Shown: piece by piece, positions 1-64,000 of the stretch
Layout of the letters: every line of letters starts with the position of its first letter
Numbering within the stretch: the first letter of the stretch is position 1
Assembly (NCBI GenBank): GCA_944392295.1
Contig: CALXWE010000007.1
Span: 1 to 64,000, forward strand
Origin: an uncultured Alphaproteobacteria bacterium
Lineage (GTDB): Bacteria; Pseudomonadota; Alphaproteobacteria; RF32; CAG-239
Length of the DNA stretch: 64,000 nt
Direction: 5' to 3'
Made by a program: the position numbers and the translations under genes
The notes under the pieces: model-generated
Told to the model about the DNA's origin: nothing
Seen by the model: only the letters and a program-made list of their open reading frames with translations
Database searches by the model: none

Positions 1-103
1 CGCTAAGCAAAAAGGCAAGCAAATCTTGCCTTTTTGTCTGCAAGTTCTTTGTAACATCTTGGCAAGCAAGGAAAGCGACAGCAACCGCGGCGAGCCTAGA
101 TGC
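1..103. repeat. 103-bp direct repeat, copy 1 (may begin before the window)
   Basis: This copy matches 227-329 at 101 of 103 positions; the differences are at 78 and 83. It holds a perfect 11-bp hairpin (AAAAAGGCAAG / CTTGCCTTTTT, about 10-35) that could terminate transcription on either strand, and a second GGCAAGCAA motif. No protein is recognisable. The window edge hides the left limit. Confidence 0.8.
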
Positions 104-150
104 CAAAGAGAAAGAGCCGTTTAACGGCGTAGTCCTATACTCTCCGCCAT

Positions 151-180
151 AAAAAAGACCTCAATCTGAGGTCTTTTTTT
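151..180. terminator. Hairpin terminator inside the repeat region
   Basis: A perfect 13-bp stem (151-163 with 167-179) has a 3-nt loop and is flanked by A and T runs, so it can work in either direction. It follows a segment ending TACTCTCCGCCA that resembles a tRNA-Ser 3' end, but no cloverleaf can be drawn upstream. Confidence 0.7.
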
Positions 181-226
181 TGTAATAAGTGCGTAATTAA
201 GAGTATAGAACTCGAACCGAGAGGAA

Positions 227-329
227 CGCTAAGCAAAAAGGCAAGCAAATCTTGCCTTTTTGTCTGCAAGTTCTTTGTAACATCTTGGCAAGCAAGGAAA
301 GCGTCAGCGACCGCGGCGAGCCTAGATGC
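227..329. repeat. 103-bp direct repeat, copy 2
   Basis: Near-identical to 1-103 and carrying the same 11-bp hairpin. It is preceded at 201-226 by a segment whose minus strand reads GGTTCGAGTTCTATACTC, resembling a tRNA T-arm. GAGTATAG at 201-208 is the inverse of CTATACTC at 135-142, so the spacer between the two copies is bounded by an inverted repeat. This looks like an interspersed repeat family. Confidence 0.8.
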
Positions 330-342
330 ACTGAAAACAAAA

Positions 343-368
343 AAAATCCCAGACTTTCATCTGGGAAT
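343..368 (-). terminator. Terminator of the hydG operon
   Basis: Stem TCCCAGA / TCTGGGA (347-353 with 360-366) is followed on the minus strand by a run of eight T. It lies just downstream of the hydG stop and would end the tatD-to-hydG operon. Confidence 0.75.
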
Positions 369-395
369 TTTTTAAAAGTTATCATTTATCGCATT

Positions 396-1823
396 TTAGA
401 AAAATAAGTCTCTTTCGCCCTTCTCTATTCTCGATAATTTTGTAATTAACTCAATTTTCAAGGGATTTGTATCCGGAATATTTGCCAATTCTTCCTTAAT
501 ACGTGCTATACCCTTGGCTTTTACTTCTGGAGATGCATAATCTATCAGATATTCCGTAAGAGTCAGTAAGGCATTTGGTGTGCAAAACCTCTTTACAAAA
601 CCAGGGATTGCAAACTCCATAAAATGTTCTCCGGTTCTTCCTAACCGATAACATCCCGTGCAGAATGAAGGCAAAAATCCATGTTCACAAAGCTCACCGA
701 TAACACTGTCCAAGCTCCGATTATCATTTAATACAAACTGGCTCTTTTTAGCACTTTCTACTTCATCTTCCTTACCATAAGCCCCAACACCGATATCCGA
801 ACCGGCATCGATTTGGCTTATTCCATACGAAATAGCCTCATTGCGTAAAGCTATCGGCTCTCGAGCTGTTAAAATCATACCCGTATAAGGGACGGATAAA
901 CGAATAACGGCAATCATTTTCATAAAATCGGCATCCGAGGTCTGATGAGGAGGACAGTCGGCAAAACTGGTGCCAATTGCCGGTTCAATACGCGGAAAAG
1001 AAATGGTATGCGGTCCGACACCAAATTTTTCTTCCAGATGGATTGTGTGATACAACATAGCCATAGCCTCAAACTTATGATCATATAAGCCGATAAGCGC
1101 ACCCATGCCAACATCATCAATGCCGGCTTCCATGGCTCTGTCAAAAGCAAACAAACGCCACAAATAGTTAGATTTTAATCCGCTGGGATGCATTGCCGTA
1201 TAGGTCTTTTGATGGTAAGTTTCTTGAAACACTTGAAAAGTACCGATACCTGCCGATTTAATTTTTCTAAATCCCTCAATATCAAACGGAGCAGCATTAA
1301 TATTAACGCGCCTAATTTCACCCTTTCCTTCTTTAGTCTCATAGACTTTTCTGACTGTATCATAAATAAAATCGGCATCATATCGAGGATGTTCGCCGTA
1401 TACCAAAATCAAACGTTTATGACCGCGGCTTTCCAAGGTACGAACTTCCTTTTCTAATTCGTTTATGGTTAAAGTTCTGCGCACCACATCAAGGTTGCTT
1501 TTCCTAAACCCACAATACACACAATCGTTTATACAGTCATTTCCAATATAAAGTGGAGCAAACAAAACAATACGATTACCGTAAATAGTGCGTTTTAACT
1601 CACGAGCCCCTTCTTTAATTTCTTCAACCAACTGAGGATCATCAACATTTAGCAAGACTGACATTTCGTCAGGATTCAAGCGATTCTTTGCCAAAGATTT
1701 AGCAATAATTTCTCTTACATGAACCTTATCGTTGCTTTTTTTAGAAAGTAGTTCATTAATTTTTTCTTCATCAATAAAAGAAGTTAAGCCTTCTACATCT
1801 AATTTAGGTAGTCCGCTAGCCAT
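396..1823 (-). CDS. hydG: [FeFe] hydrogenase maturation radical SAM protein HydG
   Basis: HydG is a radical S-adenosylmethionine tyrosine lyase. It cleaves tyrosine to p-cresol and makes the CO and cyanide ligands of the [FeFe]-hydrogenase H-cluster. The 475-residue protein has the SAM-cluster motif C97-x3-C101-x2-C104 and, near the end, the HydG-specific C388-x2-C391-x22-C414 that binds the auxiliary cluster. That second motif separates it from the related ThiH, which lacks this cluster. The ATG overlaps the end of hydF by 8 nt (ATGGCTAG), so translation is probably coupled; the nearest GGAGG is about 17 nt upstream. It is the last gene of a minus-strand operon. hydE and the hydrogenase itself are not in the window. 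Confidence 0.95.
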   Translation of the reverse strand: MASGLPKLDVEGLTSFIDEEKINELLSKKSNDKVHVREIIAKSLAKNRLNPDEMSVLLNVDDPQLVEEIKEGARELKRTIYGNRIVLFAPLYIGNDCINDCVYCGFRKSNLDVVRRTLTINELEKEVRTLESRGHKRLILVYGEHPRYDADFIYDTVRKVYETKEGKGEIRRVNINAAPFDIEGFRKIKSAGIGTFQVFQETYHQKTYTAMHPSGLKSNYLWRLFAFDRAMEAGIDDVGMGALIGLYDHKFEAMAMLYHTIHLEEKFGVGPHTISFPRIEPAIGTSFADCPPHQTSDADFMKMIAVIRLSVPYTGMILTAREPIALRNEAISYGISQIDAGSDIGVGAYGKEDEVESAKKSQFVLNDNRSLDSVIGELCEHGFLPSFCTGCYRLGRTGEHFMEFAIPGFVKRFCTPNALLTLTEYLIDYASPEVKAKGIARIKEELANIPDTNPLKIELITKLSRIEKGERDLFF

Positions 1824-3033
1824 TTTTTATATTTTTATACCTCCTGAAAACATCAGGAAAAGGCTCCAACACCCTTTCCAATACACCTTTTAATTCTGAA
1901 ATACAAACACCATAATTGGTAATCGGAACATTATTATTTTGGCATTGATTAATACGTTCCAATATTTGTTTGCGATTTTGCGTACATCCTCCGCATTGTA
2001 TTACCAAATTATAATTAGCAAGAGTAGCAGGAAAATCACACCCCGAGACATGATCTATAATTAAATTCTTGCTTGTTTTACTCAGCAACCAGCGTGGAAT
2101 TTTAACCGTTCCAATATCATCTTTTACGGCATGATGTGTACAAGATTCGGCAATTAAGACTCTATCGCCGTCTTTAAGTCCGGCAATAGCCCCTGCTCCC
2201 TCGACCAAAGAATTTAGATCTCCCTTCAGGCGCGCCATCAAAATAGAAAAAGTCGTACATTTGATATTACTTGGAGTTTCTTGTACCATTTTATCAACGA
2301 CCTGCGAATCACAAACCACCAAATCAGGGGTTTTATTAAGCATTTTCAAGACATTAGCGTAGTCGTTTTCTTTAACAACCATTACGGTCTGATTATGATC
2401 CAAGCAATCACGAATAGCCTGTACCTGCGGTAAGATGAGTCTTCCTTTCGGGGCTTCATAATCAAGAGGAATAATCATAACAATCAAGCCGTGTTCCGGA
2501 GCCAAATCGCCTAGCAATGCCGGTGGATTAAGCAATTCATCGGGACAAACTCTGAGTAAAGCTTTTTTAAGCTCAGTCAATACATAATCACGTGATGATT
2601 TATCCAGTGAATTTACAACAATAGCCCCTTCAGTATTTTTAATTTTATGAACATCCGCCTTATTAAACACTACAATAAAGGGAATTTTACGAGCTTCAAG
2701 TTGAGTAATAATTTTTCGTTCGACCTGTCCGATTTTATCACCGTCGCATATAATAACGGCAACATCAGTTTTATCCAAAACGTTAAGTGTTTTTTCAAGA
2801 CGTTTACCGGAAAGTTCGGTTACATCACCAAATCCGGCAGTATCAAGCCACAAGACAGGACCTACAGGCAAAAGTTCCTGAGCTTTTTCGACAACATCGG
2901 TAGTAGTTCCGGGAACATCTGAGGTAATAGCCACATTTTGTCCGGTTACCAAATTAAGAAAGCTTGATTTTCCGGCATTAACTCTTCCTAAAAGAGCAAT
3001 ATGCAGGCGCAAGCCTTTAGGTGTCTGTTGCAT
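1816..3033 (-). CDS. hydF: [FeFe] hydrogenase maturation GTPase HydF
   Basis: HydF is the GTPase scaffold on which the diiron subcluster is assembled before transfer to the hydrogenase. The 405-residue protein has a P-loop (GRVNAGKS, 16-23), G3 DTAG (64-67) and G4 NKAD (124-127). C-terminal iron-sulfur ligands follow: C298-T-H300 and C347-GG-C350. The family motif is CxH...HCxxC; here Q346 stands where the second His usually is, leaving three Cys and one His. A start with AGGGGA upstream fits. The gene overlaps hydG and follows a divergent second copy after 84 nt. Function is well supported; the Gln substitution is the only oddity. Confidence 0.93.
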   Translation of the reverse strand: MQQTPKGLRLHIALLGRVNAGKSSFLNLVTGQNVAITSDVPGTTTDVVEKAQELLPVGPVLWLDTAGFGDVTELSGKRLEKTLNVLDKTDVAVIICDGDKIGQVERKIITQLEARKIPFIVVFNKADVHKIKNTEGAIVVNSLDKSSRDYVLTELKKALLRVCPDELLNPPALLGDLAPEHGLIVMIIPLDYEAPKGRLILPQVQAIRDCLDHNQTVMVVKENDYANVLKMLNKTPDLVVCDSQVVDKMVQETPSNIKCTTFSILMARLKGDLNSLVEGAGAIAGLKDGDRVLIAESCTHHAVKDDIGTVKIPRWLLSKTSKNLIIDHVSGCDFPATLANYNLVIQCGGCTQNRKQILERINQCQNNNVPITNYGVCISELKGVLERVLEPFPDVFRRYKNIKNG

Positions 3034-3117
3034 TAAAATATCCCCTGAAATAAAAGCATCTTCAAAGTTGTAGCAACATTAGCCGCAACAATCAATGTAA
3101 AAAGCAATTATGCACTA

Positions 3118-4353
3118 TTATTTGACTTGCAAGAATTCCTCTCTTTTTCGTTCGTATCTTTCCAAAGTTTTAGGAAAGACTTCCAAGGTTCGTTCCAAAG
3201 TACCGTCGAGTTCAGATAGGCATAAACTGTAATTGGTAATCGGCACACCGGCCAAAGCACAACGGCTCATTTCCAGTAAAAACTCTTTATAGCTATGCAT
3301 ATGAAGTCCTCTATGAATAACCAAATTATAATTTTTAACATTTATTCCGTCACCTGAACCAAAAACATGATCAATAATAAGGTCTTTACCGGTTCTTTCT
3401 GAAATAAGTCGCGGAATTTTAACCGTTCCCATATCATCAGGCAATGTCTGTTGTGTAAAGGAATCTATAATTAACACCTTATCACCATCTTTTAATTTCC
3501 ATAGTGCCAAAGCTCCGCCCACAATTTGTTGTAAACTTCCTTTCATGCGGGCTGTTAATAAAGTAAAGCTGGTACATTTAACTGTACTTGGTGTATAAGC
3601 CACCATCTGCCTTACGGCTTGAGAATCACAAACTACCAAATCCGGATTATTTTTCAGCACGGCAAGAGCTTTAGTATATTCCTGAGCCCGCACGGCTAAA
3701 ATCATTTGTTGATGGTCCAGGCTATCACGAATAGCCTTTCTTTGTGGCATAATAGTTAATTCCCGAACCGAGGTATAAGTATCAGGAAACAACATAACAA
3801 CTGTACCAAATGTAGGTACAAGATCGCTGAACATTACCGGAGGTATGAGTAAATCTTCCGGACAGACACGAATAAGCTCACGTTGCAAATCAGTTAAAAG
3901 CCTAGCTCTGGAATTTTTATCCAAAGAATTAACAGAAACAGCTCCTGCAGCATTACTTATATGATGAGTATCAGCTTTATTAAATATTACGATAGTCGGT
4001 ATACGTTTTTTTTGTAAGAACGATAAAATTTCCCTTTCTGTTGAAGCAATATTATCACCCTCACATACCAGAGCAGCCACATCAGCCTCGTCCAACACTT
4101 TTGAGACATTGAGTAATTGATTTTGTACAGTTTTATTATCGTTAATTTTAAATCCAGGGATTTTCATCCACAGCACCGAACCTACCGGCTGTAAATCTGA
4201 AGTAATTTCAAGTACTCCGGCCGATAATGTAGAATTCTTTGCATCCTGCATAACATTTTTTTCCGTAACCAGTTCAAGAAAGCTGGTTTTTCCGGCGCCT
4301 TGACGACCCAAGACGGAAATTTTAATTTTAACCTCAGGTAAAGAGTCAGACAT
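3118..4353 (-). CDS. HydF-like paralogue lacking cluster ligands
   Basis: This 411-residue protein aligns end to end with the neighbouring HydF, so it probably arose by duplication. It keeps the P-loop (GRQGAGKT, 16-23) and NKAD (126-129). The G3 motif DTAG is replaced by KIPG (64-67). All the cluster cysteines are gone: the CTH site reads FTQ (299-301) and the CGGC site reads RGLH (348-351), giving Cys to Phe, Arg and His changes. It can hardly bind a [4Fe-4S] cluster like HydF and may not hydrolyse GTP normally. It starts 1 nt after the tcdA stop with an AAAGGGGA ribosome site, and the frame is intact over its whole length, which argues for a maintained role. A regulatory or heterodimeric partner of HydF is a guess; no function is assigned. 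Confidence 0.85.
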   Translation of the reverse strand: MSDSLPEVKIKISVLGRQGAGKTSFLELVTEKNVMQDAKNSTLSAGVLEITSDLQPVGSVLWMKIPGFKINDNKTVQNQLLNVSKVLDEADVAALVCEGDNIASTEREILSFLQKKRIPTIVIFNKADTHHISNAAGAVSVNSLDKNSRARLLTDLQRELIRVCPEDLLIPPVMFSDLVPTFGTVVMLFPDTYTSVRELTIMPQRKAIRDSLDHQQMILAVRAQEYTKALAVLKNNPDLVVCDSQAVRQMVAYTPSTVKCTSFTLLTARMKGSLQQIVGGALALWKLKDGDKVLIIDSFTQQTLPDDMGTVKIPRLISERTGKDLIIDHVFGSGDGINVKNYNLVIHRGLHMHSYKEFLLEMSRCALAGVPITNYSLCLSELDGTLERTLEVFPKTLERYERKREEFLQVK

Positions 4354-4354
4354 A

Positions 4355-5080
4355 TTATTTCCCCTTTGCTAAATCAAGAATAACTTTATGAGCCATCATC
4401 AAGCCAAAAACGGCGGTAATGGTAGGTAATGAGCCCAAAATATTTTTCGTTTTATCCGGTGTTTTAATAATTGCCGTATTCGGCAGGGTTGTTTGTTCAT
4501 CAGAAAAAACGCACGTTATATTTGTAATATCAACGCCCTGCTTTTTCAAGTTTTGGCGTACAACTTTTGCCATAGGGCAGTTACGAGTTGCCGAAAGCGG
4601 AGCGATTTTAACACAAGATATATCGGTTTTTAAGGCTGCTCCCATAGAACTTATAAAAGGCACACCTCTTTGTTGGAGGGCGGACATAAGCTCACATTTA
4701 GACTTTATGCTGTCTATAGCATCAACTACGTAGTCAGGATTGTGTTTTAATAAATTATCGATATTAGAAGAGTTTACAAAAACATCTTCAAGTACAACAT
4801 TACAATTAGGGTTAATTTCCTTCACTCTATCTTTGGCGACTTCTATTTTCTTTTTCCCTAAAGTCGAAGTTAGAGCCAAAATCTGACGATTGATATTAGT
4901 TTCATCAAAACAATCAAAATCGACCAAAATCAAATTTCCGACCCCTGCTCTGGCTAAAGCTTCCAAAGCATATCCGCCTACAGCTCCCACGCCGACAACC
5001 ATCACCGTAGAATTTTGCAAATTCTTAATGGCTCGAGTTCCTAACAAAGCTTCGGTTCGCATTAATCTGGGGTTAGTCAT
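4355..5080 (-). CDS. tcdA: tRNA threonylcarbamoyladenosine dehydratase (ThiF/E1-like)
   Basis: TcdA (YgdL/CsdL) is an ATP-dependent enzyme that cyclises t6A at position 37 of ANN-reading tRNAs to ct6A. The 241-residue protein opens with the family pattern in which the target-gene start LLG precedes a Rossmann motif GVGAVGG (30-36). It continues with the acidic VDFD segment and the NINRQ motif that binds ATP, as in E1-like adenylating enzymes. ThiF and MoeB belong to the same superfamily, but the N-terminal RTEALLG and the length favour TcdA. The ATG overlaps the tatD stop by 8 nt. It sits ahead of the hydF genes, an arrangement with no obvious functional link. Confidence 0.85.
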   Translation of the reverse strand: MTNPRLMRTEALLGTRAIKNLQNSTVMVVGVGAVGGYALEALARAGVGNLILVDFDCFDETNINRQILALTSTLGKKKIEVAKDRVKEINPNCNVVLEDVFVNSSNIDNLLKHNPDYVVDAIDSIKSKCELMSALQQRGVPFISSMGAALKTDISCVKIAPLSATRNCPMAKVVRQNLKKQGVDITNITCVFSDEQTTLPNTAIIKTPDKTKNILGSLPTITAVFGLMMAHKVILDLAKGK

Positions 5081-5801
5081 TTTTCATAATCTCCAGTGAG
5101 TTAGCGTATATCAACAAAGCTGTTTCTTCAAGGCTTTTATTACGAATTTCGCCAATTTTTTTACACAAAGCGGCAAATTCGTCAAAAGAGCTCTGGTAAG
5201 GAGCATCACTTTCAAGCAAAATACGATCATCGGGGATATATTGCAAAATGTCGGCAAATTGCTTGTTTTTAAAAATTTTCTGGTTAAAAGCGGCGTATCC
5301 TCCGAATTTAACGATTTGTTTTAAGAATTCCAAAGAGCCGTTAAAAGAGTGAATAACAAACTTTTGAGGAAGTTTTTTCCAATAATGCTCCAACAAGCTC
5401 TGAGCCTTAACGGCGTGAATAAGCAATGTCCGCCGGTAAGTACGCGCTAAATTTATATGAATATCAAAGACTTGTTGTTGCGTAGCAATGTCTTGATTTT
5501 TAAGGGTGTCAAAACCACACTCCCCAATTAAGGCTTGAGGATATTTAATAAGCAATTTTTCAAGTTCATCAGTCCAGTTGGCGGGTAAATTATTAACATA
5601 CCACGGATGCACGGCAAATGCGGGAACAACTGCCGAAGTAAAATTATCGGTCCAAGCTGAAACCTTAGGCCAATCATCAGATTTAGCACTTACACATATA
5701 CATTTATAGATATGATTTTCTGATAATTTTTGCATAAGAGCCTTAGGCTCAAAGGTGGTAAAATCTTGCAAATGGATATGGGTATCAATAAAGCGCATCA
5801 T
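5073..5801 (-). CDS. TatD family metal-dependent hydrolase
   Basis: A TatD-family TIM-barrel hydrolase of 242 residues; members are Mg-dependent deoxyribonucleases or related hydrolases. Metal ligands are visible in order: HIH (8-10), GECGFD, IHAVKA, HSFNGS and LLESDAP near the C-terminus. The first ATG of the MM pair has GAGG 7 nt upstream. It is the first gene of the tatD-tcdA-hydF-hydG operon. The substrate cannot be deduced; the slightly short length and divergent sequence mean it may not be the orthologue of Escherichia coli TatD itself. Confidence 0.82.
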   Translation of the reverse strand: MMRFIDTHIHLQDFTTFEPKALMQKLSENHIYKCICVSAKSDDWPKVSAWTDNFTSAVVPAFAVHPWYVNNLPANWTDELEKLLIKYPQALIGECGFDTLKNQDIATQQQVFDIHINLARTYRRTLLIHAVKAQSLLEHYWKKLPQKFVIHSFNGSLEFLKQIVKFGGYAAFNQKIFKNKQFADILQYIPDDRILLESDAPYQSSFDEFAALCKKIGEIRNKSLEETALLIYANSLEIMKND

Positions 5802-6114
5802 ATTATATCCTCAAAATCAGTTTTAGGGTATAACCAAATTCTTTGCGATGCAACTATTTATTTTATTATATTTTTCAAGCTGTTTATCGGATTTAGATTT
5901 AAGGTTAACAAGCCATAAGTGTTCAAAGCGGGTTTGATATGACAATATGATGATGTCATGCCTTGACACCATGCGAAATGAGGGCTGTTGAATTCCCCGC
6001 ACCGCTTCTTACGATGCTAAGCTTAAGGCACCGGCCTTAAACCTGCCCTTATTTTAACTGCTGATTTTTAAATTGCAATAACTATTCTTTGAATATAAAT
6101 AAAAAATACCGACC
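5802..6114. other. Gene-free stretch with one short hairpin
   Basis: No convincing gene. An inverted repeat TTAAGGC / GCCTTAA (6023-6029 and 6034-6040) is present. The minus strand holds an open frame of 49 codons from 5972 without a ribosome site and with no recognisable product; it may be a remnant. The part near 5802 presumably carries the promoter of the tatD operon. Confidence 0.4.
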
Positions 6115-6762
6115 TTACTTAATATCTTCCATAACCGCCTTTAAGCTTAAAACTTTTTCCAAAATGCTCTTGTCGGTAAAATAATCGGGAATTATCCGCT
6201 CTTGCGCTATATTAACTCCTTTATTTACCATTATCTCTTTGTTTTCTCTGTCAAAAACAAACTCTGTGCCCTCAACCTCAAACGCATCTTTGTTAAGCAA
6301 CCGCAAAAAGTCGTCTACCTTGAGCTTTATTATCGATTTTACTTCTTTATCTACCAAATTAATATCAAAGTCATCGGCTTCGTTATGACTTTCTATTCCA
6401 AAAAAGTACTGAAATTCACGTATTTTGTAATCTGTTGCCGGATTACAGTTGCAAACCCGTATCCCTAAAAAAGTTAATTGCTCGTTCGTTACGGTTCTGC
6501 CTATCTCTTCTTTTAGTTCTCTTATACCGCCCTCTAAAATACTTTCATCACCCTCAATATGCCCGCCTACCGTAAAATCAACATAATCGGGGCGCTCAAA
6601 GCCGTAACTTTGTTTCGGAAAAATCGTCTGCAGATACAGGCTCCTTTCAGCCTTGTTATACATAATTCCGGTAAAAACCTTGTGCCATAAACCCTTTTGA
6701 TGAACAATTTTCTTGTCTTCCGACCCTTGCTCGTTCATCTCTAAATCATAAATCCGTAACAT
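6115..6762 (-). CDS. Nudix hydrolase
   Basis: This 215-residue protein carries a complete Nudix box at 67-88 (G-x5-E-x7-RELKEEIG), with E82, E85 and E86 as the Mg-binding glutamates. It should hydrolyse a nucleoside diphosphate linked to another group. The N-terminal part (KGLWHKVFTGIMYN) resembles isopentenyl-diphosphate isomerase-like Nudix proteins such as YfcD, but the substrate cannot be told. It stands alone on the minus strand, with about 150 bp to the next gene upstream. A weak purine-rich AGAGAA precedes the ATG. Confidence 0.85.
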   Translation of the reverse strand: MLRIYDLEMNEQGSEDKKIVHQKGLWHKVFTGIMYNKAERSLYLQTIFPKQSYGFERPDYVDFTVGGHIEGDESILEGGIRELKEEIGRTVTNEQLTFLGIRVCNCNPATDYKIREFQYFFGIESHNEADDFDINLVDKEVKSIIKLKVDDFLRLLNKDAFEVEGTEFVFDRENKEIMVNKGVNIAQERIIPDYFTDKSILEKVLSLKAVMEDIK

Positions 6763-6910
6763 TTTTATTCTCTGTAACTAAGTTTTTCTTATAAAAAGAT
6801 TAATCATAAAAACTAAATAAATCCTTTATACTTTTGCAAGTTCGTTTACCTACCATAAAATATAAGCGGATACCTTTCGGCACCCGCTCATATACTTATA
6901 ATTTAACAGA

Positions 6911-7939
6911 CTATTCTCTGCCTTCCCTATCCTTTTTAACCAGAGGCAAAGACTTAGGCGGTAAATTAAGCTCGGAACAATCAATTCGTTTTCTAAAATC
7001 GTTTTGAAAATCCGTTACCGAATAGTCAGGCATTTGATCATGCTTCATATTTACAATATTGCTTATAACATTGTACTTCGTCGACAAGAAATTGTTAATA
7101 TACTTATCGGCTCCGTCTATAAACAATTCTTTATGGTCTTTCCACATATTTTGCAAAGATTCAAGCCAGCCTAAACGTACTACCGAAAAATCTTCTTTGC
7201 AAACTTTGGTGGTTGAACTTTGCTGATGCTTAAAATAATCGTACATCGGCTTTTCTACGCCGGTAATTTTAGCATCTTTAAACAACAACATCGCTAAAGT
7301 CGGAAAATCTTCGCATACCTTCATCGCCGGAGAAACATCTTTGGGATATATACTCATATAACGTTTGAATATGTCTCCTTTTACAACCTTTGTCCAACCG
7401 ATACTATCGACATCCGAAGCAATCTGCGGAATATCCGAAACACTTACTCCGCCGCTTTTAGAAAGTCTGTCTGCCATTAAATTATGAGGCAAGCCTCCCT
7501 GTTGATTAAGAGTTAAAGATTTATCTCCGACAATATTAAAGCCGGAAATACAAATATTTGCATTATCGCTTTTAAGCTTATTTACAGCCCGTTCAATAGC
7601 GTCAGGAGTTGTAAAATTATCATCGCTGTCAAGCATAACAAAAATATTGTCATCACGCATTTGTGCCGCAACGGCGCGACCTAAGCTTTCAAAAGCTCCG
7701 CCGCAGCCCTTTCTCTCAGCCCCTTCAATAAGCTCACTTTCAATGCCGCGGTTAGCAAACTTATTACTCCAAATTTTAACGTAATTACGCGACTTATCGG
7801 TAGATGCGTCATCGTAAACCACAACCTTAATATTTTTGTAACTTTGATCATTAACGCTCTTAAAACTTTTTGAGATAAATTCTTCATCATTACAAGTTCT
7901 TATACCTACAAAAACCCTAGGTTCGGTAATATCTGTCAT
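6911..7939 (-). CDS. Glycosyltransferase family 2 protein
   Basis: A GT-A fold glycosyltransferase of 342 residues. The N-terminus has the family pattern VFVGIRTCNDE followed by VVYDDASTDKS (40-50), the nucleotide-binding part. LDSDD further on is the DxD-like metal site. No membrane segment is visible, so it is probably cytoplasmic. The start at 7939 is preferred over the upstream ATG at 7999 because GAGAGGA lies just before it and the extra 20 residues do not look like part of the domain. The sugar donor and acceptor are unknown, and no polysaccharide cluster surrounds it. Confidence 0.8.
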   Translation of the reverse strand: MTDITEPRVFVGIRTCNDEEFISKSFKSVNDQSYKNIKVVVYDDASTDKSRNYVKIWSNKFANRGIESELIEGAERKGCGGAFESLGRAVAAQMRDDNIFVMLDSDDNFTTPDAIERAVNKLKSDNANICISGFNIVGDKSLTLNQQGGLPHNLMADRLSKSGGVSVSDIPQIASDVDSIGWTKVVKGDIFKRYMSIYPKDVSPAMKVCEDFPTLAMLLFKDAKITGVEKPMYDYFKHQQSSTTKVCKEDFSVVRLGWLESLQNMWKDHKELFIDGADKYINNFLSTKYNVISNIVNMKHDQMPDYSVTDFQNDFRKRIDCSELNLPPKSLPLVKKDREGRE

Positions 7940-8115
7940 AATTTTTCCTCTCGCCGATATATAATGTGCCAAAATATACCAAAAAATCAATTTTGTCAAT
8001 TATTGTTTGCAAGATTTTCAATAATTTAAATATTTATCATAAAATCTCTTGCAAAAAAGGACAAAATAATGTAACAATATCATTGTCATACAATATTATT
8101 ATAAAATACCACATT

Positions 8116-8604
8116 ATGAAAAAGTTTTGGAAAACAGCCATCTGGATAGTTGGCTTGCTCGGCCTTATTTGGCTGACCTGTGCTCAGTTTGCGAAAGCAA
8201 CTGATGAGGAGTGGATTAAAGAAAAGTATTTCGAAAAAGTCCACCGCTGCGAAATTTCTCATGGGGTTATTGACAACATCTCTCAGAAAATGATTGTTTC
8301 TAACACCGGCTCTGATTGGGCAGACATCTCATACCAACCCGTATTTTATGTTAACGGATGCGAGTATGACATGATACAGCCTTACGATTGGAAAGATAAG
8401 AGTACGCTTTCCATAGGCGATACGGTTTACATTCATCAATTGTTTGATGACGAGTGTGTCGCCAGTCGAGAAATTTTGCCGGCATCTACAATTGAAGGGA
8501 TAAATTCAGAATCCGTTGCCGCACATCATATGCAATGGCAGCTGATTGCTCTGGTTTTTCTCCTGATTGCCTGGGCAATGTCAGGAGCAATCCTTAAAGA
8601 TTAA
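8116..8604 (+). CDS. Small membrane protein of unknown function
   Basis: A 162-residue protein not recognised as a family member. It has an N-terminal hydrophobic segment (about 7-24), an extracytoplasmic middle domain with three cysteines (in HRCEI, NGCEY and DDECV), and a second hydrophobic segment near the C-terminus (about 140-157). The topology suggests a periplasmic loop held at both ends. The ATG at 8116 begins a normal membrane-targeting sequence; an upstream ATG at 7966 would add an unconvincing extension. No clear ribosome site is present, so the exact start is less certain. Confidence 0.6.
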   Translation: MKKFWKTAIWIVGLLGLIWLTCAQFAKATDEEWIKEKYFEKVHRCEISHGVIDNISQKMIVSNTGSDWADISYQPVFYVNGCEYDMIQPYDWKDKSTLSIGDTVYIHQLFDDECVASREILPASTIEGINSESVAAHHMQWQLIALVFLLIAWAMSGAILKD

Positions 8605-8608
8605 TTAT

Positions 8609-8643
8609 AAGAAAAGCCTCAAGCATCGCTTGAGGCTTTTCTT
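8609..8643. terminator. Bidirectional terminator
   Basis: A perfect 16-bp stem (8609-8624 with 8628-8643) with an ATC loop lies between two convergent genes and would end transcription from both. Confidence 0.85.
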
Positions 8644-8657
8644 ACAGCGTATTTAAA

Positions 8658-9320
8658 TTACAGCATTTTCATTATGGCTTTTACCATCTTATCGGCGCCT
8701 TCTGCTACCTCGGTAATGGAATGTGCCATCATATAAGCCGGTGTAGTTACAATTTTATGCTTTTCATCAACGGCAATTTCGGTAGCCTGACGAACTTCAT
8801 TAACAGCACCCATGGCTTCAACTGCCCTGGCCGTCTGTTCATCGCTGCCGATAGTTATTTTTATACCGTATTTACCTAAAACTCTGGCCACAACCACCGG
8901 CGCAATACACATAGCGCCTATCGGTAATCCGTTATCGTAACACTTTAACATTGTATTGCTAACATCTTGATTTACTTCACAATTTACTCCTCTGTCGGCA
9001 TAGTTGCACCAGTTGGTAACCGCGCCCAATCCTCCCGGGAAAATTACTGCATCAAAGTCTTTAACATTAAATTCCTTCAAATCTTTAATGTCACCGCGGC
9101 AAATTCGTCCGGCTTCTACCAAAACCGAGCGTTTTTCATTAGTCTTTTCTCCGGTCAAAATATTAACAACCGCACTTTGCATAATATTCGGAGCAAAGCA
9201 CTGATAACTTCCGCCGTTTTTGGCAATCGCCAATAAAGCTGTTACGGTTTCAAACACTTCAGAACCGTCGGCACGACCGCAACCGGCTAAAACAACGGCA
9301 ATTTTCGGACTTGTTGACAT
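8658..9320 (-). CDS. elbB: ElbB-like DJ-1/PfpI superfamily protein
   Basis: A 220-residue member of the ElbB branch of the DJ-1/PfpI superfamily (glutamine-amidotransferase-like fold). ElbB was named as an isoprenoid-biosynthesis-linked protein and has reported glyoxalase activity. Diagnostic features are LAGCGRADGSEV at the N-terminus, FPGGLGAVTNW in the middle and the nucleophile cysteine in GAMCIAP. The length matches the family. AGGAGAG precedes the ATG. It is divergent from the M16 peptidase gene, with a shared intergenic region of 88 bp. Confidence 0.88.
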   Translation of the reverse strand: MSTSPKIAVVLAGCGRADGSEVFETVTALLAIAKNGGSYQCFAPNIMQSAVVNILTGEKTNEKRSVLVEAGRICRGDIKDLKEFNVKDFDAVIFPGGLGAVTNWCNYADRGVNCEVNQDVSNTMLKCYDNGLPIGAMCIAPVVVARVLGKYGIKITIGSDEQTARAVEAMGAVNEVRQATEIAVDEKHKIVTTPAYMMAHSITEVAEGADKMVKAIMKML

Positions 9321-9408
9321 TTTCTCTCTCCTTTTTGTAATTATGATTGATTTATGCTATATGAGCTATATAATGCTGTCAATTAATAAAATAAATAGGT
9401 ATAATAAA

Positions 9409-10671
9409 ATGCAAATACAACAAACGACATTAGAAAACGGTCTACGGATTATTACTTCCGAACGTCCGCAAACCGAAACTGTATCTTTAGGTATTTGGGT
9501 AAATACCGGAGCGGCTTACGAAACCGAAGATATTAACGGTATATCTCACTTTATAGAACATATGGTCTTCAAAGGTACAAAAAAACGCAATTCCTTACAA
9601 ATATCTGAAGAAATTGAAAATGTAGGAGGTCAAAACAACGCCTATACTTCACGGGAATTTACGGCATTTTATGCCAAAATGCTCAAAAATGATGTGGAGC
9701 TGTCTTTAGATGTTATCGCCGATTTTATTATGTCTCCGCTTTTCCCCGAAGATGAAATGGTAAAAGAAAAAGAGGTTGTCGTTCAAGAAATTAAACAAAC
9801 TTTTGATACTCCAGATGATATTATTTTTGATTATTTTCAAGAAAAAGCCTTCCCTAATCAGCCTTTAGGGAGAGCTATTTTAGGGTCTGCTCAAAAAGTA
9901 CGCTCTTTTAGCGCTGATATTATGCATAAATATATGCAAAGCAATTACGCCGCCGAAAATACGGTAGTTGTAGCCGTTGGTAACTTAAAACATGAAACTT
10001 TTGTAAATATGGTAAAAAGCCGTATGGATAGTTATCGTGCTAAAAAAACATTTACAGTTGAGCCCCAAATTTATCAAGGCGGTTTTTATGCCGAAAAGCG
10101 TGACATTGAACAAGCTCACGTTGTCCTTGGCTTTAAGGGAATAGAATACAGCAACTTGCAATATTATCCCGTTTCCATATTCTCCACATTGTTTGGCGGA
10201 GGAATGTCTTCACGTTTATTCCAAGAAATAAGAGAAAAAAGAGGCTTGGTATACACTGTTTATTGTTTTACCAATTCCCATACCGGAAACGGCCTTTACG
10301 GTATCTATGCCGGAACTTCCGGCTCCGAGCTCAACAAACTTTTACCGGTTGTCGCCGATGAAATTAAAAAGGTTGTACAAGAAAAAGTCTCACCAAAAGA
10401 ATTAGATAGAGCTAAAGTCCAACTCAAAGCCAGTATGTTAATGGCTTTAGAAAGCTCATCGGCAACTGCCGAAGTTATAGCTCGGCAAATGCTGTTATAT
10501 AATCGGGTTATTCCTACCCAAGAAATTATAGACCGAGTAGATGCAGTAAGTTTAGAAGATGTACAAAAAGCCGCACAAATGCTGTTTAGTACCAGACCAA
10601 CTTATACCCTGCTTGGCGACATTGCCGGCTACCCCGATTATGAAAAATTGCAAAAATATCTGCAATTTTAA
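9409..10671 (+). CDS. M16 family zinc metallopeptidase (processing peptidase type)
   Basis: A 420-residue M16B peptidase related to the mitochondrial processing peptidase beta subunit and bacterial PqqL/YmxG types. The inverted zinc motif HFIEH is at 47-51, with the third ligand Glu expected in VVVQEIKQ. The C-terminal domain carries the GGGMSSRLFQEIREKRGL substrate-binding segment, so this single chain has both the catalytic and the recognition halves. The start at 9409 gives the normal family N-terminus (TTLENGLRI); the open frame extends further upstream, but those residues would overlap the divergent elbB promoter. The ribosome site is weak. No signal peptide. Confidence 0.88.
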   Translation: MQIQQTTLENGLRIITSERPQTETVSLGIWVNTGAAYETEDINGISHFIEHMVFKGTKKRNSLQISEEIENVGGQNNAYTSREFTAFYAKMLKNDVELSLDVIADFIMSPLFPEDEMVKEKEVVVQEIKQTFDTPDDIIFDYFQEKAFPNQPLGRAILGSAQKVRSFSADIMHKYMQSNYAAENTVVVAVGNLKHETFVNMVKSRMDSYRAKKTFTVEPQIYQGGFYAEKRDIEQAHVVLGFKGIEYSNLQYYPVSIFSTLFGGGMSSRLFQEIREKRGLVYTVYCFTNSHTGNGLYGIYAGTSGSELNKLLPVVADEIKKVVQEKVSPKELDRAKVQLKASMLMALESSSATAEVIARQMLLYNRVIPTQEIIDRVDAVSLEDVQKAAQMLFSTRPTYTLLGDIAGYPDYEKLQKYLQF

Positions 10672-10727
10672 GCCTTTGTTATCAAAAAATATATAATATA
10701 AGGCAAAATAACTAACGGAGAAACACC

Positions 10728-11792
10728 ATGTCACGTGCGGAAGATATTTTTCAAAAGCTGATTTACTTTGGCGAAGATGCTATTGATGAGTTTATCATCA
10801 ACAACCAAACCGAAGAATTGTTCTTAGATTTTAAACAAGCCGTATCCACTGGCAAAAACTTTAATACTTTGCACCGTGACGACCGCAAAAATTTGGCCAA
10901 AGCCATTTCCGGTTTTGGTAACTCCGAAGGCGGAGTTGTGGTATGGGGCGTTGAGTGTGCTCGTGATACCGAGATTGGAGATGTTGCCCAGGCTAAAATT
11001 AAAGTAAAAAACGTGCATCGTTTTTTAAGCTGGCTTGAGGGAGCCATATCTGGTTGCACAATTCCCAGCCATAACAAGGTACGCAATCATATTATAAGCG
11101 CCGATGAAAACGGCGACGGCTTTATTGCTACCTATATTCCCAAATCGGAAATCACTCCATTAATGACTACTACCAACAGCACCATTTACATTCGCTCCGG
11201 CTCTAACAATGTGCCGGCACCTTACGCCGTAATTGCCGGTATGTTCGGAAAACGTCCGCAGCCTAATATTGAGCTTGAAATTAAAGATACCTCACTGGAA
11301 GTTTTGGATAATGTTGATGAGGATATGCTTTATCCTAAAACCATTGATAATCCGCCGGAAAAATACGTAAAAATCAATTTTTCCATACAAGCTCACAATA
11401 ACAGCAATGCTATAGCTCGTGAACTTTATTTATCGTGTACCACTGAAACCACCGGCAGTGAATATAATAAAATACGTTTTTCCAATTATAATCAAATGGA
11501 TGCCTTAACCGGCATTGTCGGACACACTAACCTTATTACGCGTCCCGAATTAAGGCTCCCTCCCCGCGGACGCTTAAAGTTTGCCAATGTCCAGATAATC
11601 TTATCGCCTTATATTGATGAAGATTTGCTCATTAACGGTGTAATCGGAGCCGAAGGAGCTATGCCCAAAGATTTTAGAATATTTATGGCTAAAAATCAGC
11701 TTCGTTCGTTTGTTGCCAAGGCCTTGAGGGAAGAAGACGAACATGAGATGCTGTTAAGCGAATTTTTCACTAACTTTTTAAAAAGCGAATAA
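10728..11792 (+). CDS. AlbA_2 (Schlafen-type) domain protein
   Basis: A 354-residue protein whose N-terminal third matches the AlbA_2 (Schlafen AlbA) putative nucleic-acid or ATP-binding domain: ELFLDFKQAV, then LAKAISGFGNSEGG and VVVWGVE, with a later IYIRSGSNN. The C-terminal two thirds (about 170-340) is a predicted beta-rich domain I do not recognise. GGAG precedes the ATG. It is 3 nt upstream of rnhA, so the two are probably cotranscribed. The cellular role is unknown; some relatives are transcriptional regulators and others belong to defence loci, but nothing here supports defence. Confidence 0.7.
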   Translation: MSRAEDIFQKLIYFGEDAIDEFIINNQTEELFLDFKQAVSTGKNFNTLHRDDRKNLAKAISGFGNSEGGVVVWGVECARDTEIGDVAQAKIKVKNVHRFLSWLEGAISGCTIPSHNKVRNHIISADENGDGFIATYIPKSEITPLMTTTNSTIYIRSGSNNVPAPYAVIAGMFGKRPQPNIELEIKDTSLEVLDNVDEDMLYPKTIDNPPEKYVKINFSIQAHNNSNAIARELYLSCTTETTGSEYNKIRFSNYNQMDALTGIVGHTNLITRPELRLPPRGRLKFANVQIILSPYIDEDLLINGVIGAEGAMPKDFRIFMAKNQLRSFVAKALREEDEHEMLLSEFFTNFLKSE

Positions 11793-11795
11793 AGT

Positions 11796-12242
11796 ATGAA
11801 AGCCAGAATAGAAATATTTACCGACGGAGCTTGTTCGGGCAACCCCGGAATCGGCGGCTGGGGAGCTCTTCTCCGCTATAAAGACGTAGAAAAAGAATTA
11901 AGCGGAGGCGAAGCCCAAACGACCAACAATCGCATGGAATTAACAGCGGTAATTGAGGCCTTAAAAGCCCTTAAGACCGAGTGCAACATCACCTTATATA
12001 CCGACAGCAAATATGTTATGAACGGTATCAATGAATGGCTGGAAAACTGGAAGAAAAACGGCTGGAAAACTTCAAACAAGAAAAATGGGGTTAAAAACAT
12101 AGACTTATGGCAACAACTTGATGAACTGATTAAAAAACATGAAATTCGTTGGGTTTGGGTTAAAGGCCATAACGGACACCCCGAAAATGAAAGAGTTGAT
12201 ACTTTGGCTCGCAATGAAGTGCTTAAACTAAAAGAAGCCTAA
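11796..12242 (+). CDS. rnhA: Ribonuclease HI
   Basis: RNase HI cleaves the RNA strand of RNA-DNA hybrids during replication and R-loop removal. The 148-residue protein has the catalytic carboxylates D10, E48, D70 and D135 and the histidine H125, with the basic protrusion [10 protein letters not shown] (81-90) typical of the E. coli type. The length matches the family. It begins 3 nt after the AlbA_2 gene, with no strong ribosome site of its own, which suggests coupled translation. Confidence 0.96.
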
Positions 12243-12261
12243 GTGTATGGTTGTAGATACG

Positions 12262-12291
12262 AAAAGAGCAGCTTTTTAAGGCTGCTCTTTT
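12262..12291. terminator. Bidirectional terminator
   Basis: An 11-bp stem AAAAGAGCAGC / GCTGCTCTTTT (12262-12272 with 12281-12291) lies between convergent rnhA and the nitroreductase gene. Confidence 0.85.
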
Positions 12292-12295
12292 AATT

Positions 12296-12832
12296 TTACC
12301 ATTTTTCCCAGTGTACTTTAGCCGGATTATAACGATTTTCCGGCTGTTTGGGAGTTTCAGCCGGATATCCTATCGGTACAATGGCCAACGGACGAATATT
12401 ATCCGGCAAATTCAAATATTTTTTAACACCGTCCATTACCAAAGGCATGGGAGCAGCCCCGCAAAAACAAGCCCCTAGCCCTTTGGCATGACAAGCTAAC
12501 AATAAGTTTTGAGTAGCTAAAGCGCAATCAACATCAGCAAAATTCCAAACCTCATTTTCTTTTTCGCGATGAAAAGCTTCATCAGTATTGCCGCAAACAA
12601 CAATTACGCATGAAGCATTTTTAGCAAAAGAAGTCCAGGGTTGAACCGAGCGGAACCCTGCCAAAACTTCCGGATTTTCAATAACTAAAAATTCCCAAGG
12701 TTGTTTATTGTGTGCCGAAGGTGCATATGAGGCCATTTTTAAAATTTCTTCAATATCCTCATGCGGAACTTTTCTCGTCGTATCATACTGACGAACTGAT
12801 CTTCTGGTTAAAATTCCTTCCAATAAATCCAT
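12296..12832 (-). CDS. Nitroreductase family flavoprotein
   Basis: A 178-residue FMN-dependent oxidoreductase of the nitroreductase superfamily. The signature N-terminus LTRRSVRQYD binds the FMN phosphate, followed by ASYAPSAHNKQPW; the C-terminal half has LGACFCG and IGYPAE, also standard. Members reduce nitro compounds, quinones or flavins with NAD(P)H, and the physiological substrate is not deducible. A strong GGAGG ribosome site precedes the ATG. It follows an unknown gene by 12 nt and is probably cotranscribed with it. Confidence 0.88.
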   Translation of the reverse strand: MDLLEGILTRRSVRQYDTTRKVPHEDIEEILKMASYAPSAHNKQPWEFLVIENPEVLAGFRSVQPWTSFAKNASCVIVVCGNTDEAFHREKENEVWNFADVDCALATQNLLLACHAKGLGACFCGAAPMPLVMDGVKKYLNLPDNIRPLAIVPIGYPAETPKQPENRYNPAKVHWEKW

Positions 12833-12844
12833 AAGTTACCTCCT

Positions 12845-13441
12845 TTAGTTAACTTTTCTCTGTAATTCATCTATACGCGGTAAAACCGAATTTTCAATAA
12901 TGAAACTAATGGCCCTTTCTGCGGTTTTATCGGTATGTAAAACAGTTTTATAAATTTCTTCACCTTCTTTTTTATCTTTCAAGCGCTGCCCTAACTTTAA
13001 GTAAACCTCAGCAAGCTCGGATAAAGAATCTACAATCTGGGCAATATAGGCCGGAAGTTTTAAGTCGGCACAACCTCCCCAAAAGCCTTCCAAAAAACCT
13101 TCTTCAATCTCTTGATAGCGGATATCACACCATAAAATCAATTCGTTTTTATCGCCCTTGGCAAGGGTTACCTTGTTTTGCTTAACTAAAGCAAACATTT
13201 CATCCCATAAGCCCATAAAAAACTTAAAAAACAACTCAGCTTCTTTTTTGGTTTCGAGCCGCGGTTGTTTATCCTCTTCCCACAAGGAAGATATAACATC
13301 TGTCGGACGCAAATTAAGGTTTGGCGAGCATATGGCACCGGCAAACTTCATTTTGACCACTTCAAGCGATGAAGGACAATTGTAATGGTTCAAAAAATTT
13401 TTGAATTTATCATCACCAATATATTTATTTTCAATTTGCAT
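12845..13441 (-). CDS. Hypothetical protein upstream of the nitroreductase
   Basis: A 198-residue cytoplasmic protein with no signal peptide or membrane segment, and not securely recognised. It appears mostly alpha-helical, with a Trp/Phe-rich centre (EEGFLEGFWGGCADL, about 112-126) and a helical, charged C-terminus. A relationship to the UPF0149/YecA-like proteins crossed my mind but is unproven. GAGAAG precedes the ATG. It forms a two-gene unit with the nitroreductase gene. Confidence 0.6.
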   Translation of the reverse strand: MQIENKYIGDDKFKNFLNHYNCPSSLEVVKMKFAGAICSPNLNLRPTDVISSLWEEDKQPRLETKKEAELFFKFFMGLWDEMFALVKQNKVTLAKGDKNELILWCDIRYQEIEEGFLEGFWGGCADLKLPAYIAQIVDSLSELAEVYLKLGQRLKDKKEGEEIYKTVLHTDKTAERAISFIIENSVLPRIDELQRKVN

Positions 13442-13475
13442 TTAAAAACTTCTCGTATATTATGTTGTAAAATAT

Positions 13476-13489
13476 TTACATTAATGTAA
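13476..13489. promoter_or_regulatory. 14-bp palindrome, possible operator
   Basis: The perfect palindrome TTACATTAATGTAA lies between divergent genes, just before the ribosome site of the small lipoprotein gene. Its position would let a dimeric regulator control that gene. No regulator is identified. Confidence 0.4.
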
Positions 13490-13503
13490 TGGAGATTTTA
13501 AAA

Positions 13504-13821
13504 TTGTCCAGTATAAAAATGATTACCGCAAGCTTAATTTTGGTTTGTATGTGCGGATGTTCTTTATTTGAGCCGTTTGTTGACCGCCGCCGCAATGCCG
13601 GAGCTCAAGACATAAACCGTTTATATGTCGGAAAATCAAAGACTAATGCTCCGGCTATTTGCTATAACGGTTTATGGACCGATGATAATACCTTGCAACA
13701 AATGGCTGACGCTGAATGCCAAAAATATAATCCCGGCACACATGCTGTAAAAGGCGAAGTTTCACACTTTACCTGCAAGTTAGTCTTGCCTAATCATGCG
13801 TATTTTAAATGTGTAAAATAA
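13504..13821 (+). CDS. Small secreted lipoprotein
   Basis: A protein of about 105 residues with an N-terminal hydrophobic segment ending in a plausible lipobox (MCGC), so it is probably lipidated in the envelope. The mature part has four more cysteines, possibly forming disulfides. The ATG at 13489 overlaps the only good ribosome site (GGAG at 13492-13495), so the TTG at 13504, 8 nt downstream of it, is the likelier start; an internal ATG at 13534 is a third option. It lies 16 nt upstream of argS and may be cotranscribed. The family is not recognised. Confidence 0.6.
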   Translation: MSSIKMITASLILVCMCGCSLFEPFVDRRRNAGAQDINRLYVGKSKTNAPAICYNGLWTDDNTLQQMADAECQKYNPGTHAVKGEVSHFTCKLVLPNHAYFKCVK

Positions 13822-13837
13822 CTAGGAAACAAAAGAA

Positions 13838-15577
13838 ATGACATTATCAATAGAAAAAAACTTTAACCAAAAATTTGCCGACATTTTTCAAAAACTGGAT
13901 TTAGATACCAAGTTTGCCGTCATAAAGCCTTCTGATAGGCCGGATTTAAGCGACTTTCAGTGCAACGGGGCTTTAGCTCTGGCTAAATCTTTACACAAAA
14001 ATCCTCGAGAAATCGCTGCTTTAATTGCTGAAGAGTTACAAAAAGACAAAGACGTATCTTCCGTATCGGTAGACGGTCCCGGTTTTATCAATTTTAAAAT
14101 ATCCAATGAGTTTATTGCCAAATCTTTGAATGAAATGGCCGAAGATGAGCGCTTGGGCTGCTCTAAAGTTGCTGAACCTAAAGAAATCGTTATGGATTTC
14201 GGTGGTCCGAACGTTGCTAAAGCTTTACATGTCGGGCACTTGCGTTCGGCAGTTATCGGCGAGTCTATCCGCCGTATTGAAACATTTGTCGGCAATAAAG
14301 TTATATCAGACGTTCACTTTGGCGACTGGGGAACCCCTATGGGAATGATTTTGGCTGAGATTATCCATCAAGACGGTAATTTAGATAATGTCGAAAGCTA
14401 TGATATTGCCAAGATTTCAGCAATTTACAAACAAGCCAACATTCGCTGCAAAGAAGATGAAAACGCCAAAGAAACGGCTCGTCAGATAACCGCCGAATTA
14501 CAAAACGGTAATCCTGAATATCGCAAAGCATGGAAATATTTACGCGATGTATCGGTAGCCGATGTTAAAAAAACTTACCAAGAATTGGATGCCCACTTTG
14601 ACTTATGGTTAGGTGAAAGCGATGCCCACCAAGCCTGTGGCGAAGTAGTTGAATTGGCCAAAGAAAAAGGAATATCTGAGGTTGATGACGGAGCAACCAT
14701 CATCCGCCTGCCCGAGACCAACAAACCTATGCCGCCGGTCATTTTGGTAAAGACCGATGGCGGATTCGGTTATCAGGTAACCGATATTGCTACCATAAAA
14801 ACTCGTGTGGAAGATTTGCATGCTCAAGAGATTATCTATGTAGTAGATAAGCGTCAATCCTTACACTTTGAACAAGTATTTCAAGTTTCCGAAATGTTAG
14901 GCATTGCCAAAGATGTAAAATTGGAGCATATCGGTTTCGGAACGGTTAACGGAGCCGACGGTAAACCATTTAAAACCCGCGACGGCGGAGTGATGAATTT
15001 ATCGGATTTAATCTTAATAAGTAAAGAAAAAGTACGCAGCTCTATGCCTAAAGCCGGAGAAGTTGAAGGTTTTAGCAAAGATGATATTGAAAAAATGGTA
15101 ACCCAAATTGCCATGGGCGCTATTAAGTTCCAAGATTTGAAAAACAATATTGCCTCAGGTTATGTTTTTGATTTGGAAGATTTTGCCAAGTTTGACGGCA
15201 AAACCGGTCCGTATATTCAATATGCGGTGGCCCGTATCAATTCTATTTTAAGAAAGGCCAAAGCCGGTGGTCTGGAAATCGGCGATATCGTAATCAGCAA
15301 TGAAGATGAGAGAAACTTAGCCTTAAAGCTCTCTCAGTTTGAAAATGTAATTATGAGAGCTCATGCCGATAAAGAGCCGAGCATTATTACTGATTATGCA
15401 TACACTTTGGCACAAGTATTCAGCGGCTTTTATAACACCTGCCCGATCATGAACGCCGAAGATAAAACTTTAGCCGTTTCACGATTAAAGTTAGCTTCAT
15501 TGGTAAGAGATACCTTAAAGCAGTTGTTGTACCTGTTAGGTATTGAAGCCCCTGAAGTTATGCTCAAAGCGGCTTAA
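13838..15577 (+). CDS. argS: Arginyl-tRNA synthetase
   Basis: A class I aminoacyl-tRNA synthetase of 579 residues that charges tRNA-Arg. Domains in order: N-terminal additional domain (about 1-110), catalytic Rossmann fold with the HIGH-type motif HVGH near 131, and a C-terminal DALR anticodon-binding helical bundle ending in LYLLGIEAPEVM. A canonical KMSK is absent and the region reads GADGKPFKTRDGG, which is normal for many ArgS enzymes. AGGA precedes the ATG. Confidence 0.96.
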   Translation: MTLSIEKNFNQKFADIFQKLDLDTKFAVIKPSDRPDLSDFQCNGALALAKSLHKNPREIAALIAEELQKDKDVSSVSVDGPGFINFKISNEFIAKSLNEMAEDERLGCSKVAEPKEIVMDFGGPNVAKALHVGHLRSAVIGESIRRIETFVGNKVISDVHFGDWGTPMGMILAEIIHQDGNLDNVESYDIAKISAIYKQANIRCKEDENAKETARQITAELQNGNPEYRKAWKYLRDVSVADVKKTYQELDAHFDLWLGESDAHQACGEVVELAKEKGISEVDDGATIIRLPETNKPMPPVILVKTDGGFGYQVTDIATIKTRVEDLHAQEIIYVVDKRQSLHFEQVFQVSEMLGIAKDVKLEHIGFGTVNGADGKPFKTRDGGVMNLSDLILISKEKVRSSMPKAGEVEGFSKDDIEKMVTQIAMGAIKFQDLKNNIASGYVFDLEDFAKFDGKTGPYIQYAVARINSILRKAKAGGLEIGDIVISNEDERNLALKLSQFENVIMRAHADKEPSIITDYAYTLAQVFSGFYNTCPIMNAEDKTLAVSRLKLASLVRDTLKQLLYLLGIEAPEVMLKAA

Positions 15578-15598
15578 TTATATCGATTCTGAATAATG

Positions 15599-15628
15599 TT
15601 AAGCAGCATCTTTAAGGATGCTGCTTAA
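15599..15628 (+). terminator. argS terminator
   Basis: A 12-bp stem TTAAGCAGCATC / GATGCTGCTTAA is followed by a T run, just after argS. Confidence 0.85.
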
Positions 15629-15676
15629 TTTTTGTCTCTTTGCTAAAATTTAAGATAGCATAAAGCGTATTCATAA

Positions 15677-15702
15677 AAAACCGCCCTTAATTGGGCGGTT
15701 TT
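15677..15702. terminator. RND operon terminator
   Basis: Stem AAAACCGCCC / GGGCGGTTTT (15677-15686 with 15693-15702) is placed directly after the stop of the minus-strand pump gene and could also back up the argS terminator. Confidence 0.85.
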
Positions 15703-15706
15703 CTTA

Positions 15707-18700
15707 CTATTTCATGGCACGCTTTAATTTTGGGCGTCCCAATTTTTCGGCTCGCTCATTTATTTTGCGTAACTTAATGTTTGTATCATCAAAATACTCA
15801 CCGATAATAGCAAACATCATCGGAACAAATAAAGTCGCAACAAAGGTAGACATTATCATACCGCCAATCATACCTGTTCCTATAGCATGGCGGCTGGCAG
15901 CACCGGCTCCTGTTGAAATTGCAAGCGGTAAAACACCGAAAGTAAACGCCAGTGAGGTCATCACAATCGGACGAAAACGAAGTTTAGCCGCCTCAATTGA
16001 AGCTTGTGCGTAGGTAAAGCCTTCTTCAACCTTCATAACCGCAAACTCAACAATCAAAATAGCATTTTTAGCGGCCAAACCGATTAATGTTACCAAGCCT
16101 ACCTGAAAATATAGGTCGTTTTCAATACCCCTTATCCAGGTTGCGGCCAAAGCTCCCAAAACGGCAAAAGGTACGGAAAGAATAACCACAATCGGCAACG
16201 ACCATTTTTCATATTGAGCGGATAAAATTAAGAAAATCATAATTAAACCGAACACAAAAGCCTGGGTTGAAGCTCCTCCGGTTAATTTTTCCTGATATGC
16301 CGAACCAATCCAAGATAATGAATAATCATTACCCAAGACTTCGGCCGCCACTTCTTCCATAGCGGCAATAGCCTGACCGGAAGAATATCCAGGAGCCGGA
16401 TCACCCAAGACCTTTGCTGAAGGAAAGATGTTAAAGCGATTTATAAGTTCCGGACCTGTAACCCTTTCCACCGTAATAAGAGTAGAAAGCGGTACCAAAT
16501 CACCATTATTAGATTTAACGTACACATAACGTAAATCATCAGGAGAACTTCTAAACTGTGATTCTGATTGCAAAGTAACTCGGAAATTTCTGCCCATATA
16601 AGTAAAGTCATTCACATATAAGCTACCGAAAGTAGACTGCATAACCGAATAAACACTATTAATCGGAACATTCAAAGCTTTAGCTTTCTCTCTGTCTAAA
16701 TCAATACGGTACTGCGGAGTACTTACCGAGAAAGTTGTTTTAACATTAGAAAGTTCCGGACGTTTATTGGCCGCATCAACAAACTCTTGAGTCTTTTGCA
16801 TCAACTCCTGAGAACTTTTACCTGTTCGGTTTTGAATATACCCTTCAAAACCTCCGGTCGTACTCATACCCATAATCGGAGGCATACTGAAAGCATAAGC
16901 AATACCATCATTTTGGCTCATACCATATCCGGTAAATGTTTTGGCCAAAGCATCTGCCGACTGTTCCGCTTTATTCCTTTTTTCCCAATCTTTTAAAGTA
17001 ATAAAGCTAATACCGGAATATGTATTCTGACTGGAAGATAGCATATTAAAACCGTTAATGGTCAACACATCTTCGACATTGGGATTTTTCTTAACCATAG
17101 CGGATACATTTTGAGAAAACCTTTCAGTTCTCGGTAATGAAGAAGCTTCAGGCATATTATAGGCCATCAATAAGTTTCCTTGATCTTCCATAGGTACCAA
17201 ACCGGTAGGTATAATCTTAAATAATCCGGCAATAAGAAGCAAAATCAACAAAAACGCCATAATTGCCGTTTTACGGTTATTTAAGAAGAACTTAACGCCT
17301 GAAATGTACCATTCGGTAACTTTTTCAAAAAAGACGTTAAACCATTTAAAAAATGCCATTGGTTCTTTTTTATGCCTGTTATTTTTAATAATTAACGCAC
17401 ATAAAGAAGGTGTTAGGGTTAAAGCCACCAAAGCCGAAATAATAACGGACACGGCAATGGTAACCGAAAATTGTTTATACATAACACCCGTCATACCGCC
17501 CAAAAAGGCAATCGGTAAAAATACCGAAGATAATACCAAAGCCACGGCAACAACCGGACCTGATACCTCTTTCATGGCCTTAATAGCAGCTTCTTTCGGA
17601 GAAAGTTTTTCTTCTTCCATTAATCGTTCAACGTTTTCCAGAACGATAATAGCGTCATCTACCACAATACCGATAGCTAGAATTAATCCGAATAACGTTA
17701 AAAGATTAATAGAAAATCCCATTAAGTACATACCGGCAAAAGCACCGATAATAGAAACCGGCACCGCCAATATCGGGATGAGTGTTGCCCGTAAATTTTG
17801 CAAGAACAAATAAACAACCACAATTACCAATAAAACTGCTTCAAAGAAGGTATGAATAACTTCATTGATGGAAACATTAACAAATAAGGTTGTATCGTAA
17901 GGAATTTCATAGGTAATGCCTTGCGGAAAACTTTTTGATAATTCTTCCATTTTAGCCTTAACCAGATTAGCCGTTTCCAAAGCGTTGGCTCCCGGTTGTA
18001 AATAAACTGCAAAAGCGACGGCTTCTTCGCCGTTAAAACGAGATGAAACACTGTAGTCTTGCGCACCGAGTTCAATTCTGGCAACATCTTTTAAGCGTAA
18101 GGTTCCTCCTATTTCATTACTGCGTAAAATAATATCTCCAAATTCTTCAGCATCTACCAAACGCCCTTTTGTATTAACCGAATATGTATAGGCAACTTCC
18201 GAGTTCATCGGCTCCTGTCCGAATTGACCGGCAGCAAACTGAGAATTCTGTTCCTGAATGGCAGCAATTACATCTTGCGGCGTTAAATCATATTCAGATA
18301 ATTTATCGGGAGACAACCATATACGCATTGAATAATCCTGAGATGCAAACAAAGAAGCATCACCCACACCTTTAATACGCTTTAACTCATCAAGCACATT
18401 AAGCAATGCATAGTTAGACACATAAACGGTATCATACAACTCGGAGGTTGAGCGCATAGCAATAACCTGCAATATAGAGTTAGATTTTTGTTCTACTGTT
18501 ACCCCTTGTTTTGTTACTTCTGAAGGCAGTTTTGATGTTGCCATTTGTACTTTATTGTTAACATCAATGGTTGCCTGATCAGGATCTGTACCGATACCAA
18601 AAACCACACCTATGGTCAAATATCCCGAAGATGTTGCGGTAGAATACATATAAATCATATTCTTAACGCCGTTAATTTCTTGTTCCAAAGGAGCGGCAAC

Positions 18701-18883
18701 AGTATCAGCCAAAACTTCTGCAGTTGCTCCGGGATACACTGCCGAAACCTGAATTTCGGTAGGAACGATATTAGGATATTGTTCAATAGGGAGCACCTTC
18801 ATAGACACAAGACCGGCCAAAACGATTATCAAAGAAATAACCGTGGCAAATATAGGTCTGTCAATAAAAAACTTCGAAAACAT
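15707..18883 (-). CDS. RND multidrug efflux transporter (AcrB/MexB type)
   Basis: A 1058-residue inner-membrane proton-driven pump of the HAE1 group. It shows the N-terminal FFIDRPIFATVISL segment, twelve membrane helices in the 1+5 / 1+5 layout with two large periplasmic loops, and the proton-relay Asp pair in TM4 (GIVVDDAIIVLENVER). The internal duplication is visible in the second-half motif LVTLIGLAAKNAILIVEFA. It is cotranscribed with the membrane-fusion protein gene 18 nt upstream. No outer-membrane channel or TetR-type repressor is adjacent. Substrates are unknown; drugs, bile acids or detergents are usual. Confidence 0.94.
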   Translation of the reverse strand: MFSKFFIDRPIFATVISLIIVLAGLVSMKVLPIEQYPNIVPTEIQVSAVYPGATAEVLADTVAAPLEQEINGVKNMIYMYSTATSSGYLTIGVVFGIGTDPDQATIDVNNKVQMATSKLPSEVTKQGVTVEQKSNSILQVIAMRSTSELYDTVYVSNYALLNVLDELKRIKGVGDASLFASQDYSMRIWLSPDKLSEYDLTPQDVIAAIQEQNSQFAAGQFGQEPMNSEVAYTYSVNTKGRLVDAEEFGDIILRSNEIGGTLRLKDVARIELGAQDYSVSSRFNGEEAVAFAVYLQPGANALETANLVKAKMEELSKSFPQGITYEIPYDTTLFVNVSINEVIHTFFEAVLLVIVVVYLFLQNLRATLIPILAVPVSIIGAFAGMYLMGFSINLLTLFGLILAIGIVVDDAIIVLENVERLMEEEKLSPKEAAIKAMKEVSGPVVAVALVLSSVFLPIAFLGGMTGVMYKQFSVTIAVSVIISALVALTLTPSLCALIIKNNRHKKEPMAFFKWFNVFFEKVTEWYISGVKFFLNNRKTAIMAFLLILLLIAGLFKIIPTGLVPMEDQGNLLMAYNMPEASSLPRTERFSQNVSAMVKKNPNVEDVLTINGFNMLSSSQNTYSGISFITLKDWEKRNKAEQSADALAKTFTGYGMSQNDGIAYAFSMPPIMGMSTTGGFEGYIQNRTGKSSQELMQKTQEFVDAANKRPELSNVKTTFSVSTPQYRIDLDREKAKALNVPINSVYSVMQSTFGSLYVNDFTYMGRNFRVTLQSESQFRSSPDDLRYVYVKSNNGDLVPLSTLITVERVTGPELINRFNIFPSAKVLGDPAPGYSSGQAIAAMEEVAAEVLGNDYSLSWIGSAYQEKLTGGASTQAFVFGLIMIFLILSAQYEKWSLPIVVILSVPFAVLGALAATWIRGIENDLYFQVGLVTLIGLAAKNAILIVEFAVMKVEEGFTYAQASIEAAKLRFRPIVMTSLAFTFGVLPLAISTGAGAASRHAIGTGMIGGMIMSTFVATLFVPMMFAIIGEYFDDTNIKLRKINERAEKLGRPKLKRAMK

Positions 18884-18901
18884 TTTTCACCTCAGTTTGA
18901 T

Positions 18902-20053
18902 TTATTGTTCTTCTTTCACTAAAACAGCTACGGGAGTAGGATTAATTGTCATTTGCGGACGTATTTTTAACAAATTATCAACGACCACTCTGTCTCCTTT
19001 TTCCAAGCCTTCATTTACTATCCAATATTCTTTATTTACTGCCGGACCTGTTTTAATATTGGCAATTTCAACTTCATTTTTACTGTTCAAACGATAAACA
19101 TAAGAACCTTTAGAACTTTGCATAACGGCCGTTTGCGGAACGATAAGCGCTTGAGATCTTTCCAAACCTTCTACCGTCAAGCGCATAAATTGTCCGGGAC
19201 GCAAGCGATTATTCGGGTTTGGAAATACTGCACGTAATTTAATAGTTCCGGTTGACGTATCAATACTCGGATTTACGAAATTAATTTCACCCGGATACTG
19301 ATAGACATCACCGTTTCCCAAGTGTAAAATAGCCTTCACCTCTCCTGCATTTTGAGGATTTTTAAGTTGCCCGCTTGAAACCATACGGGATAAAGTAAGC
19401 ATTTCATTTTCAGACAATGAAAACATAACATAAATAGGGTCAATTTGTGTAATATGAGTTAATAAGCCGCTTTCGCCTGCTGTTGAAATTAAGCTACCTT
19501 CCGATTGAGCTTCCATACTTGTAAGACCGCTGATAGGAGCTTTAACTTTAGTATAATCCAAATTAAGCTGAGCGGCATCAACGGCAGCCTGGGCCGAAGA
19601 CAATCCGGCTTTTAACGAGTCGTAATTAGCAACAGCATCATCATAAGATTTTTCGCTAGCATACTTCTGTTTATACAGTTTTTCCGTTCTATCTAATTGT
19701 ATTTTGGCATTTTTTAATTCAGCCTGGGTCTGTTCCAAATTAGCTTTAGCTTGATTAAGAGCAACTTGATAAGGCTCCGGATCAATTTCAAACAAGACCT
19801 GCCCCTCTTGAACCTCTGAACCTTCAACGTAGTTACGTTTCAACAGAATTCCCCCTACTCTGGCTCTGACTTCCGTTTCTTTAGAACCCTGTGCCCGAGC
19901 GGCAAATTCAAATATTAAAGGTACATCCTGAGGATTCATTATTTCCACACCTGCGCTTAGTAAATTTTGTTGAGAATTTACATTTTCATCTTTACAGCCA
20001 ACTAAAGTAACACCAACCAATAAAGCACACATTAAATTGTTTTTTAACGACAT
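18902..20053 (-). CDS. RND efflux periplasmic adaptor (membrane-fusion lipoprotein)
   Basis: A 383-residue HlyD/AcrA-type adaptor linking the RND pump to an outer-membrane channel. It begins with a lipoprotein signal (LVGC at about 17-20). A barrel-sandwich/lipoyl half-domain, a long alpha-helical hairpin rich in Gln, Ala and Lys (about 80-150), the second lipoyl half (VKAPISGLTS) and a beta-barrel segment (NRLRPGQFMRLTVEG) follow. The start at 20053 has GAGG 6 nt upstream; the longer frame from 20086 would spoil the signal peptide. First gene of the pump operon. Confidence 0.92.
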   Translation of the reverse strand: MSLKNNLMCALLVGVTLVGCKDENVNSQQNLLSAGVEIMNPQDVPLIFEFAARAQGSKETEVRARVGGILLKRNYVEGSEVQEGQVLFEIDPEPYQVALNQAKANLEQTQAELKNAKIQLDRTEKLYKQKYASEKSYDDAVANYDSLKAGLSSAQAAVDAAQLNLDYTKVKAPISGLTSMEAQSEGSLISTAGESGLLTHITQIDPIYVMFSLSENEMLTLSRMVSSGQLKNPQNAGEVKAILHLGNGDVYQYPGEINFVNPSIDTSTGTIKLRAVFPNPNNRLRPGQFMRLTVEGLERSQALIVPQTAVMQSSKGSYVYRLNSKNEVEIANIKTGPAVNKEYWIVNEGLEKGDRVVVDNLLKIRPQMTINPTPVAVLVKEEQ

Positions 20054-20199
20054 TTCAACCTCATAAAAAATTACAGTTACAAGCACTCTACATCAAATTA
20101 AAAAAATTTCCACAATCTTTACTTTTCATTCACTTTTTGTGGATATTTAAGAATGCCCTAAAACATAAAGATAATTAAGATTTATTTTTGACAAAAGTA

Positions 20200-20228
20200 T
20201 TGCTTTTTGTAGAAAAAAAGACTATACT
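20200..20228 (+). promoter_or_regulatory. Sigma-70-like promoter
   Basis: TTGCTT (20200-20205), 17-nt spacer, TATACT (20223-20228). It is placed to give a short leader with the GAGG site before the ATG at 20261. Confidence 0.6.
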
Positions 20229-20260
20229 CCAATTATAAAGATATACATAAAGAGGAAAAA

Positions 20261-21625
20261 ATGGCCGAAAACACTGAACAAAATTTGGAACAAAGCTATG
20301 CCACCTTCGGACACCGTGGTCCGAAAACTGCAGAAAATCCGTACGGATGGTACAATGTTCAAGAACTTGACCCCGACAAGCCGGCTGTGTTGATTTTTGG
20401 CGGACAAAGCACCACGACTGACCGCGCTGCCAGCTCATACTGCAAAATGGTTGAAGAAGTTTTGGATAGAAACGGCTGTAAAGAAGGCGTTAACGTAATC
20501 GGCGTTGTCAACCACTACGGCGATTCATACGATGCATTTTTATCTCGCTCTGCCGGAGTAAATAACGTTCAGGAATGCGATAAAGAAAAACTCAACGAAG
20601 AAACGTTAAATCCTCAGTATGTTAATGACATTTTTGAGTTAGCCATCAAAAATCGTTTAAGTGATAAAGACGGAAAGCGTCTGGATATCAAAGATGCTAC
20701 TCAAAAAATGCGTAAGTTAAACATCTTCGTACATTGCCACGGCGGTAATACTTTTGCTCAACTTGAAAAATTAACCTGGCAAAAAATGAAAGAACTAGGC
20801 TACTCCAAAGAAGAGCGAACCCAAATTATGCAAGAATTAATGGTCGTAGCCTATGCTCCGTACACGGCTTTAGGTAAATCTAAGGCTAAAATGGTATCCT
20901 TTGTTTCAGATACCGACCCGGTCGTAACTTACAATAACCGTATAGAAGATACCATCAGATATCAAAAAGACATTAAAGAAGAAAAAACCCAGACTTGCTT
21001 TTTTGAAGGAGCTCTCGGTAACGTATTCAGAGCTCATAGCTTCGGTAATATCGACCAGCATGAGCTGGAAAGCCTATACCCGGATGAGAAAAAGTTAAAT
21101 GCCGACGGTAAAAACTTTATGCATATGTTGAGAACCGCTCTGGTTAAAGGTGTAAAAAGCTCCTTATCCGGCGAAGAGCTCGGCAGCATACAAGACCTTG
21201 TAAGCCACAGCGAACTCGATAGAAGTTATGTCGACTTTTTAACCCAAAGCGGCGAAAAAGTATGGGATAATCTAACAAATATTTATCGTGAAAACACGGA
21301 ACAAATTATGACTTATTCCCAAAACTTTAAAAAGCATAAATACTTTAATGAGCAAGAGGCAACCGCCGAAAGAATGGAGTATTTAAAAGAGCAAGAGCAA
21401 AAGAACTCTGCTTTAATAAAATCGCCCTATGCCAATGCTCCGATAGCATCGCGTTATAACATTAACCGCAGTAATGAGCTCTTGCGCTCCAGATTTTTAA
21501 ACAGCGTAATGAACTGGACGCAAACCATACGCGAAATGCGGAAAGATGAACCTAAAGCTACACGGTCGCTTTCTTCCCCTGCATTGTCTAAGGTTACATC
21601 TAGAACAGTTTACAGAGCAAACTAG
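20261..21625 (+). CDS. Orphan protein with alpha/beta-hydrolase-like core
   Basis: A 454-residue protein of no family I recognise. The first 260 residues alternate hydrophobic strands and helices in the manner of an alpha/beta hydrolase. Strands are AVLIFGG (42-48), NVIGVV, LNIFVHCHGG (153-162), LMVVAY and KMVSFVSDTDPVV (210-222). C159 sits where a nucleophile would be. D219 lies in a DTDPVV segment like the usual acid loop, and H259 follows in RAHSFG, so a Cys-Asp-His triad is conceivable. The C-terminal 190 residues are helical, charged and end in a Ser/Arg-rich tail. There is no signal peptide. Promoter and GAGG site are clear. The function is unassigned and the triad is inference. Confidence 0.65.
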   Translation: MAENTEQNLEQSYATFGHRGPKTAENPYGWYNVQELDPDKPAVLIFGGQSTTTDRAASSYCKMVEEVLDRNGCKEGVNVIGVVNHYGDSYDAFLSRSAGVNNVQECDKEKLNEETLNPQYVNDIFELAIKNRLSDKDGKRLDIKDATQKMRKLNIFVHCHGGNTFAQLEKLTWQKMKELGYSKEERTQIMQELMVVAYAPYTALGKSKAKMVSFVSDTDPVVTYNNRIEDTIRYQKDIKEEKTQTCFFEGALGNVFRAHSFGNIDQHELESLYPDEKKLNADGKNFMHMLRTALVKGVKSSLSGEELGSIQDLVSHSELDRSYVDFLTQSGEKVWDNLTNIYRENTEQIMTYSQNFKKHKYFNEQEATAERMEYLKEQEQKNSALIKSPYANAPIASRYNINRSNELLRSRFLNSVMNWTQTIREMRKDEPKATRSLSSPALSKVTSRTVYRAN

Positions 21626-21643
21626 AAAAGTCTTAACCACTAA

Positions 21644-21669
21644 AAAAGCCGGATTAATATCCGGCTTTT
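21644..21669. terminator. Bidirectional terminator
   Basis: An 11-bp stem AAAAGCCGGAT / ATCCGGCTTTT lies between convergent genes. Confidence 0.85.
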
Positions 21670-21676
21670 AAGATTT

Positions 21677-22147
21677 TTAAGCGCAAACATCGCCGTATTT
21701 TACTTTAACAATTTTACTAAGATTATCCAGAGAGGTCTCTACCTGCATCCCTACTCTGCCGGCACTAAAAATAATTGTTGCAAAATTCTGCGCCGTTTGA
21801 TGAATAACTACCGGAAAATTCTTTTTCATACCTATGGGAGAACATCCGCCGTGTACATACCCAGTTAAAGGGAGTAGTTCTTTTTGCTTTAACATATCAA
21901 GAGCTTTTTCACCGACTACGGCAGCAGCCTTTTTTAAATCCAGTTCTGCGGCAACCGGTATCATAAACACATAATGCTGCCTAGATTTAGCAACCGTAAC
22001 CAAAGTTTTAAAAACCTGTGCAGAATTTTGCCCCAGTAAAGAAGCAATATCTATCCCCGTTAAAGAAGAATCTGGATTATAAGTATAACACTTATAGTCG
22101 GCTTTTATTTTATCAAGCATTCTTAAGGCATTAGTTTTTGTTTCCAT
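21677..22147 (-). CDS. ybaK: YbaK/EbsC-type aminoacyl-tRNA deacylase
   Basis: A 156-residue member of the YbaK/ProX editing family. YbaK hydrolyses Cys-tRNA(Pro) and related mischarged tRNAs. The conserved lysine lies in QVFKTLV, followed by FMIPVAAELDLKKAAAVVG and the GGCSPIGMKK loop, all typical. The length matches the stand-alone deacylases. The ribosome site AAGGGGG is good. It stands between two large orphan genes with no apparent functional tie. Confidence 0.88.
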   Translation of the reverse strand: METKTNALRMLDKIKADYKCYTYNPDSSLTGIDIASLLGQNSAQVFKTLVTVAKSRQHYVFMIPVAAELDLKKAAAVVGEKALDMLKQKELLPLTGYVHGGCSPIGMKKNFPVVIHQTAQNFATIIFSAGRVGMQVETSLDNLSKIVKVKYGDVCA

Positions 22148-22237
22148 AAATTCCCCCTTAAGAGGGATAGTTGTACTAAAAAGCTCTTTATGTCAAGCAA
22201 GAAAAAACACTTTTGTAATTAAAAAGCGACATTTTAC

Positions 22238-22266
22238 TTGCCAAAATAAAATTTTTGTATCATAGT
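22238..22266 (+). promoter_or_regulatory. Possible promoter
   Basis: TTGCCA (22238-22243), 17-nt spacer, CATAGT (22261-22266). Position suits the gene at 22300, but the -10 box is weak. Confidence 0.4.
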
Positions 22267-22299
22267 GAAAAGGTTAGACAAAAAATAAAGAGGTGCGAA

Positions 22300-23703
22300 A
22301 TGGAAGAATATCAGGTTAAAAAAATTGTAAATCTTCCTAATGAAGAAATTGACTTAATTCAAAGTAGGTTAGATGCCGAAAATTTAGAGACTATTAATAA
22401 GGCTTATCAAGAAGGCCGCATCAGTGGTAACGACTGTGAATATCTCACCGATTTTTACAGCGATGGTATGGGTGTATACCGTGAAGTATACAGAGCCTTG
22501 TACGAATTTTTCAGAATCCCGGAAAGAGTTTGTGCTTTTGACACTAAAACCGGAAAAATCGACACCGATTCCAACGGAAACCCAATTCATTACGGATTAA
22601 AGGCCGTTACCCCTTTTACCTGCACCCGCCTGGAGTACGTTGATAAATTCAATAACCCGATTTTTGTTATTTGTCCACCTATGAAAAGTGCGGTTCGGGC
22701 CATTGAAAAATTGGAATGCGAATGCAATATAGACTATCATAAATCAGTTAGGAAAGCCTCAAATCTGGTTTTTGAGCAAGAAGATCGTGAAGCTTTTTGT
22801 GATGTTTTACAATCGCTGCAGCCAGGTAATAAAAGCTTAAATGATATATTGCGACTGACTATTACTTGTAAGTATTTGTCGGATGTTGAGCGTATTAAAA
22901 GGCTGTTTACGGAAAATCGCGGTGAATTAAAGCTCAATTTTTATATTAACGACAAAGAAACACGCGACAGATTTTTACTGCCGTTAAGTAAAAATGCCAA
23001 AAGATACTACGATATAAAAATGATTATGCACCAACTAACCAAAGATAAAAAACCGTTAAATGTAGAGGTACAGGTCAAAGTTCAGACACTTTATGAATAT
23101 GCCGATTTAAGGACACATAAAATCTATGAACAAATTCGCAGTATTGAGGCTGAATTATCGCGCAAATCATACTTAATGGATTCTACGGAAATACGTCAAA
23201 AACAGGCTCAAATCCAGATTTTGAACAATCGTATTCGTAAGATTAATGAGACGGCTATTCATCAATACAATATGACCGTGGTAGATAAAGCACGTCGTAT
23301 TGAAGATGAAGGCTATCGTCCTTTAAGAATCGGAGCCGATAATGTCGACGGGACATACAATCAATGCCGCCAACTGCTAAATAAAGATTATTTGGTAGAA
23401 TCTTATGACGGTTTCAATCCAGATACGGCATTTAGCGCCGATAACGAAATCAATAAATTATGTTTTTTACGCTTAATCGGTAAAATAGATAAAGACTTTG
23501 ATGAGTTTGGTGATAATGCCGGCAAGGTTATAAATAACAAATTTTCAAGGTTATCATTAGCCGAAAAAGAGCGTTTTAAGGGTATAACGGAAGTAGCTCA
23601 ACGCTATGCACCGCTTATTCAGCGTAAAATTATGACCAAAGCAAATTCTGAGGTAAATTTAGGTTCTTCTCTTTCACCTACCCGCCAAAATTCGGGACGA
23701 TAA
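22300..23703 (+). CDS. Orphan protein with RelA/SpoT-like region
   Basis: A 467-residue cytoplasmic protein. Residues about 150-285 resemble a degenerate RelA/SpoT nucleotidyltransferase domain: DILRLTITCKYLSDVERIKRLF (182-203) fits the D..G.R segment. VEVQVKVQTLYEYADLRTHK (255-274) fits the conserved EVQIRT...W..LEH..YK stretch. The usual GYRSLH substrate loop is replaced by YYDIKMIMHQL (236-246), so ppGpp synthesis is doubtful. A helical linker with coiled-coil character (about 278-325) and a Ser-rich tail follow. The ATG at 22300 has GAGGTG just upstream. Fold assignment is inference from pattern; the role is unknown. Confidence 0.6.
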   Translation: MEEYQVKKIVNLPNEEIDLIQSRLDAENLETINKAYQEGRISGNDCEYLTDFYSDGMGVYREVYRALYEFFRIPERVCAFDTKTGKIDTDSNGNPIHYGLKAVTPFTCTRLEYVDKFNNPIFVICPPMKSAVRAIEKLECECNIDYHKSVRKASNLVFEQEDREAFCDVLQSLQPGNKSLNDILRLTITCKYLSDVERIKRLFTENRGELKLNFYINDKETRDRFLLPLSKNAKRYYDIKMIMHQLTKDKKPLNVEVQVKVQTLYEYADLRTHKIYEQIRSIEAELSRKSYLMDSTEIRQKQAQIQILNNRIRKINETAIHQYNMTVVDKARRIEDEGYRPLRIGADNVDGTYNQCRQLLNKDYLVESYDGFNPDTAFSADNEINKLCFLRLIGKIDKDFDEFGDNAGKVINNKFSRLSLAEKERFKGITEVAQRYAPLIQRKIMTKANSEVNLGSSLSPTRQNSGR

Positions 23704-23750
23704 TCAGAGAAAATAATATTTATAATCACAAATTGCTTATCCATAAAATA

Positions 23751-23779
23751 AAAACACCGCTGAAAATCAGCGGTGTTTT
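23751..23779. terminator. Bidirectional terminator
   Basis: A perfect 13-bp stem (23751-23763 with 23767-23779) with a 3-nt loop lies between convergent genes. Confidence 0.88.
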
Positions 23780-23798
23780 TGTTTGTTACTGCAACCAA

Positions 23799-26700
23799 TT
23801 ATTCGGTTACTACGAGCTGAGCCATATGCTCTAAGATAGAACGTTTTTCTTTAACGTTTTCTTGAGCCTTATTAAGCAAAGTCTCATAACGTTCCGGATT
23901 AGCCTTATGAACAATCTGGAAACGAGTTTCGTTAGCCATATAATCAGCCAACGGTTTGGTCGGAGCTTTAGAATCCAACATCAAAGGAGCCTTACCTTCC
24001 TTAATGTTTTCCGGATTATAACGATACAACGGCCAAGAACCGGTTTCTACGGCATTTTTCTGGTGTTCTACACCGTCTGCCAAGTTAAAGCCTTGAGCAA
24101 TACAGTGAGAGTATGCAATAACGATTGAAGGACCATTATAAGCTTCAGCTTCATTTAAGGCCTTAATAAGTTGCATATCGTTAGCACCGAAAGAAACCTG
24201 AGCAACGTAAACATTACCGTAAGACATGGCAATCATGCCCAAATCTTTTTTCGGTAAAGCCTTACCGGCTGTGGCAAACTTAGCCGAAGCACCCATCGGG
24301 GTAGCTTTAGACTGTTGACCGCCGGTATTGGAGTAAACACCGGTATCCATAACTAAGATATTGATGTTTTTACCCGAAGCGATGGCATGATCTAAGCCGC
24401 CGAAACCAATATCGTAAGCCCAACCATCACCACCTAAAATCCAAACAGATTTTTTAATCAGATAATCTGCCAAAACATCTAAGTGCTTAGCTTCTTCTGA
24501 GTTAATGCCGGCAAGTTTTTCACGCAATTGTTTAACATTATTGCGTTGCTCGTCAATTTCGGCATCGGTAGCTTGCGGGTTATTCAAGATTTTATCGGTT
24601 AAATCAGCACCGATTTTATCTTTTAAGCCTTCAAGCAACGATTTTGCAAAAGAAGTTTCTTGATCGATTGAGAAACGCATACCCAAACCGAACTCAGCGT
24701 TATCTTCAAACAAAGAGTTAGCCCAAGCCGGACCATGTCCGTTTTCATCTTTAGCATACGGGGTTGTCGGCAGGTTACCCGAGTAAATTGAAGAGCAGCC
24801 GGTAGCATTGGCAATAACCATTCTATCGCCAAACAACTGGGTCAACAATTTAACATACGGAGTTTCACCGCAGCCTGCGCAAGCGCCGGAATATTCAAAC
24901 AACGGACGAATAAGTTGGGTTGTCTTCGGCAAGTTTTTAACAACTTCGGTTCTCTTAACATAAGGTAATGTGTCAAAGAACTTCCAGTTAGCTTTATCAG
25001 CTTCCAAATGATTTTCAATATGATCCATATTGATGGCTTTCTTGGAAGGATCAGCTTTATTCTTAGCCGGACAAACTGAAACACACAATCCGCAACCTGT
25101 ACAATCTTCAGGAGAGATTTGCCAAATAAACTTCTTACCGGCAAACTCTTTACCTTTATAATCAGCAGATTTAAATGTAGCCGGAGCGTTTTTGAGTTCT
25201 TCATCAGTTGCAACCTTCATACGAATAACACCATGCGGGCAAACCAAAGAGCATTTACCGCATTGGATACAAGTTGAAGGATCCCAAACCGGAACTTCGG
25301 TAGCTATGCAGCGCTTTTCATATTGAGTTGTAGCTGTCGGCCAAGTACCGTCAACAACATCTTTGAAAGCAGAAACCGGTAATTTATCGCCCCTGTCGGC
25401 AATGATTTCGCCGGTAAGTTTTTTAACAAACTCAGGAGCGTTTTCCGGAACCGGAGGCAAGCGATGGAATTTTGAAGTAACTTCTGAAGGATATTTAACT
25501 TCATGTAAGTGTTCCAAAGAAGCATCAACTGCTTCAAAGTTCTTTTGTACGATAGCATCACCTTTTTTGCTGTAAGTTTTCTTAATAGCTGCTTTAATTT
25601 GAGCAATAGCCTCATCTTTAGGCAAGATATTAGAAATTGCAAAGAAGCAGGTTTGCATAACGGTATTAATGCGTTGACCCATACCGGTAGCACGAGCAAC
25701 TTCAACAGCGTTAATAGTATAGAATTTGAGTTTTTTAGCGATAATTTCTTCTTGAACTTCAATCGGTAAATGATTCCAAACTTCGCTAGCTTCATAAGGA
25801 GCATTCAACAAGAAAGTAGCTCCCGGCTTAGCAATTTTCAAAATATCGACCTTGTTCATGAAGGGGAATTGGTGGCAAGCTACAAAGTCAGCTTTGTTAA
25901 TCAGGTAAGCCGATTTAATCGGATTATCGGAAAAACGCAAGTGAGAAGTAGTCATAGAGCCTGATTTACGAGAATCGTAAACAAAGTAACCCTGACCGTA
26001 TTTACCGGCATCTTCGGCAATAATTTTAATAGAGTTTTTATTAGCGCCAACGGTACCATCAGCACCCAAGCCGTAGAACACGGCACGAACAACATCTTTA
26101 GGCTCGGTATCAATAGAGTCATCAAACGGCAAAGAAGTTTTGTTAACGTCATCTTCGATACCAACCGAGAAACCGTTAATCGGTTGAGCGGCAAAACCGT
26201 TATCAAATACGGCTTTAACCATACCCGGAGTAAATTCTTTAGAAGAGAGACCATAACGACCGCCGACGATTTTGGGCATTGAAGCAATTTTAGAGTTAGC
26301 ATATGCTTGGCTCAACGTTGCAACTACATCCAAGTACAAAGGTTCGCCGGTAGCGCCGGATTCTTTAGTTCTGTCAAGAACAGAAACAACTTTAACCGTT
26401 GAGGGCAAAGCCTTAATGAAAGATTCTTCAGGGAACGGACGATACAAGTGAACTTTCATAACGCCGAGTTTAGCACCTTGGGCATTAAGGTAGTTGATTG
26501 TTTCTTCAACTGTTTCTGCACCGGAGCCCATAATGACGATAACTTGCTCAGCATCTTTAGCGCCGACATAATCAACGACATGATACTGACGACCGGATAT
26601 TTTAGCAAACTTATCCATTTCTTCCTGAACAATGCCTTCAACTTTTTTATAGTAAGGATTGCTGGCTTCACGACCCTGGAAGAACACATCAGGGTTTTGA

Positions 26701-27359
26701 GCTGTACCGCGGATTACGGGTTTTTCCGGGCGCAGAGCATGCTTAGCATTAAATGAATAATCAACACCTTCAAGCATAGCTCTTAAATCGTCATCAGATA
26801 AGAGTTTAATTTTTTTAATTTCGTGTGAAGTTCTGAAACCGTCAAAGAAATGCATAAACGGAACGCGAGAGCGCAGAGTTGAAGTCTGAGCAATAGCGGC
26901 CATATCGTGGGCTTCTTGTACGGAGTTTGAGCACAGCATAGCAAAGCCGGTTTGGCGGCAACCCATAACGTCGGAGTGATCGCCAAAGATTGACAAGGCG
27001 TGATAAGCCAAAGAACGAGCTGCAACATGCATAACAAACGGAGATAATTCACCGGCAATTTTATACATGTTGGGGATCATCAACAACAAGCCTTGAGAAG
27101 CGGTAAAGGTGGTAGTTAAAGCACCGGCCTGAATAGAACCGTGGCAAGCACCGGCAGCGCCTGCTTCGGACTGCATTTCCTGAACTTCGGGCACAACACC
27201 CCAAAGGTTTTTCTGTTTAGCTGCAGACCATGCGTCAGCCCACTCACCCATCGGAGACGACGGAGTAATCGGGTAGATAACGCAGACTTCATTCATGCGG
27301 TGAGCAACTGAAGCAGCGGCTTCGTTACCATCCATCATTTTCATTTTTACATCTGACAT
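23799..27359 (-). CDS. nifJ: Pyruvate:ferredoxin (flavodoxin) oxidoreductase
   Basis: A single-chain PFOR of 1186 residues, the usual length. It decarboxylates pyruvate to acetyl-CoA and CO2 and reduces ferredoxin or flavodoxin. Domains in order: N-terminal pyrimidine-binding domain with YPITPSSPMGE; domain II; the gamma-type domain; two ferredoxin motifs (CIQCGKCSLVCP near 700 and CTGCGLCVSVCP near 755); and a C-terminal thiamine-diphosphate domain with GACAGCGETPYVKL and GGDGWAYDIGFGG. All cluster cysteines are present. AAGGA precedes the ATG, and a long AT-rich leader lies upstream. It marks an anaerobic or fermentative metabolism and is the natural electron source for the hydrogenase implied by hydG/hydF. 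Confidence 0.97.
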   Translation of the reverse strand: MSDVKMKMMDGNEAAASVAHRMNEVCVIYPITPSSPMGEWADAWSAAKQKNLWGVVPEVQEMQSEAGAAGACHGSIQAGALTTTFTASQGLLLMIPNMYKIAGELSPFVMHVAARSLAYHALSIFGDHSDVMGCRQTGFAMLCSNSVQEAHDMAAIAQTSTLRSRVPFMHFFDGFRTSHEIKKIKLLSDDDLRAMLEGVDYSFNAKHALRPEKPVIRGTAQNPDVFFQGREASNPYYKKVEGIVQEEMDKFAKISGRQYHVVDYVGAKDAEQVIVIMGSGAETVEETINYLNAQGAKLGVMKVHLYRPFPEESFIKALPSTVKVVSVLDRTKESGATGEPLYLDVVATLSQAYANSKIASMPKIVGGRYGLSSKEFTPGMVKAVFDNGFAAQPINGFSVGIEDDVNKTSLPFDDSIDTEPKDVVRAVFYGLGADGTVGANKNSIKIIAEDAGKYGQGYFVYDSRKSGSMTTSHLRFSDNPIKSAYLINKADFVACHQFPFMNKVDILKIAKPGATFLLNAPYEASEVWNHLPIEVQEEIIAKKLKFYTINAVEVARATGMGQRINTVMQTCFFAISNILPKDEAIAQIKAAIKKTYSKKGDAIVQKNFEAVDASLEHLHEVKYPSEVTSKFHRLPPVPENAPEFVKKLTGEIIADRGDKLPVSAFKDVVDGTWPTATTQYEKRCIATEVPVWDPSTCIQCGKCSLVCPHGVIRMKVATDEELKNAPATFKSADYKGKEFAGKKFIWQISPEDCTGCGLCVSVCPAKNKADPSKKAINMDHIENHLEADKANWKFFDTLPYVKRTEVVKNLPKTTQLIRPLFEYSGACAGCGETPYVKLLTQLFGDRMVIANATGCSSIYSGNLPTTPYAKDENGHGPAWANSLFEDNAEFGLGMRFSIDQETSFAKSLLEGLKDKIGADLTDKILNNPQATDAEIDEQRNNVKQLREKLAGINSEEAKHLDVLADYLIKKSVWILGGDGWAYDIGFGGLDHAIASGKNINILVMDTGVYSNTGGQQSKATPMGASAKFATAGKALPKKDLGMIAMSYGNVYVAQVSFGANDMQLIKALNEAEAYNGPSIVIAYSHCIAQGFNLADGVEHQKNAVETGSWPLYRYNPENIKEGKAPLMLDSKAPTKPLADYMANETRFQIVHKANPERYETLLNKAQENVKEKRSILEHMAQLVVTE

Positions 27360-27590
27360 TTAAGCATCCTTAAAAGTTAAGTTAACAAATAAAAAAGCCT
27401 TCAAAACAGACGATTTAGCGCCTTATCTGCCGGCTTTTCGTTTACAGAAAATAAATTCTGCCAGCTGTATATCATATTATGCAAAATTTGCAAGTTTTTT
27501 TTCCTTTTTTTCAACGATTTTCCGCCATTTAAAGCCCGCATCAGCACCCATAACATAATTTAAACAAAAAACTGGACATTTTTTTGTATA

Positions 27591-27610
27591 TATGCTAAAC
27601 CAATAGCATA
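27591..27610. promoter_or_regulatory. Inverted repeat upstream of the 27633 gene
   Basis: TATGCTA-N6-TAGCATA (27591-27597 and 27604-27610), about 20 bp before the ATG. It could be an operator or a small RNA hairpin; no T run follows. Confidence 0.4.
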
Positions 27611-27632
27611 AATCAGTAATTAATAAACTATT

Positions 27633-28181
27633 ATGGAACATCAACAATTATCACTAGCAAACTATGCGATTTACCGCAAATTGGTACCATGTTTAACCCT
27701 CGAAGAAGTTGGTATACTTCGTAAGCAGATAAAAGAAGTTGTAGAACAAATCGGTCAATATAGCTCAAAAGCCATTTCGCCGCAAAAATTACAACATCTT
27801 ATTTCCGTAAAGCAATCGGAGATTAGAGGATTAGCGCTGTTCTTGCTTGATTTTCAAGGTTTTCACGATGAAATTTTTGAAAACATCCAAAACTCTATCA
27901 AAAGCTTTACGCATTTCATACTGATATTTGATATTCCGTTTTCCGATGTTGAATATCGACTTATCGAGATAAGTAAAGATCCAAAGCTTGCCGTGTACCG
28001 CCCGGAAAGACCCAACATTGCGGCATACATACTTCGCAACCTCAACGCTTACAGCCGAGATGATTTGCAAGAAGTGTACAAAAAATTAAAAAGGACTCCT
28101 TTGATAAAAATCAATGCAGATCCTACGGTAATTTTACTGTACAATGTCTGTCGCAAACAGATGCCGTTCTGGAAACGTTAA
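27633..28181 (+). CDS. Hypothetical cytoplasmic protein
   Basis: A 182-residue protein not recognised. It is largely helical with no signal peptide or membrane segment and begins with a helix pair (LTLEEVGILRKQIKEVVEQI, about 21-40). There is no clear ribosome site before the ATG, but the inverted repeat at 27591-27610 and the strong terminator behind the gene support a real transcription unit. It lies between nifJ (divergent) and thyA (convergent). Confidence 0.55.
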   Translation: MEHQQLSLANYAIYRKLVPCLTLEEVGILRKQIKEVVEQIGQYSSKAISPQKLQHLISVKQSEIRGLALFLLDFQGFHDEIFENIQNSIKSFTHFILIFDIPFSDVEYRLIEISKDPKLAVYRPERPNIAAYILRNLNAYSRDDLQEVYKKLKRTPLIKINADPTVILLYNVCRKQMPFWKR

Positions 28182-28194
28182 ATTAACAGCAAAG

Positions 28195-28231
28195 AAAAAA
28201 GCACTTTTCAAAAAATGAAAAGTGCTTTTTT
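28195..28231. terminator. Bidirectional terminator
   Basis: A 16-bp stem (28195-28210 with 28216-28231) flanked by A and T runs lies between convergent genes. Confidence 0.88.
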
Positions 28232-28267
28232 TACCCATCTGAGTTATGTAACATAAGCACTTGGTAG

Positions 28268-29053
28268 TTATACTGCAACCTTCCCCTTCAGTACTCCGTA
28301 ACTTTCATAACCGACAAGCTCAAAATCTTCATACTTAAAGTCGTTAATGTCTTTAACGTTCGGATTTATCTTCATTGTCGGGAGCTTCAAAGGTTTACGC
28401 GATAGTTGCTCCTTTACCTGCTCAAAGTGATTATGATAAATATGCGTATCTCCCAAAGTATGGACAAATTCTCCGGGCTGTAAACCGCAAACCTGAGCAA
28501 TCATCATGGTCAGCAAAGAATAGGAGGCAATGTTAAACGGCACGCCCAAAAACATATCACACGAGCGTTGATACAACATACACGAAAGCTTGCCGTTAGC
28601 GACATAAAATTGAAACATCATATGACACGGCGGAAGTTTCATCTCGGGAATTTTAGAAACATTCCATGCCGAAACAATCATACGTCTGTCATTAGGATTA
28701 TTTTTTAAGCTGTTAATTACATTGGCCAGCTGGTCAATACCCTCACCGTTCCAGTTGCGCCACTGTGAACCGTATACCGGCCCCAAATTACCGTTTTCAT
28801 CGGCCCATTCATTCCAGATTCTTACTCCGTTATCCTGCAGATACTTAACATTGGTATCCCCTTTGATAAACCACAACAGCTCATAAATAATGCTTTTAAG
28901 ATGTACTTTTTTTGTTGTTAAAAGTGGAAATCCGTCATTTAAGTTAAAGCGCATTTGTCTTCCGAAAACCGATCTGGTACCTACCCCGGTTCTATCCATT
29001 TTATCAACACCGTTATCCATAATGTCCTGTAACAAATCAAGATATTGCTGCAT
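28268..29053 (-). CDS. thyA: Thymidylate synthase
   Basis: ThyA methylates dUMP to dTMP using methylenetetrahydrofolate. The 261-residue protein has the nucleophile C143 in the [10 protein letters not shown] motif, the N-terminal DRTGVGTRS phosphate-binding loop and the DTHIYHNH segment. Its length is close to the E. coli enzyme. The start codon overlaps the folA stop (TAATG), so the two are translationally coupled, which suits the shared folate cycle: ThyA makes dihydrofolate and FolA reduces it. Confidence 0.97.
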
Positions 29054-29631
29054 TATTCTTCTCCCTGATTTTCAATAGCTTTAATAATATGTTTAATAAC
29101 CATTTGGTCAACAAAATCACCTTTTTTAACCCAAACCGTGGTTATTACATTATCTTCTTCATACTCTTGCGAAATACGAAAATACTTTTCATTTAGTACG
29201 TTTATACAATCGGTTATATCAACTTTTTTACCTTGTAAATCAGGATTAAGTTCACCTAGATACATACTATCAACCACAATATCAGGCATTAAGGTATCAC
29301 CGCCGGTCATAAAAGCTTTATATACGCTTGCCCCACCGGCAATATAGAGTTCATCATCTATGTCAGCAAATTCTTCAATATCGGACACTACAAAATGATT
29401 CTGTTCATCCGATACTTTATATTTGGCATTAAAAGTTAAAACGTAAATTTGACGATTCGGCAAAGTCCGATTAGGAAAACTTTCATAAGTTTTTTCACCG
29501 GCCACCAAGCTTTTGCCTTCGGTGATACGACGAAAGCGTTTAAAATCTGATGAAATTTTCCATGGAATATGAGGGCCTATACCTATAACATTATCATGTG
29601 CATGTCTGCACCAAACGGCAACTTTTGTCAT
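29053..29631 (-). CDS. folA: Dihydrofolate reductase
   Basis: A 192-residue DHFR that reduces dihydrofolate to tetrahydrofolate with NADPH. Visible motifs are the substrate loop [16 protein letters not shown] with the catalytic acid D29, the cofactor segment [17 protein letters not shown], and [10 protein letters not shown] near 115. It is longer than the usual 160 residues because of extra sequence in the C-terminal half. The ATG at 29631 has GGGAGG directly upstream; the longer frame from 29703 is unlikely. The order folA-thyA is opposite to that common in enterics. Confidence 0.92.
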
Positions 29632-29795
29632 TTTCCCTCCCTTGTGTTTATTAAAGCATACATAAGGGTTAAAAAAACTCAAATAGTTTTTTACACAAAT
29701 CACAGATTATTTACTTAATTAACATAAAACATTAAGACTTATTTTAGATATTGGTTTTAATCTGTAACAAATTTAATTAATAAAGGAAAAATCAA

Positions 29796-30848
29796 ATGTT
29801 TTTATCTTGGTGTGGAATTGAGGCTTCGGTATTATTAAGAGCCGGAGCGGCATTTTTTAGTTCATTGTTATTATCATTGGTACTCGGCTATCCTTTGATT
29901 AATTTTTTACATCATCACCAACATAAAGGACAACCCATTCGCAGCGATGGTCCGCAATCACATTTAGCCACCAAAAGGGGAACGCCAACCATGGGTGGAT
30001 TGTTAATTTTAGGTACGGCTATAGTTTCGATTTTGCTGTTTGCCAACATCAGCTATCACTTTGTATGGGTAAGCTTATTGGTTCTTATCATTTACGGCAT
30101 AACCGGTTTTGTTGACGATTATATAAAAGTTACCAAACAAACACCAAACGCTTTAACGGCCAAAGCTAAACTGTTTTTCCAATTTATGACAGCATTTGTT
30201 GCCGTAGCAATTATTGCAGCGGCAACTCCTAATGCCGTTGAAAGCGAACTTTCAATTCCGTATTTTAAAACGGCAATAAGTTTATCATGGTTATATTTAC
30301 CATTTGCCGTAATTGTAATTTCCGGAACCTCCAACGGGGTAAACTTAAGCGATGGATTAGACGGCTTGGCCACCGGACTGCTTATCTTATCATTTTCATT
30401 TTTTGCCGTAATCGCTTATATCGCAGGTTCTCCGCTGGCAACCGATATGTCCATGCTCTATATTCCACGTTCTCAAGAAATAACCGTCGTTTGCTCTGCA
30501 ATTGTCGGTTCCTGTTTGGGATTTTTGTGGTTTAATGCACCTAAAGCCAAAGTTTTTATGGGTGATACCGGCTCTTTAGCTCTAGGCGCATTATTAGGAA
30601 CGGTCGCGGTTATTGTTAAGCAAGAAATTTTACTGGCTATAGTCGGAGGCGTTTTTGTAATAGAAACTCTATCAGTTATGATACAGGTTTTTTGGTATAA
30701 AAAAACCGGCAAACGCTTTTTTAGAATGGCTCCGATTCATCACCATTTTGAGCAACTCGGATGGAAAGAGACGACCGTAGTCTTTCGTTTTTGGCTGGCT
30801 GGTTTCATATTAGCATTAATCGGCCTATGCTCACTTATTAACTTTTAA
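29796..30848 (+). CDS. mraY: Phospho-MurNAc-pentapeptide translocase MraY
   Basis: MraY transfers phospho-MurNAc-pentapeptide to undecaprenyl phosphate, making lipid I at the inner membrane. The 350-residue polytopic protein has all signature parts: KRGTPTMGG, FVDDYIKV with the Mg-binding Asp pair, NLSDGLDGLATG, FMGDTGSLALG and PIHHHFEQLGW. The ribosome site AAAGGA is clear. It opens a run of five division and wall genes on the plus strand. murE, murF and murD, which often surround mraY, are absent here. Confidence 0.96.
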   Translation: MFLSWCGIEASVLLRAGAAFFSSLLLSLVLGYPLINFLHHHQHKGQPIRSDGPQSHLATKRGTPTMGGLLILGTAIVSILLFANISYHFVWVSLLVLIIYGITGFVDDYIKVTKQTPNALTAKAKLFFQFMTAFVAVAIIAAATPNAVESELSIPYFKTAISLSWLYLPFAVIVISGTSNGVNLSDGLDGLATGLLILSFSFFAVIAYIAGSPLATDMSMLYIPRSQEITVVCSAIVGSCLGFLWFNAPKAKVFMGDTGSLALGALLGTVAVIVKQEILLAIVGGVFVIETLSVMIQVFWYKKTGKRFFRMAPIHHHFEQLGWKETTVVFRFWLAGFILALIGLCSLINF

Positions 30849-30863
30849 TGCGGAGATAAGTTA

Positions 30864-31997
30864 GTGTTTGCATTTTCAAGACTAAGCAGAGGAAGACTTG
30901 CCAATTGGTGGTGGACGGTAGATAAAGTTACACTTGCTTTGGTTATGATTTTAATTTTTATCGGGGCCTTTCTGGTTTTTTCGGCAAGTCCTTCGGTAGC
31001 TCGCCGCATCGGTTTTGCTGATTATCATTTTATAAAAAGACAAATCGTATTTATTTTTGTTTCACTCGGCATTATTTTCTTTTTATCTATGCAAAGATTA
31101 AAAACCATCCGCCGCATTGCCATTATCGGTTATGTACTGACCTTATGCCTTATGTTGGTAACCTTATTTGCCGGATATGAAACCAAGGGCGCTTCAAGGT
31201 GGATAAGAATTTTAGGTTTTTCCTTACAGCCTTCAGAATTTATAAAACCCACCTTTGTTGTTGTTTCGGCATGGTTGTTAGATGGCAGTAAAAAATTTGA
31301 GGAATTTCCCGGTGGTATACTTTCGGCCGGTCTGTTTGCCGTAACTGCCGGTATGTTACTGGCTCAACCCGATGTCGGAATGACCATAGTCGTATCTTTA
31401 ATTTGGGGCTTTCAGTTGTTTTTAGCAGGTCTACCCATGATGTTGGTGGCATTACTGGGATTATTGGCCATTATCGGAGCGGTAGGAGCATACTTTACCT
31501 TCGGACACGTCCACGACCGTGTACAACAATTTTTAGCCTCCGGTAACGATTTAGGTTATCAAGTTCGTAAATCAATGGAAGCCTTTGCCAGCGGCAACTT
31601 ATTAGGGCGCGGCCCCGGAGAAGGTGTGGTAAAGCTCAACCTTCCCGATGCACATACCGACTTTATATTTGCTGTTGCAGGAGAAGAATTCGGAGTTTGG
31701 TTATGTCTTATAATTGTTACCATTTTTGCTGTTATTGTCATCAGATCTTTATGGCTGTCGTTAAAAGATAACAACTTATTTATTGTTTATGCTTCAGCCG
31801 GTCTTGCTGCCTCATTTGGTTTGCAAGGTATTATCAATATGGCTTCAACCTTACACCTGATGCCCACCAAAGGTATGACCCTGCCCTTTATATCGTACGG
31901 CGGTTCGTCTTTATTTGCCTCTGCCGTAGGTATTGGTATGCTGTTGGCTATTACTCGCCGCAACTCATCAGCCGAAGACAAAGACGGACCATTTTAA
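30864..31997 (+). CDS. ftsW: Peptidoglycan glycosyltransferase FtsW
   Basis: FtsW is the SEDS-family polymerase of septal peptidoglycan. The 377-residue membrane protein has about ten hydrophobic helices and the SEDS signature KGMTLPFISYGGSS near the C-terminus. The first periplasmic region and the conserved QPDVG motif are also seen. It starts with GTG (30864) preceded by GGAG, only 15 nt after mraY. murD, normally between mraY and ftsW, is missing. Confidence 0.95.
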   Translation: MFAFSRLSRGRLANWWWTVDKVTLALVMILIFIGAFLVFSASPSVARRIGFADYHFIKRQIVFIFVSLGIIFFLSMQRLKTIRRIAIIGYVLTLCLMLVTLFAGYETKGASRWIRILGFSLQPSEFIKPTFVVVSAWLLDGSKKFEEFPGGILSAGLFAVTAGMLLAQPDVGMTIVVSLIWGFQLFLAGLPMMLVALLGLLAIIGAVGAYFTFGHVHDRVQQFLASGNDLGYQVRKSMEAFASGNLLGRGPGEGVVKLNLPDAHTDFIFAVAGEEFGVWLCLIIVTIFAVIVIRSLWLSLKDNNLFIVYASAGLAASFGLQGIINMASTLHLMPTKGMTLPFISYGGSSLFASAVGIGMLLAITRRNSSAEDKDGPF

Positions 31998-32010
31998 GAA
32001 AGGATAAAAA

Positions 32011-32931
32011 ATGTTTGAAAGTTTATTTCAAAAATCAATTATCGATATTTTGCCCAAAGTAAGAGGAAAATATTTAAAGAACGTACCGTTAAGTAAACAC
32101 ACCTGGTTTGGTGTCGGAGGTCCGGCCGAAGTTATGTTTATCCCGCAAGACATCGACGATTTATCTCATTTTTTAATCAACAAGCCATACAATATTCCGC
32201 TAAGTATAATCGGCGGCGGGTCAAACCTGCTGGTAAGAGACGGAGGCGTTCCCGGAGTTGTTTTAAAACTGGACAGCCCCTACTTTCGCCGTTATGAAAT
32301 AAAGGACGATTGTATTAAATGCTATGCCGGTATGAAAAATATCGACTTGAAAAAGATTTTTCTCAATAACGGCATCGGCGGATTAGAGTTTTTATGTTCT
32401 ATTCCCGGACACATCGGCGGTTCAATTAAAACCAATGCCGGATGTTTCGGAAAATGCATAAAAGATGTGTTAGTTTCTGCTGAAATAATGGATAGTACCG
32501 GCAAATTAAAAACCGTATACCCTGATGATTTAAAATTATCATATCGGCACAGCTTGTTTCCGGATGATTGGATTATTGTATCCATAACGCTTAAGGCCGA
32601 AAAAGCCGATGCTAAGTCAATTATGGAAACACTTGATAAGCAAAAAGAATATCGTATAAAAAATCAGCCATACAATGAAAAAACCGCAGGTTCTACTTTT
32701 AAAAATCCCGAAGGCTTAAAAGCTTGGGAGTTAATCAAAAAGTCAGGCTGCGACAAATTACAAATCGGCGGAGCCAAAGTTTCCGAAAAGCACTGCAACT
32801 TTTTAATAAACACTGGCAAAGCCACGGCTGAAGACATTGAAAATTTAGGCAATTTAATTGTTGAAAAAGTAAAAGAAAACACCTCCATTACTCTGGAATG
32901 GGAAGTAAAAAAAATCGGAATAAACAAATAG
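32011..32931 (+). CDS. murB: UDP-N-acetylenolpyruvoylglucosamine reductase
   Basis: MurB reduces the enolpyruvyl group of UDP-GlcNAc-enolpyruvate with NADPH to give UDP-MurNAc. The 306-residue protein has the FAD-binding pattern SIIGGGSNLLVRDGG, the GIGGLEFLCSIPGHIGGS segment, YRHSLF, the catalytic serine in AGSTFKNP and the terminal glutamate in LEWEVKKIG. The YRxSxF segment points to the type II form. An AAGGA ribosome site lies before the ATG. murG and murC, normal neighbours, are missing. Confidence 0.95.
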   Translation: MFESLFQKSIIDILPKVRGKYLKNVPLSKHTWFGVGGPAEVMFIPQDIDDLSHFLINKPYNIPLSIIGGGSNLLVRDGGVPGVVLKLDSPYFRRYEIKDDCIKCYAGMKNIDLKKIFLNNGIGGLEFLCSIPGHIGGSIKTNAGCFGKCIKDVLVSAEIMDSTGKLKTVYPDDLKLSYRHSLFPDDWIIVSITLKAEKADAKSIMETLDKQKEYRIKNQPYNEKTAGSTFKNPEGLKAWELIKKSGCDKLQIGGAKVSEKHCNFLINTGKATAEDIENLGNLIVEKVKENTSITLEWEVKKIGINK

Positions 32932-32947
32932 GAATAAGTAACTGATT

Positions 32948-33814
32948 ATGCAAAGCGAGTGGTTAAAAAAAATCATCAACAAAGGTCGAGAAAAGCCCCT
33001 TCAAGCCAAGAATCGAGTAAGTTTGCCGGTTGAAATTCCTTATCGTTTTTTGGGTAATCTCTTATTTTTGGCAGCCATAGGGGTTGTTTCAGCCGGCATA
33101 GTAACCGTTCGCGATGATTTAATAAACAAAAAGTTTAACAATATAATGTCAGATTTTTTTGCTTATTCAGCAAATCACGGATGGGGTATAAATGATATTT
33201 TAGTCAACGGACGTGATAAAACAAGCTTGCAAGATTTAAGCTCAGTAATTAACTTTAACCGCCAAGATAATATTTTGAGCATTGATTTAGAGGAGTTAAA
33301 AGAAAATTTAGAAAAGCTGCCTTGGATTGAGCAGGCACAAATAAAACGTAACTTTTTCCCCAACACCTTAGATATAACCATCCGCGAAAAAGATGTTTTG
33401 GCGCTTTGGCAATACGGCAACAAATTTTACCCGGTTGACATTAACGGCAACCTGATTGAAGCTGAATTTACGCCGCATAAACCGATACTGGTAATCGTTG
33501 GGCGCAAGGCTCCCGAAAAGATAAATTCGTTATTAAAAATCACCTCTTCTACCCCGGAATTACAAAAGCGTATTAAGGCGGCGGTATTACATTCCGGACG
33601 ACGCTGGGATGTTATTTTTGATAACATAGAACACGGCATTACGGTTAAATTGCCGGAAAAGAGCACCAAGCAAGCCTGGGAAAAATTTACGAAAATTGAA
33701 AATCAGTATGGCATTCTTAAACGTAAATTAACTTTCATCGACTTAAGATATGAAGATAAAGTAATTGTTGGCGTGAACGATTCTCCCGCATCTGCAGTGC
33801 GGAAAGAAAAATAA
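32948..33814 (+). CDS. ftsQ: Cell division protein FtsQ
   Basis: A 288-residue single-pass inner-membrane protein of the divisome. A cytoplasmic tail of about 36 residues is followed by one hydrophobic helix (about 37-58). A POTRA-type domain follows, in which SIDLEELKENLEKLPWIEQ and the IKRNFPNTL-type strand are typical, then the FtsQ beta domain. The spacing from murB is 16 nt and the position before ftsA is conserved in most bacteria, which supports the call despite low sequence conservation. Confidence 0.9.
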   Translation: MQSEWLKKIINKGREKPLQAKNRVSLPVEIPYRFLGNLLFLAAIGVVSAGIVTVRDDLINKKFNNIMSDFFAYSANHGWGINDILVNGRDKTSLQDLSSVINFNRQDNILSIDLEELKENLEKLPWIEQAQIKRNFFPNTLDITIREKDVLALWQYGNKFYPVDINGNLIEAEFTPHKPILVIVGRKAPEKINSLLKITSSTPELQKRIKAAVLHSGRRWDVIFDNIEHGITVKLPEKSTKQAWEKFTKIENQYGILKRKLTFIDLRYEDKVIVGVNDSPASAVRKEK

Positions 33815-33829
33815 CAGAGGAATAAAAAA

Positions 33830-35083
33830 GTGAATCATTCTTTTAACCGATTATCTACACTGGCTACCTTAGACATCGGCTCTTCGAAGGTGTGTTGTTT
33901 AATAGCGCATATCGGCAGAGATAAAAAGATTGAGATTGTCGGGCACGGTTACAACGCCTCTCACGGTATAAAGAACGGCATAATTACCGACATTAATCAG
34001 GCGACCTTATCCGTATGCAACGCCGTAGAAACCGCCGAGCAAATGGCCAACGAGCGCATTAATCGCGTAATCATCAACATCTCTGGTGAAAAAACTGCCA
34101 GTTTTATTCGTAACAGTGTTATTTCGCTGCATAAAAATCGTCCTATCGGCGATGCCGACATAGAAAAACTGATTGCCAAGAGCAACACCAAAATAAACGT
34201 CGCCGACAATGAGCTTATACACTGTTTACCGACCAATTACCGCGTAGACAAAGGAGAATTTATTAAAGACCCCCGTAATATTTACGGTGAAAATTTAAGC
34301 CTTGATGTGATGTTGGGCTTTTACCCGAGTATTCTTTATAAAAATCTGGCAAGCGTAATAGAAAACGCCCATTTGGAGATTGCTGAAAAAGCATTTTCGG
34401 CTTATGCCTCGGGCTTAGCCTGCTTGGTAGATGATGAAAAAGAGCTCGGAGCCACAATAATTGACATTGGCGGCGGCACGACCAGCATAGCCACCTTTAA
34501 GGACGGTTTTCCGATTTATTTTTCAACCATTCCCGTGGGCGGCAATAACATCACCAACGATATCGCCTGGGGGTTAACCACATCATTTTCGCACGCCGAA
34601 GATTTAAAAAACCGCCATGGCTGCGCTTTTTTAATCAGCCAAGATGAAACGGAAAGCATAAATGTATACCCGGTAGGCGAAGAAGACGATAACACCATTC
34701 GGCAAATACACAAATCCGACTTGATAAATATAATAGCACCGCGTGTAGAAGAAATGTTTGAAATGGTCGGCAGAAAGCTTGCCGATTGCGGATTAAAAAA
34801 TGCCAGCAGTCATCGCATTGTTTTAACCGGCGGTTGCAGTCAGCTCCCCGGTATCAGAGACGTTGCCTCTTTAGTACTTGATAAACAGGTTCGCCTTGGC
34901 ATTCCGCGCAACATTCCCAATATGCCAAAAGCCCTTTATAATCCAACATTTTCAACGGCGCTCGGTATGTTGCTTTTTGCCATTAATTACAATGAGAGAA
35001 AGCCCAACAAAGTCATCAGCCGCGGCAGCGGAGATATTGGGAGTTTCGGCAAAATTTTCAGTTGGATAAAGCAAAATTTTTAG
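33830..35083 (+). CDS. ftsA: Cell division protein FtsA
   Basis: An actin-like ATPase that anchors FtsZ to the membrane. The 417-residue protein has phosphate-1 LDIGSSKVCCLIA, the IDIGGGTTSIA phosphate-2 loop, the GGCSQLPGI adenosine motif, and a C-terminal short amphipathic end (FGKIFSWIKQNF) that can serve as the membrane-targeting helix. It starts with GTG (33830) with GAGG upstream. A strong terminator follows, so ftsZ is not simply the next gene of this operon. Confidence 0.95.
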   Translation: MNHSFNRLSTLATLDIGSSKVCCLIAHIGRDKKIEIVGHGYNASHGIKNGIITDINQATLSVCNAVETAEQMANERINRVIINISGEKTASFIRNSVISLHKNRPIGDADIEKLIAKSNTKINVADNELIHCLPTNYRVDKGEFIKDPRNIYGENLSLDVMLGFYPSILYKNLASVIENAHLEIAEKAFSAYASGLACLVDDEKELGATIIDIGGGTTSIATFKDGFPIYFSTIPVGGNNITNDIAWGLTTSFSHAEDLKNRHGCAFLISQDETESINVYPVGEEDDNTIRQIHKSDLINIIAPRVEEMFEMVGRKLADCGLKNASSHRIVLTGGCSQLPGIRDVASLVLDKQVRLGIPRNIPNMPKALYNPTFSTALGMLLFAINYNERKPNKVISRGSGDIGSFGKIFSWIKQNF

Positions 35084-35110
35084 AAAGCGATAAAATGCGT
35101 TAAAAACACA

Positions 35111-35150
35111 ATAAATTAAGTTTTGGTAACCAAAACTTAATTTATTTTTT
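35111..35150 (+). terminator. Terminator between ftsA and ftsZ
   Basis: Perfect 17-base arms (35111-35127 with 35129-35145) around one base are followed by eight T. Apart from the tight loop it is the strongest hairpin of the division cluster, and it separates ftsZ from the genes upstream. Confidence 0.85.
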
Positions 35151-35200
35151 TTAAGGTAAAAGAAATTAAGAAAAATAATCATATTGGGAGTTTGATAAAT

Positions 35201-36961
35201 ATGTCAATTAACTTAGCCGTAGCAGATACAACCATAACCCATTTAAAGCCTCGGATTTCCGTTATCGGAGTCGGCGGCGGCGGCGGCAATGCCGTTAATA
35301 ATATGATTGCCAAGAATTTGGAAGGTGTTGATTTTATAGTAGCCAACACCGATGCTCAAGCTTTGGCACATTCATCAGCCAGCCGCAAGATACAGCTCGG
35401 TCTTGAAATCACTCAAGGCTTGGGAGCCGGAGCCAGACCGGAAATCGGTAAAATGGCAGCCGAAGAAGCAAGTGAAGAAATTGCCAAAGAGCTTGAAGGC
35501 GCCAACATGGTATTTATCACGGCCGGTATGGGCGGCGGTACAGGTTCAGGGGCTGCTCCGGTGGTTGCAAAAATAGCCAAAGAAAAAGGCATATTAACCG
35601 TTGGTGTTGTTACCAAGCCCTTTGCCTTTGAGGGTAAAAAAAGAATGGAAACTGCCGAAGATGCCGTTTCTAAATTTACCCAAGAAGTTGACAGTATAAT
35701 CATTATTCCCAATCAGAACTTATTCCGCATTGCCGACAAAAACACCACCTTGGCCGAAGCTTTTGTAATGGCGGACAATGTATTATATTCAGGTGTACGT
35801 TCCATTACCGACTTAATGATGATGCCGGGGTTAATCAACCTTGATTTTGCCGACATTAAAAGCATTATGGAAGACAAAGGCAAAGCGATAATGGGTACCG
35901 GCGAAGCCGAAGGTGAAAACCGCGCCCGTGTTGCCGCCGAGCAAGCGTTATCAAACCCGCTTTTGGACGATTGTTCAATGAAGGGAGCCAAAGGTGTATT
36001 AATTAACATAACCGGCGGAAGCGACATCACATTATTGGAGATTGACGAAGCCGCAAACATCATCAAGGAAGAAGTTGATGAAGATGCCAACATTATCTTT
36101 GGTTCCAGTTACGATGACAGCTTAGCCGGAAAAATCAGAGTTTCAATAGTCGTAACCGGCATTGAAGGCAAACCGGGCTCTCGGTTAAAAGAAAAGTTAT
36201 TAGACACAGCCGCTTACTTAGATGAAAGTTATATGCCGGCAACCGACAAGCAAGCCATGCCTGCTTCAAACAATGCCGATACCGACGCCAACTTAGAAAG
36301 GTTTGCCGCCAATTCTTCGACCGGTAATGAAGAAGTTATGTCGGCAGGCAGCGTTGAAGAAAGTGCAACTGGCGACTCGGTATCTGACCTAAATGAAAGC
36401 GACGATATTGAAAGTCAAGATGAAGTTATTGCTGAGACCGAAACCGTTGTCGATGAAGAATTGCCCGAAGAGATTGCAGAGGAAGACTTCTCCAAGTTTG
36501 AAGATTTTGATATGTTAGAAAAATCACAATCGATTCCCGAAGCTCCGCAAGCTTCAGCTTTATTCAGTGCCATAATCAACAAGCCTGTTGAAGAGAGTTC
36601 TGAAAAAGCAGAGAGTGAAAAGAGCCTTGAAGATTTTATGCCCGATGACAAAGACGTATTTACCAGTCGGACATCAATCAGCACGGTTGAAGAAGAGCCG
36701 GTATTATTCCCCGAGAACGACACCACTCTTTTCAAAGGCAAAGTAGAAAAGAAGGAAGAAGTAGAAGAGCCTTCAAACGACAAGCCCAATTTCATTGATA
36801 AAATTTTAGGCATATCCAGAGCGCGTAAAAACCGCAAAGAGCAATACAGTGCTCCCGAGTACTCTACCCCGCGTTTTAGCGACAATTTGAGCGACAACAC
36901 GGTATCTAACGATGATGAAATGGATAACTTAGACATTCCGTCATTTTTAAGAAGAAAATAG
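35201..36961 (+). CDS. ftsZ: Cell division protein FtsZ
   Basis: The tubulin-like GTPase that forms the division ring, 586 residues. The GTP-binding signature GGGTGSG is at 111-117 and the T7 synergy region with N-terminal [10 protein letters not shown] (24-33) is present. After the conserved core (about 1-340) comes a long acidic, Glu/Ser-rich linker of about 230 residues, as in many alphaproteobacteria. It ends in the conserved C-terminal peptide LDIPSFLRR that binds FtsA. The ATG at 35201 is preferred to TTG at 35192 because GGGAG is 10 nt away from it and only 1 nt from the TTG. Confidence 0.97.
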
Positions 36962-37004
36962 GTATAGCCCGAAGAATATAGATATAGCTTAAAGAAAACA
37001 GATT

Positions 37005-37034
37005 AAAGGCCCTCAGATAACACTGAGGGCTTTT
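37005..37034 (+). terminator. ftsZ terminator
   Basis: A 12-bp stem with one G-T pair (37005-37016 with 37023-37034), ending in T residues. Confidence 0.75.
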
Positions 37035-37072
37035 AGTTTATGGGGTAGATAATAGATATTTAAGGTAATATA

Positions 37073-37107
37073 AAAGGGTGTGAAATTGTTTAAATTCACA
37101 CCCCTTT
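37073..37107 (-). terminator. Terminator of the 37123 gene
   Basis: A stem of GGGTGTGAA with TTCACACCC and a bulged base lies just downstream of the minus-strand gene, with a T run on that strand. Confidence 0.6.
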
Positions 37108-37122
37108 CAACGAAGAAACACC

Positions 37123-37509
37123 CTACATCTGTAGATCGTATTTCTTCACTATCTTATGTCCACTGACAAATACATAATATTCGCCAGTCTCGGACTGAAG
37201 GACAACAGAGACCTCAAGCCCCCGACCATCATCCGTCTTGGCTCTGTAGAAGTCCAAGACTTGCTGATTGTCCCTCAGGTCATACGAACGAAGAACTATG
37301 CTCCCCGTTCTGACCTCAACATGATTCCCTCTTTTTATGATGTTCAAATTCTCCCAAGAGAAAATCTGTGCATCATCAAGACAAACAATAGATGTTATAC
37401 CATCATTTGTCTTATTTATTTCCGAGGAAACTTTTTCATCAGCGTACGCCGATGTGCCCAAAACCATTCCTAGAACGGCGATGAGCATAATTTTTAATGT
37501 AATTTTCAT
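37123..37509 (-). CDS. Small secreted protein, unknown
   Basis: A 128-residue protein with a clear signal peptide (hydrophobic core to about residue 20, cleavage after SAYA) followed by about 105 mature residues that look beta-rich. No family is recognised. AAGGA stands before the ATG and a hairpin terminator follows, so it is a monocistronic gene. Its codon choice (use of ccc, cgg, gac) seems a little different from its neighbours, but this is an impression only. Confidence 0.65.
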   Translation of the reverse strand: MKITLKIMLIAVLGMVLGTSAYADEKVSSEINKTNDGITSIVCLDDAQIFSWENLNIIKRGNHVEVRTGSIVLRSYDLRDNQQVLDFYRAKTDDGRGLEVSVVLQSETGEYYVFVSGHKIVKKYDLQM

Positions 37510-37594
37510 AATCCTTATTTTTTCAGTCTTAAGTATAACATACCTTTTTAGAAAAATCTACAAAAAATTATATATCCTATCAGGCGCAAACTAT

Positions 37595-37628
37595 AAAAAA
37601 AGAGAGCCCGTCTGCAAACAGGCCCTCT
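37595..37628 (-). terminator. Terminator of the alpha/beta hydrolase gene
   Basis: An 11-bp stem (37601-37611 with 37618-37628) that pairs fully only as minus-strand RNA, using two G-U pairs, followed by seven U. Confidence 0.75.
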
Positions 37629-37657
37629 GCAATTAAAACAATCATCACAAACCGATA

Positions 37658-38416
37658 TTATAACTCATCATCAGTCAAGCTATCATCGGTATCGTGATTT
37701 TCATTTTTCAACAGCAATGTCTCGTCTTCAATTTCCGACTTTCTTCTTCTGGTACGTTGTTTTTTAGCCGGAGTTCTGCGGTTTAACACATCTAGCACAT
37801 AGTTGCCGGTAACTTTATACAAATCAACCAAATGATTATTGTACATATGGTCGGCATCTTCAATTAAAGCAAAATCTACCGAAATATTGCGCTGCATATT
37901 AAGCCTTTTGGCTAAGGCTGCTACACTGTGAGGATTGGCAATTTCATCAATTCCGCCCTGAACGATTAAACCTGACGCCGGACATGGCGCTAAAAACGAA
38001 AAGTCCTTTTCGTTGGCCGGAGGCGAAACTGCCACAAAATTATTAATATCTGGTCTTCTCATCAAAAGCTGTAAAGCAATCCATGCTCCGAAAGAATAAC
38101 CGGCAATCCAGCACTGACGAGCATCAGGATTATCATGCTGCAGCCAATCAAGAGCAACCGTTGCATCGGAAAGCTCCCCCGGTCCGTCCTCAAAAACACC
38201 TTGCGAACGCCCTACACTTCTAAAATTAAAGCGTAATACCGAAAAACCTAAATCTTTGAAACAAGTAAACAGGCTATAAACCACCTTGTTGTTCATGGTT
38301 CCGCCATATTGTGGATGAGGGTGCAAAATTAAAGCTACCGGAGCATTGGGCTTTTCACTTTTATGGTATCTGCCCTCTAGCCTTCCGGCGTGTCCGTTAA
38401 ATAAAATTTCTACCAT
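37658..38416 (-). CDS. Alpha/beta hydrolase
   Basis: A 252-residue cytoplasmic alpha/beta hydrolase of the COG2945 type. The nucleophile elbow is GYSFGAW, the oxyanion region HPHPQYGGTMNN, and a later DADHMYNN segment supplies the catalytic His. The first 205 residues cover the whole fold. A further 45 residues, first Arg/Lys-rich (KKQRTRRRK) and then acidic, form a tail that is not part of the enzyme core. Substrate unknown. Divergent from cysE. Confidence 0.82.
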   Translation of the reverse strand: MVEILFNGHAGRLEGRYHKSEKPNAPVALILHPHPQYGGTMNNKVVYSLFTCFKDLGFSVLRFNFRSVGRSQGVFEDGPGELSDATVALDWLQHDNPDARQCWIAGYSFGAWIALQLLMRRPDINNFVAVSPPANEKDFSFLAPCPASGLIVQGGIDEIANPHSVAALAKRLNMQRNISVDFALIEDADHMYNNHLVDLYKVTGNYVLDVLNRRTPAKKQRTRRRKSEIEDETLLLKNENHDTDDSLTDDEL

Positions 38417-38506
38417 TTATACTTCTCTTTATTATAAATTTACTTTTTATATGATACAGTATTAAATATAACAAAATGTTAATTTTTACGAGGAATATAA
38501 CATAAA

Positions 38507-39187
38507 ATGAAAAGAAAAAACAAGTCTTTAATTTTAGAAGACTTAGATGCCGTAATCTCTCGCGATCCGGCAACGTCGTCCCGAACCGCTGCAGCTTTGT
38601 TTTCTTCGGGTTTTCATGCCATCTGCTGCTACCGTTTTACTCATTGGCTGTGGCAAAAAAACTTTAAATATACGGCTCGCTTTTTATCGCAAACCGCCCG
38701 TTTTTTAACCGGCATTGAAATTCACCCCGGAGCGACTATCGGCAGCGGTTTTTTTATAGATCACGGCATGGGTGTCGTTATCGGAGAAACCAGCGAAATC
38801 GGCAATAATGTTACCTTGTATCACGATGTAACTTTGGGAGGCACCACCGTATTTGATAAAAACGGTAAGGTCATGAGCAAACGCCACCCGACTATCGGTA
38901 ATAACGTTATTATCGGCTCCGGCGCTCAAGTTTTAGGACCTATCAAAATCGGAAACAATGTAAAAATCGGCTCCAATGCCGTTGTGGTTAAAGATGTTGC
39001 CTCTAACCAAACCGTGGTCGGAGTTCCCGCCCACAAAACCTTTAAGCAACCGGAAAAAGATAAAAGTTTTAAGGCTTATGCCGTTGATAAAGATATATCC
39101 GACCCAATTACGGACGAAATTAAAAATTTACAACAGCAAATTAAAACCTTGCAAGAAGAGCTGGAAAAATTAAAAATGAAACAATAA
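38507..39187 (+). CDS. cysE: Serine O-acetyltransferase
   Basis: CysE makes O-acetylserine from serine and acetyl-CoA, the first step of cysteine synthesis. The 226-residue protein is a left-handed beta-helix acyltransferase with hexapeptide repeats ([43 protein letters not shown]) and the catalytic HDVTLGG histidine. The N-terminal helical domain is short, as in EpsC-like forms. The last 25 residues form a coiled coil of heptads ([15 protein letters not shown]). GAGG lies upstream of the ATG. Confidence 0.92.
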
Positions 39188-39261
39188 TGTAACTATTATT
39201 TTACTAAAATGTGTGATAGAATAAGTTTATATGAATAGCGTAAGCTTAAAAGGAGATTGTC

Positions 39262-39876
39262 ATGACACATCGTTTACATTTATCGGTATTGCTCGGCATG
39301 CTGTTATTTGCCGGCAGTGCCTATGCCCAATTACCGGCTAACCCATGGGTTCCGCAACCTCCTCAACCCAACGACGGATATTTTGGTGATAATGTCGGCA
39401 ATGGTACCGGCGGCGATATAACCGATGCTCCGATTTACGGCAACGGTCCGACAAACGGCAATATTTTGCCGGTTGATCCTTGGGCTCGCGCCCGCGACCG
39501 CAGCGGTATAAGAACCTGGCGCGGCAGCGGACAACATGGTAAATTAAATTATATCGGTGAGGCTACAACCTACACTACCGCCATGGGTCAAGAAATGATT
39601 GCTCCTGAAGTTAACCGCCATAACATGATTGTAATGCTTGAGCACTTAAGAAATATGGGCTATAAAATTCCAGATTCGTACGATGAAAAAATTAAGGCCA
39701 TGCCTTCTGAATATAAAGCCACATTGGAACGCAGCTTAAACGACGTGACCGACAACGCAGGAGATGATCCGTTAAGTCTGATGTTTACCAATGTTTACAA
39801 TATTATGGAAGATTACACAGGTCTCGATTTTAATAATATGCTCATGAACACCATGGATATTCTCGGAACCGACTAA
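39262..39876 (+). CDS. Secreted protein of unknown function
   Basis: A 204-residue protein with a signal peptide (cleavage after SAYA, about residue 22). A Pro/Gly/Asn-rich low-complexity stretch (about 25-80) and a helical C-terminal domain (about 110-204) follow. AAGGAG precedes the ATG. It is 1 nt upstream of trmJ, so the two are cotranscribed, though no functional link is evident. Not recognised. Confidence 0.7.
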   Translation: MTHRLHLSVLLGMLLFAGSAYAQLPANPWVPQPPQPNDGYFGDNVGNGTGGDITDAPIYGNGPTNGNILPVDPWARARDRSGIRTWRGSGQHGKLNYIGEATTYTTAMGQEMIAPEVNRHNMIVMLEHLRNMGYKIPDSYDEKIKAMPSEYKATLERSLNDVTDNAGDDPLSLMFTNVYNIMEDYTGLDFNNMLMNTMDILGTD

Positions 39877-39877
39877 C

Positions 39878-40606
39878 ATGACCGATATAACTAAACCTTG
39901 TATTATTTTGGTGCGCCCGCAGCTTGCCGAAAATATCGGTATGACTGCACGCGCCATGATGAACTGTAATCTGGAAAATCTGCGCTTGGTAAGCCCTAAA
40001 GAAAGCCCCGTATCGGCAAAAGCTTTAGCTGCCTCTTCGGGAGCAGATGAAATTTTACAAAATGCGAAAATATATAATTCACTTGCCGATGCCGTAGCCG
40101 ATTTACAGTGCGTATACGCAACCACGGCACGCCGTCGTAATCAAATTAAAGCCATCTATACCGCTGAAAGCGTTATGACCCCGATTAATCAAAATCTAAA
40201 AAACCATAACCGTTGCGGTATTTTATTCGGACCTGAAAGAACCGGGCTTGAAAATGATGATGTCGCTATCGCCGACGCCATAATTGAAATTCCGCTCAAC
40301 CCCAAACATTGCTCGCTAAATTTATCACAGGCAGTGTTGCTGGTGGGATATGAATGGTATAAAACACAAATACAAACCGCAGATTATCAATTTATAACCA
40401 ATGCTACACATCCGGCAAGCAAAGAACAGCTCTTTGCCTTTTTTAATTTTTTGGAACAAGAATTATCCGATTTTAAAAACTTAAAAGATAATGAAAAACG
40501 CCCTACTCTGTTACGAAATCTGCACAACATTTTCAATCGCAGTCAACTTACCGAACAGGATATAAACACCCTCTACGGTATTATAAAATACCTTGCCGAC
40601 AAATAA
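39878..40606 (+). CDS. trmJ: tRNA 2'-O-methyltransferase TrmJ (SPOUT family)
   Basis: TrmJ methylates the 2'-hydroxyl of nucleotide 32 in the anticodon loop of several tRNAs using SAM. The 242-residue protein is a SPOUT-class enzyme. Motif 1 is RPQLAENIGMTARAM, motif 2 GILFGPERTGLEN and motif 3 IPLNPKHCSLNLSQA, the last two building the trefoil knot. The C-terminal helical extension (about 165-242) is that of TrmJ rather than TrmL. Closely follows the secreted unknown gene. Confidence 0.9.
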   Translation: MTDITKPCIILVRPQLAENIGMTARAMMNCNLENLRLVSPKESPVSAKALAASSGADEILQNAKIYNSLADAVADLQCVYATTARRRNQIKAIYTAESVMTPINQNLKNHNRCGILFGPERTGLENDDVAIADAIIEIPLNPKHCSLNLSQAVLLVGYEWYKTQIQTADYQFITNATHPASKEQLFAFFNFLEQELSDFKNLKDNEKRPTLLRNLHNIFNRSQLTEQDINTLYGIIKYLADK

Positions 40607-40631
40607 AAAATGCAAGCATATTTTAAAACTA

Positions 40632-40655
40632 AAAGAGCCCTCGTAAGGGCTCTTT
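40632..40655. terminator. Bidirectional terminator
   Basis: A 9-bp stem AAAGAGCCC / GGGCTCTTT lies between convergent trmJ and malQ. Confidence 0.85.
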
Positions 40656-40664
40656 ATTTTAAGG

Positions 40665-42806
40665 TTAGCGTTCGCTTTTAACTGCGGCAATATTACGCTT
40701 ATATTCCAAAGTCTCTTCCGCATCTTCCAAATTTATCGGTAACCTTCTTCTCCAGTTCGGATATTTATCGACATCGGTTCCCGGTAAATTCTGCTGCTTA
40801 TCCACGCCAAATATATCTTCTAATTGCAACAGTACCACTCGGCTCGGAGCCTTAGCCAAAAACTTATGCGCAGCCTCCTCAATGCCCTCGGGATAAGATT
40901 CACCGTAAATATAATTACCTTTTCTTAAATTATCGCTTGGCCAAACTTGGCTGTAATCAAGCGCCGAAAGCAACTTGTACCTATCGGTTTCGCGAACTTT
41001 ATATTGCTGATATTTTTGCTCATCTGTTATCATATTAAGACTGCGGCTAAGCTCAATATCATACCCGAACCACCACATTTTTAAGGGCGGCATATCATGC
41101 GTTCCAACCGAAACAAACGCATCTTGCGGATAAGCTTCAGGCATTTTAAAATCACCTGAGCCCTCGCCCCAACGTTCAGCCCAAACTACGCTTATCGAAT
41201 AAATGCCTTTTGCTTTTAATTTATCTAAAAATCCGTCAGGAACATTGCCGATGCTTTCACCCACAATCGTACATTTATGTAAATGACTTTCCAGAGCCAG
41301 CAAATCAAGCATATCATCAAAGTTATAATGAATATATGTTCCGCCGTTTTTATTATCAGGTATCATAAACAGACGCATCAAGCCCATCACGTGGTCTATA
41401 CGCAAAGCTCCGGCATAAGCCATATTAGCTCTTAAAATTTTCAAATAAGGCTCATAAGCACGCTGTTTTAATTCAAACGGATTAAAAGCTCCCAAGCACC
41501 ACTTTTGCCCAAACGGGAAAAAGGCATCCGGCGGAGCTCCGGCACCGGCATCGGCAATAAAGGCATACCTGTCCATCCAAAGTTCAGCACTGTCTTTACC
41601 GACGCCTACCGGCAAATCGCGATACAATCCGATTTTTAAGCCTTCATTTTGTACGGTTTTATAAACATCTTGCAACTGCTTATCTGCTTCAAACTGCAAA
41701 AACTCAAAAAACATAATTTCATCGGCAAATGCCTTTTTAAAATCATCAACGGCTTTAGAATGGGTATTTTGCAAATCTTTATCCCAATTCATCCATCCGC
41801 AGTTGCCTTTTTGCTTTTGCTCATGATAAATAGCCTGAAACGTTGCCAACATTTCCAAATCATAGCCTTTGCTTTTAACAAAATCGGTAAATTTTTGCAT
41901 ATACAACGGCTCGGATTTGATGTGTTCAAACAGTTTTTTCAAGACTTTTATTTTTAGCTGATATACCTTGGTATAATCAATTAAATCACCTTCTTTGGCG
42001 GCTTTAATTTCAGCCTTCAATGCGGCATCATTTACCTTATCAAATCCATAAACTTTTTCGACATCTATATAAATGGGGTTCAAAAACAAGCGGCTTATTG
42101 AAGAATATGGACTGGCATTTTCCGGATAGTCGTGGAACAGAGCATTAAGCGGATTAAGCCCGATAATTTCGGCGTTGGTTTTAGCACACATTTTCACAAA
42201 ATTTTGTAAATCGGTAAAATCGCCAACTCCCCAGTTGTGTTTACTTTTAACCGAATAGAGCTGCAAAGCATAACCCCATAATTTGCCGTTATTTACGGCA
42301 TCGGCACTATAACATTTATCAGGCACAACGGCCATTACCGACGAAGCCGCAACACCGGCGACATTAACTTCCAGCTTATAATAACCGTAGGCAAAATCTT
42401 GAGGCAATTTTACCGTAACCTTGTTAAGAACATCTCTGACAAAAGTTCTGGTTTCGCCGGTTTTTATGAGTTCAAAAGATATTTCTTTTTTATTTTTTTC
42501 ATCTTCGGAAGATACGTAAATTTTAAGCTCAGAATTGAGTTGTTTATCGCTTAACACTGCCGTAAACGACATGTTATCACGATGCAAGATCACAATAGCC
42601 GGAAGCATGGTCTTCCAAGATAAATCGGCAAATTTTTCAAGTGATTCTTGAGCTTGTTGCTCGGTATCGGCTTTATATCCGTAGGCTTTACAAAAGAATT
42701 TTAAAATATCGTCATCAACATCATAAGCGGTTTTTTTTAAACCGGCATCGGAAAAGTGCCGAGCTATTCCCAACTTATCCGCCAACATATGTAAGTTATC
42801 TGCCAT
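40665..42806 (-). CDS. malQ: 4-alpha-glucanotransferase (amylomaltase)
   Basis: MalQ (GH77) transfers maltosyl and longer glucan chains between oligosaccharides, releasing glucose. The 713-residue protein has an N-terminal beta domain of about 150 residues before the GH77 barrel. Conserved motifs are NPLNALFHDYPENASPYSS, nucleophile LRIDHVMGL, acid/base GESIGNVPDG and VGTHDMPPLKMWW. Last gene of the glycogen operon, 9 nt after glgX, with AGGAG. It probably handles the short maltodextrins left by debranching. Confidence 0.93.
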   Translation of the reverse strand: MADNLHMLADKLGIARHFSDAGLKKTAYDVDDDILKFFCKAYGYKADTEQQAQESLEKFADLSWKTMLPAIVILHRDNMSFTAVLSDKQLNSELKIYVSSEDEKNKKEISFELIKTGETRTFVRDVLNKVTVKLPQDFAYGYYKLEVNVAGVAASSVMAVVPDKCYSADAVNNGKLWGYALQLYSVKSKHNWGVGDFTDLQNFVKMCAKTNAEIIGLNPLNALFHDYPENASPYSSISRLFLNPIYIDVEKVYGFDKVNDAALKAEIKAAKEGDLIDYTKVYQLKIKVLKKLFEHIKSEPLYMQKFTDFVKSKGYDLEMLATFQAIYHEQKQKGNCGWMNWDKDLQNTHSKAVDDFKKAFADEIMFFEFLQFEADKQLQDVYKTVQNEGLKIGLYRDLPVGVGKDSAELWMDRYAFIADAGAGAPPDAFFPFGQKWCLGAFNPFELKQRAYEPYLKILRANMAYAGALRIDHVMGLMRLFMIPDNKNGGTYIHYNFDDMLDLLALESHLHKCTIVGESIGNVPDGFLDKLKAKGIYSISVVWAERWGEGSGDFKMPEAYPQDAFVSVGTHDMPPLKMWWFGYDIELSRSLNMITDEQKYQQYKVRETDRYKLLSALDYSQVWPSDNLRKGNYIYGESYPEGIEEAAHKFLAKAPSRVVLLQLEDIFGVDKQQNLPGTDVDKYPNWRRRLPINLEDAEETLEYKRNIAAVKSER

Positions 42807-42815
42807 AATTTTCTC

Positions 42816-44888
42816 CTATACGGTTATTTCAATCGCCACCACCGACTGCCCGAAAATATTTAATATTTTTCCTGAGCCGAGTGGAGTCGCAGATTTTATT
42901 TTAGATGAACTGTCTAAAACAAGTTTCCACCTTCTGGCCTTTTTAACGGTAGGCAATTTCCAACTGAGCACTTCTGATTTTGCATTAAAAATCATCAGCA
43001 AAATTTTATTATTTACGTATGCTGCATACGACAAACATTTACGTTTAGCATCATGCCAATCATCTTTAGAAAATTCTTGTCCGAATTCGGTATACCAAGC
43101 TAAATCTTTATAGCCCTTTTCACCGATTATTTTGCCGGTAAAGAAATGATCTTCGCCAAAGACATCAAGTGCTTTGCGCAAATTAATAAGCGTGCGTACA
43201 TAACGAGCAAAATCACGTTCTTTTTTAGAGATTGCCTCCCAGACCATCCAAGTTATTATATTATCCTGACAATAAGGATTATTGTTACCAAACTGAGTAT
43301 GCATAAACTCATCACCTGAGCATATCATCGGAGTTCCGAAAGAAAGAAGTAAAGTTGCCATCAAGGCTTTCATTTTTGAGGTTCTGAGTTCATTAACTTT
43401 AGTATCATCGCTCAAGCCTTCAATGCCTGAGTTTGAGCTCCAGTTAGCATTAGTTCCGTCGCGATTATTTTCGCCGTTAGCCTGATTATGTTTATCATTA
43501 TATGAGGCTAAATCATTTAAGGAGAAGCCGTCATGAGCGGTAATAAAATTAACCGAGCTCCACAAGTTACGATTATTATAATTAAACACATCGCTTGAGC
43601 CGGCAATACGACTGGCAAAATCACCTATCTGATTATCATCGCCGCGCCAGAAGCGCCTTACGACATCACGAAAACGATCATTCCACTCTGCCCACCCCGG
43701 AGGGAAAGCTCCGAGCTGGTAGCCGCCCATTCCGACGTCCCACGGTTCGGCAATAATTTTTACGGTACGTAAAATTTCATCCTGACGTACGGCGGCCAAA
43801 AAATTGCTAGCTTGCGAAAAACTATTATTAACACGTGCCAAAGAGGTTGCCAAATCAAGTCTAAAACCATCTACGTGCATTTCAGCTACCCAGTAACGAA
43901 GGGAGTCCATCACCAAGGTCAAAACATACGAATTTTGCAAATTAAACGATGCTCCGCAGCCTGTACTGTCATAATAAAATCTCTTATTGGTTTTATCTAA
44001 GGTGTAATAACTTTCATTATCAATACCACGATAACATAAGGTAGGCCCCAACTGATTTCCTTCGCCGGTATGATTATAAACCACATCTAAGATAACTTCC
44101 AAATTATTTTCATGGAAAGTTTTCACCATACGTTTAAATTCATCAATTTCACCGGCTGTGGTATACGAAGGTTCAGGAGCAAAAAACAACAGCGATTCAT
44201 ATCCCCAGTAATTGACACTTTCTTTACCGATTTTTTTACCGAAAAAAGCATGCACGGGAAGTAGCTCGATTGAAGTAATTCCAAGCCAGTTAAAGTAGTT
44301 TATAATACTTTTTGATGAAAGCCCCGAAAACTTACCACGATAGCAATCTTTAACTTTGGGATGCAGTCTGGTAAAGCCCTTTACATGAGTTTCATAAAGG
44401 ACGGTACTTCTAAATTCGGTTTCTGGCAGTTCATCATCTTCCCAATCGAAATCGCCGGCTACCACTACCGATTTAGGCACATAAGGAGCACTGTCAAGTT
44501 CTGAAAAAGATAAATCTTTATCAGGGCTGTCAATATCATAACCAAAAATAGCTTTATGCCAAATAAGTTCACCCGTTACTTTTTTGGCATAAGGGTCCAA
44601 AAGCAGTTTATTGGGGTTAAATCTTTTGCCCTCTAGCGGCTTATAAGGTCCGTAAACTCTGTATCCGTAAATTTGTCCCGGTTCAACACCTTTAACATAA
44701 GTATGCCAGATACTGTGTTCATTTTCGGTTATTGAAACACGCAAAGTTTCTTGAGTTCCCGTTTTATCAAACAGACACAATTCAACCTTTTGCGCATGAG
44801 CCGAAAAGAGGGAAAAATTAACTCCCTCTCCGTCGTAAGAAGCACCCAAAGGGTAAGCTCTTCCCGAATAGACCTCGATTGCAGGCAT
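42816..44888 (-). CDS. glgX: Glycogen debranching enzyme GlgX
   Basis: GlgX hydrolyses alpha-1,6 branches of limit dextrin. The 690-residue protein starts with a CBM48-type N-terminal domain (YPLGASYDGEGVNFSLFS). It continues with a GH13 barrel: region II VDGFRLDLATSLAR (nucleophile Asp), region III IIAEPWDVG (acid/base Glu), region IV FITAHDGFSLNDLASYNDKHN. The last motif is that of the isoamylase/GlgX group. AGGAGGG before the ATG. Middle gene of glgB-glgX-malQ. Confidence 0.95.
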   Translation of the reverse strand: MPAIEVYSGRAYPLGASYDGEGVNFSLFSAHAQKVELCLFDKTGTQETLRVSITENEHSIWHTYVKGVEPGQIYGYRVYGPYKPLEGKRFNPNKLLLDPYAKKVTGELIWHKAIFGYDIDSPDKDLSFSELDSAPYVPKSVVVAGDFDWEDDELPETEFRSTVLYETHVKGFTRLHPKVKDCYRGKFSGLSSKSIINYFNWLGITSIELLPVHAFFGKKIGKESVNYWGYESLLFFAPEPSYTTAGEIDEFKRMVKTFHENNLEVILDVVYNHTGEGNQLGPTLCYRGIDNESYYTLDKTNKRFYYDSTGCGASFNLQNSYVLTLVMDSLRYWVAEMHVDGFRLDLATSLARVNNSFSQASNFLAAVRQDEILRTVKIIAEPWDVGMGGYQLGAFPPGWAEWNDRFRDVVRRFWRGDDNQIGDFASRIAGSSDVFNYNNRNLWSSVNFITAHDGFSLNDLASYNDKHNQANGENNRDGTNANWSSNSGIEGLSDDTKVNELRTSKMKALMATLLLSFGTPMICSGDEFMHTQFGNNNPYCQDNIITWMVWEAISKKERDFARYVRTLINLRKALDVFGEDHFFTGKIIGEKGYKDLAWYTEFGQEFSKDDWHDAKRKCLSYAAYVNNKILLMIFNAKSEVLSWKLPTVKKARRWKLVLDSSSKIKSATPLGSGKILNIFGQSVVAIEITV

Positions 44889-44896
44889 AAGCCCTC

Positions 44897-47098
44897 CTAA
44901 TATCTTATCGGCTTAATAACAATGGTAGAAAGCGGAGGCAATGTAACTTCAATTGAAAACGGTTTATAGTTCCATCCCTGAGATTGTACCTGTATCAAGC
45001 CCTCATTTTTAACACCGCTTCCCCAGTAGTTTACATCATCACTGTTAAAAATTTCTTGATAACGGCAAGCCTCATTAACACCTACTCTGAAATTATGTCT
45101 TACAACGGGCGTAAAGTTGCATATGACGATAAGATAATCATCAGGATTATGTCCTTTACGGATATAAGAGATTACGCTGTCATCGCAATCGGAATGGTCA
45201 ATCCATTCAAAGCCCTTATAGTCAAAATCCTCTTCATACAAAGGCGGGTTCCCTTTATACATCAAGTTCAAATCGCGGACACAATTTTGCATACCCTTAT
45301 ACATCGGATATTGCAACAAGTGCCAGCGTAAACTTTCTTCGGCATTCCACTCCCAATCTTGAGCAAATTCGCAACCCATAAACAAAAGTTTTTTACCAGG
45401 ATGCGTCCACATAAAACCGTAGTAGGCACGTAAGTTAGCAAATTTTTGCCATTCATCACCAGGCATTTTGCCAAGCATTGAACCTTTACCGTGTACTACC
45501 TCATCATGAGATATCGGCAGAATAAAGTTTTCATTAAAGGCATATAACAAACCAAACGTCAAAAGTCCGTGATGATATTTACGGTGTATAGGTTCATGAG
45601 ATATGTAACGAAGAGTATCGTTCATCCAGCCCATATTCCATTTATAACCAAAGCCGAGACCGCCCATGGAGGTCGGACGCGAAACCATCGGCCAAGCGGT
45701 AGATTCTTCGGCGCAAGTAATTACGCCGCGATTCTCGCCATAAACGAGTTCATTCATTTTGCGCAAGAAAGCGATTGCTTCCAAGTTTTCATTTCCGCCA
45801 TATTGATTAGGTATCCACTCACCGGGTTTACGCGAATAATCCAAATATAGCATAGATGCAACGGCATCAACTCTTAAGCCGTCGATATGATATTCTTTAA
45901 GCCAATACAAAGCACTTGCGCAAAGAATATTGCAAACCTCTGTACGACCATAGTTATAAATTTTGGTACCCCAGTCTTTATGTTCGCCTTTTCGAGGGTC
46001 GGCATGTTCGTACAAATGCGTACCGTCAAACTCAACGAGTCCGTGAGCATCTTTCGGGAAGTGAGCCGGAACCCAGTCCATAATTACGCTTATGTTAGCC
46101 TGGTGAAATTTATCAATCATATAACGAAAATCATCAGGCGTTCCGAAACGTGATGTCGGAGCAAAAAGCCCCGTTACTTGATAACCCCAAGAAGCATCTA
46201 AAGGATGTTCGCACAAAGGCAAAAACTCGACATGAGTAAAGCCCATATTGGAAACATAGGGTACCAAATAATCGGCCAATTCGCGATAAGTTAAGAACTC
46301 TTCCCCATGTTCACCTTTTCTACGCCAAGAGCCTAAATGCACTTCATAAATAGACATAGGCCTGTCAAAACTGTTATAAGCTTCGCGATAAGCCATCCAC
46401 TGAGCATCATTCCAGTTATAGTGATTTAAGTCATAAACAATGGAAGCGGTCTTAGGTCTTTTTTCGGCATAAAAGCCAACCGGATCAGATTTAGTTAAGA
46501 TATAATCTTGCTGTGTTTTAATTTCGTATTTATAAACTTCACCCTCGCCGATTCCCGGAATAAAGATATCCCAAATACCGCAAGTAGGATGTTTACGCAT
46601 AACATCGACACGACCGTCCCAGTTATTAAAATTACCGATAACGGAAACACGTTTAGCATTAGGAGCCCAAACGGCAAAACCAACACCTTTAACGCCATTC
46701 ATTTCCATAACATGAGCGCCGAGTTTTTTATAAATATCGTGATGATTTCCTTCTGAAAAAAGATACACATCTATATCACCGATAGTAGGTTGGAAGCGAT
46801 AAGTATCTTCTGCAACATATGTATTATTTTGATCATTGGTAATTTTAAAACGATATATAAAATTTTCACCCATGCCCAAATTTATTTGATAAAAACCTCT
46901 ATCATCAAGTTTGGTCATCAAGCCCAAAGAGTTATTGTTTTCATCTAACAATTCAATTTGTTTTGTACGGGGTTGATAGGCTCTTATAAACACGTTTTTA
47001 GAGCCCTTATCGCGATGAATACCGAGTACTGCAAACACATTACCGTGATCGCCGTTAATAACGGCATCCATCTCTTCTTTAGACAATAAATTTTCCAT
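44897..47098 (-). CDS. glgB: 1,4-alpha-glucan branching enzyme
   Basis: GlgB introduces alpha-1,6 branches into glycogen. The 733-residue protein has two N-terminal beta modules (N1 and CBM48; [21 protein letters not shown]) as in the long E. coli form. Its GH13 barrel has [15 protein letters not shown] (nucleophile), [10 protein letters not shown] (acid/base) and [13 protein letters not shown]; a C-terminal beta domain follows. A GGAGG ribosome site is close to the ATG. First gene of the operon. Synthase glgA, glgC and phosphorylase glgP are not in the window. Confidence 0.96.
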
Positions 47099-47223
47099 TT
47101 AACCTCCATTATGGTAAATCAAAATAATACAAAAAAATTTCCATTTAATTTTTACAATTATATCTATAAAGGCAACTCAATTTAAATGCAAGAGAATAAC
47201 TCTGTTTTTTTCAAGAATAATTA

Positions 47224-47252
47224 TTGACGTCTTTAAAAAACAAATATATAGT
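47224..47252 (+). promoter_or_regulatory. Strong sigma-70-like promoter
   Basis: TTGACG (47224-47229), 17-nt spacer, TATAGT (47247-47252). It leads into the small DUF2934 gene, leaving a leader of about 30 nt. Confidence 0.7.
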
Positions 47253-47286
47253 GCAAGTGTTAGTAATAAATTATGGAGTAATTAAT

Positions 47287-47517
47287 ATGTCTAACAATGA
47301 AAATTGTATAAGAGAAGCAGCTTACTATTTATGGCAAAATGCCGGCTGCCCTTCTGGTCAAGATGAAAAATTCTGGTCTATGGCTGTAGAACAGATTTCT
47401 TCTTGCTCAAAATCAACTGCAAAGAAATCTTGCTGCAAAAAATCTTGTGCTTCTTCAAGCTCTTCTTCCAAGAAAACAGCTTCCAAAAGCACTTCTAAAA
47501 GCAGCTCAAAAAAATAA
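47287..47517 (+). CDS. DUF2934 domain protein with Ser/Lys/Cys-rich tail
   Basis: A 76-residue protein. Residues about 7-38 match the short DUF2934 motif (IREAAYYLWQNAGCPSG, then W), a domain of unknown function. The rest is an unusual low-complexity tail of Ser, Lys, Thr and Ala with a cluster of cysteines (KKSCCKKSCASSS). It is likely basic and might bind nucleic acid or metal, but this is speculation. The ATG at 47287 has GGAG upstream; an in-frame TTG at 47224 lies inside the promoter and is not a start. Promoter and terminator are strong, so it may be highly expressed. Confidence 0.75.
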   Translation: MSNNENCIREAAYYLWQNAGCPSGQDEKFWSMAVEQISSCSKSTAKKSCCKKSCASSSSSSKKTASKSTSKSSSKK

Positions 47518-47538
47518 TATCAGCCAAGTGTTGATATG

Positions 47539-47569
47539 AAAAAACACTCCTAAATCAGGAGTGTTTTTT
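47539..47569. terminator. Bidirectional terminator
   Basis: A perfect 13-bp stem (47539-47551 with 47557-47569) lies between convergent genes. Confidence 0.88.
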
Positions 47570-47591
47570 TGCTTTAAACCTATATCAAAAG

Positions 47592-49064
47592 CTACTGGCA
47601 GATTCTATCTTGCGAAGTAACTTCGGCAACAAAATCAAGTGTGATTTTTCCATTGGCGGGAACCTCAATAAGCCACTCATATTGGTTAGCATTTTTTAAG
47701 CTTCCGGCAATATTTTCTTTTATGATTTTGGTGTTTTGATTAATGTTTTGCACAAAGTGGATTGTAACTGGATTAATTCCCGAATTGTTAAATGCCACTT
47801 CGGAATTATAGTTACGAACGGTCTGATTTTTATAACAACCACTGATGACTGCAGATAATTTTTTCTCAGATACTTTATCAACAGAGGTAACTTTACCGTC
47901 AACAAAAACGTCAAAGAAATTACCTAAATCAAGTTCAATCTTTTCACCCTTAGCAATATGTGAAATATTGTTTTCACCGATGAACTGCATATTAGATTCG
48001 TTATCATTTTCATAAAAGCGAACAACACCTGCCGGCATAGGGATTCCTAAATTATCGGATTCTTCATTATTGATAATATAAAACATTTGCGGATGTTGTT
48101 TTTCAAACGATGCTTGATAGTCGCCGCCAAAATATAATGAAGAGTAGATTCGCCCTTCTTTTTGGTATTTAACATTTTGCTTTTCAAAAAGACTTACCTG
48201 TTTAGTTTGTTTGTTTTTAATATCGGTTTTATTGGGAAGCGTATAGAGTTGATATCCGCTTATTTGCTGGGGCACACCGGCTGCAGCATCGGCTGCGGAT
48301 TCGCTAACGGCAGCTTTGGCAAGCATCATATTATTAGCTCTGAAAGCAGGTACTGCGACATTGTAAACCTGATTAACATCGCCGGCAATAAGTTGAACTT
48401 TAGCATCGTTATAATCAATGCCGGAATTATTATTTATAGCAACCCATGCATTTAAGTTAAGATTATCATTATCGACAACTTTGGCAACGTAGTTAGCCTT
48501 CCAAGATATACCGTTTGTAAGGTAAGCCAGCATCAAGTTTTGCACTCCCGAATTAACACTGAAAAGTGAGGCATTAAGCGTAGGCTTTTGGCTTAAACCT
48601 TCGGGTAACTTTTCAAAGACCAGACGCCCCGGAAAGCGGGTTTCAATACCGTAAGAAAACTGCAAAACGGTAGTTCCCGCGTTTGCACTTAATATAGTTG
48701 CGGTATCGAACATATTTTCACCGGTTGTGGGGTTTTCAACAACAGTTTTAACTTTTTTACCAACCGATTTTTCAACAATATTTTGCGTATTCAAGAGGTC
48801 GTAATTATAGTTATATTCCGTAACGTTAATACCCTGCCCGGAAATGAGCACGCTTTCAGGTTTAATTTCGGAAGCCACCCCCTCGAAAGCTACTTCATTT
48901 TGACCTGTTTGCAAATTTACTTCACGAATATCTTTAACAAGCGCCAGATTGTTATTATAGATACTCAAATTAAGTTCTTTAGTTAAAGCCGGTTCTGCCG
49001 CCAAAGCTAAGTTTGAGGCAGAAAGCAACACAGCCGTTGCCGAAATCATTAAATTAAAGCGCAT
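47592..49064 (-). CDS. DUF4139 domain secreted protein
   Basis: A 490-residue protein with a signal peptide (cleavage about 22, after LALAA). A long beta-rich periplasmic part of the DUF4139 type follows: LSIYNNNLALVKDIREV at the N-terminus, LAYLTNGISWKANYV and LNAWVAINNNSGIDY in the middle. Family function is not known; members are widespread envelope proteins. AGGAG precedes the ATG. Monocistronic, with the terminator at 47539-47569. Confidence 0.82.
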   Translation of the reverse strand: MRFNLMISATAVLLSASNLALAAEPALTKELNLSIYNNNLALVKDIREVNLQTGQNEVAFEGVASEIKPESVLISGQGINVTEYNYNYDLLNTQNIVEKSVGKKVKTVVENPTTGENMFDTATILSANAGTTVLQFSYGIETRFPGRLVFEKLPEGLSQKPTLNASLFSVNSGVQNLMLAYLTNGISWKANYVAKVVDNDNLNLNAWVAINNNSGIDYNDAKVQLIAGDVNQVYNVAVPAFRANNMMLAKAAVSESAADAAAGVPQQISGYQLYTLPNKTDIKNKQTKQVSLFEKQNVKYQKEGRIYSSLYFGGDYQASFEKQHPQMFYIINNEESDNLGIPMPAGVVRFYENDNESNMQFIGENNISHIAKGEKIELDLGNFFDVFVDGKVTSVDKVSEKKLSAVISGCYKNQTVRNYNSEVAFNNSGINPVTIHFVQNINQNTKIIKENIAGSLKNANQYEWLIEVPANGKITLDFVAEVTSQDRICQ

Positions 49065-49217
49065 AGTTTATCTCCTAAAATAAAAACTGTCTTTAGGATA
49101 AGTCATAAGCTTTACAAAAACAACAAAATAAATATGATATACAATAAATTGCAATAAATCTTTAAGGCTGCCTGTTTATGATTATATATATTATGCACAA
49201 AATAAGAGGAGGATATA

Positions 49218-50162
49218 ATGAAGTACAAAACATTAAACACCGAAAGTAAGATGCCTTTAATTGGTTTAGGCACATGGAAATCTGCTCCCGGAGAAGTTTA
49301 TCAAGCTATTCGCTGGGCATTAAAATTAGGCTACAAACATTTTGATTGTGCTGCAGCTTACGGCAATCAAAAAGAGATAGGACAAGCCTTTCACGATGCC
49401 ATGAAAGAAGACAATTTAAAACGCGAAGATATTTTTGTAACCTCAAAATTATGGAACGATTCGCACAAACCCGAAGATGTATTGCCGGCACTTAACAAGA
49501 CACTAAATGAGTTAGGTTTAGAGTATCTTGATTTATGGTTAATGCATTGGCCGATAGCCCAAAAGAAAGGTACGGGCGTACCGTTTAGCAATGAAGAGAT
49601 GTTATCGTTAACCGAAGTTCCGCTTGAAGCCACCTGGCAAGAGATGGAAAAAGCCTATAATCAAGGTTTGGTAAAAGCTATAGGCACCTCAAACTTTGGG
49701 CCTAAAAAATTACAGCTTATTTTAGATAAAGGACAAGTAAGTCCGGCAGTAAATCAGGTTGAGTGCCATCCGTATTTACAGCAAAACGAATTACTGGATT
49801 TTTGCAACAAAAATATGATAGCTTTAACGGCGTATTCACCTCTGGGTTCTGGCGACAGAGCCAGCCGTTTAAAACACGAAAATGAGCCCAAACCTTTAGA
49901 AGATGCCACGATTAACAAAATCGCCAACCGTCTGAATGTAAGTCCGGCGCAAGTTATTTTAGCCTGGCAGATGCAACGCGGCATAATTGTCATTCCCAAG
50001 TCGGTACATGAAAAACGTTTACAAGAAAATTTAGATTCGCTGAACGTTACCTTAGATAACGAAGATATGCAAGAAATTGCCAAGTTAGATAAAGGATACC
50101 GATTTATTGACGGTAACAACTTCAAGTACGGAGAATATACACCTGAAAACATTTTTGCTTAA
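49218..50162 (+). CDS. Aldo/keto reductase
   Basis: A 314-residue NADPH-dependent TIM-barrel oxidoreductase that reduces aldehydes or ketones. The catalytic tetrad is D43, Y48, K77 and H110 (FDCAAAYGN, TSKLWN, LMHWP), and the cofactor motif IPKSVHEKRLQEN is near the C-terminus. It resembles the AKR families of aldose-reductase length. AGGAGG is upstream of the ATG. Physiological substrate unknown. Confidence 0.92.
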   Translation: MKYKTLNTESKMPLIGLGTWKSAPGEVYQAIRWALKLGYKHFDCAAAYGNQKEIGQAFHDAMKEDNLKREDIFVTSKLWNDSHKPEDVLPALNKTLNELGLEYLDLWLMHWPIAQKKGTGVPFSNEEMLSLTEVPLEATWQEMEKAYNQGLVKAIGTSNFGPKKLQLILDKGQVSPAVNQVECHPYLQQNELLDFCNKNMIALTAYSPLGSGDRASRLKHENEPKPLEDATINKIANRLNVSPAQVILAWQMQRGIIVIPKSVHEKRLQENLDSLNVTLDNEDMQEIAKLDKGYRFIDGNNFKYGEYTPENIFA

Positions 50163-50232
50163 AAGTCATTAAGCTATTGTTAAATTATAAATGTTACATT
50201 GTATGCATCAATAACAACTGGTGGATAATAAG

Positions 50233-50499
50233 ATGAAAGCAATAATTTATTTAATCGGTCTGATTGGGATTGTCGTTTTGATAATGTGGTTTGGTTACGG
50301 GATAACACCTGAAAATCAGTGGAACTGGGTTAAGGGTTATACCAGCAGTACCAGCTCAGAAATTTCGCAACAAATTGAAAACACAGAGAGCAGTGCCGGT
50401 AAGTTAAAATCACGTTTAGGAGAACGTTTTGATGAGGCCTCCGACGTATATCACGGCAAAGAAAAAGAAGACCCATTCAAATACAATCCGCAAATGTAA
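50233..50499 (+). CDS. Small single-pass membrane protein
   Basis: An 88-residue protein with one N-terminal hydrophobic helix (about 4-22), then a polar helical tail rich in Ser and Glu. Not recognised. ATG at 50233 has GGTGG upstream; GTG at 50221 would overlap that site. A terminator follows directly. Confidence 0.6.
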   Translation: MKAIIYLIGLIGIVVLIMWFGYGITPENQWNWVKGYTSSTSSEISQQIENTESSAGKLKSRLGERFDEASDVYHGKEKEDPFKYNPQM

Positions 50500-50504
50500 C
50501 AACT

Positions 50505-50535
50505 AAAAAAGCTCCGCAAAATTCGGAGCTTTTTT
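50505..50535. terminator. Bidirectional terminator
   Basis: A 12-bp stem AAAAAAGCTCCG / CGGAGCTTTTTT lies between convergent genes. Confidence 0.85.
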
Positions 50536-50538
50536 AGG

Positions 50539-50769
50539 TTAAGGTTTGGGGTTATCAACCAAATTAATTTCCACTGCTTGATTATAAAAATCCAGCAACT
50601 TTTGATATTTGCGCCAATGGGCGCTTTTACAGCCGATTTCGATGCTGTCGAGTTCATGAACGGAAATATTAACGGATTTAGCAACATAAGCCAGATGCAG
50701 ATTTCTATCTTGGCGCGATTTAGTAAGTAACCGCCCTAACCTGCGGCGGATAACAGAATTTAATTTCAT
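50539..50769 (-). CDS. Tiny helix-turn-helix (XRE-like) protein
   Basis: A 76-residue protein, most of it an XRE/Cro-like helix-turn-helix: LGRLLTKSRQDRNLHLAYVA, then SVNISVHELDSIEIG and a final helix. It probably binds DNA as a small regulator. The ATG has GGAG 8 nt upstream. Directly upstream is a structured leader of about 160 nt with promoter and terminator, so expression may depend on read-through of that terminator. No toxin partner or prophage genes adjoin it. Confidence 0.65.
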   Translation of the reverse strand: MKLNSVIRRRLGRLLTKSRQDRNLHLAYVAKSVNISVHELDSIEIGCKSAHWRKYQKLLDFYNQAVEINLVDNPKP

Positions 50770-50787
50770 AAGTTAAGCTCCTTTTTT

Positions 50788-50956
50788 TGTTAAACAAAAC
50801 CGCTTTGAAAACTTCAAAGCGGGGAGCTAACAAACTGTCAGTATACAGTCAGGCTTATTCGCCGTAAACAAATACGCTTATTTCACCCACTCCCCTTAAT
50901 AAGGAGCTAATACTGAGATGTTTGTTAGACACCATCGCCAATCGGCGACAGTGTTC
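50788..50956 (-). ncRNA. Structured leader or small RNA upstream of the HTH gene
   Basis: Transcribed on the minus strand from about 50950. Pairings: a 5' hairpin (929-932 with 951-954 and 935-939 with 944-948, all +50000); a long-range 9-bp stem (50827-50835 with 50920-50928); an inner 6-bp stem (50839-50844 with 50910-50915); a CUCCUU hairpin inside; and a final 10-bp hairpin (50800-50809 with 50813-50822) followed by UUUUGUUU. That is a terminator about 20 nt before the ribosome site of the HTH gene. It is either an independent small RNA or a riboswitch-like leader. No known family was recognised. Confidence 0.6.
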
Positions 50957-50984
50957 ATATTAATTAAACTTACACATTTTGCAA
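50957..50984 (-). promoter_or_regulatory. Promoter of the structured RNA
   Basis: On the minus strand TTGCAA (50984-50979), 16-nt spacer, TAATAT (50962-50957). The predicted start is near 50950, exactly at the 5' hairpin. Confidence 0.55.
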
Positions 50985-50995
50985 GCTTTTTTAAA

Positions 50996-51020
50996 AGCCC
51001 GATAAAATTATTATCGGGCT
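50996..51020 (-). terminator. Terminator of the BOF gene
   Basis: A 10-bp stem AGCCCGATAA / TTATCGGGCT with a T run on the minus strand, just downstream of the 51044 gene. It isolates the leader RNA promoter from that gene. Confidence 0.8.
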
Positions 51021-51043
51021 CTTTAATCGCAATTTAAAAATAA

Positions 51044-51433
51044 TTATTCTTTGGTCAATCTTTCAACGTCTAATTTTCTGTGCTCAAAATCTTTATCGAT
51101 TTCGCCGGTAATAACTACCGTATCACTCGGACTTACGGTTTGTCCGGCCCAAACTTTTTTACCGATTTCAACCGTCATTTCACCCGTTGCATCCTTAAAA
51201 ATATACTTATCTTTTTTTACCTGCTTTTCAATGTTGCCTTTTAAGGTAACTATTGCATCATCAGGCATTCCCATAGCTTGTTTTACGGTCGAAATATCCG
51301 CCTGAGATTGTACAAATCCACCCATATCGCGATGCATCATTTTCATACAATCTTCATAATCGCACTTGGCAAATGCCGCACCAGAAGCAGCTACCGTTAA
51401 AGCCGTTGTTAAAGCTAAAAGTTTTTTGTTCAT
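51044..51433 (-). CDS. YgiW/YdeI-type OB-fold (BOF) periplasmic protein
   Basis: A 129-residue protein with a signal peptide (cleavage after AAFA, about 22) and a BOF (bacterial OB-fold) domain: VTLKGNIEKQVKKDKYIFKD, then ATGEMTVEIGKKVWAG and TVVITGEIDKDFE. These are close to YgiW and YdeI, periplasmic stress-tolerance proteins. An N-terminal insert with two cysteines (KCDYEDC) precedes the domain. A ribosome site AAGGAGA is present. Confidence 0.85.
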   Translation of the reverse strand: MNKKLLALTTALTVAASGAAFAKCDYEDCMKMMHRDMGGFVQSQADISTVKQAMGMPDDAIVTLKGNIEKQVKKDKYIFKDATGEMTVEIGKKVWAGQTVSPSDTVVITGEIDKDFEHRKLDVERLTKE

Positions 51434-51586
51434 TTATCTTCTCCTTATTAAAAAAGTTTGCCTTAAAAAACATAATTGCCTTTTTGCTTTTTTGAAGATG
51501 TTACCCTTAAAGTTTTTCAGCCCCGTAGAAAAGTACCAAACTAAGCACTAAATAATTATATGTGATAAATAAAAAAGGAGTTGAAA

Positions 51587-52126
51587 ATGTTTGAAGTAAA
51601 AATACAAGCCGCTAATTCTCCCCATGTCGGCTTATGGAACTTATTCTCGGGAATATTGCTTGTAGCATTGGGATTAATGGTTTGGTTTAACCCTATGGCC
51701 AGTCTTATGGCTTTAAGTTTATACATCGGTGTCGGTTTAATTTTAGCCGGTATCGGCTATGTTGCCGTATCTTTAGACTTTGCCTCGGGTTGGCATATGT
51801 TTGTCGGTATAATTGATATCATTTTGGGTATTATATTTGTTGCCAACTTAGGCGTAACCGCAGCTACCTTGCCTATTTTCTTGGCTTTGTGGATTTTAGC
51901 CATCGGTGCGGCTCAACTGGTAAGCTCTTACCGTCTTAAAAAATTTATGCTTCCTTGGCAGTTAAGTATGGTCTTAGGTCTTGCCGGCATTATATTCGGC
52001 TTTTTAATGCTCACCTACCCCGGTATCGGCGCCATTGCCATAAGCACTATTTTAGGCTTATATATCGTCTTATTCGGAGTACTGGCGATTATGGAATATA
52101 TTTATTTCCGTCGTGCCGTAAAATAA
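51587..52126 (+). CDS. HdeD family membrane protein
   Basis: A 179-residue polytopic protein with six hydrophobic helices arranged as three similar pairs, the DUF308/HdeD layout (LFSGILLVALGLMVWFNP; GLILAGIGYVAVSL; LGLAGIIFGFLMLTYP). HdeD is linked to acid resistance in E. coli, but the role here is unknown. ATG at 51587 is 6 nt from GGAG; a TTG at 51581 overlaps it. Confidence 0.82.
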   Translation: MFEVKIQAANSPHVGLWNLFSGILLVALGLMVWFNPMASLMALSLYIGVGLILAGIGYVAVSLDFASGWHMFVGIIDIILGIIFVANLGVTAATLPIFLALWILAIGAAQLVSSYRLKKFMLPWQLSMVLGLAGIIFGFLMLTYPGIGAIAISTILGLYIVLFGVLAIMEYIYFRRAVK

Positions 52127-52148
52127 GCTGCATGCTTAAATTTAATCA

Positions 52149-52180
52149 AGGGGAAAGAGTTATTTCCCCCTTTCTTTTTT
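52149..52180 (+). terminator. Terminator of the HdeD-like gene
   Basis: Stem GGGGAAA / TTTCCCC followed by CTTTCTTTTTTTT. Confidence 0.7.
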
Positions 52181-52192
52181 TTAAAAATCAGC

Positions 52193-52198
52193 TATAAT
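52193..52198 (+). promoter_or_regulatory. TATAAT -10 box before the split-Nudix gene
   Basis: A perfect -10 hexamer with a poor -35. It predicts an mRNA start near 52205, about 30 nt before the chosen ATG at 52237. Confidence 0.45.
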
Positions 52199-52236
52199 CG
52201 CAGGTAATGAAAAAGAACATAGCAGGGAAAAATTTT

Positions 52237-53250
52237 ATGTCATACTCATCGGCTCAAGAAGTCTTAAACGCTCTTAAAAATGCCCCTAAAGGACAAGCTC
52301 GCCAACAAATATTGGCAGATTCTAAAAATCGTGATTTAATCAAAAGTTCGGGAGCTAACGTTACTTTGTTCTGCGGTAATGTTACAAGTGGTAAAAAGCT
52401 TGCCGAACAAATGAAAAATATTTATATCGGCCTTATCGCCCGCCTAAACTTTAAGACCTCTCAGCCCGACGGTATCGGCGCCTTGGGAGGCTTATCCGAG
52501 CGTACGGACGGTGCTGCCTTTAACACCCTCTCCGAAGCCGAAAAACGTGCCCTTATAGCCTATAAAGATGACGTAATATTGCAAAACGGACAAGCCGTCC
52601 TTACAACCGATATTAATATCATCCGTAAAAATAATGTTATGAGAGAAACACGTGAAGAATTAAACAACTTGGGTATTTATGATTACGACATTCCCTTTAA
52701 TAAAATGCAGCTGGTTAAAATGCCCGACATTAAAGATGATAATTTTATAATCAACCGCTGGAACGGAGAAGGTATGGCTTGGGCTATTACACCCTACTGC
52801 CACCTGCTTGAGGTGCCGGAAAATCTGCTCGATTGCTTGGCGGAAAATTCTGCCGACATCAATCGTCATGAGCACAATTCCGAAGCCGCCGGTTTTATTA
52901 AAATGCCCTTGTTTGAAGCATTAAAACATTACGGCAATCATGGAGGAGAAATCCGCCTTGAAGACGGACGCAACGCTCAAAGCGACTACCGCTACCCGCA
53001 TGAATGGTTGGCAGCTTGGTCTTTGGCATCAAATCTTTTAGGCCACGATGACAATAAGTTAATTGCCCTAAAGCAAGAGCTTCAAGCCCAAACTCCTTGG
53101 CATATAACTTTTAAACCTGCCGCCGAAAAAATGGGAAAAGATTTAAACTTTGTAGCCGAAGTGCTCAACGTTAAACCTGAAACAATCAGCGCCATGGAAA
53201 ACGTTGCCGACAATTACGCATTACTTTCAAAAGCACAAAACTTACGATAA
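52237..53250 (+). CDS. Nudix-like protein with an interrupted Nudix box
   Basis: A 337-residue protein. NIYIGLIARL (61-70) and GALGGLSERT (81-90) look like the strand and GG start of a Nudix domain. The catalytic half, RETREELNNLG, comes only at 136-146. An extra 35-40 residues (about 91-130, predicted helical) therefore split the Nudix box. E137, E140 and E141 can still be the metal ligands. AWAITPYCHLLEVP then fits the next strand. The C-terminal 130 residues are unrecognised. ATG at 52237 is preferred (AGGGA upstream) over 52207. Substrate unknown; activity is inferred only. Confidence 0.65.
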   Translation: MSYSSAQEVLNALKNAPKGQARQQILADSKNRDLIKSSGANVTLFCGNVTSGKKLAEQMKNIYIGLIARLNFKTSQPDGIGALGGLSERTDGAAFNTLSEAEKRALIAYKDDVILQNGQAVLTTDINIIRKNNVMRETREELNNLGIYDYDIPFNKMQLVKMPDIKDDNFIINRWNGEGMAWAITPYCHLLEVPENLLDCLAENSADINRHEHNSEAAGFIKMPLFEALKHYGNHGGEIRLEDGRNAQSDYRYPHEWLAAWSLASNLLGHDDNKLIALKQELQAQTPWHITFKPAAEKMGKDLNFVAEVLNVKPETISAMENVADNYALLSKAQNLR

Positions 53251-53316
53251 AACTTTTACCTCTCCTTTAAAAAAATCTTTTGCGGCATATATAAGCAACA
53301 GATAAGGAGAAGAAAT

Positions 53317-53958
53317 ATGTTTCGTACAGGCGTAATTAAAAAGGTCTCTCGCAGGACTTGGAATTTTTTAACCGGCAATGTCGGAGCCTTTTTCATCGGT
53401 TTTTCGGCACTTGTCATCGGCATTTATCAATTTTACATCAATCGACCGATTTTGGAGTATGACACCAACACTCACAGTTTTATTTCATCACAGAACAATA
53501 ACAAATTTAAGGTTGTGGTAGAAGATAAAGAATATGGTGATTTATATCAAAGCGTAGTTATTTTACAAAACAACGGACAACAGCCGCTAGCCGGTTCCGA
53601 TGTCTCCCGCATTGATCACGATCCCATTCGTATCATAGTCCCTAAAGATGCACAAATGGTGCATTACACTCTTGATAAACAATTAACTTCTCCGGCAATA
53701 GATGTAAAGCTGAGCTTGTATCGCGGCGATATTATTATCGGATTCGACTTTTTAAACCCCGGCGACCAAATAGCCGTAACTATTTTGCACGAAAAACCGG
53801 CTGACGATTTTAAAGTCACCGGCACTGCTCTCGGGGTTACCGACATCAGCCATGTTTTAACCGACAAGCAAATTTTATGGATAACGATAAGTATATTAAG
53901 CGGCTTATACCTCTTGGTCATTATATTAAGTTTGCTTGACCGTAAGGGCTATTTTTAA
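53317..53958 (+). CDS. Two-pass membrane protein of unknown function
   Basis: A 213-residue protein with hydrophobic helices near the N-terminus (about 20-40) and the C-terminus (about 188-208) enclosing a beta-rich domain of about 145 residues. The same two-end anchored layout is seen in the protein at 8116. Not recognised. AAGGAG lies before the ATG. Its stop codon overlaps the recJ stop on the other strand by 4 nt, so there is no room for a terminator between them. Confidence 0.6.
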   Translation: MFRTGVIKKVSRRTWNFLTGNVGAFFIGFSALVIGIYQFYINRPILEYDTNTHSFISSQNNNKFKVVVEDKEYGDLYQSVVILQNNGQQPLAGSDVSRIDHDPIRIIVPKDAQMVHYTLDKQLTSPAIDVKLSLYRGDIIIGFDFLNPGDQIAVTILHEKPADDFKVTGTALGVTDISHVLTDKQILWITISILSGLYLLVIILSLLDRKGYF

Positions 53959-55718
53959 GCTCTGGCGATATCTTCAATAATAAACTGTACCGAGGCATTC
54001 CCCTGCCAAACATCTTTGTGCAGCACGCCTATTACGTTAAATTTTTCACCTCTGGCATTAAGCATGGTTTTGCCCACTTCGGTATCGGCACATCTAAAAG
54101 CGATAGCCTTAAGCGAGCCGCCCGTATCCGATGTTAAAAAGCATTTAACGTGTCCGTTGCCGATAATTGAGGCACGCGAAAACTTAACATTTTCAATTAC
54201 GATTTTCGGCTCAGGATTACCGGCGCCGAAAGGTTCCAAGAGCTGCAGTTTTTCGGCCAAATCCAGAGTCGCTCCGCCAAGAGAAATAAGCCCGTCATAT
54301 TCAATAATCGGTACCAAGCGCTCATTGCCCAGCTTTTGACTTATAAACTCTCCGGCAAACTTTTTAAAATCTTCAATTTTATCTTCGTTTAATGAAAAAC
54401 CGGCAGCCATAGTGTGTCCACCGCCTTTAGTAAGCAAGCCTTGTTCTTTGGCGGCCATAACCAGAGCTCCCAAATCCACCCCCGGAATAGAACGAGCCGA
54501 ACCTTTAACTTCATCTGCTTCAACCGACATAACAAAGGCCGGAACATTGTAGCGTTCTTTAAGCTTACCTGCCACAATCCCGATAACTCCCTGATGCCAA
54601 TCGTTGCCGAAAACAAACGCCATAGGATATTCTTGCGGCTTGCCCTCAAGCATTTCAATTGCTTGCAACAAAACATAAGATTCGATATCTTTTCTTTCAA
54701 GATTAAACTGATTAAGCGCTTCGGCCAACTTTTTGGCTTCATCGTCGGTCTTTGCACACAAAAGCTTATTACCTATAGAGGCATCACCCACTCTGCCGCC
54801 GGCATTAATCCGCGGACCCAGCACATAACCGAGATGAAAAGCCGCCGGAGATTCTGAAAGTCCGGAAACATCGCTTAAAGCCTTAATACCTAAATTTTGC
54901 CGCAGAGCCATAATTTTAAGACCTTGCTTAACATAAGCTCTGTTTAAGCCCAACAAAGGAACAACATCACAAACCGTGCCCAAAGCCACCATATCTAAAA
55001 ATTTTAACAAATCCGGAGCCTGGTGCGATGTATAAAACCCTCTATTTTTAAGTTCTCTATTAATTGCCACTACGGCTAAAAAAACTACACCCACGGCCGC
55101 TAAATATTTTAAGTACGGATAATCATTATTTTCATCTAAGCGTTTAGGGTTAACTACTGCCAACACATTCGGCAATCTGGTTTCAGCTTCGTGGTGGTCA
55201 AGAACAACAATATCAAAACCTTCTTTGGCGGCATTATCCAGCACTTCAAAAGCCGTGGTTCCGCAATCGGTAGTTACCACCAGTTTAATATTATAACTTT
55301 TAAATTCATCAAAAGCCTGAGTACTCGGACCATAACCTTCTTCGCGGTCAGGAATATGTACAATAACTTTTAAGCCGAAAAATTCCAAAAACTGCCGCAA
55401 GACCGAACTTGAAGTGGCTCCGTCAACATCGTAATCACCTATAATTCCGACGGTCTCATTATTGATTACGGCTTCGGCCAAACGCCTGGCAGCCACATCC
55501 ATATCTTTAAGACACGACGGATTAGGCATCAGATTTTGCAATTTCGGATTAATAAATGCATCTAAGGAGTACGTATTAACCCCTCTTGAAGCCAAAATTC
55601 CGGCCACGATATAAGGTAAATTAGCAGATTGTGCCAAAGCCTCGCTCTGACGCTCATCGATTTTATTTTTAAGCCAAATATTTCCGCCTATTGATTGTAT
55701 ATTCTCTGTATTTATCAT
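53955..55718 (-). CDS. recJ: Single-stranded-DNA exonuclease RecJ
   Basis: RecJ is a 5'-3' single-strand exonuclease for recombination and mismatch repair. The 587-residue protein has DHH-family motifs IGDYDVDGATSSS, TTDCGTTAFE, LDHHEAE and GGRVGDAS with the Mn-binding Asp and His residues. The DHHA1 motif GGGHTMAAGF and a C-terminal OB-fold domain follow. The length is standard. No clear ribosome site precedes the ATG at 55718. Confidence 0.95.
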   Translation of the reverse strand: MINTENIQSIGGNIWLKNKIDERQSEALAQSANLPYIVAGILASRGVNTYSLDAFINPKLQNLMPNPSCLKDMDVAARRLAEAVINNETVGIIGDYDVDGATSSSVLRQFLEFFGLKVIVHIPDREEGYGPSTQAFDEFKSYNIKLVVTTDCGTTAFEVLDNAAKEGFDIVVLDHHEAETRLPNVLAVVNPKRLDENNDYPYLKYLAAVGVVFLAVVAINRELKNRGFYTSHQAPDLLKFLDMVALGTVCDVVPLLGLNRAYVKQGLKIMALRQNLGIKALSDVSGLSESPAAFHLGYVLGPRINAGGRVGDASIGNKLLCAKTDDEAKKLAEALNQFNLERKDIESYVLLQAIEMLEGKPQEYPMAFVFGNDWHQGVIGIVAGKLKERYNVPAFVMSVEADEVKGSARSIPGVDLGALVMAAKEQGLLTKGGGHTMAAGFSLNEDKIEDFKKFAGEFISQKLGNERLVPIIEYDGLISLGGATLDLAEKLQLLEPFGAGNPEPKIVIENVKFSRASIIGNGHVKCFLTSDTGGSLKAIAFRCADTEVGKTMLNARGEKFNVIGVLHKDVWQGNASVQFIIEDIARA

Positions 55719-55877
55719 TTTAGTTTAAGTTATGCTAATCGTTAAATATATCGTATATATGTATCATTATAAAACCACAAGTACAACGTATTTTTTTCAT
55801 AACATATTTTTAAGTTGCAAAAACAAATAAAACGTAATAGACTTTTGTTCATAAGATATTCTGCAAGGAGAAAACCG

Positions 55878-56327
55878 ATGATATCTAAGTTTGTAAAATT
55901 ATTGGCAGTAGCCCTACTCGTTGTTTCATGTTCCAAAAAAAATGACAATTTATCCGAGCTTGTCATCAATACCCAAGAAGGTCCGGTAACCTACTACCTT
56001 GAAACGGCTCTTACTAAAGATCAAATGGCCAAAGGTCTTATGGACCGTAAAGAACTGCGTGCCGATTCTGGTATGATATTTGTTCTTCAAGGTCAAGAAG
56101 ATATTGCTATGTGGATGAAAGATACCTACATTCCGTTGGATATGGTCTTTATAAGCAAACAAGGCAAGGTTATTGCCGTATATGAGAATGCTGAGCCTTT
56201 ATCAACTAACTTAATTCGCCCGAAAATAACCGAACCTTTGGGAGCAGTTATTGAGCTAAACGGCGGAGATATTAAAAAGAACGGTATCAAAGTAGGCGAT
56301 AGCGTTAAAAATGAATATTTAAAGTAA
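55878..56327 (+). CDS. DUF192 family lipoprotein
   Basis: A 149-residue protein with a lipoprotein signal (VVSC, Cys about 18) and a DUF192 domain: MAKGLMDRKELRADSGMIFV, MWMKDTYIPLDMVFI and GAVIELNGG. The family is exported and widespread, with function unsettled. ATG at 55878 has AAGGAG 7 nt upstream; the longer frame from 55815 is not supported. Divergent from recJ. Confidence 0.86.
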   Translation: MISKFVKLLAVALLVVSCSKKNDNLSELVINTQEGPVTYYLETALTKDQMAKGLMDRKELRADSGMIFVLQGQEDIAMWMKDTYIPLDMVFISKQGKVIAVYENAEPLSTNLIRPKITEPLGAVIELNGGDIKKNGIKVGDSVKNEYLK

Positions 56328-56351
56328 AATAACTTTAGTCATAGAACAATA

Positions 56352-56385
56352 AAAAATCTCCTATCCAAATGGATGGGAGATTTTT
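56352..56385. terminator. Bidirectional terminator
   Basis: A 15-bp stem with one G-T pair and an AAAT loop (56352-56366 with 56371-56385) lies between convergent genes. Confidence 0.85.
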
Positions 56386-56400
56386 ATTGTTTTTGCAATA

Positions 56401-57171
56401 TTAATTAAACTTTAATCGGTTCCAACCTTTAGGCTCTGTCTTTTCTGGTTTGGCAGTCGTTACGGCTGTACTCTGCGTATTATTTTTTTGCCAATTACGA
56501 ACAGGTGCCTGTTGCGCCTTAGAACGTACCAATGCTCTTTGTTCATCGTTTTGCGGTACACCTATCGGCAAAAGTTGAGTTAATAATGCCGGAGAAACAA
56601 AATTCATTTTTTTCTTTTCATAAGCCTCAATAACGGCATTTAATGTTGCCGAAGCCGGAGTTGCATTAAAAGCGTTGACGCTTCCACCATAAAATACTGC
56701 AAACGAATGGCAAGGCGATGAAAATAAAACATCGGTAAAATCAACACCTCTTATAAAGCGCAGCATAACACGCGGCTGAATAATGCATTGTGCAACAACG
56801 TTAGAAACATTTTCATCTTTTGCCAAAAATTCTCGAACAAACAAATCTATTTCCGGTTCACTGAGCATTCCGCAAAAGCCAGTAATTGCCATACCGTCAA
56901 TGGTATACCCCGTAAAACCTTCGGGAGTGGTTTCAATGGTATAACAAAAAGCCTGCTCGGCTTCTACAATATTTTTTAAGGCCGGTTTGGCAACAGTATC
57001 TTTTATACGCTGAGTTGCCTCGGGTCTTCCCTCGGGAGTTTCTTTTTTCTGCCAAGTCTGAGTTTTATCATCGGTGGTTTCAGTGCGCGGAAAAAGCGGA
57101 GACTGAGCTGCAACCGCCGCCGAATAAAGCGTGGTTAAAGTCATAATCGTTGCCATAAATTTTATATTCAT
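56401..57171 (-). CDS. Secreted protein of unknown function
   Basis: A 256-residue protein with a signal peptide (cleavage after AVAA, about 22). The mature part has a polar low-complexity stretch, a central domain with four cysteines (in QAFCYTI, TGFCGML, AQCIIQ and SSPCHSF) that may form disulfides, and a Lys/Thr/Gln-rich tail. Not recognised. The ribosome site GAGGAG is strong. It lies 51 nt downstream of the hpnD-like gene and may be in the same transcription unit. Confidence 0.65.
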   Translation of the reverse strand: MNIKFMATIMTLTTLYSAAVAAQSPLFPRTETTDDKTQTWQKKETPEGRPEATQRIKDTVAKPALKNIVEAEQAFCYTIETTPEGFTGYTIDGMAITGFCGMLSEPEIDLFVREFLAKDENVSNVVAQCIIQPRVMLRFIRGVDFTDVLFSSPCHSFAVFYGGSVNAFNATPASATLNAVIEAYEKKKMNFVSPALLTQLLPIGVPQNDEQRALVRSKAQQAPVRNWQKNNTQSTAVTTAKPEKTEPKGWNRLKFN

Positions 57172-57222
57172 TGGTTGCTCCTCTAATCAGTACCGTCGGC
57201 TCAACAAAAAGCAAGCATCTGG

Positions 57223-58056
57223 TTATTTATTAAACATAATTTTATAGGCAATTGACAATTTATCAATACCTTTTATATGAGGCTTAGGAGAAATTACTTC
57301 CCAGCCTCTGTTTTGCATAATATCAAAATAGCGTTTATAGATAAGTAAAATAATCTTTAAGGGTTTCATTTTTTTCTTATCTTCATTGGCAATTAATTTA
57401 AAAGATTCTTCAAAATCCTGTGCGGCTAATTTTGCCAGTTTTTCGCGCACGGATATTAAATTTTTATCGGTAATAACCGTTTTAGGGTCTGTTGAATTAA
57501 TATTGGCTTGTTCAAGTAACTCGGAAGGAATATATAAATGACCGGCAAGCGCATCATCTTTAATATCCTTTAAGACATTGGTAATTTGCATAGCTCTGCC
57601 GAAATGTTGCGACAAGCTGCGCATATTTTCCTCACTCATTCCGCCAATAACAGAAAGCATTATATAAGTCGGAATTTCTGCCGTACCGTAACAATACTTA
57701 TAAAAGGTTTCAAAATCAGGAGCCTGAAGCGGCTTAGGAAATTCCATCATTGCCGCTTTTAATATCTCCGAAAAATCTTCCTTTTTGATTTTAAAGCGCA
57801 TACAGTTTTTATAAATTTTACGTCCGATATCGGTTGCCGGAACCTTCTTTTCATAAATATTTTCCAGCTCTTGTTGCCAAGCCGTTAAAAGCTCTTTTTT
57901 TTCTTTATCCGGTAAATTCCCGTCAACCACATTATCAATATGGCGGCAAAAAGCATACAAAGTGTAAATAGCTTCCCTTTGTGCTTTAGGCAGTCCCTGC
58001 ACTCCCCAAAACAACGTAGCCTGTGATTTTCTTACCAACTTTCCTATCGAACTCAT
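57223..58056 (-). CDS. hpnD: Squalene/phytoene synthase family protein (HpnD-like)
   Basis: A 277-residue head-to-head prenyl synthase. Both aspartate motifs are intact: HIDNVVDG (D41 and D45) and NVLKDIKDDALAGHLYIP (D164 and D168), along with LYAFCRHID and YCYGTAEIP. In bacteria HpnD condenses two farnesyl diphosphates to presqualene diphosphate, the first step toward squalene and hopanoids. The start is directly after the stop of the hpnC-like gene (TAAATG). An HpnE-type oxidase and a squalene-hopene cyclase are not in the window. A phytoene synthase role cannot be excluded. Confidence 0.82.
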   Translation of the reverse strand: MSSIGKLVRKSQATLFWGVQGLPKAQREAIYTLYAFCRHIDNVVDGNLPDKEKKELLTAWQQELENIYEKKVPATDIGRKIYKNCMRFKIKKEDFSEILKAAMMEFPKPLQAPDFETFYKYCYGTAEIPTYIMLSVIGGMSEENMRSLSQHFGRAMQITNVLKDIKDDALAGHLYIPSELLEQANINSTDPKTVITDKNLISVREKLAKLAAQDFEESFKLIANEDKKKMKPLKIILLIYKRYFDIMQNRGWEVISPKPHIKGIDKLSIAYKIMFNK

Positions 58057-58809
58057 TTATATCCCTTCAGTATTTAATGATTTTGTTTTGGTAAACATCC
58101 ACTTAAACGTACCATATATCATTGCTTTAACATAGTCAATCACATCAAGCTCGGCACGTTTATTTTTGTTTATTTTTTTAAAAAATATTTTTGTTGCCGC
58201 TAAAGCAATGCAAACTCTCAGCCTAAAAAGATGACTATAAACAATCTGCGGCAATATACGTGATGATTTAAACAACCCTTTTACTTTTTCTACGTATAAA
58301 TTCTTATATTCTTCATCAGTTAAAAGCTCTAAATTTTCAGGCTTTTTATAATTACCGCTTACGTAATTATATACAAGTAAAGAAGCAACTCCCAGTGATG
58401 CAAACGGCAGATAAACCGATGGAGAAAGATTATTTAGCACCATAATCAAACGCACCATTGGCGAAACCGCCGATTGAAAATAATCTACCATCTGTGCCCA
58501 GGTTTTAAATTGTCCGTCATAAGAAGCCCGCACGGAAAAAACTTTAAAACAATCATTTAACAGGCTGAGTGACAAGTTTTGTTTAACAAAGTTAATCTGT
58601 AAATATTTTAATAAATTATTTTGAAAAGGACACGGGCGATAAATGCCTTTTTGCAATAAGGATATTTTTTTAAGTTTAATCTCGGTTGAGAGATTTTTAT
58701 CGGCGGCCATATTAATACCCAGTTCAAAAAAGCGCAGATAATTTTTTACCAAAGTTTTATATTCTTTGGGAGTAAAAAACAGAACATTATTACGCAAAAA
58801 ATTAAGCAT
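58057..58809 (-). CDS. HpnC-like protein with degenerate active site
   Basis: A 250-residue protein whose middle part, LSLLNDCFKVFSVR and WAQMVDYFQSAVSPMVRLI (about 82-122), matches the HpnC pattern in which D..Y.TW.ELL.YC..SA.PVGRL is conserved. The first aspartate motif (usually DDIAD) reads INMAAD (32-37). The second (usually QDVxxD) reads YVSGNYKKP (149-157). Most metal-binding aspartates are lost, so head-to-head synthase activity is unlikely. The ATG at 58809 lies 1 nt after the trmFO stop; TTG at 58821 is an alternative. It may be a partner subunit of the HpnD protein, or a decaying but still open gene. Confidence 0.6.
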   Translation of the reverse strand: MLNFLRNNVLFFTPKEYKTLVKNYLRFFELGINMAADKNLSTEIKLKKISLLQKGIYRPCPFQNNLLKYLQINFVKQNLSLSLLNDCFKVFSVRASYDGQFKTWAQMVDYFQSAVSPMVRLIMVLNNLSPSVYLPFASLGVASLLVYNYVSGNYKKPENLELLTDEEYKNLYVEKVKGLFKSSRILPQIVYSHLFRLRVCIALAATKIFFKKINKNKRAELDVIDYVKAMIYGTFKWMFTKTKSLNTEGI

Positions 58810-58810
58810 A

Positions 58811-60157
58811 TTAATATTCAAGAAACTTCTCCGTCCACGGCATTAAATCAGTCAAAGCTCTTTGGCAATAAGCTTCTTTGCGTTCCATACCTTTAAGTTT
58901 ACGATATTTACCTTTAGGAGTTAATTGTAACGGAAGTTCGGGAAATAGTCCAAAATTAATATTCATCGGCTGATAATCGTCAACATTCGTGGTATCCGCA
59001 AGATGCGCCAACATCGAACCCAAAGCCGAGGTTCTGGGCGGTAAAAGCGGAGTGTTGCCTTTTGTAAGTTCCGCAGCAAAATATCCGACCAATAAGCCGA
59101 TTGATGCACTTTCGACGTACCCCTCACAGCCGGTAATTTGTCCGGCAAACATAATGTGCGGATATTTTTTCATACGTAAAAATTCATCAAGCAGCAACGG
59201 ACTTTTAATAAATGTATTTTTATGGATACCGCCTAATCTGGCAAACTCGGCATTTTCAAGTCCGGGAATGGTTCTAAAAATTCTTTCTTGTTCTCCGTAC
59301 TTAAGCTTGGTTTGAAAACCGACAATATTACGTAAAGTATCTTCCTTATTATCCTGACGCAGTTGCACCACGGCATAGGGTTTTTCGCTTGAATGAGGAT
59401 TGGTAAGTCCGACAGGCTTCATCGGGCCAAACAGTAACGTATCGGCGCCGCGCTGTGCCATAACTTCAATCGGCAGACAACCGTCAAAATAATGAGCACT
59501 TTCAAAATCATGAAACTCTACCTTATCGGCTTGTAACAAAGCATCGACAAAGGCATAATATTGTTCTTTATTAAGTGGACAATTAATATAATCGCGCCCA
59601 TCACCCTTATCATAGCGAGATTGATACCAAGCCACATTAAAATCTATGCTGTCTTTGTAAACTACCGGAGCAATGGCATCATAAAAAGATAAGGTTTGAT
59701 TATCAATTTGTCCTAAAATGCTTTTAATTAAAGGTTCAGAAGTCAACGGACCGGTTGCTACGATTACCGGCTCCTGTGCGTTAATCGGTAACTCGGTAAT
59801 TTCTTGATGAACAATATTGATGTTAGGATGATTTTTTAATTTAGCGGTAACAAACTCTGCAAATGCGTTTCTGTCAACGGCCAAAGCACCGCCTGCCGGA
59901 ACTTTTGTAGCATCAGCCGCCTGCATAATAAGTGATTTTGACCTTCTTAATTCTTCATGCAGCAAGCCTACGGCATTATGTTCAAAATCATCGGAGCGCA
60001 AAGAGTTTGAACAAACTAATTCCGCAAAATCGGTATTTTTATGAGCCGGAGAAAATTTATCAGGCTTCATATCAAACAAAGTAACTTTAACACCACGTAT
60101 TGCCAACTGCCAAGCGGCTTCACTGCCGGCTAATCCGGCACCTATTACCCAAACCAT
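58811..60157 (-). CDS. trmFO: Methylenetetrahydrofolate-tRNA-(uracil-5-)-methyltransferase TrmFO
   Basis: TrmFO is an FAD- and folate-dependent enzyme that makes 5-methyluridine at position 54 of tRNA. The 448-residue protein starts with the Rossmann motif [12 protein letters not shown]. It continues with [22 protein letters not shown], which contains a catalytic cysteine, DRNAFAEFV, and [18 protein letters not shown] with the second cysteine. The ATG at 60157 is taken; the longer frame begins at TTG 60175. It shares the folate pool with FolA and ThyA encoded elsewhere in the window. The next gene begins 1 nt after its stop. Confidence 0.95.
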
Positions 60158-60301
60158 ATTTTCTTCAAACCTCAAATTAGATTATTTTGTTTGGTTGTAC
60201 CTGTTTTAGGTTAAAAAGTAAACAAAAAAGTCTGGATATTTATTAAACTTTTTTTAAGGCAATGAATGTTAGTATTAGTTATTAATGTTTGAGGAATTAA
60301 C

Positions 60302-61345
60302 ATGAAAAGAACTTGGTTGTTAGTATTACTCTTGTACGCAGGCAATGCTCTGGCGGCAGATCCGCGTGCCGTGCCCATCAACTTAACCGGCACGGACAAT
60401 TCTGCTCCGGGGCAATCACCAGCCCCGATTATGGCTGACGAAGATTTAAATTTTTCGCCGACGGTTGATGCCTTTGGCGAAGCTGTAAATTTAAATTCGG
60501 CTCCGCTTCCGGCAAGTGTGCAGAATTCTGCAGCTGACAACATTACCGTCAACACACGGCAAAGCTTGAGTGAAAATATTAAAGAAAACGCTCCGGCAGA
60601 TATTCAAAATACAGAAAATCCGAGCAACAGCACGAACTGGGTCGGTCAAATTATTTCCACAGCCAAAGATACATTAAAAAATTCCAATCAAGAATCTAAC
60701 CATCTTGCCAATATGCTTGAACAAAGCCAAGGTCAAAACAAACGCTCCAATGCGTCGGTATTTGATATATCTGGCGTAATGCTCAGAATGTCATATAAAC
60801 AGGCAGAAGAAACACTAAACAAGCGTGGTTACCGCAAGACCGTTCAAAAAATGGATATTCCCAATTTCATCAGATGGCGCAATGAAGAAAAATGCCGTAA
60901 TCAAGGTGTAATCGGTTATGAAAGGCTTGAAAATTGCGTAACCAAATTAGCTCAAAAAGAGCATTATCAATTTATATCCGAGGCGACTTTTAATAAGTTT
61001 GACACCAAAGAAACGGTAAAGATTTTTCTTACCAGCACCTTTACCAACAATAAAATTTACAAAATAACCTACCGCTCCGAGGCTGCCAACTTAACCGGCA
61101 ACAGTGCCAAGGCTATGTATTTGCGCAACATTAAGGTTTACGATTTTTGGAAAAAGATAAACCAAAAATACGGCGTACCCGATAACAAAGACGACGTTAT
61201 GTGGGGTTTGGGCGGCAACAAGCCGTATATGCGCGCCGCCACCGGATTTTTAGTTTTGGAAGATAATATGCTTCGTGAGCTAGATTACACAAGAATGTCG
61301 CGTGAAGACCAACGTTTTATGAATACCGATTTATACACTTTCTAG
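60302..61345 (+). CDS. Secreted protein of unknown function
   Basis: A 347-residue protein with a signal peptide (cleavage after ALAA, about 19). A disordered Asn/Ala/Pro-rich stretch (about 20-135) and a folded C-terminal domain (about 155-347) follow. The domain begins VMLRMSYKQAEETLNKRGYRK, a pattern like small helix-strand recognition repeats, and contains two cysteines in EEKCRNQG and LENCVTK. Not recognised. GAGG precedes the ATG. It is 12 nt upstream of the chpT-like gene and likely cotranscribed with it. Confidence 0.65.
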   Translation: MKRTWLLVLLLYAGNALAADPRAVPINLTGTDNSAPGQSPAPIMADEDLNFSPTVDAFGEAVNLNSAPLPASVQNSAADNITVNTRQSLSENIKENAPADIQNTENPSNSTNWVGQIISTAKDTLKNSNQESNHLANMLEQSQGQNKRSNASVFDISGVMLRMSYKQAEETLNKRGYRKTVQKMDIPNFIRWRNEEKCRNQGVIGYERLENCVTKLAQKEHYQFISEATFNKFDTKETVKIFLTSTFTNNKIYKITYRSEAANLTGNSAKAMYLRNIKVYDFWKKINQKYGVPDNKDDVMWGLGGNKPYMRAATGFLVLEDNMLRELDYTRMSREDQRFMNTDLYTF

Positions 61346-61357
61346 GATTTTTAAGCC

Positions 61358-61975
61358 ATGACCAATAAATTACCGTCTCAAACCGTAAGTGAATTAATAT
61401 GCACACGTATCAGCCACGATTTAATCGGCAATATCGGAGCCGTAGCCAATGCCGTAGAGCTGATGGACGATGACCCTGAAAGCGTAAGCGATGTAAAACC
61501 CATTTTGGAGGTAAGCTCTCAAACATTAACCGCCAGATTAAAATTTTTCCGTCTGGCATTCGGTTTAAAAAATACCGGCATTAAAAATATTACGGAAATT
61601 ACCGAAGCTGCCGAAAAATATATAGCAACAATCGGCAGTCGCACCTCCCCCATCACCATGGAATTTAATATTAAGACCCCGCAACTTTATAAATTTATAT
61701 TGCTTGGTATTATGATAATGGGAGATGTATTTATCCGCGGCGGAAAGCTGGAAATAAACGAAAGTGAGCAAGGCTTAGAAATATGTGCTGAAAGCTCATC
61801 AGCCTTATCAGAGAGTAAATTAAAGAGCTTAAAAGGCGTATTGCAAGGTATTGTTCCCGAAGATAATCCGGCACAATCCGCACCATTGTTTTATATGATG
61901 AGCTTGCTTGAAGATTCTAACATCAACATTAATCTGGAATATTCGGCAAATTATGCCAAACTCACGATTGCTTGA
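61358..61975 (+). CDS. chpT: ChpT-like histidine phosphotransferase
   Basis: A 205-residue homologue of the alphaproteobacterial phosphotransferase ChpT. ChpT passes phosphate from the hybrid kinase CckA to CtrA and CpdR and so steers the cell cycle. The phospho-accepting His lies in CTRISHDLIGNIGAVANAVEL (about 15-35), and ARLKFFRLAFG ends the two-helix dimerisation part. The rest is a degenerate ATPase-like domain lacking ATP-binding boxes, as expected. AGGA is upstream of the ATG. Its 3' end overlaps a convergent gene by 14 nt. cckA and ctrA are not in the window. Confidence 0.82.
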   Translation: MTNKLPSQTVSELICTRISHDLIGNIGAVANAVELMDDDPESVSDVKPILEVSSQTLTARLKFFRLAFGLKNTGIKNITEITEAAEKYIATIGSRTSPITMEFNIKTPQLYKFILLGIMIMGDVFIRGGKLEINESEQGLEICAESSSALSESKLKSLKGVLQGIVPEDNPAQSAPLFYMMSLLEDSNININLEYSANYAKLTIA

Positions 61976-62369
61976 TCCATTCTTTCCAAGGCTTACCGTT
62001 AATAATTAAATCTTTAACCAAGGGCTTGGCCTGACCTCGCACGACAAAGAGCATATCAACTTTTAAGTTTTCGGACATAAGTTGGTTATCCAGTTTTTTT
62101 GCATCAAACTCCGGTAAATAATAGCGATAAGTTGCGGCAAACAATTCTGTCGGGCAGATATTGCCGGAAAACTGAGAACAATCAGTATCTCCCCAAACCG
62201 GGCGCAGGTGTAAATAATGTCCCGATAACAAATCTTGAGGGTCAAAGCCGGTCATTCTGACAACAACCGTTTTTTCCGATTTAAGCTCGTGTTCGGTATA
62301 TAAAGTCCAAGCCAACAAAAAAACAATCGGCAACATCAGAAAAAATACCAATAAACGTTTAACGTACAT
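61962..62369 (-). CDS. GDYXXLXY family membrane-anchored protein
   Basis: A 135-residue protein with an N-terminal membrane anchor (about 5-22) and a periplasmic domain carrying the family motif in the form SGHYLHLRP (usually GDYxxLxY). This family is typically encoded beside DUF2157 membrane proteins, as here. ATG at 62369 has GGGAGAA upstream; ATG at 62384 overlaps that site. The gene overlaps the DUF2157 gene by 11 nt and the chpT-like gene on the other strand. Function unknown. Confidence 0.78.
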   Translation of the reverse strand: MYVKRLLVFFLMLPIVFLLAWTLYTEHELKSEKTVVVRMTGFDPQDLLSGHYLHLRPVWGDTDCSQFSGNICPTELFAATYRYYLPEFDAKKLDNQLMSENLKVDMLFVVRGQAKPLVKDLIINGKPWKEWIKQS

Positions 62370-63471
62370 TTTTTGTTCTCCCATTTAAAACCGCCCCCAA
62401 TTTGACCGATGATAAAGCAACTATTACAACCAGTAAGCCAAAAGTGATTAAACCCAACCCTGACGATAACAGACTTTCAAATATATCTGAGAATAATGCT
62501 AAAATTCGCCAAACTGCCAAGAATATAACAAGACTTAAGTATTTATTTTTTTGGTAACGATACGCATAATAACCGCTCACCGACAAAGCTGCGAAAGTAA
62601 TAAAGAAGTAAATGTTAAACAGCGTGCTGATAAAAAGCAACAGCATGATTAACGGAATAAACTTATTGTTCGGTCCTTTGTAATCCAAATAAAAAGACAA
62701 TAAAACCTGAAGCAATGGTATAGCAAGCAAAGCCATAACTTCTCCATTGTGATAATCTATGGCAGAAAATCCGCGCCAAGTTAAGCTACTGCCGGCATCG
62801 GCATCGGCAAACATGGATGCCGCACATATAGTAATAACGATGATTAAAACCGATTTTATGTTCTTAAATTTATCACTGCCGCCCAGCGACAAAAATTGAT
62901 ATACCAATACCCAAGCAAGCAGCCATATTAGATACGGAGATTCATCCCACAATTCATTAACTTTTTGCACAAAAGGCAAGTAAAACAAGCTATCAAAAGC
63001 CGAAAGCCACATAATCGGAATAACCAGACAAGACAAAAAAGGCTTTTTAGTAAAAAACAGTAAAGGAAACACCAAAAACGACCATAACAAAAAAGCTGAT
63101 AAATCATTAGATTGTAATTGGTAGATTTGCGCAATTAAGCCGATTGAAGCCAATACGAGCAAAGCAAAGAAGAATAACGCTCCTTCAAAAAGCAAATTTT
63201 TATTACGGTCTGCGGCAAACAATACCGTAACAGCCGTAACCAGCAAGAGCGAAAAATCTGCCGACAGTTTACAAATCGGCGATATAGCATCCCAATTAGC
63301 AGCAACGACAGACACAATCCCTGCCCCAATAAAGAATACCCCCAACGCAATAAAAATGTATAATAAATAAGGCTTAGTTGCATTCGATTCGTAAATAGAT
63401 AAGGCCTGAGCCTGTTTAGATGATATTAAGCCGGCTTTTTGCCAAGCGACAATTTTATTTTGGATATTCAT
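62359..63471 (-). CDS. DUF2157 polytopic membrane protein
   Basis: A 370-residue protein with a short soluble N-terminus (IVAWQKAGLISSKQAQAL, the DUF2157 signature) followed by about ten hydrophobic helices, beginning IFIALGVFFIGAGIVSVVAANWD. It forms a two-gene unit with the GDYXXLXY gene, with which it overlaps. The pair is common in proteobacteria but has no established function. GGAGG is upstream of the ATG. Confidence 0.82.
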   Translation of the reverse strand: MNIQNKIVAWQKAGLISSKQAQALSIYESNATKPYLLYIFIALGVFFIGAGIVSVVAANWDAISPICKLSADFSLLLVTAVTVLFAADRNKNLLFEGALFFFALLVLASIGLIAQIYQLQSNDLSAFLLWSFLVFPLLFFTKKPFLSCLVIPIMWLSAFDSLFYLPFVQKVNELWDESPYLIWLLAWVLVYQFLSLGGSDKFKNIKSVLIIVITICAASMFADADAGSSLTWRGFSAIDYHNGEVMALLAIPLLQVLLSFYLDYKGPNNKFIPLIMLLLFISTLFNIYFFITFAALSVSGYYAYRYQKNKYLSLVIFLAVWRILALFSDIFESLLSSGLGLITFGLLVVIVALSSVKLGAVLNGRTKNVR

Positions 63472-63633
63472 AAAGCGACCCTCCTTATATGTAGGCTAAA
63501 GCATAAATAAGTAAAAACAAGCCTAAAGATAAACTACCCCCAATTTTCACCGCCATTCCTTTTAAAGTTGCAAAAAAAAACGGTTTATGATTTCGTTTAA
63601 GGCCATTTAACGAACAAAACTCGGAGATTTTAG

Positions 63634-63834
63634 ATGAAATTTAATCAACTTGGACGGTCATTCTTCCGTAAAATGGTGCAGATACGCAGCAATTTTGTGA
63701 CGACGTGTACAATAAAAGGTACACGAGGAGCAAAATTGCAAGAGAATGCGACTTTTTCCGGAAGTTTGGAGAAGAGTTTAGATAAAGTCGTTTCTAGTGG
63801 AGAAAAAATTTTAGTGTACACAAAAAGTACATGA
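63634..63834 (+). CDS. Doubtful small ORF or leader before the pilin gene
   Basis: An open frame of 66 codons with GGAG 7 nt upstream, whose TGA overlaps the ATG of the pilin gene (ATGA at 63831). That arrangement suggests translational coupling. The predicted peptide is basic and polar and not recognised. The same stretch holds a large RNA hairpin (63689-63739), so it may instead be, or also be, a regulatory leader. Coding status is undecided. Confidence 0.35.
   Translation: MKFNQLGRSFFRKMVQIRSNFVTTCTIKGTRGAKLQENATFSGSLEKSLDKVVSSGEKILVYTKST
63689..63739 (+). promoter_or_regulatory. Two-stage hairpin in the pilin leader
   Basis: Outer stem GCAATTTTG / CAAAATTGC (63689-63697 with 63731-63739), internal loop, inner stem GTGTAC / GTACAC (63705-63710 with 63719-63724). 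A further GTGTACAC palindrome occurs near 63814-63821. No U run follows, so it is not a simple terminator. Confidence 0.5.
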
Positions 63835-64000
63835 ATTTTTTTCAGTACCGTAAAACGGCTTTAGATGAGCACTTATACAAACTTTCCGCCGGAAGAAGTA
63901 TGGTCGAAATGCTCGGAGTACTCGCTATCATTGGAGTACTTTCCGTCGGTGCTATTAGCGGATATTCTAAGGCAATGATGAAGTATAAACTTAATAAACA
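63831..64000 (+). CDS. Type IV pilin-like protein, N-terminal part (runs off window)
   Basis: Only the first 56 codons are present. A leader of about 20 residues ends in SAG, followed by RSMVEMLGVLAIIGVLSVGA, the class III prepilin pattern: cleavage after Gly, Glu at +5 and a hydrophobic helix of about 20. The usual Phe or Met at +1 is Arg. The protein is probably a pseudopilin or pilin assembled by a type II secretion or type IV pilus system. No close ribosome site is seen; the ATG overlaps the stop of the upstream small ORF. Confidence 0.75.
   Translation, partial: MNFFQYRKTALDEHLYKLSAGRSMVEMLGVLAIIGVLSVGAISGYSKAMMKYKLNK

Follow-up and report, generated by a model that had tools for sequence, protein, structure and literature searches.

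Does the DNA between a tiny HTH gene and its upstream neighbour encode a structured RNA, and does such an RNA serve as the leader of that gene, as a riboswitch or as a free regulator? The locus lies in the window, the whole 64,000-nt stretch of alphaproteobacterial DNA that was analysed. The original prediction had read it as a leader RNA or small RNA controlling the HTH gene, with the architecture of a riboswitch or of a stand-alone regulatory RNA and with no known family recognised.

Locus and structure of the RNA

On the minus strand, from 50984 to 50796, a promoter, a leader of ~160 nt and a terminator are found, with the ribosome site of the HTH gene next. The sigma70-like promoter (50984-50957) consists of a -35 element TTGCAA (50984-50979), a 16-nt spacer and a -10 element TAATAT (50962-50957), and its sequence predicts a transcription start near 50950. 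The promoter score was 9.95 in 110 homologues compared with 8.57 for shuffled upstream regions, and in most of these homologues the -10 element ended 0–1 nt before the start of the RNA model, which spans 50955-50796 in the window. Twelve nucleotides separate the terminator end from the ribosome site AAGGAG (50783-50778) of the 76-aa XRE-like HTH gene (50539..50769, minus strand). Only 26 nt lie between the first U-run and the ATG. A second promoter would not fit there, which leaves a single putative promoter in front of leader and gene alike, and expression of the HTH gene should therefore require read-through. A terminator-like hairpin of its own, at about 51021-50993, follows the upstream ORF (51044-51433, minus strand), in agreement with the original prediction.

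The minimum-energy fold of the RNA reached -61.4 kcal/mol (z = -5.3 against dinucleotide shuffles, 0/200 of which folded as well) and includes the 5' hairpin, a 9-bp stem, a nested stem, an internal hairpin and the terminator. The elements named in the original prediction (promoter, 5' hairpin, 9-bp stem, nested 6-bp stem, internal hairpin and terminator) are all present on the minus strand, but its list lacked a pseudoknot at the terminator base and two loop-bearing hairpins, P1b and P7.

The helices, all on the minus strand, were each compared across homologues. P1, the 5' hairpin of the fold (CACUGUCGCC/GGCGAUGGUG, 50953-50930), was 99.2% paired in its upper six pairs, with double changes at each, and poorly paired in the lower ones. 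The P1b hairpin GGUGU/ACAUC (50933-50917) carries a 7-nt loop CUAACAA (50928-50922), which is target segment b and the 5' strand of P2; it has at least 4 bp in 154/156 homologues, with the consensus GGNGU/ACNCC (own versus swapped partners, 0/5000). P2, the long-range 9-bp stem, joins 50928-50920 with 50835-50827, its 3' strand GUUUGUUAG (50835-50827) being recognition segment b'; b/b' was 97.4% paired and all seven core pairs showed double changes. The nested P3, a stem of 6–7 bp between UCAGUAU (target segment c, 50916-50910) and 50844-50838, was 96.7% paired with double changes at every core pair. Its 3' strand is recognition segment c', which forms the loop AUACUGA (50844-50838) of the P7 hairpin ACUGU/ACAGU (50849-50834), and P7 has at least 4 bp in 156/156 homologues, with ACUAU/AUAGU, ACCAU/AUGGU or GCCGU/ACGGU in distant members. 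In the P5/P6 arm (50888-50851), every pair of P5 showed double changes, with 100% pairing. The internal loop of the arm, GAAAUAAG (50884-50877) opposite GCGAAUAA (50862-50855), has the consensus GANAUAAG/NCGAAUAA, which is near-invariant across the order while the surrounding helices vary freely, and which may resemble two back-to-back UAA/GAN motifs.

One strand has two predicted partners. The purine-rich 3' strand (50895-50890) of the local hairpin P4 (CUCCUU/GGGGAG, 50906-50890) can alternatively pair with CUCCCC (50826-50821) at the terminator base, forming the closing pseudoknot (GNGGAG with CUCCNC). Both pairings covary (own versus swapped partners, 0/5000 each), and since each does so with the common strand GNGGAG, two covarying partners compete for it. 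The variable position of the pseudoknot is G-C in 61 cases, A-U in 24, U-A in 13, C-G in 7, a wobble in 8 and a mismatch in 1. CUCCCC shares 2 nt (50822-50821) with an arm of the intrinsic terminator (CCGCUUUGAA/UUCAAAGCGG followed by UUUU, 50822-50796), a 10-bp hairpin whose stem was 98.6–98.9% paired with compensation, and this overlap is likewise 2 nt in 47/62 copies. A conserved mini-ORF GTG AAA TAA after the purine-rich strand was considered and rejected, since some copies, among them c4 and c10, no longer have its start codon.

Compensatory variation, which the original prediction had named as its own test, was overwhelming. In alignments that were fitted to the model and hence lean towards it, the nested structure of 62 distinct copies was 95.8% paired, compared with 68% in shuffles and 39–48% in slid controls, with compensatory double changes at 47/51 pairs, and the fuller structure including the pseudoknot, P1b and P7 was 95.6% paired compared with 38–52% in slid controls. 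The swap tests on pseudoknot/P4 and on P1b depend less on this fitting, and the permutation tests leave the relatedness among the sequences in place. The RNA is not a chance fold because it recurs 12 times in the genome with strong covariation, and it almost certainly represents a real structured RNA family.

Copies, distribution and downstream genes

A DNA search of the window genome (G000; 1.43 Mb, 24 contigs, 99% complete) found 10 copies, the other nine being 69–87% identical, and the covariance model found 12; a thirteenth, weak match falls between two of the copies, on the other strand. The original prediction was right about the leader but described as a single element before the HTH gene what is one of many paralogues, found also before pilin and surface-protein genes, and the other 11 copies in the genome escaped it. 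The copies are scattered between unrelated (housekeeping) genes, and their b and c sequences vary. Behind most lies a 76–88-aa HTH gene, either immediately or with a second, tandem RNA in between, and others reach contig ends. Contigs end within a few hundred bases of a copy at the end of C12, the start of C10 and C6:106777-106934, so the counts of copies, and of genes following the copies there, may be too low.

Model R1 detected the RNA in at least 114/152 genomes of the same GTDB family. Model R2, built from 62 copies, detected it in at least 133/153 genomes and 15/17 genera of the order, which we take to be the group often called RF32, with up to at least 19 copies per genome, and model R3 in at least 32/385 genomes sampled evenly over the class Alphaproteobacteria. 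Gut-dwelling alphaproteobacteria carry several to a dozen or more copies per genome, and the named records with the motif, among the matches listed, were all MAGs of uncultured Alphaproteobacteria or Proteobacteria, many labelled rumen or gut. The main text of a human-microbiome RNA survey (PMC8040213) contains no such RNA group.

The 76-aa HTH protein matched HTH_31 with an E value of 4.6e-4, a match that falls short of the Pfam cut-off, and an HTH paralogue at C9 passed the cut-off for HTH_25. It has one close paralogue in the genome (87% identical), likewise located behind an RNA copy. An independent search with the HTH protein led to loci in other genera, most of which had the RNA just upstream. 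At loci selected by the RNA alone, an ATG with a ribosome site usually lies 20–45 nt past the terminator, in some cases up to about 170 nt. A crude rule sorted 78 distinct downstream proteins into 43 small cytoplasmic ones (mostly HTH), 28 with a signal-peptide-like start, 5 pilin-like and 2 others, and Pfam assigned HTH families and 16 BspA-type LRR_5 proteins. We consider it very probable that the RNA is the leader of the gene that follows it; the reading as a leader RNA or small RNA of the tiny HTH gene is supported, and its position suggests that the leader controls this gene.

A diverged copy (L077:364-558, equal to G000 C6:16105-16299) stands directly before a PilS/Bundlin-type pilin gene, and distant families also contain pilin genes with a leader of this kind (L185, L192).

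Probable kinship with sRNA-Xcc1 and phage C4 RNAs

An Rfam scan of the window gave 0 matches at Rfam's own thresholds and nothing convincing at E values up to 10. To that extent the statement that no known family was recognisable holds, but the RNA is not wholly new, as it appears to be a diverged relative of sRNA-Xcc1 (RF02221). The Rfam model of that family spans only the 3' 87 nt and has a gathering cut-off of 53 bits; a search with it gave 0 matches in the window genome, window copies included, and in G001. Among distant relatives, the Rfam scan placed two above this cut-off (G407, 66.2 bits; G348, 56.2 bits) and several below. The RF02221 search also matched many places in G440 and three in G011, a genome of the window's own GTDB family, two of these three being found in the direct Rfam scan as well. 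The same loci, including the three in G011, were matched by R3 and by RF02221.

The consensus helices of RF02221 comprise the closing pseudoknot as outer stem, the P5/P6 arm and P7, all three of which covary in the window family, so that this part of the structure is backed by an independent alignment. Homology of the window RNA to RF02221 is likely, and we hold it with good confidence; by the Rfam threshold the RNA is not a member of that family but a relative, through apparent homology via intermediates. It is like sRNA-Xcc1 in its closing pseudoknot stem, its P5/P6 arm with a related conserved loop, its P7 hairpin and its place just before a gene. It is unlike sRNA-Xcc1 in that the window branch has P4, a strong terminator and other downstream genes, and lacks a ribosome-site target. 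sRNA-Xcc1 is located upstream of symE in Xanthomonas integrons (PMC12444791) and is multi-copy in some genomes, e.g., Xylella (PMC12189769). An sRNA-Xcc1 tabulated near position 1392052 of E. coli EDL933 (PMC5331693) was not confirmed in the stretch searched (L220, 1389500-1394500), in which only sok was found; the site is next to a hok/sok locus, within a prophage in which an ant gene also occurs.

In Haemophilus phage Aaphi23 an RF02221-like RNA immediately precedes ant, and in Vibrio phage VPBES one precedes a small gene. Searches of IMG/VR with the exact window-type pattern and with a gapped RF02221 pattern returned none, and simpler core patterns returned 120 and 27 stretches. In 96 distinct ORF-containing IMG/VR stretches, the loop of P7 and the 3' strand of P2 had complementarities of 6.78 and 6.46 nt to their own upstream region (4.57 and 4.64 when swapped) and of 6.47 and 6.22 nt to their own ribosome-site region (4.14 and 4.34 when swapped). 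All four comparisons gave 0/1000 permutations each, and dinucleotide shuffles agreed. Sampled downstream genes in phages encode antirepressor-type domains (KilA-N, Bro-N, P22_AR_N, AntA or Rha-like).

The C4 antisense RNA binds with two loops upstream of and at a ribosome site (PMC5320573, PMC12197685), and the measured complementarities make a C4-like layout of the phage RF02221 branch a well-founded, likely reading. This layout is unmentioned in the open-licence papers found that name sRNA-Xcc1. As in C4 of phages P1/P7 (RF01695) with its targets c4-a1b1 (RF03163), a leader-derived RNA carries two recognition segments with matches upstream in the same leader, and only in the phage relatives do these segments also match the ribosome site of an antirepressor-type gene. 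In the window family, b/b' and c/c' covary, so two segments are complementary to upstream leader segments there too: the predicted 3' half combines an sRNA-Xcc1-like fold with recognition segments c' and b', and the 5' half holds the matching b and c. In its 5' half, one bridging copy shows a sub-threshold similarity to c4-a1b1 (30.2 bits, cut-off 46.7), and no Rfam scan matched RF01695. Unlike C4, the window branch has a terminator instead of a ribosome-site target. Its own ribosome-site complementarity was 4.69/3.74 compared with 4.70/3.66 for swapped pairs, close to shuffles, which argues against an own-specific target, and a terminator-like hairpin was present in 88/110 window-branch RNAs compared with 5/96 phage relatives. 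Among the bridging copies, most of which come from G440, the ends are terminator-like, and no ribosome-site target was detected. From these comparisons we infer a shift from translational antisense control to terminator control, and we assume that its direction was from phage to chromosome.

Two further systems are comparable. The Group 1 C4-like sRNAs of A. baumannii are also phage-type antisense RNAs with many chromosomal copies and a variable recognition loop (PMC5320573), but they are C4 proper and not sRNA-Xcc1-like, and the window copies are tied tightly to the downstream gene by the terminator. In IsrK of prophage Gifsy-1, a leader terminator is read through into an antirepressor operon, and the short form of the RNA targets the long form in trans, competing for the partners with which its own sequence pairs (PMC4825925); on the side of the differences, no sequence or Rfam relation to IsrK was detected, and IsrK activates translation.

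Proposed control of the HTH gene and alternatives

We lean towards reading the RNA as a cis-acting leader of the HTH gene, a diverged, multi-copy chromosomal relative of the C4-like phage sRNA-Xcc1 leaders that would be controlled at its terminator. Most transcripts would stop there, giving a stable RNA of about 155 nt, and the HTH gene would be expressed by read-through only. The closing pseudoknot would take the bottom G-C pairs of the terminator beside the U-run and thereby favour read-through, and formation of P4 would leave the terminator intact. The b/b' and c/c' pairings would set the balance between P4 and the pseudoknot, either within one molecule or, as in phage C4 and IsrK, between a completed short RNA and a leader still being transcribed. 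Since the copies carry different b/c codes, a short RNA acting in trans would give copy-specific autoregulation, and the differing b/c sequences would keep paralogues from cross-reacting. This mechanism is drawn from the strand common to P4 and the pseudoknot, the terminator overlap, and the C4 and IsrK precedents (PMC5320573, PMC4825925).

Read-through control by P4 versus pseudoknot in the window is a tentative proposal, to which we give slightly less than an even chance, and action of the short RNA in trans we consider rather doubtful. The pseudoknot and terminator overlap by just 2 nt in most copies, so the effect on termination may be small, and the window branch has no own-specific ribosome-site target, so one cannot simply assume that it acts as C4 does. 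The near-invariant internal loop is unexplained by the read-through model.

That loop (GANAUAAG/CGAAUAA) would be a ligand pocket if the RNA were a metabolite or second-messenger riboswitch in which binding shifts P4 against the terminator-base pseudoknot. A multi-pseudoknot fold with a near-invariant loop, and a conserved structured leader with two mutually exclusive covarying pairings beside a terminator as expression platform, would suit such a switch. The downstream genes share a theme (pilins, surface LRR proteins and regulators) that would resemble a cyclic-di-GMP regulon; cyclic-di-GMP riboswitches are leaders of pilins, surface proteins and regulators, with many per genome. Cyclic-di-GMP itself fits poorly as the ligand, as checked indirectly by GGDEF distribution: the RNAs occur in G054 and G060, which have no detectable GGDEF, and none occur in the GGDEF-rich G074, G075 and G101. 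Unlike those riboswitches, the RNA has no Rfam match and does not follow GGDEF proteins in its distribution. The downstream genes show no enzyme or transporter theme that would suggest a metabolite, and the same loop region is present in phage relatives with ribosome-site targets, whose design is explained by base pairing and not by a ligand. The riboswitch architecture named in the original prediction is therefore conceivable for a metabolite sensor, yet the phage relatives point elsewhere, and we regard a riboswitch as unlikely.

Independence from the following gene would be expected of a stand-alone sRNA acting in trans on other mRNAs, a reading for which the RNA's own promoter and terminator speak, as do tandem copies that each have their own promoter. 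It also has a precedent in sRNA-Xcc1, which Northern blot and RACE revealed as an 88-nt RNA (PMC2996969) and which a 2011 paper, listed among the references of PMC12444791, calls trans-acting in its title. Across many genera, however, most loci have a gene with its ribosome site close behind the RNA, an arrangement that a free sRNA would not need, and the recognition segments have their matches inside the same RNA, so this reading seems improbable to us. RNA and gene might also form a small mobile cassette in which the RNA mainly serves spread or maintenance: copies are dispersed among unrelated housekeeping genes, several contig ends fall near copies, and relatives occur in phages and integron cassettes (PMC12444791). 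Strong selection on pairing in every copy and the unrelated gene classes that the RNA precedes both argue against a cassette, which we consider very improbable.

Alphaproteobacteria may have turned a phage immunity RNA of the C4/sRNA-Xcc1 type, which restrains antirepressors, into chromosome-wide, individually coded leaders of pilins, BspA-like surface proteins and small regulators, and phage sRNA-Xcc1 may itself be an antisense leader of the C4 kind, with a 5' half and targets that had been overlooked; we give this combined picture an even chance. The RNA family adds a large and so far uncatalogued branch of structured RNAs that stands, many times per genome, before surface and pilus genes of uncultured gut and rumen Alphaproteobacteria. 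RF02221, known from phages, integrons and plant pathogens, has so far been treated as a trans-acting sRNA of uncertain role, and the phage layout would offer sRNA-Xcc1 a testable function, antisense control of antirepressor synthesis. Because the b/c codes differ between copies, the model is directly testable with a few base changes.

G440 carries 27 RF02221-like copies, several of them before a conserved 46-aa ORF (MTDKSKTSSPITERDFRRLVDLLNVYLGLSQRKRRLLLQLVQALAK) or a ~120-aa XRE regulator. Tandem RNA copies before one gene occur in the window genome (C6:71781-72164 and C12:36009-36390) and elsewhere (L012:804-1464 and L074:1501-1931); the arrays comprise two copies, or three in L012. In both arrays of the window genome the downstream copy has its own -35 and -10 elements, and remnants of ribosome sites lie between the copies.
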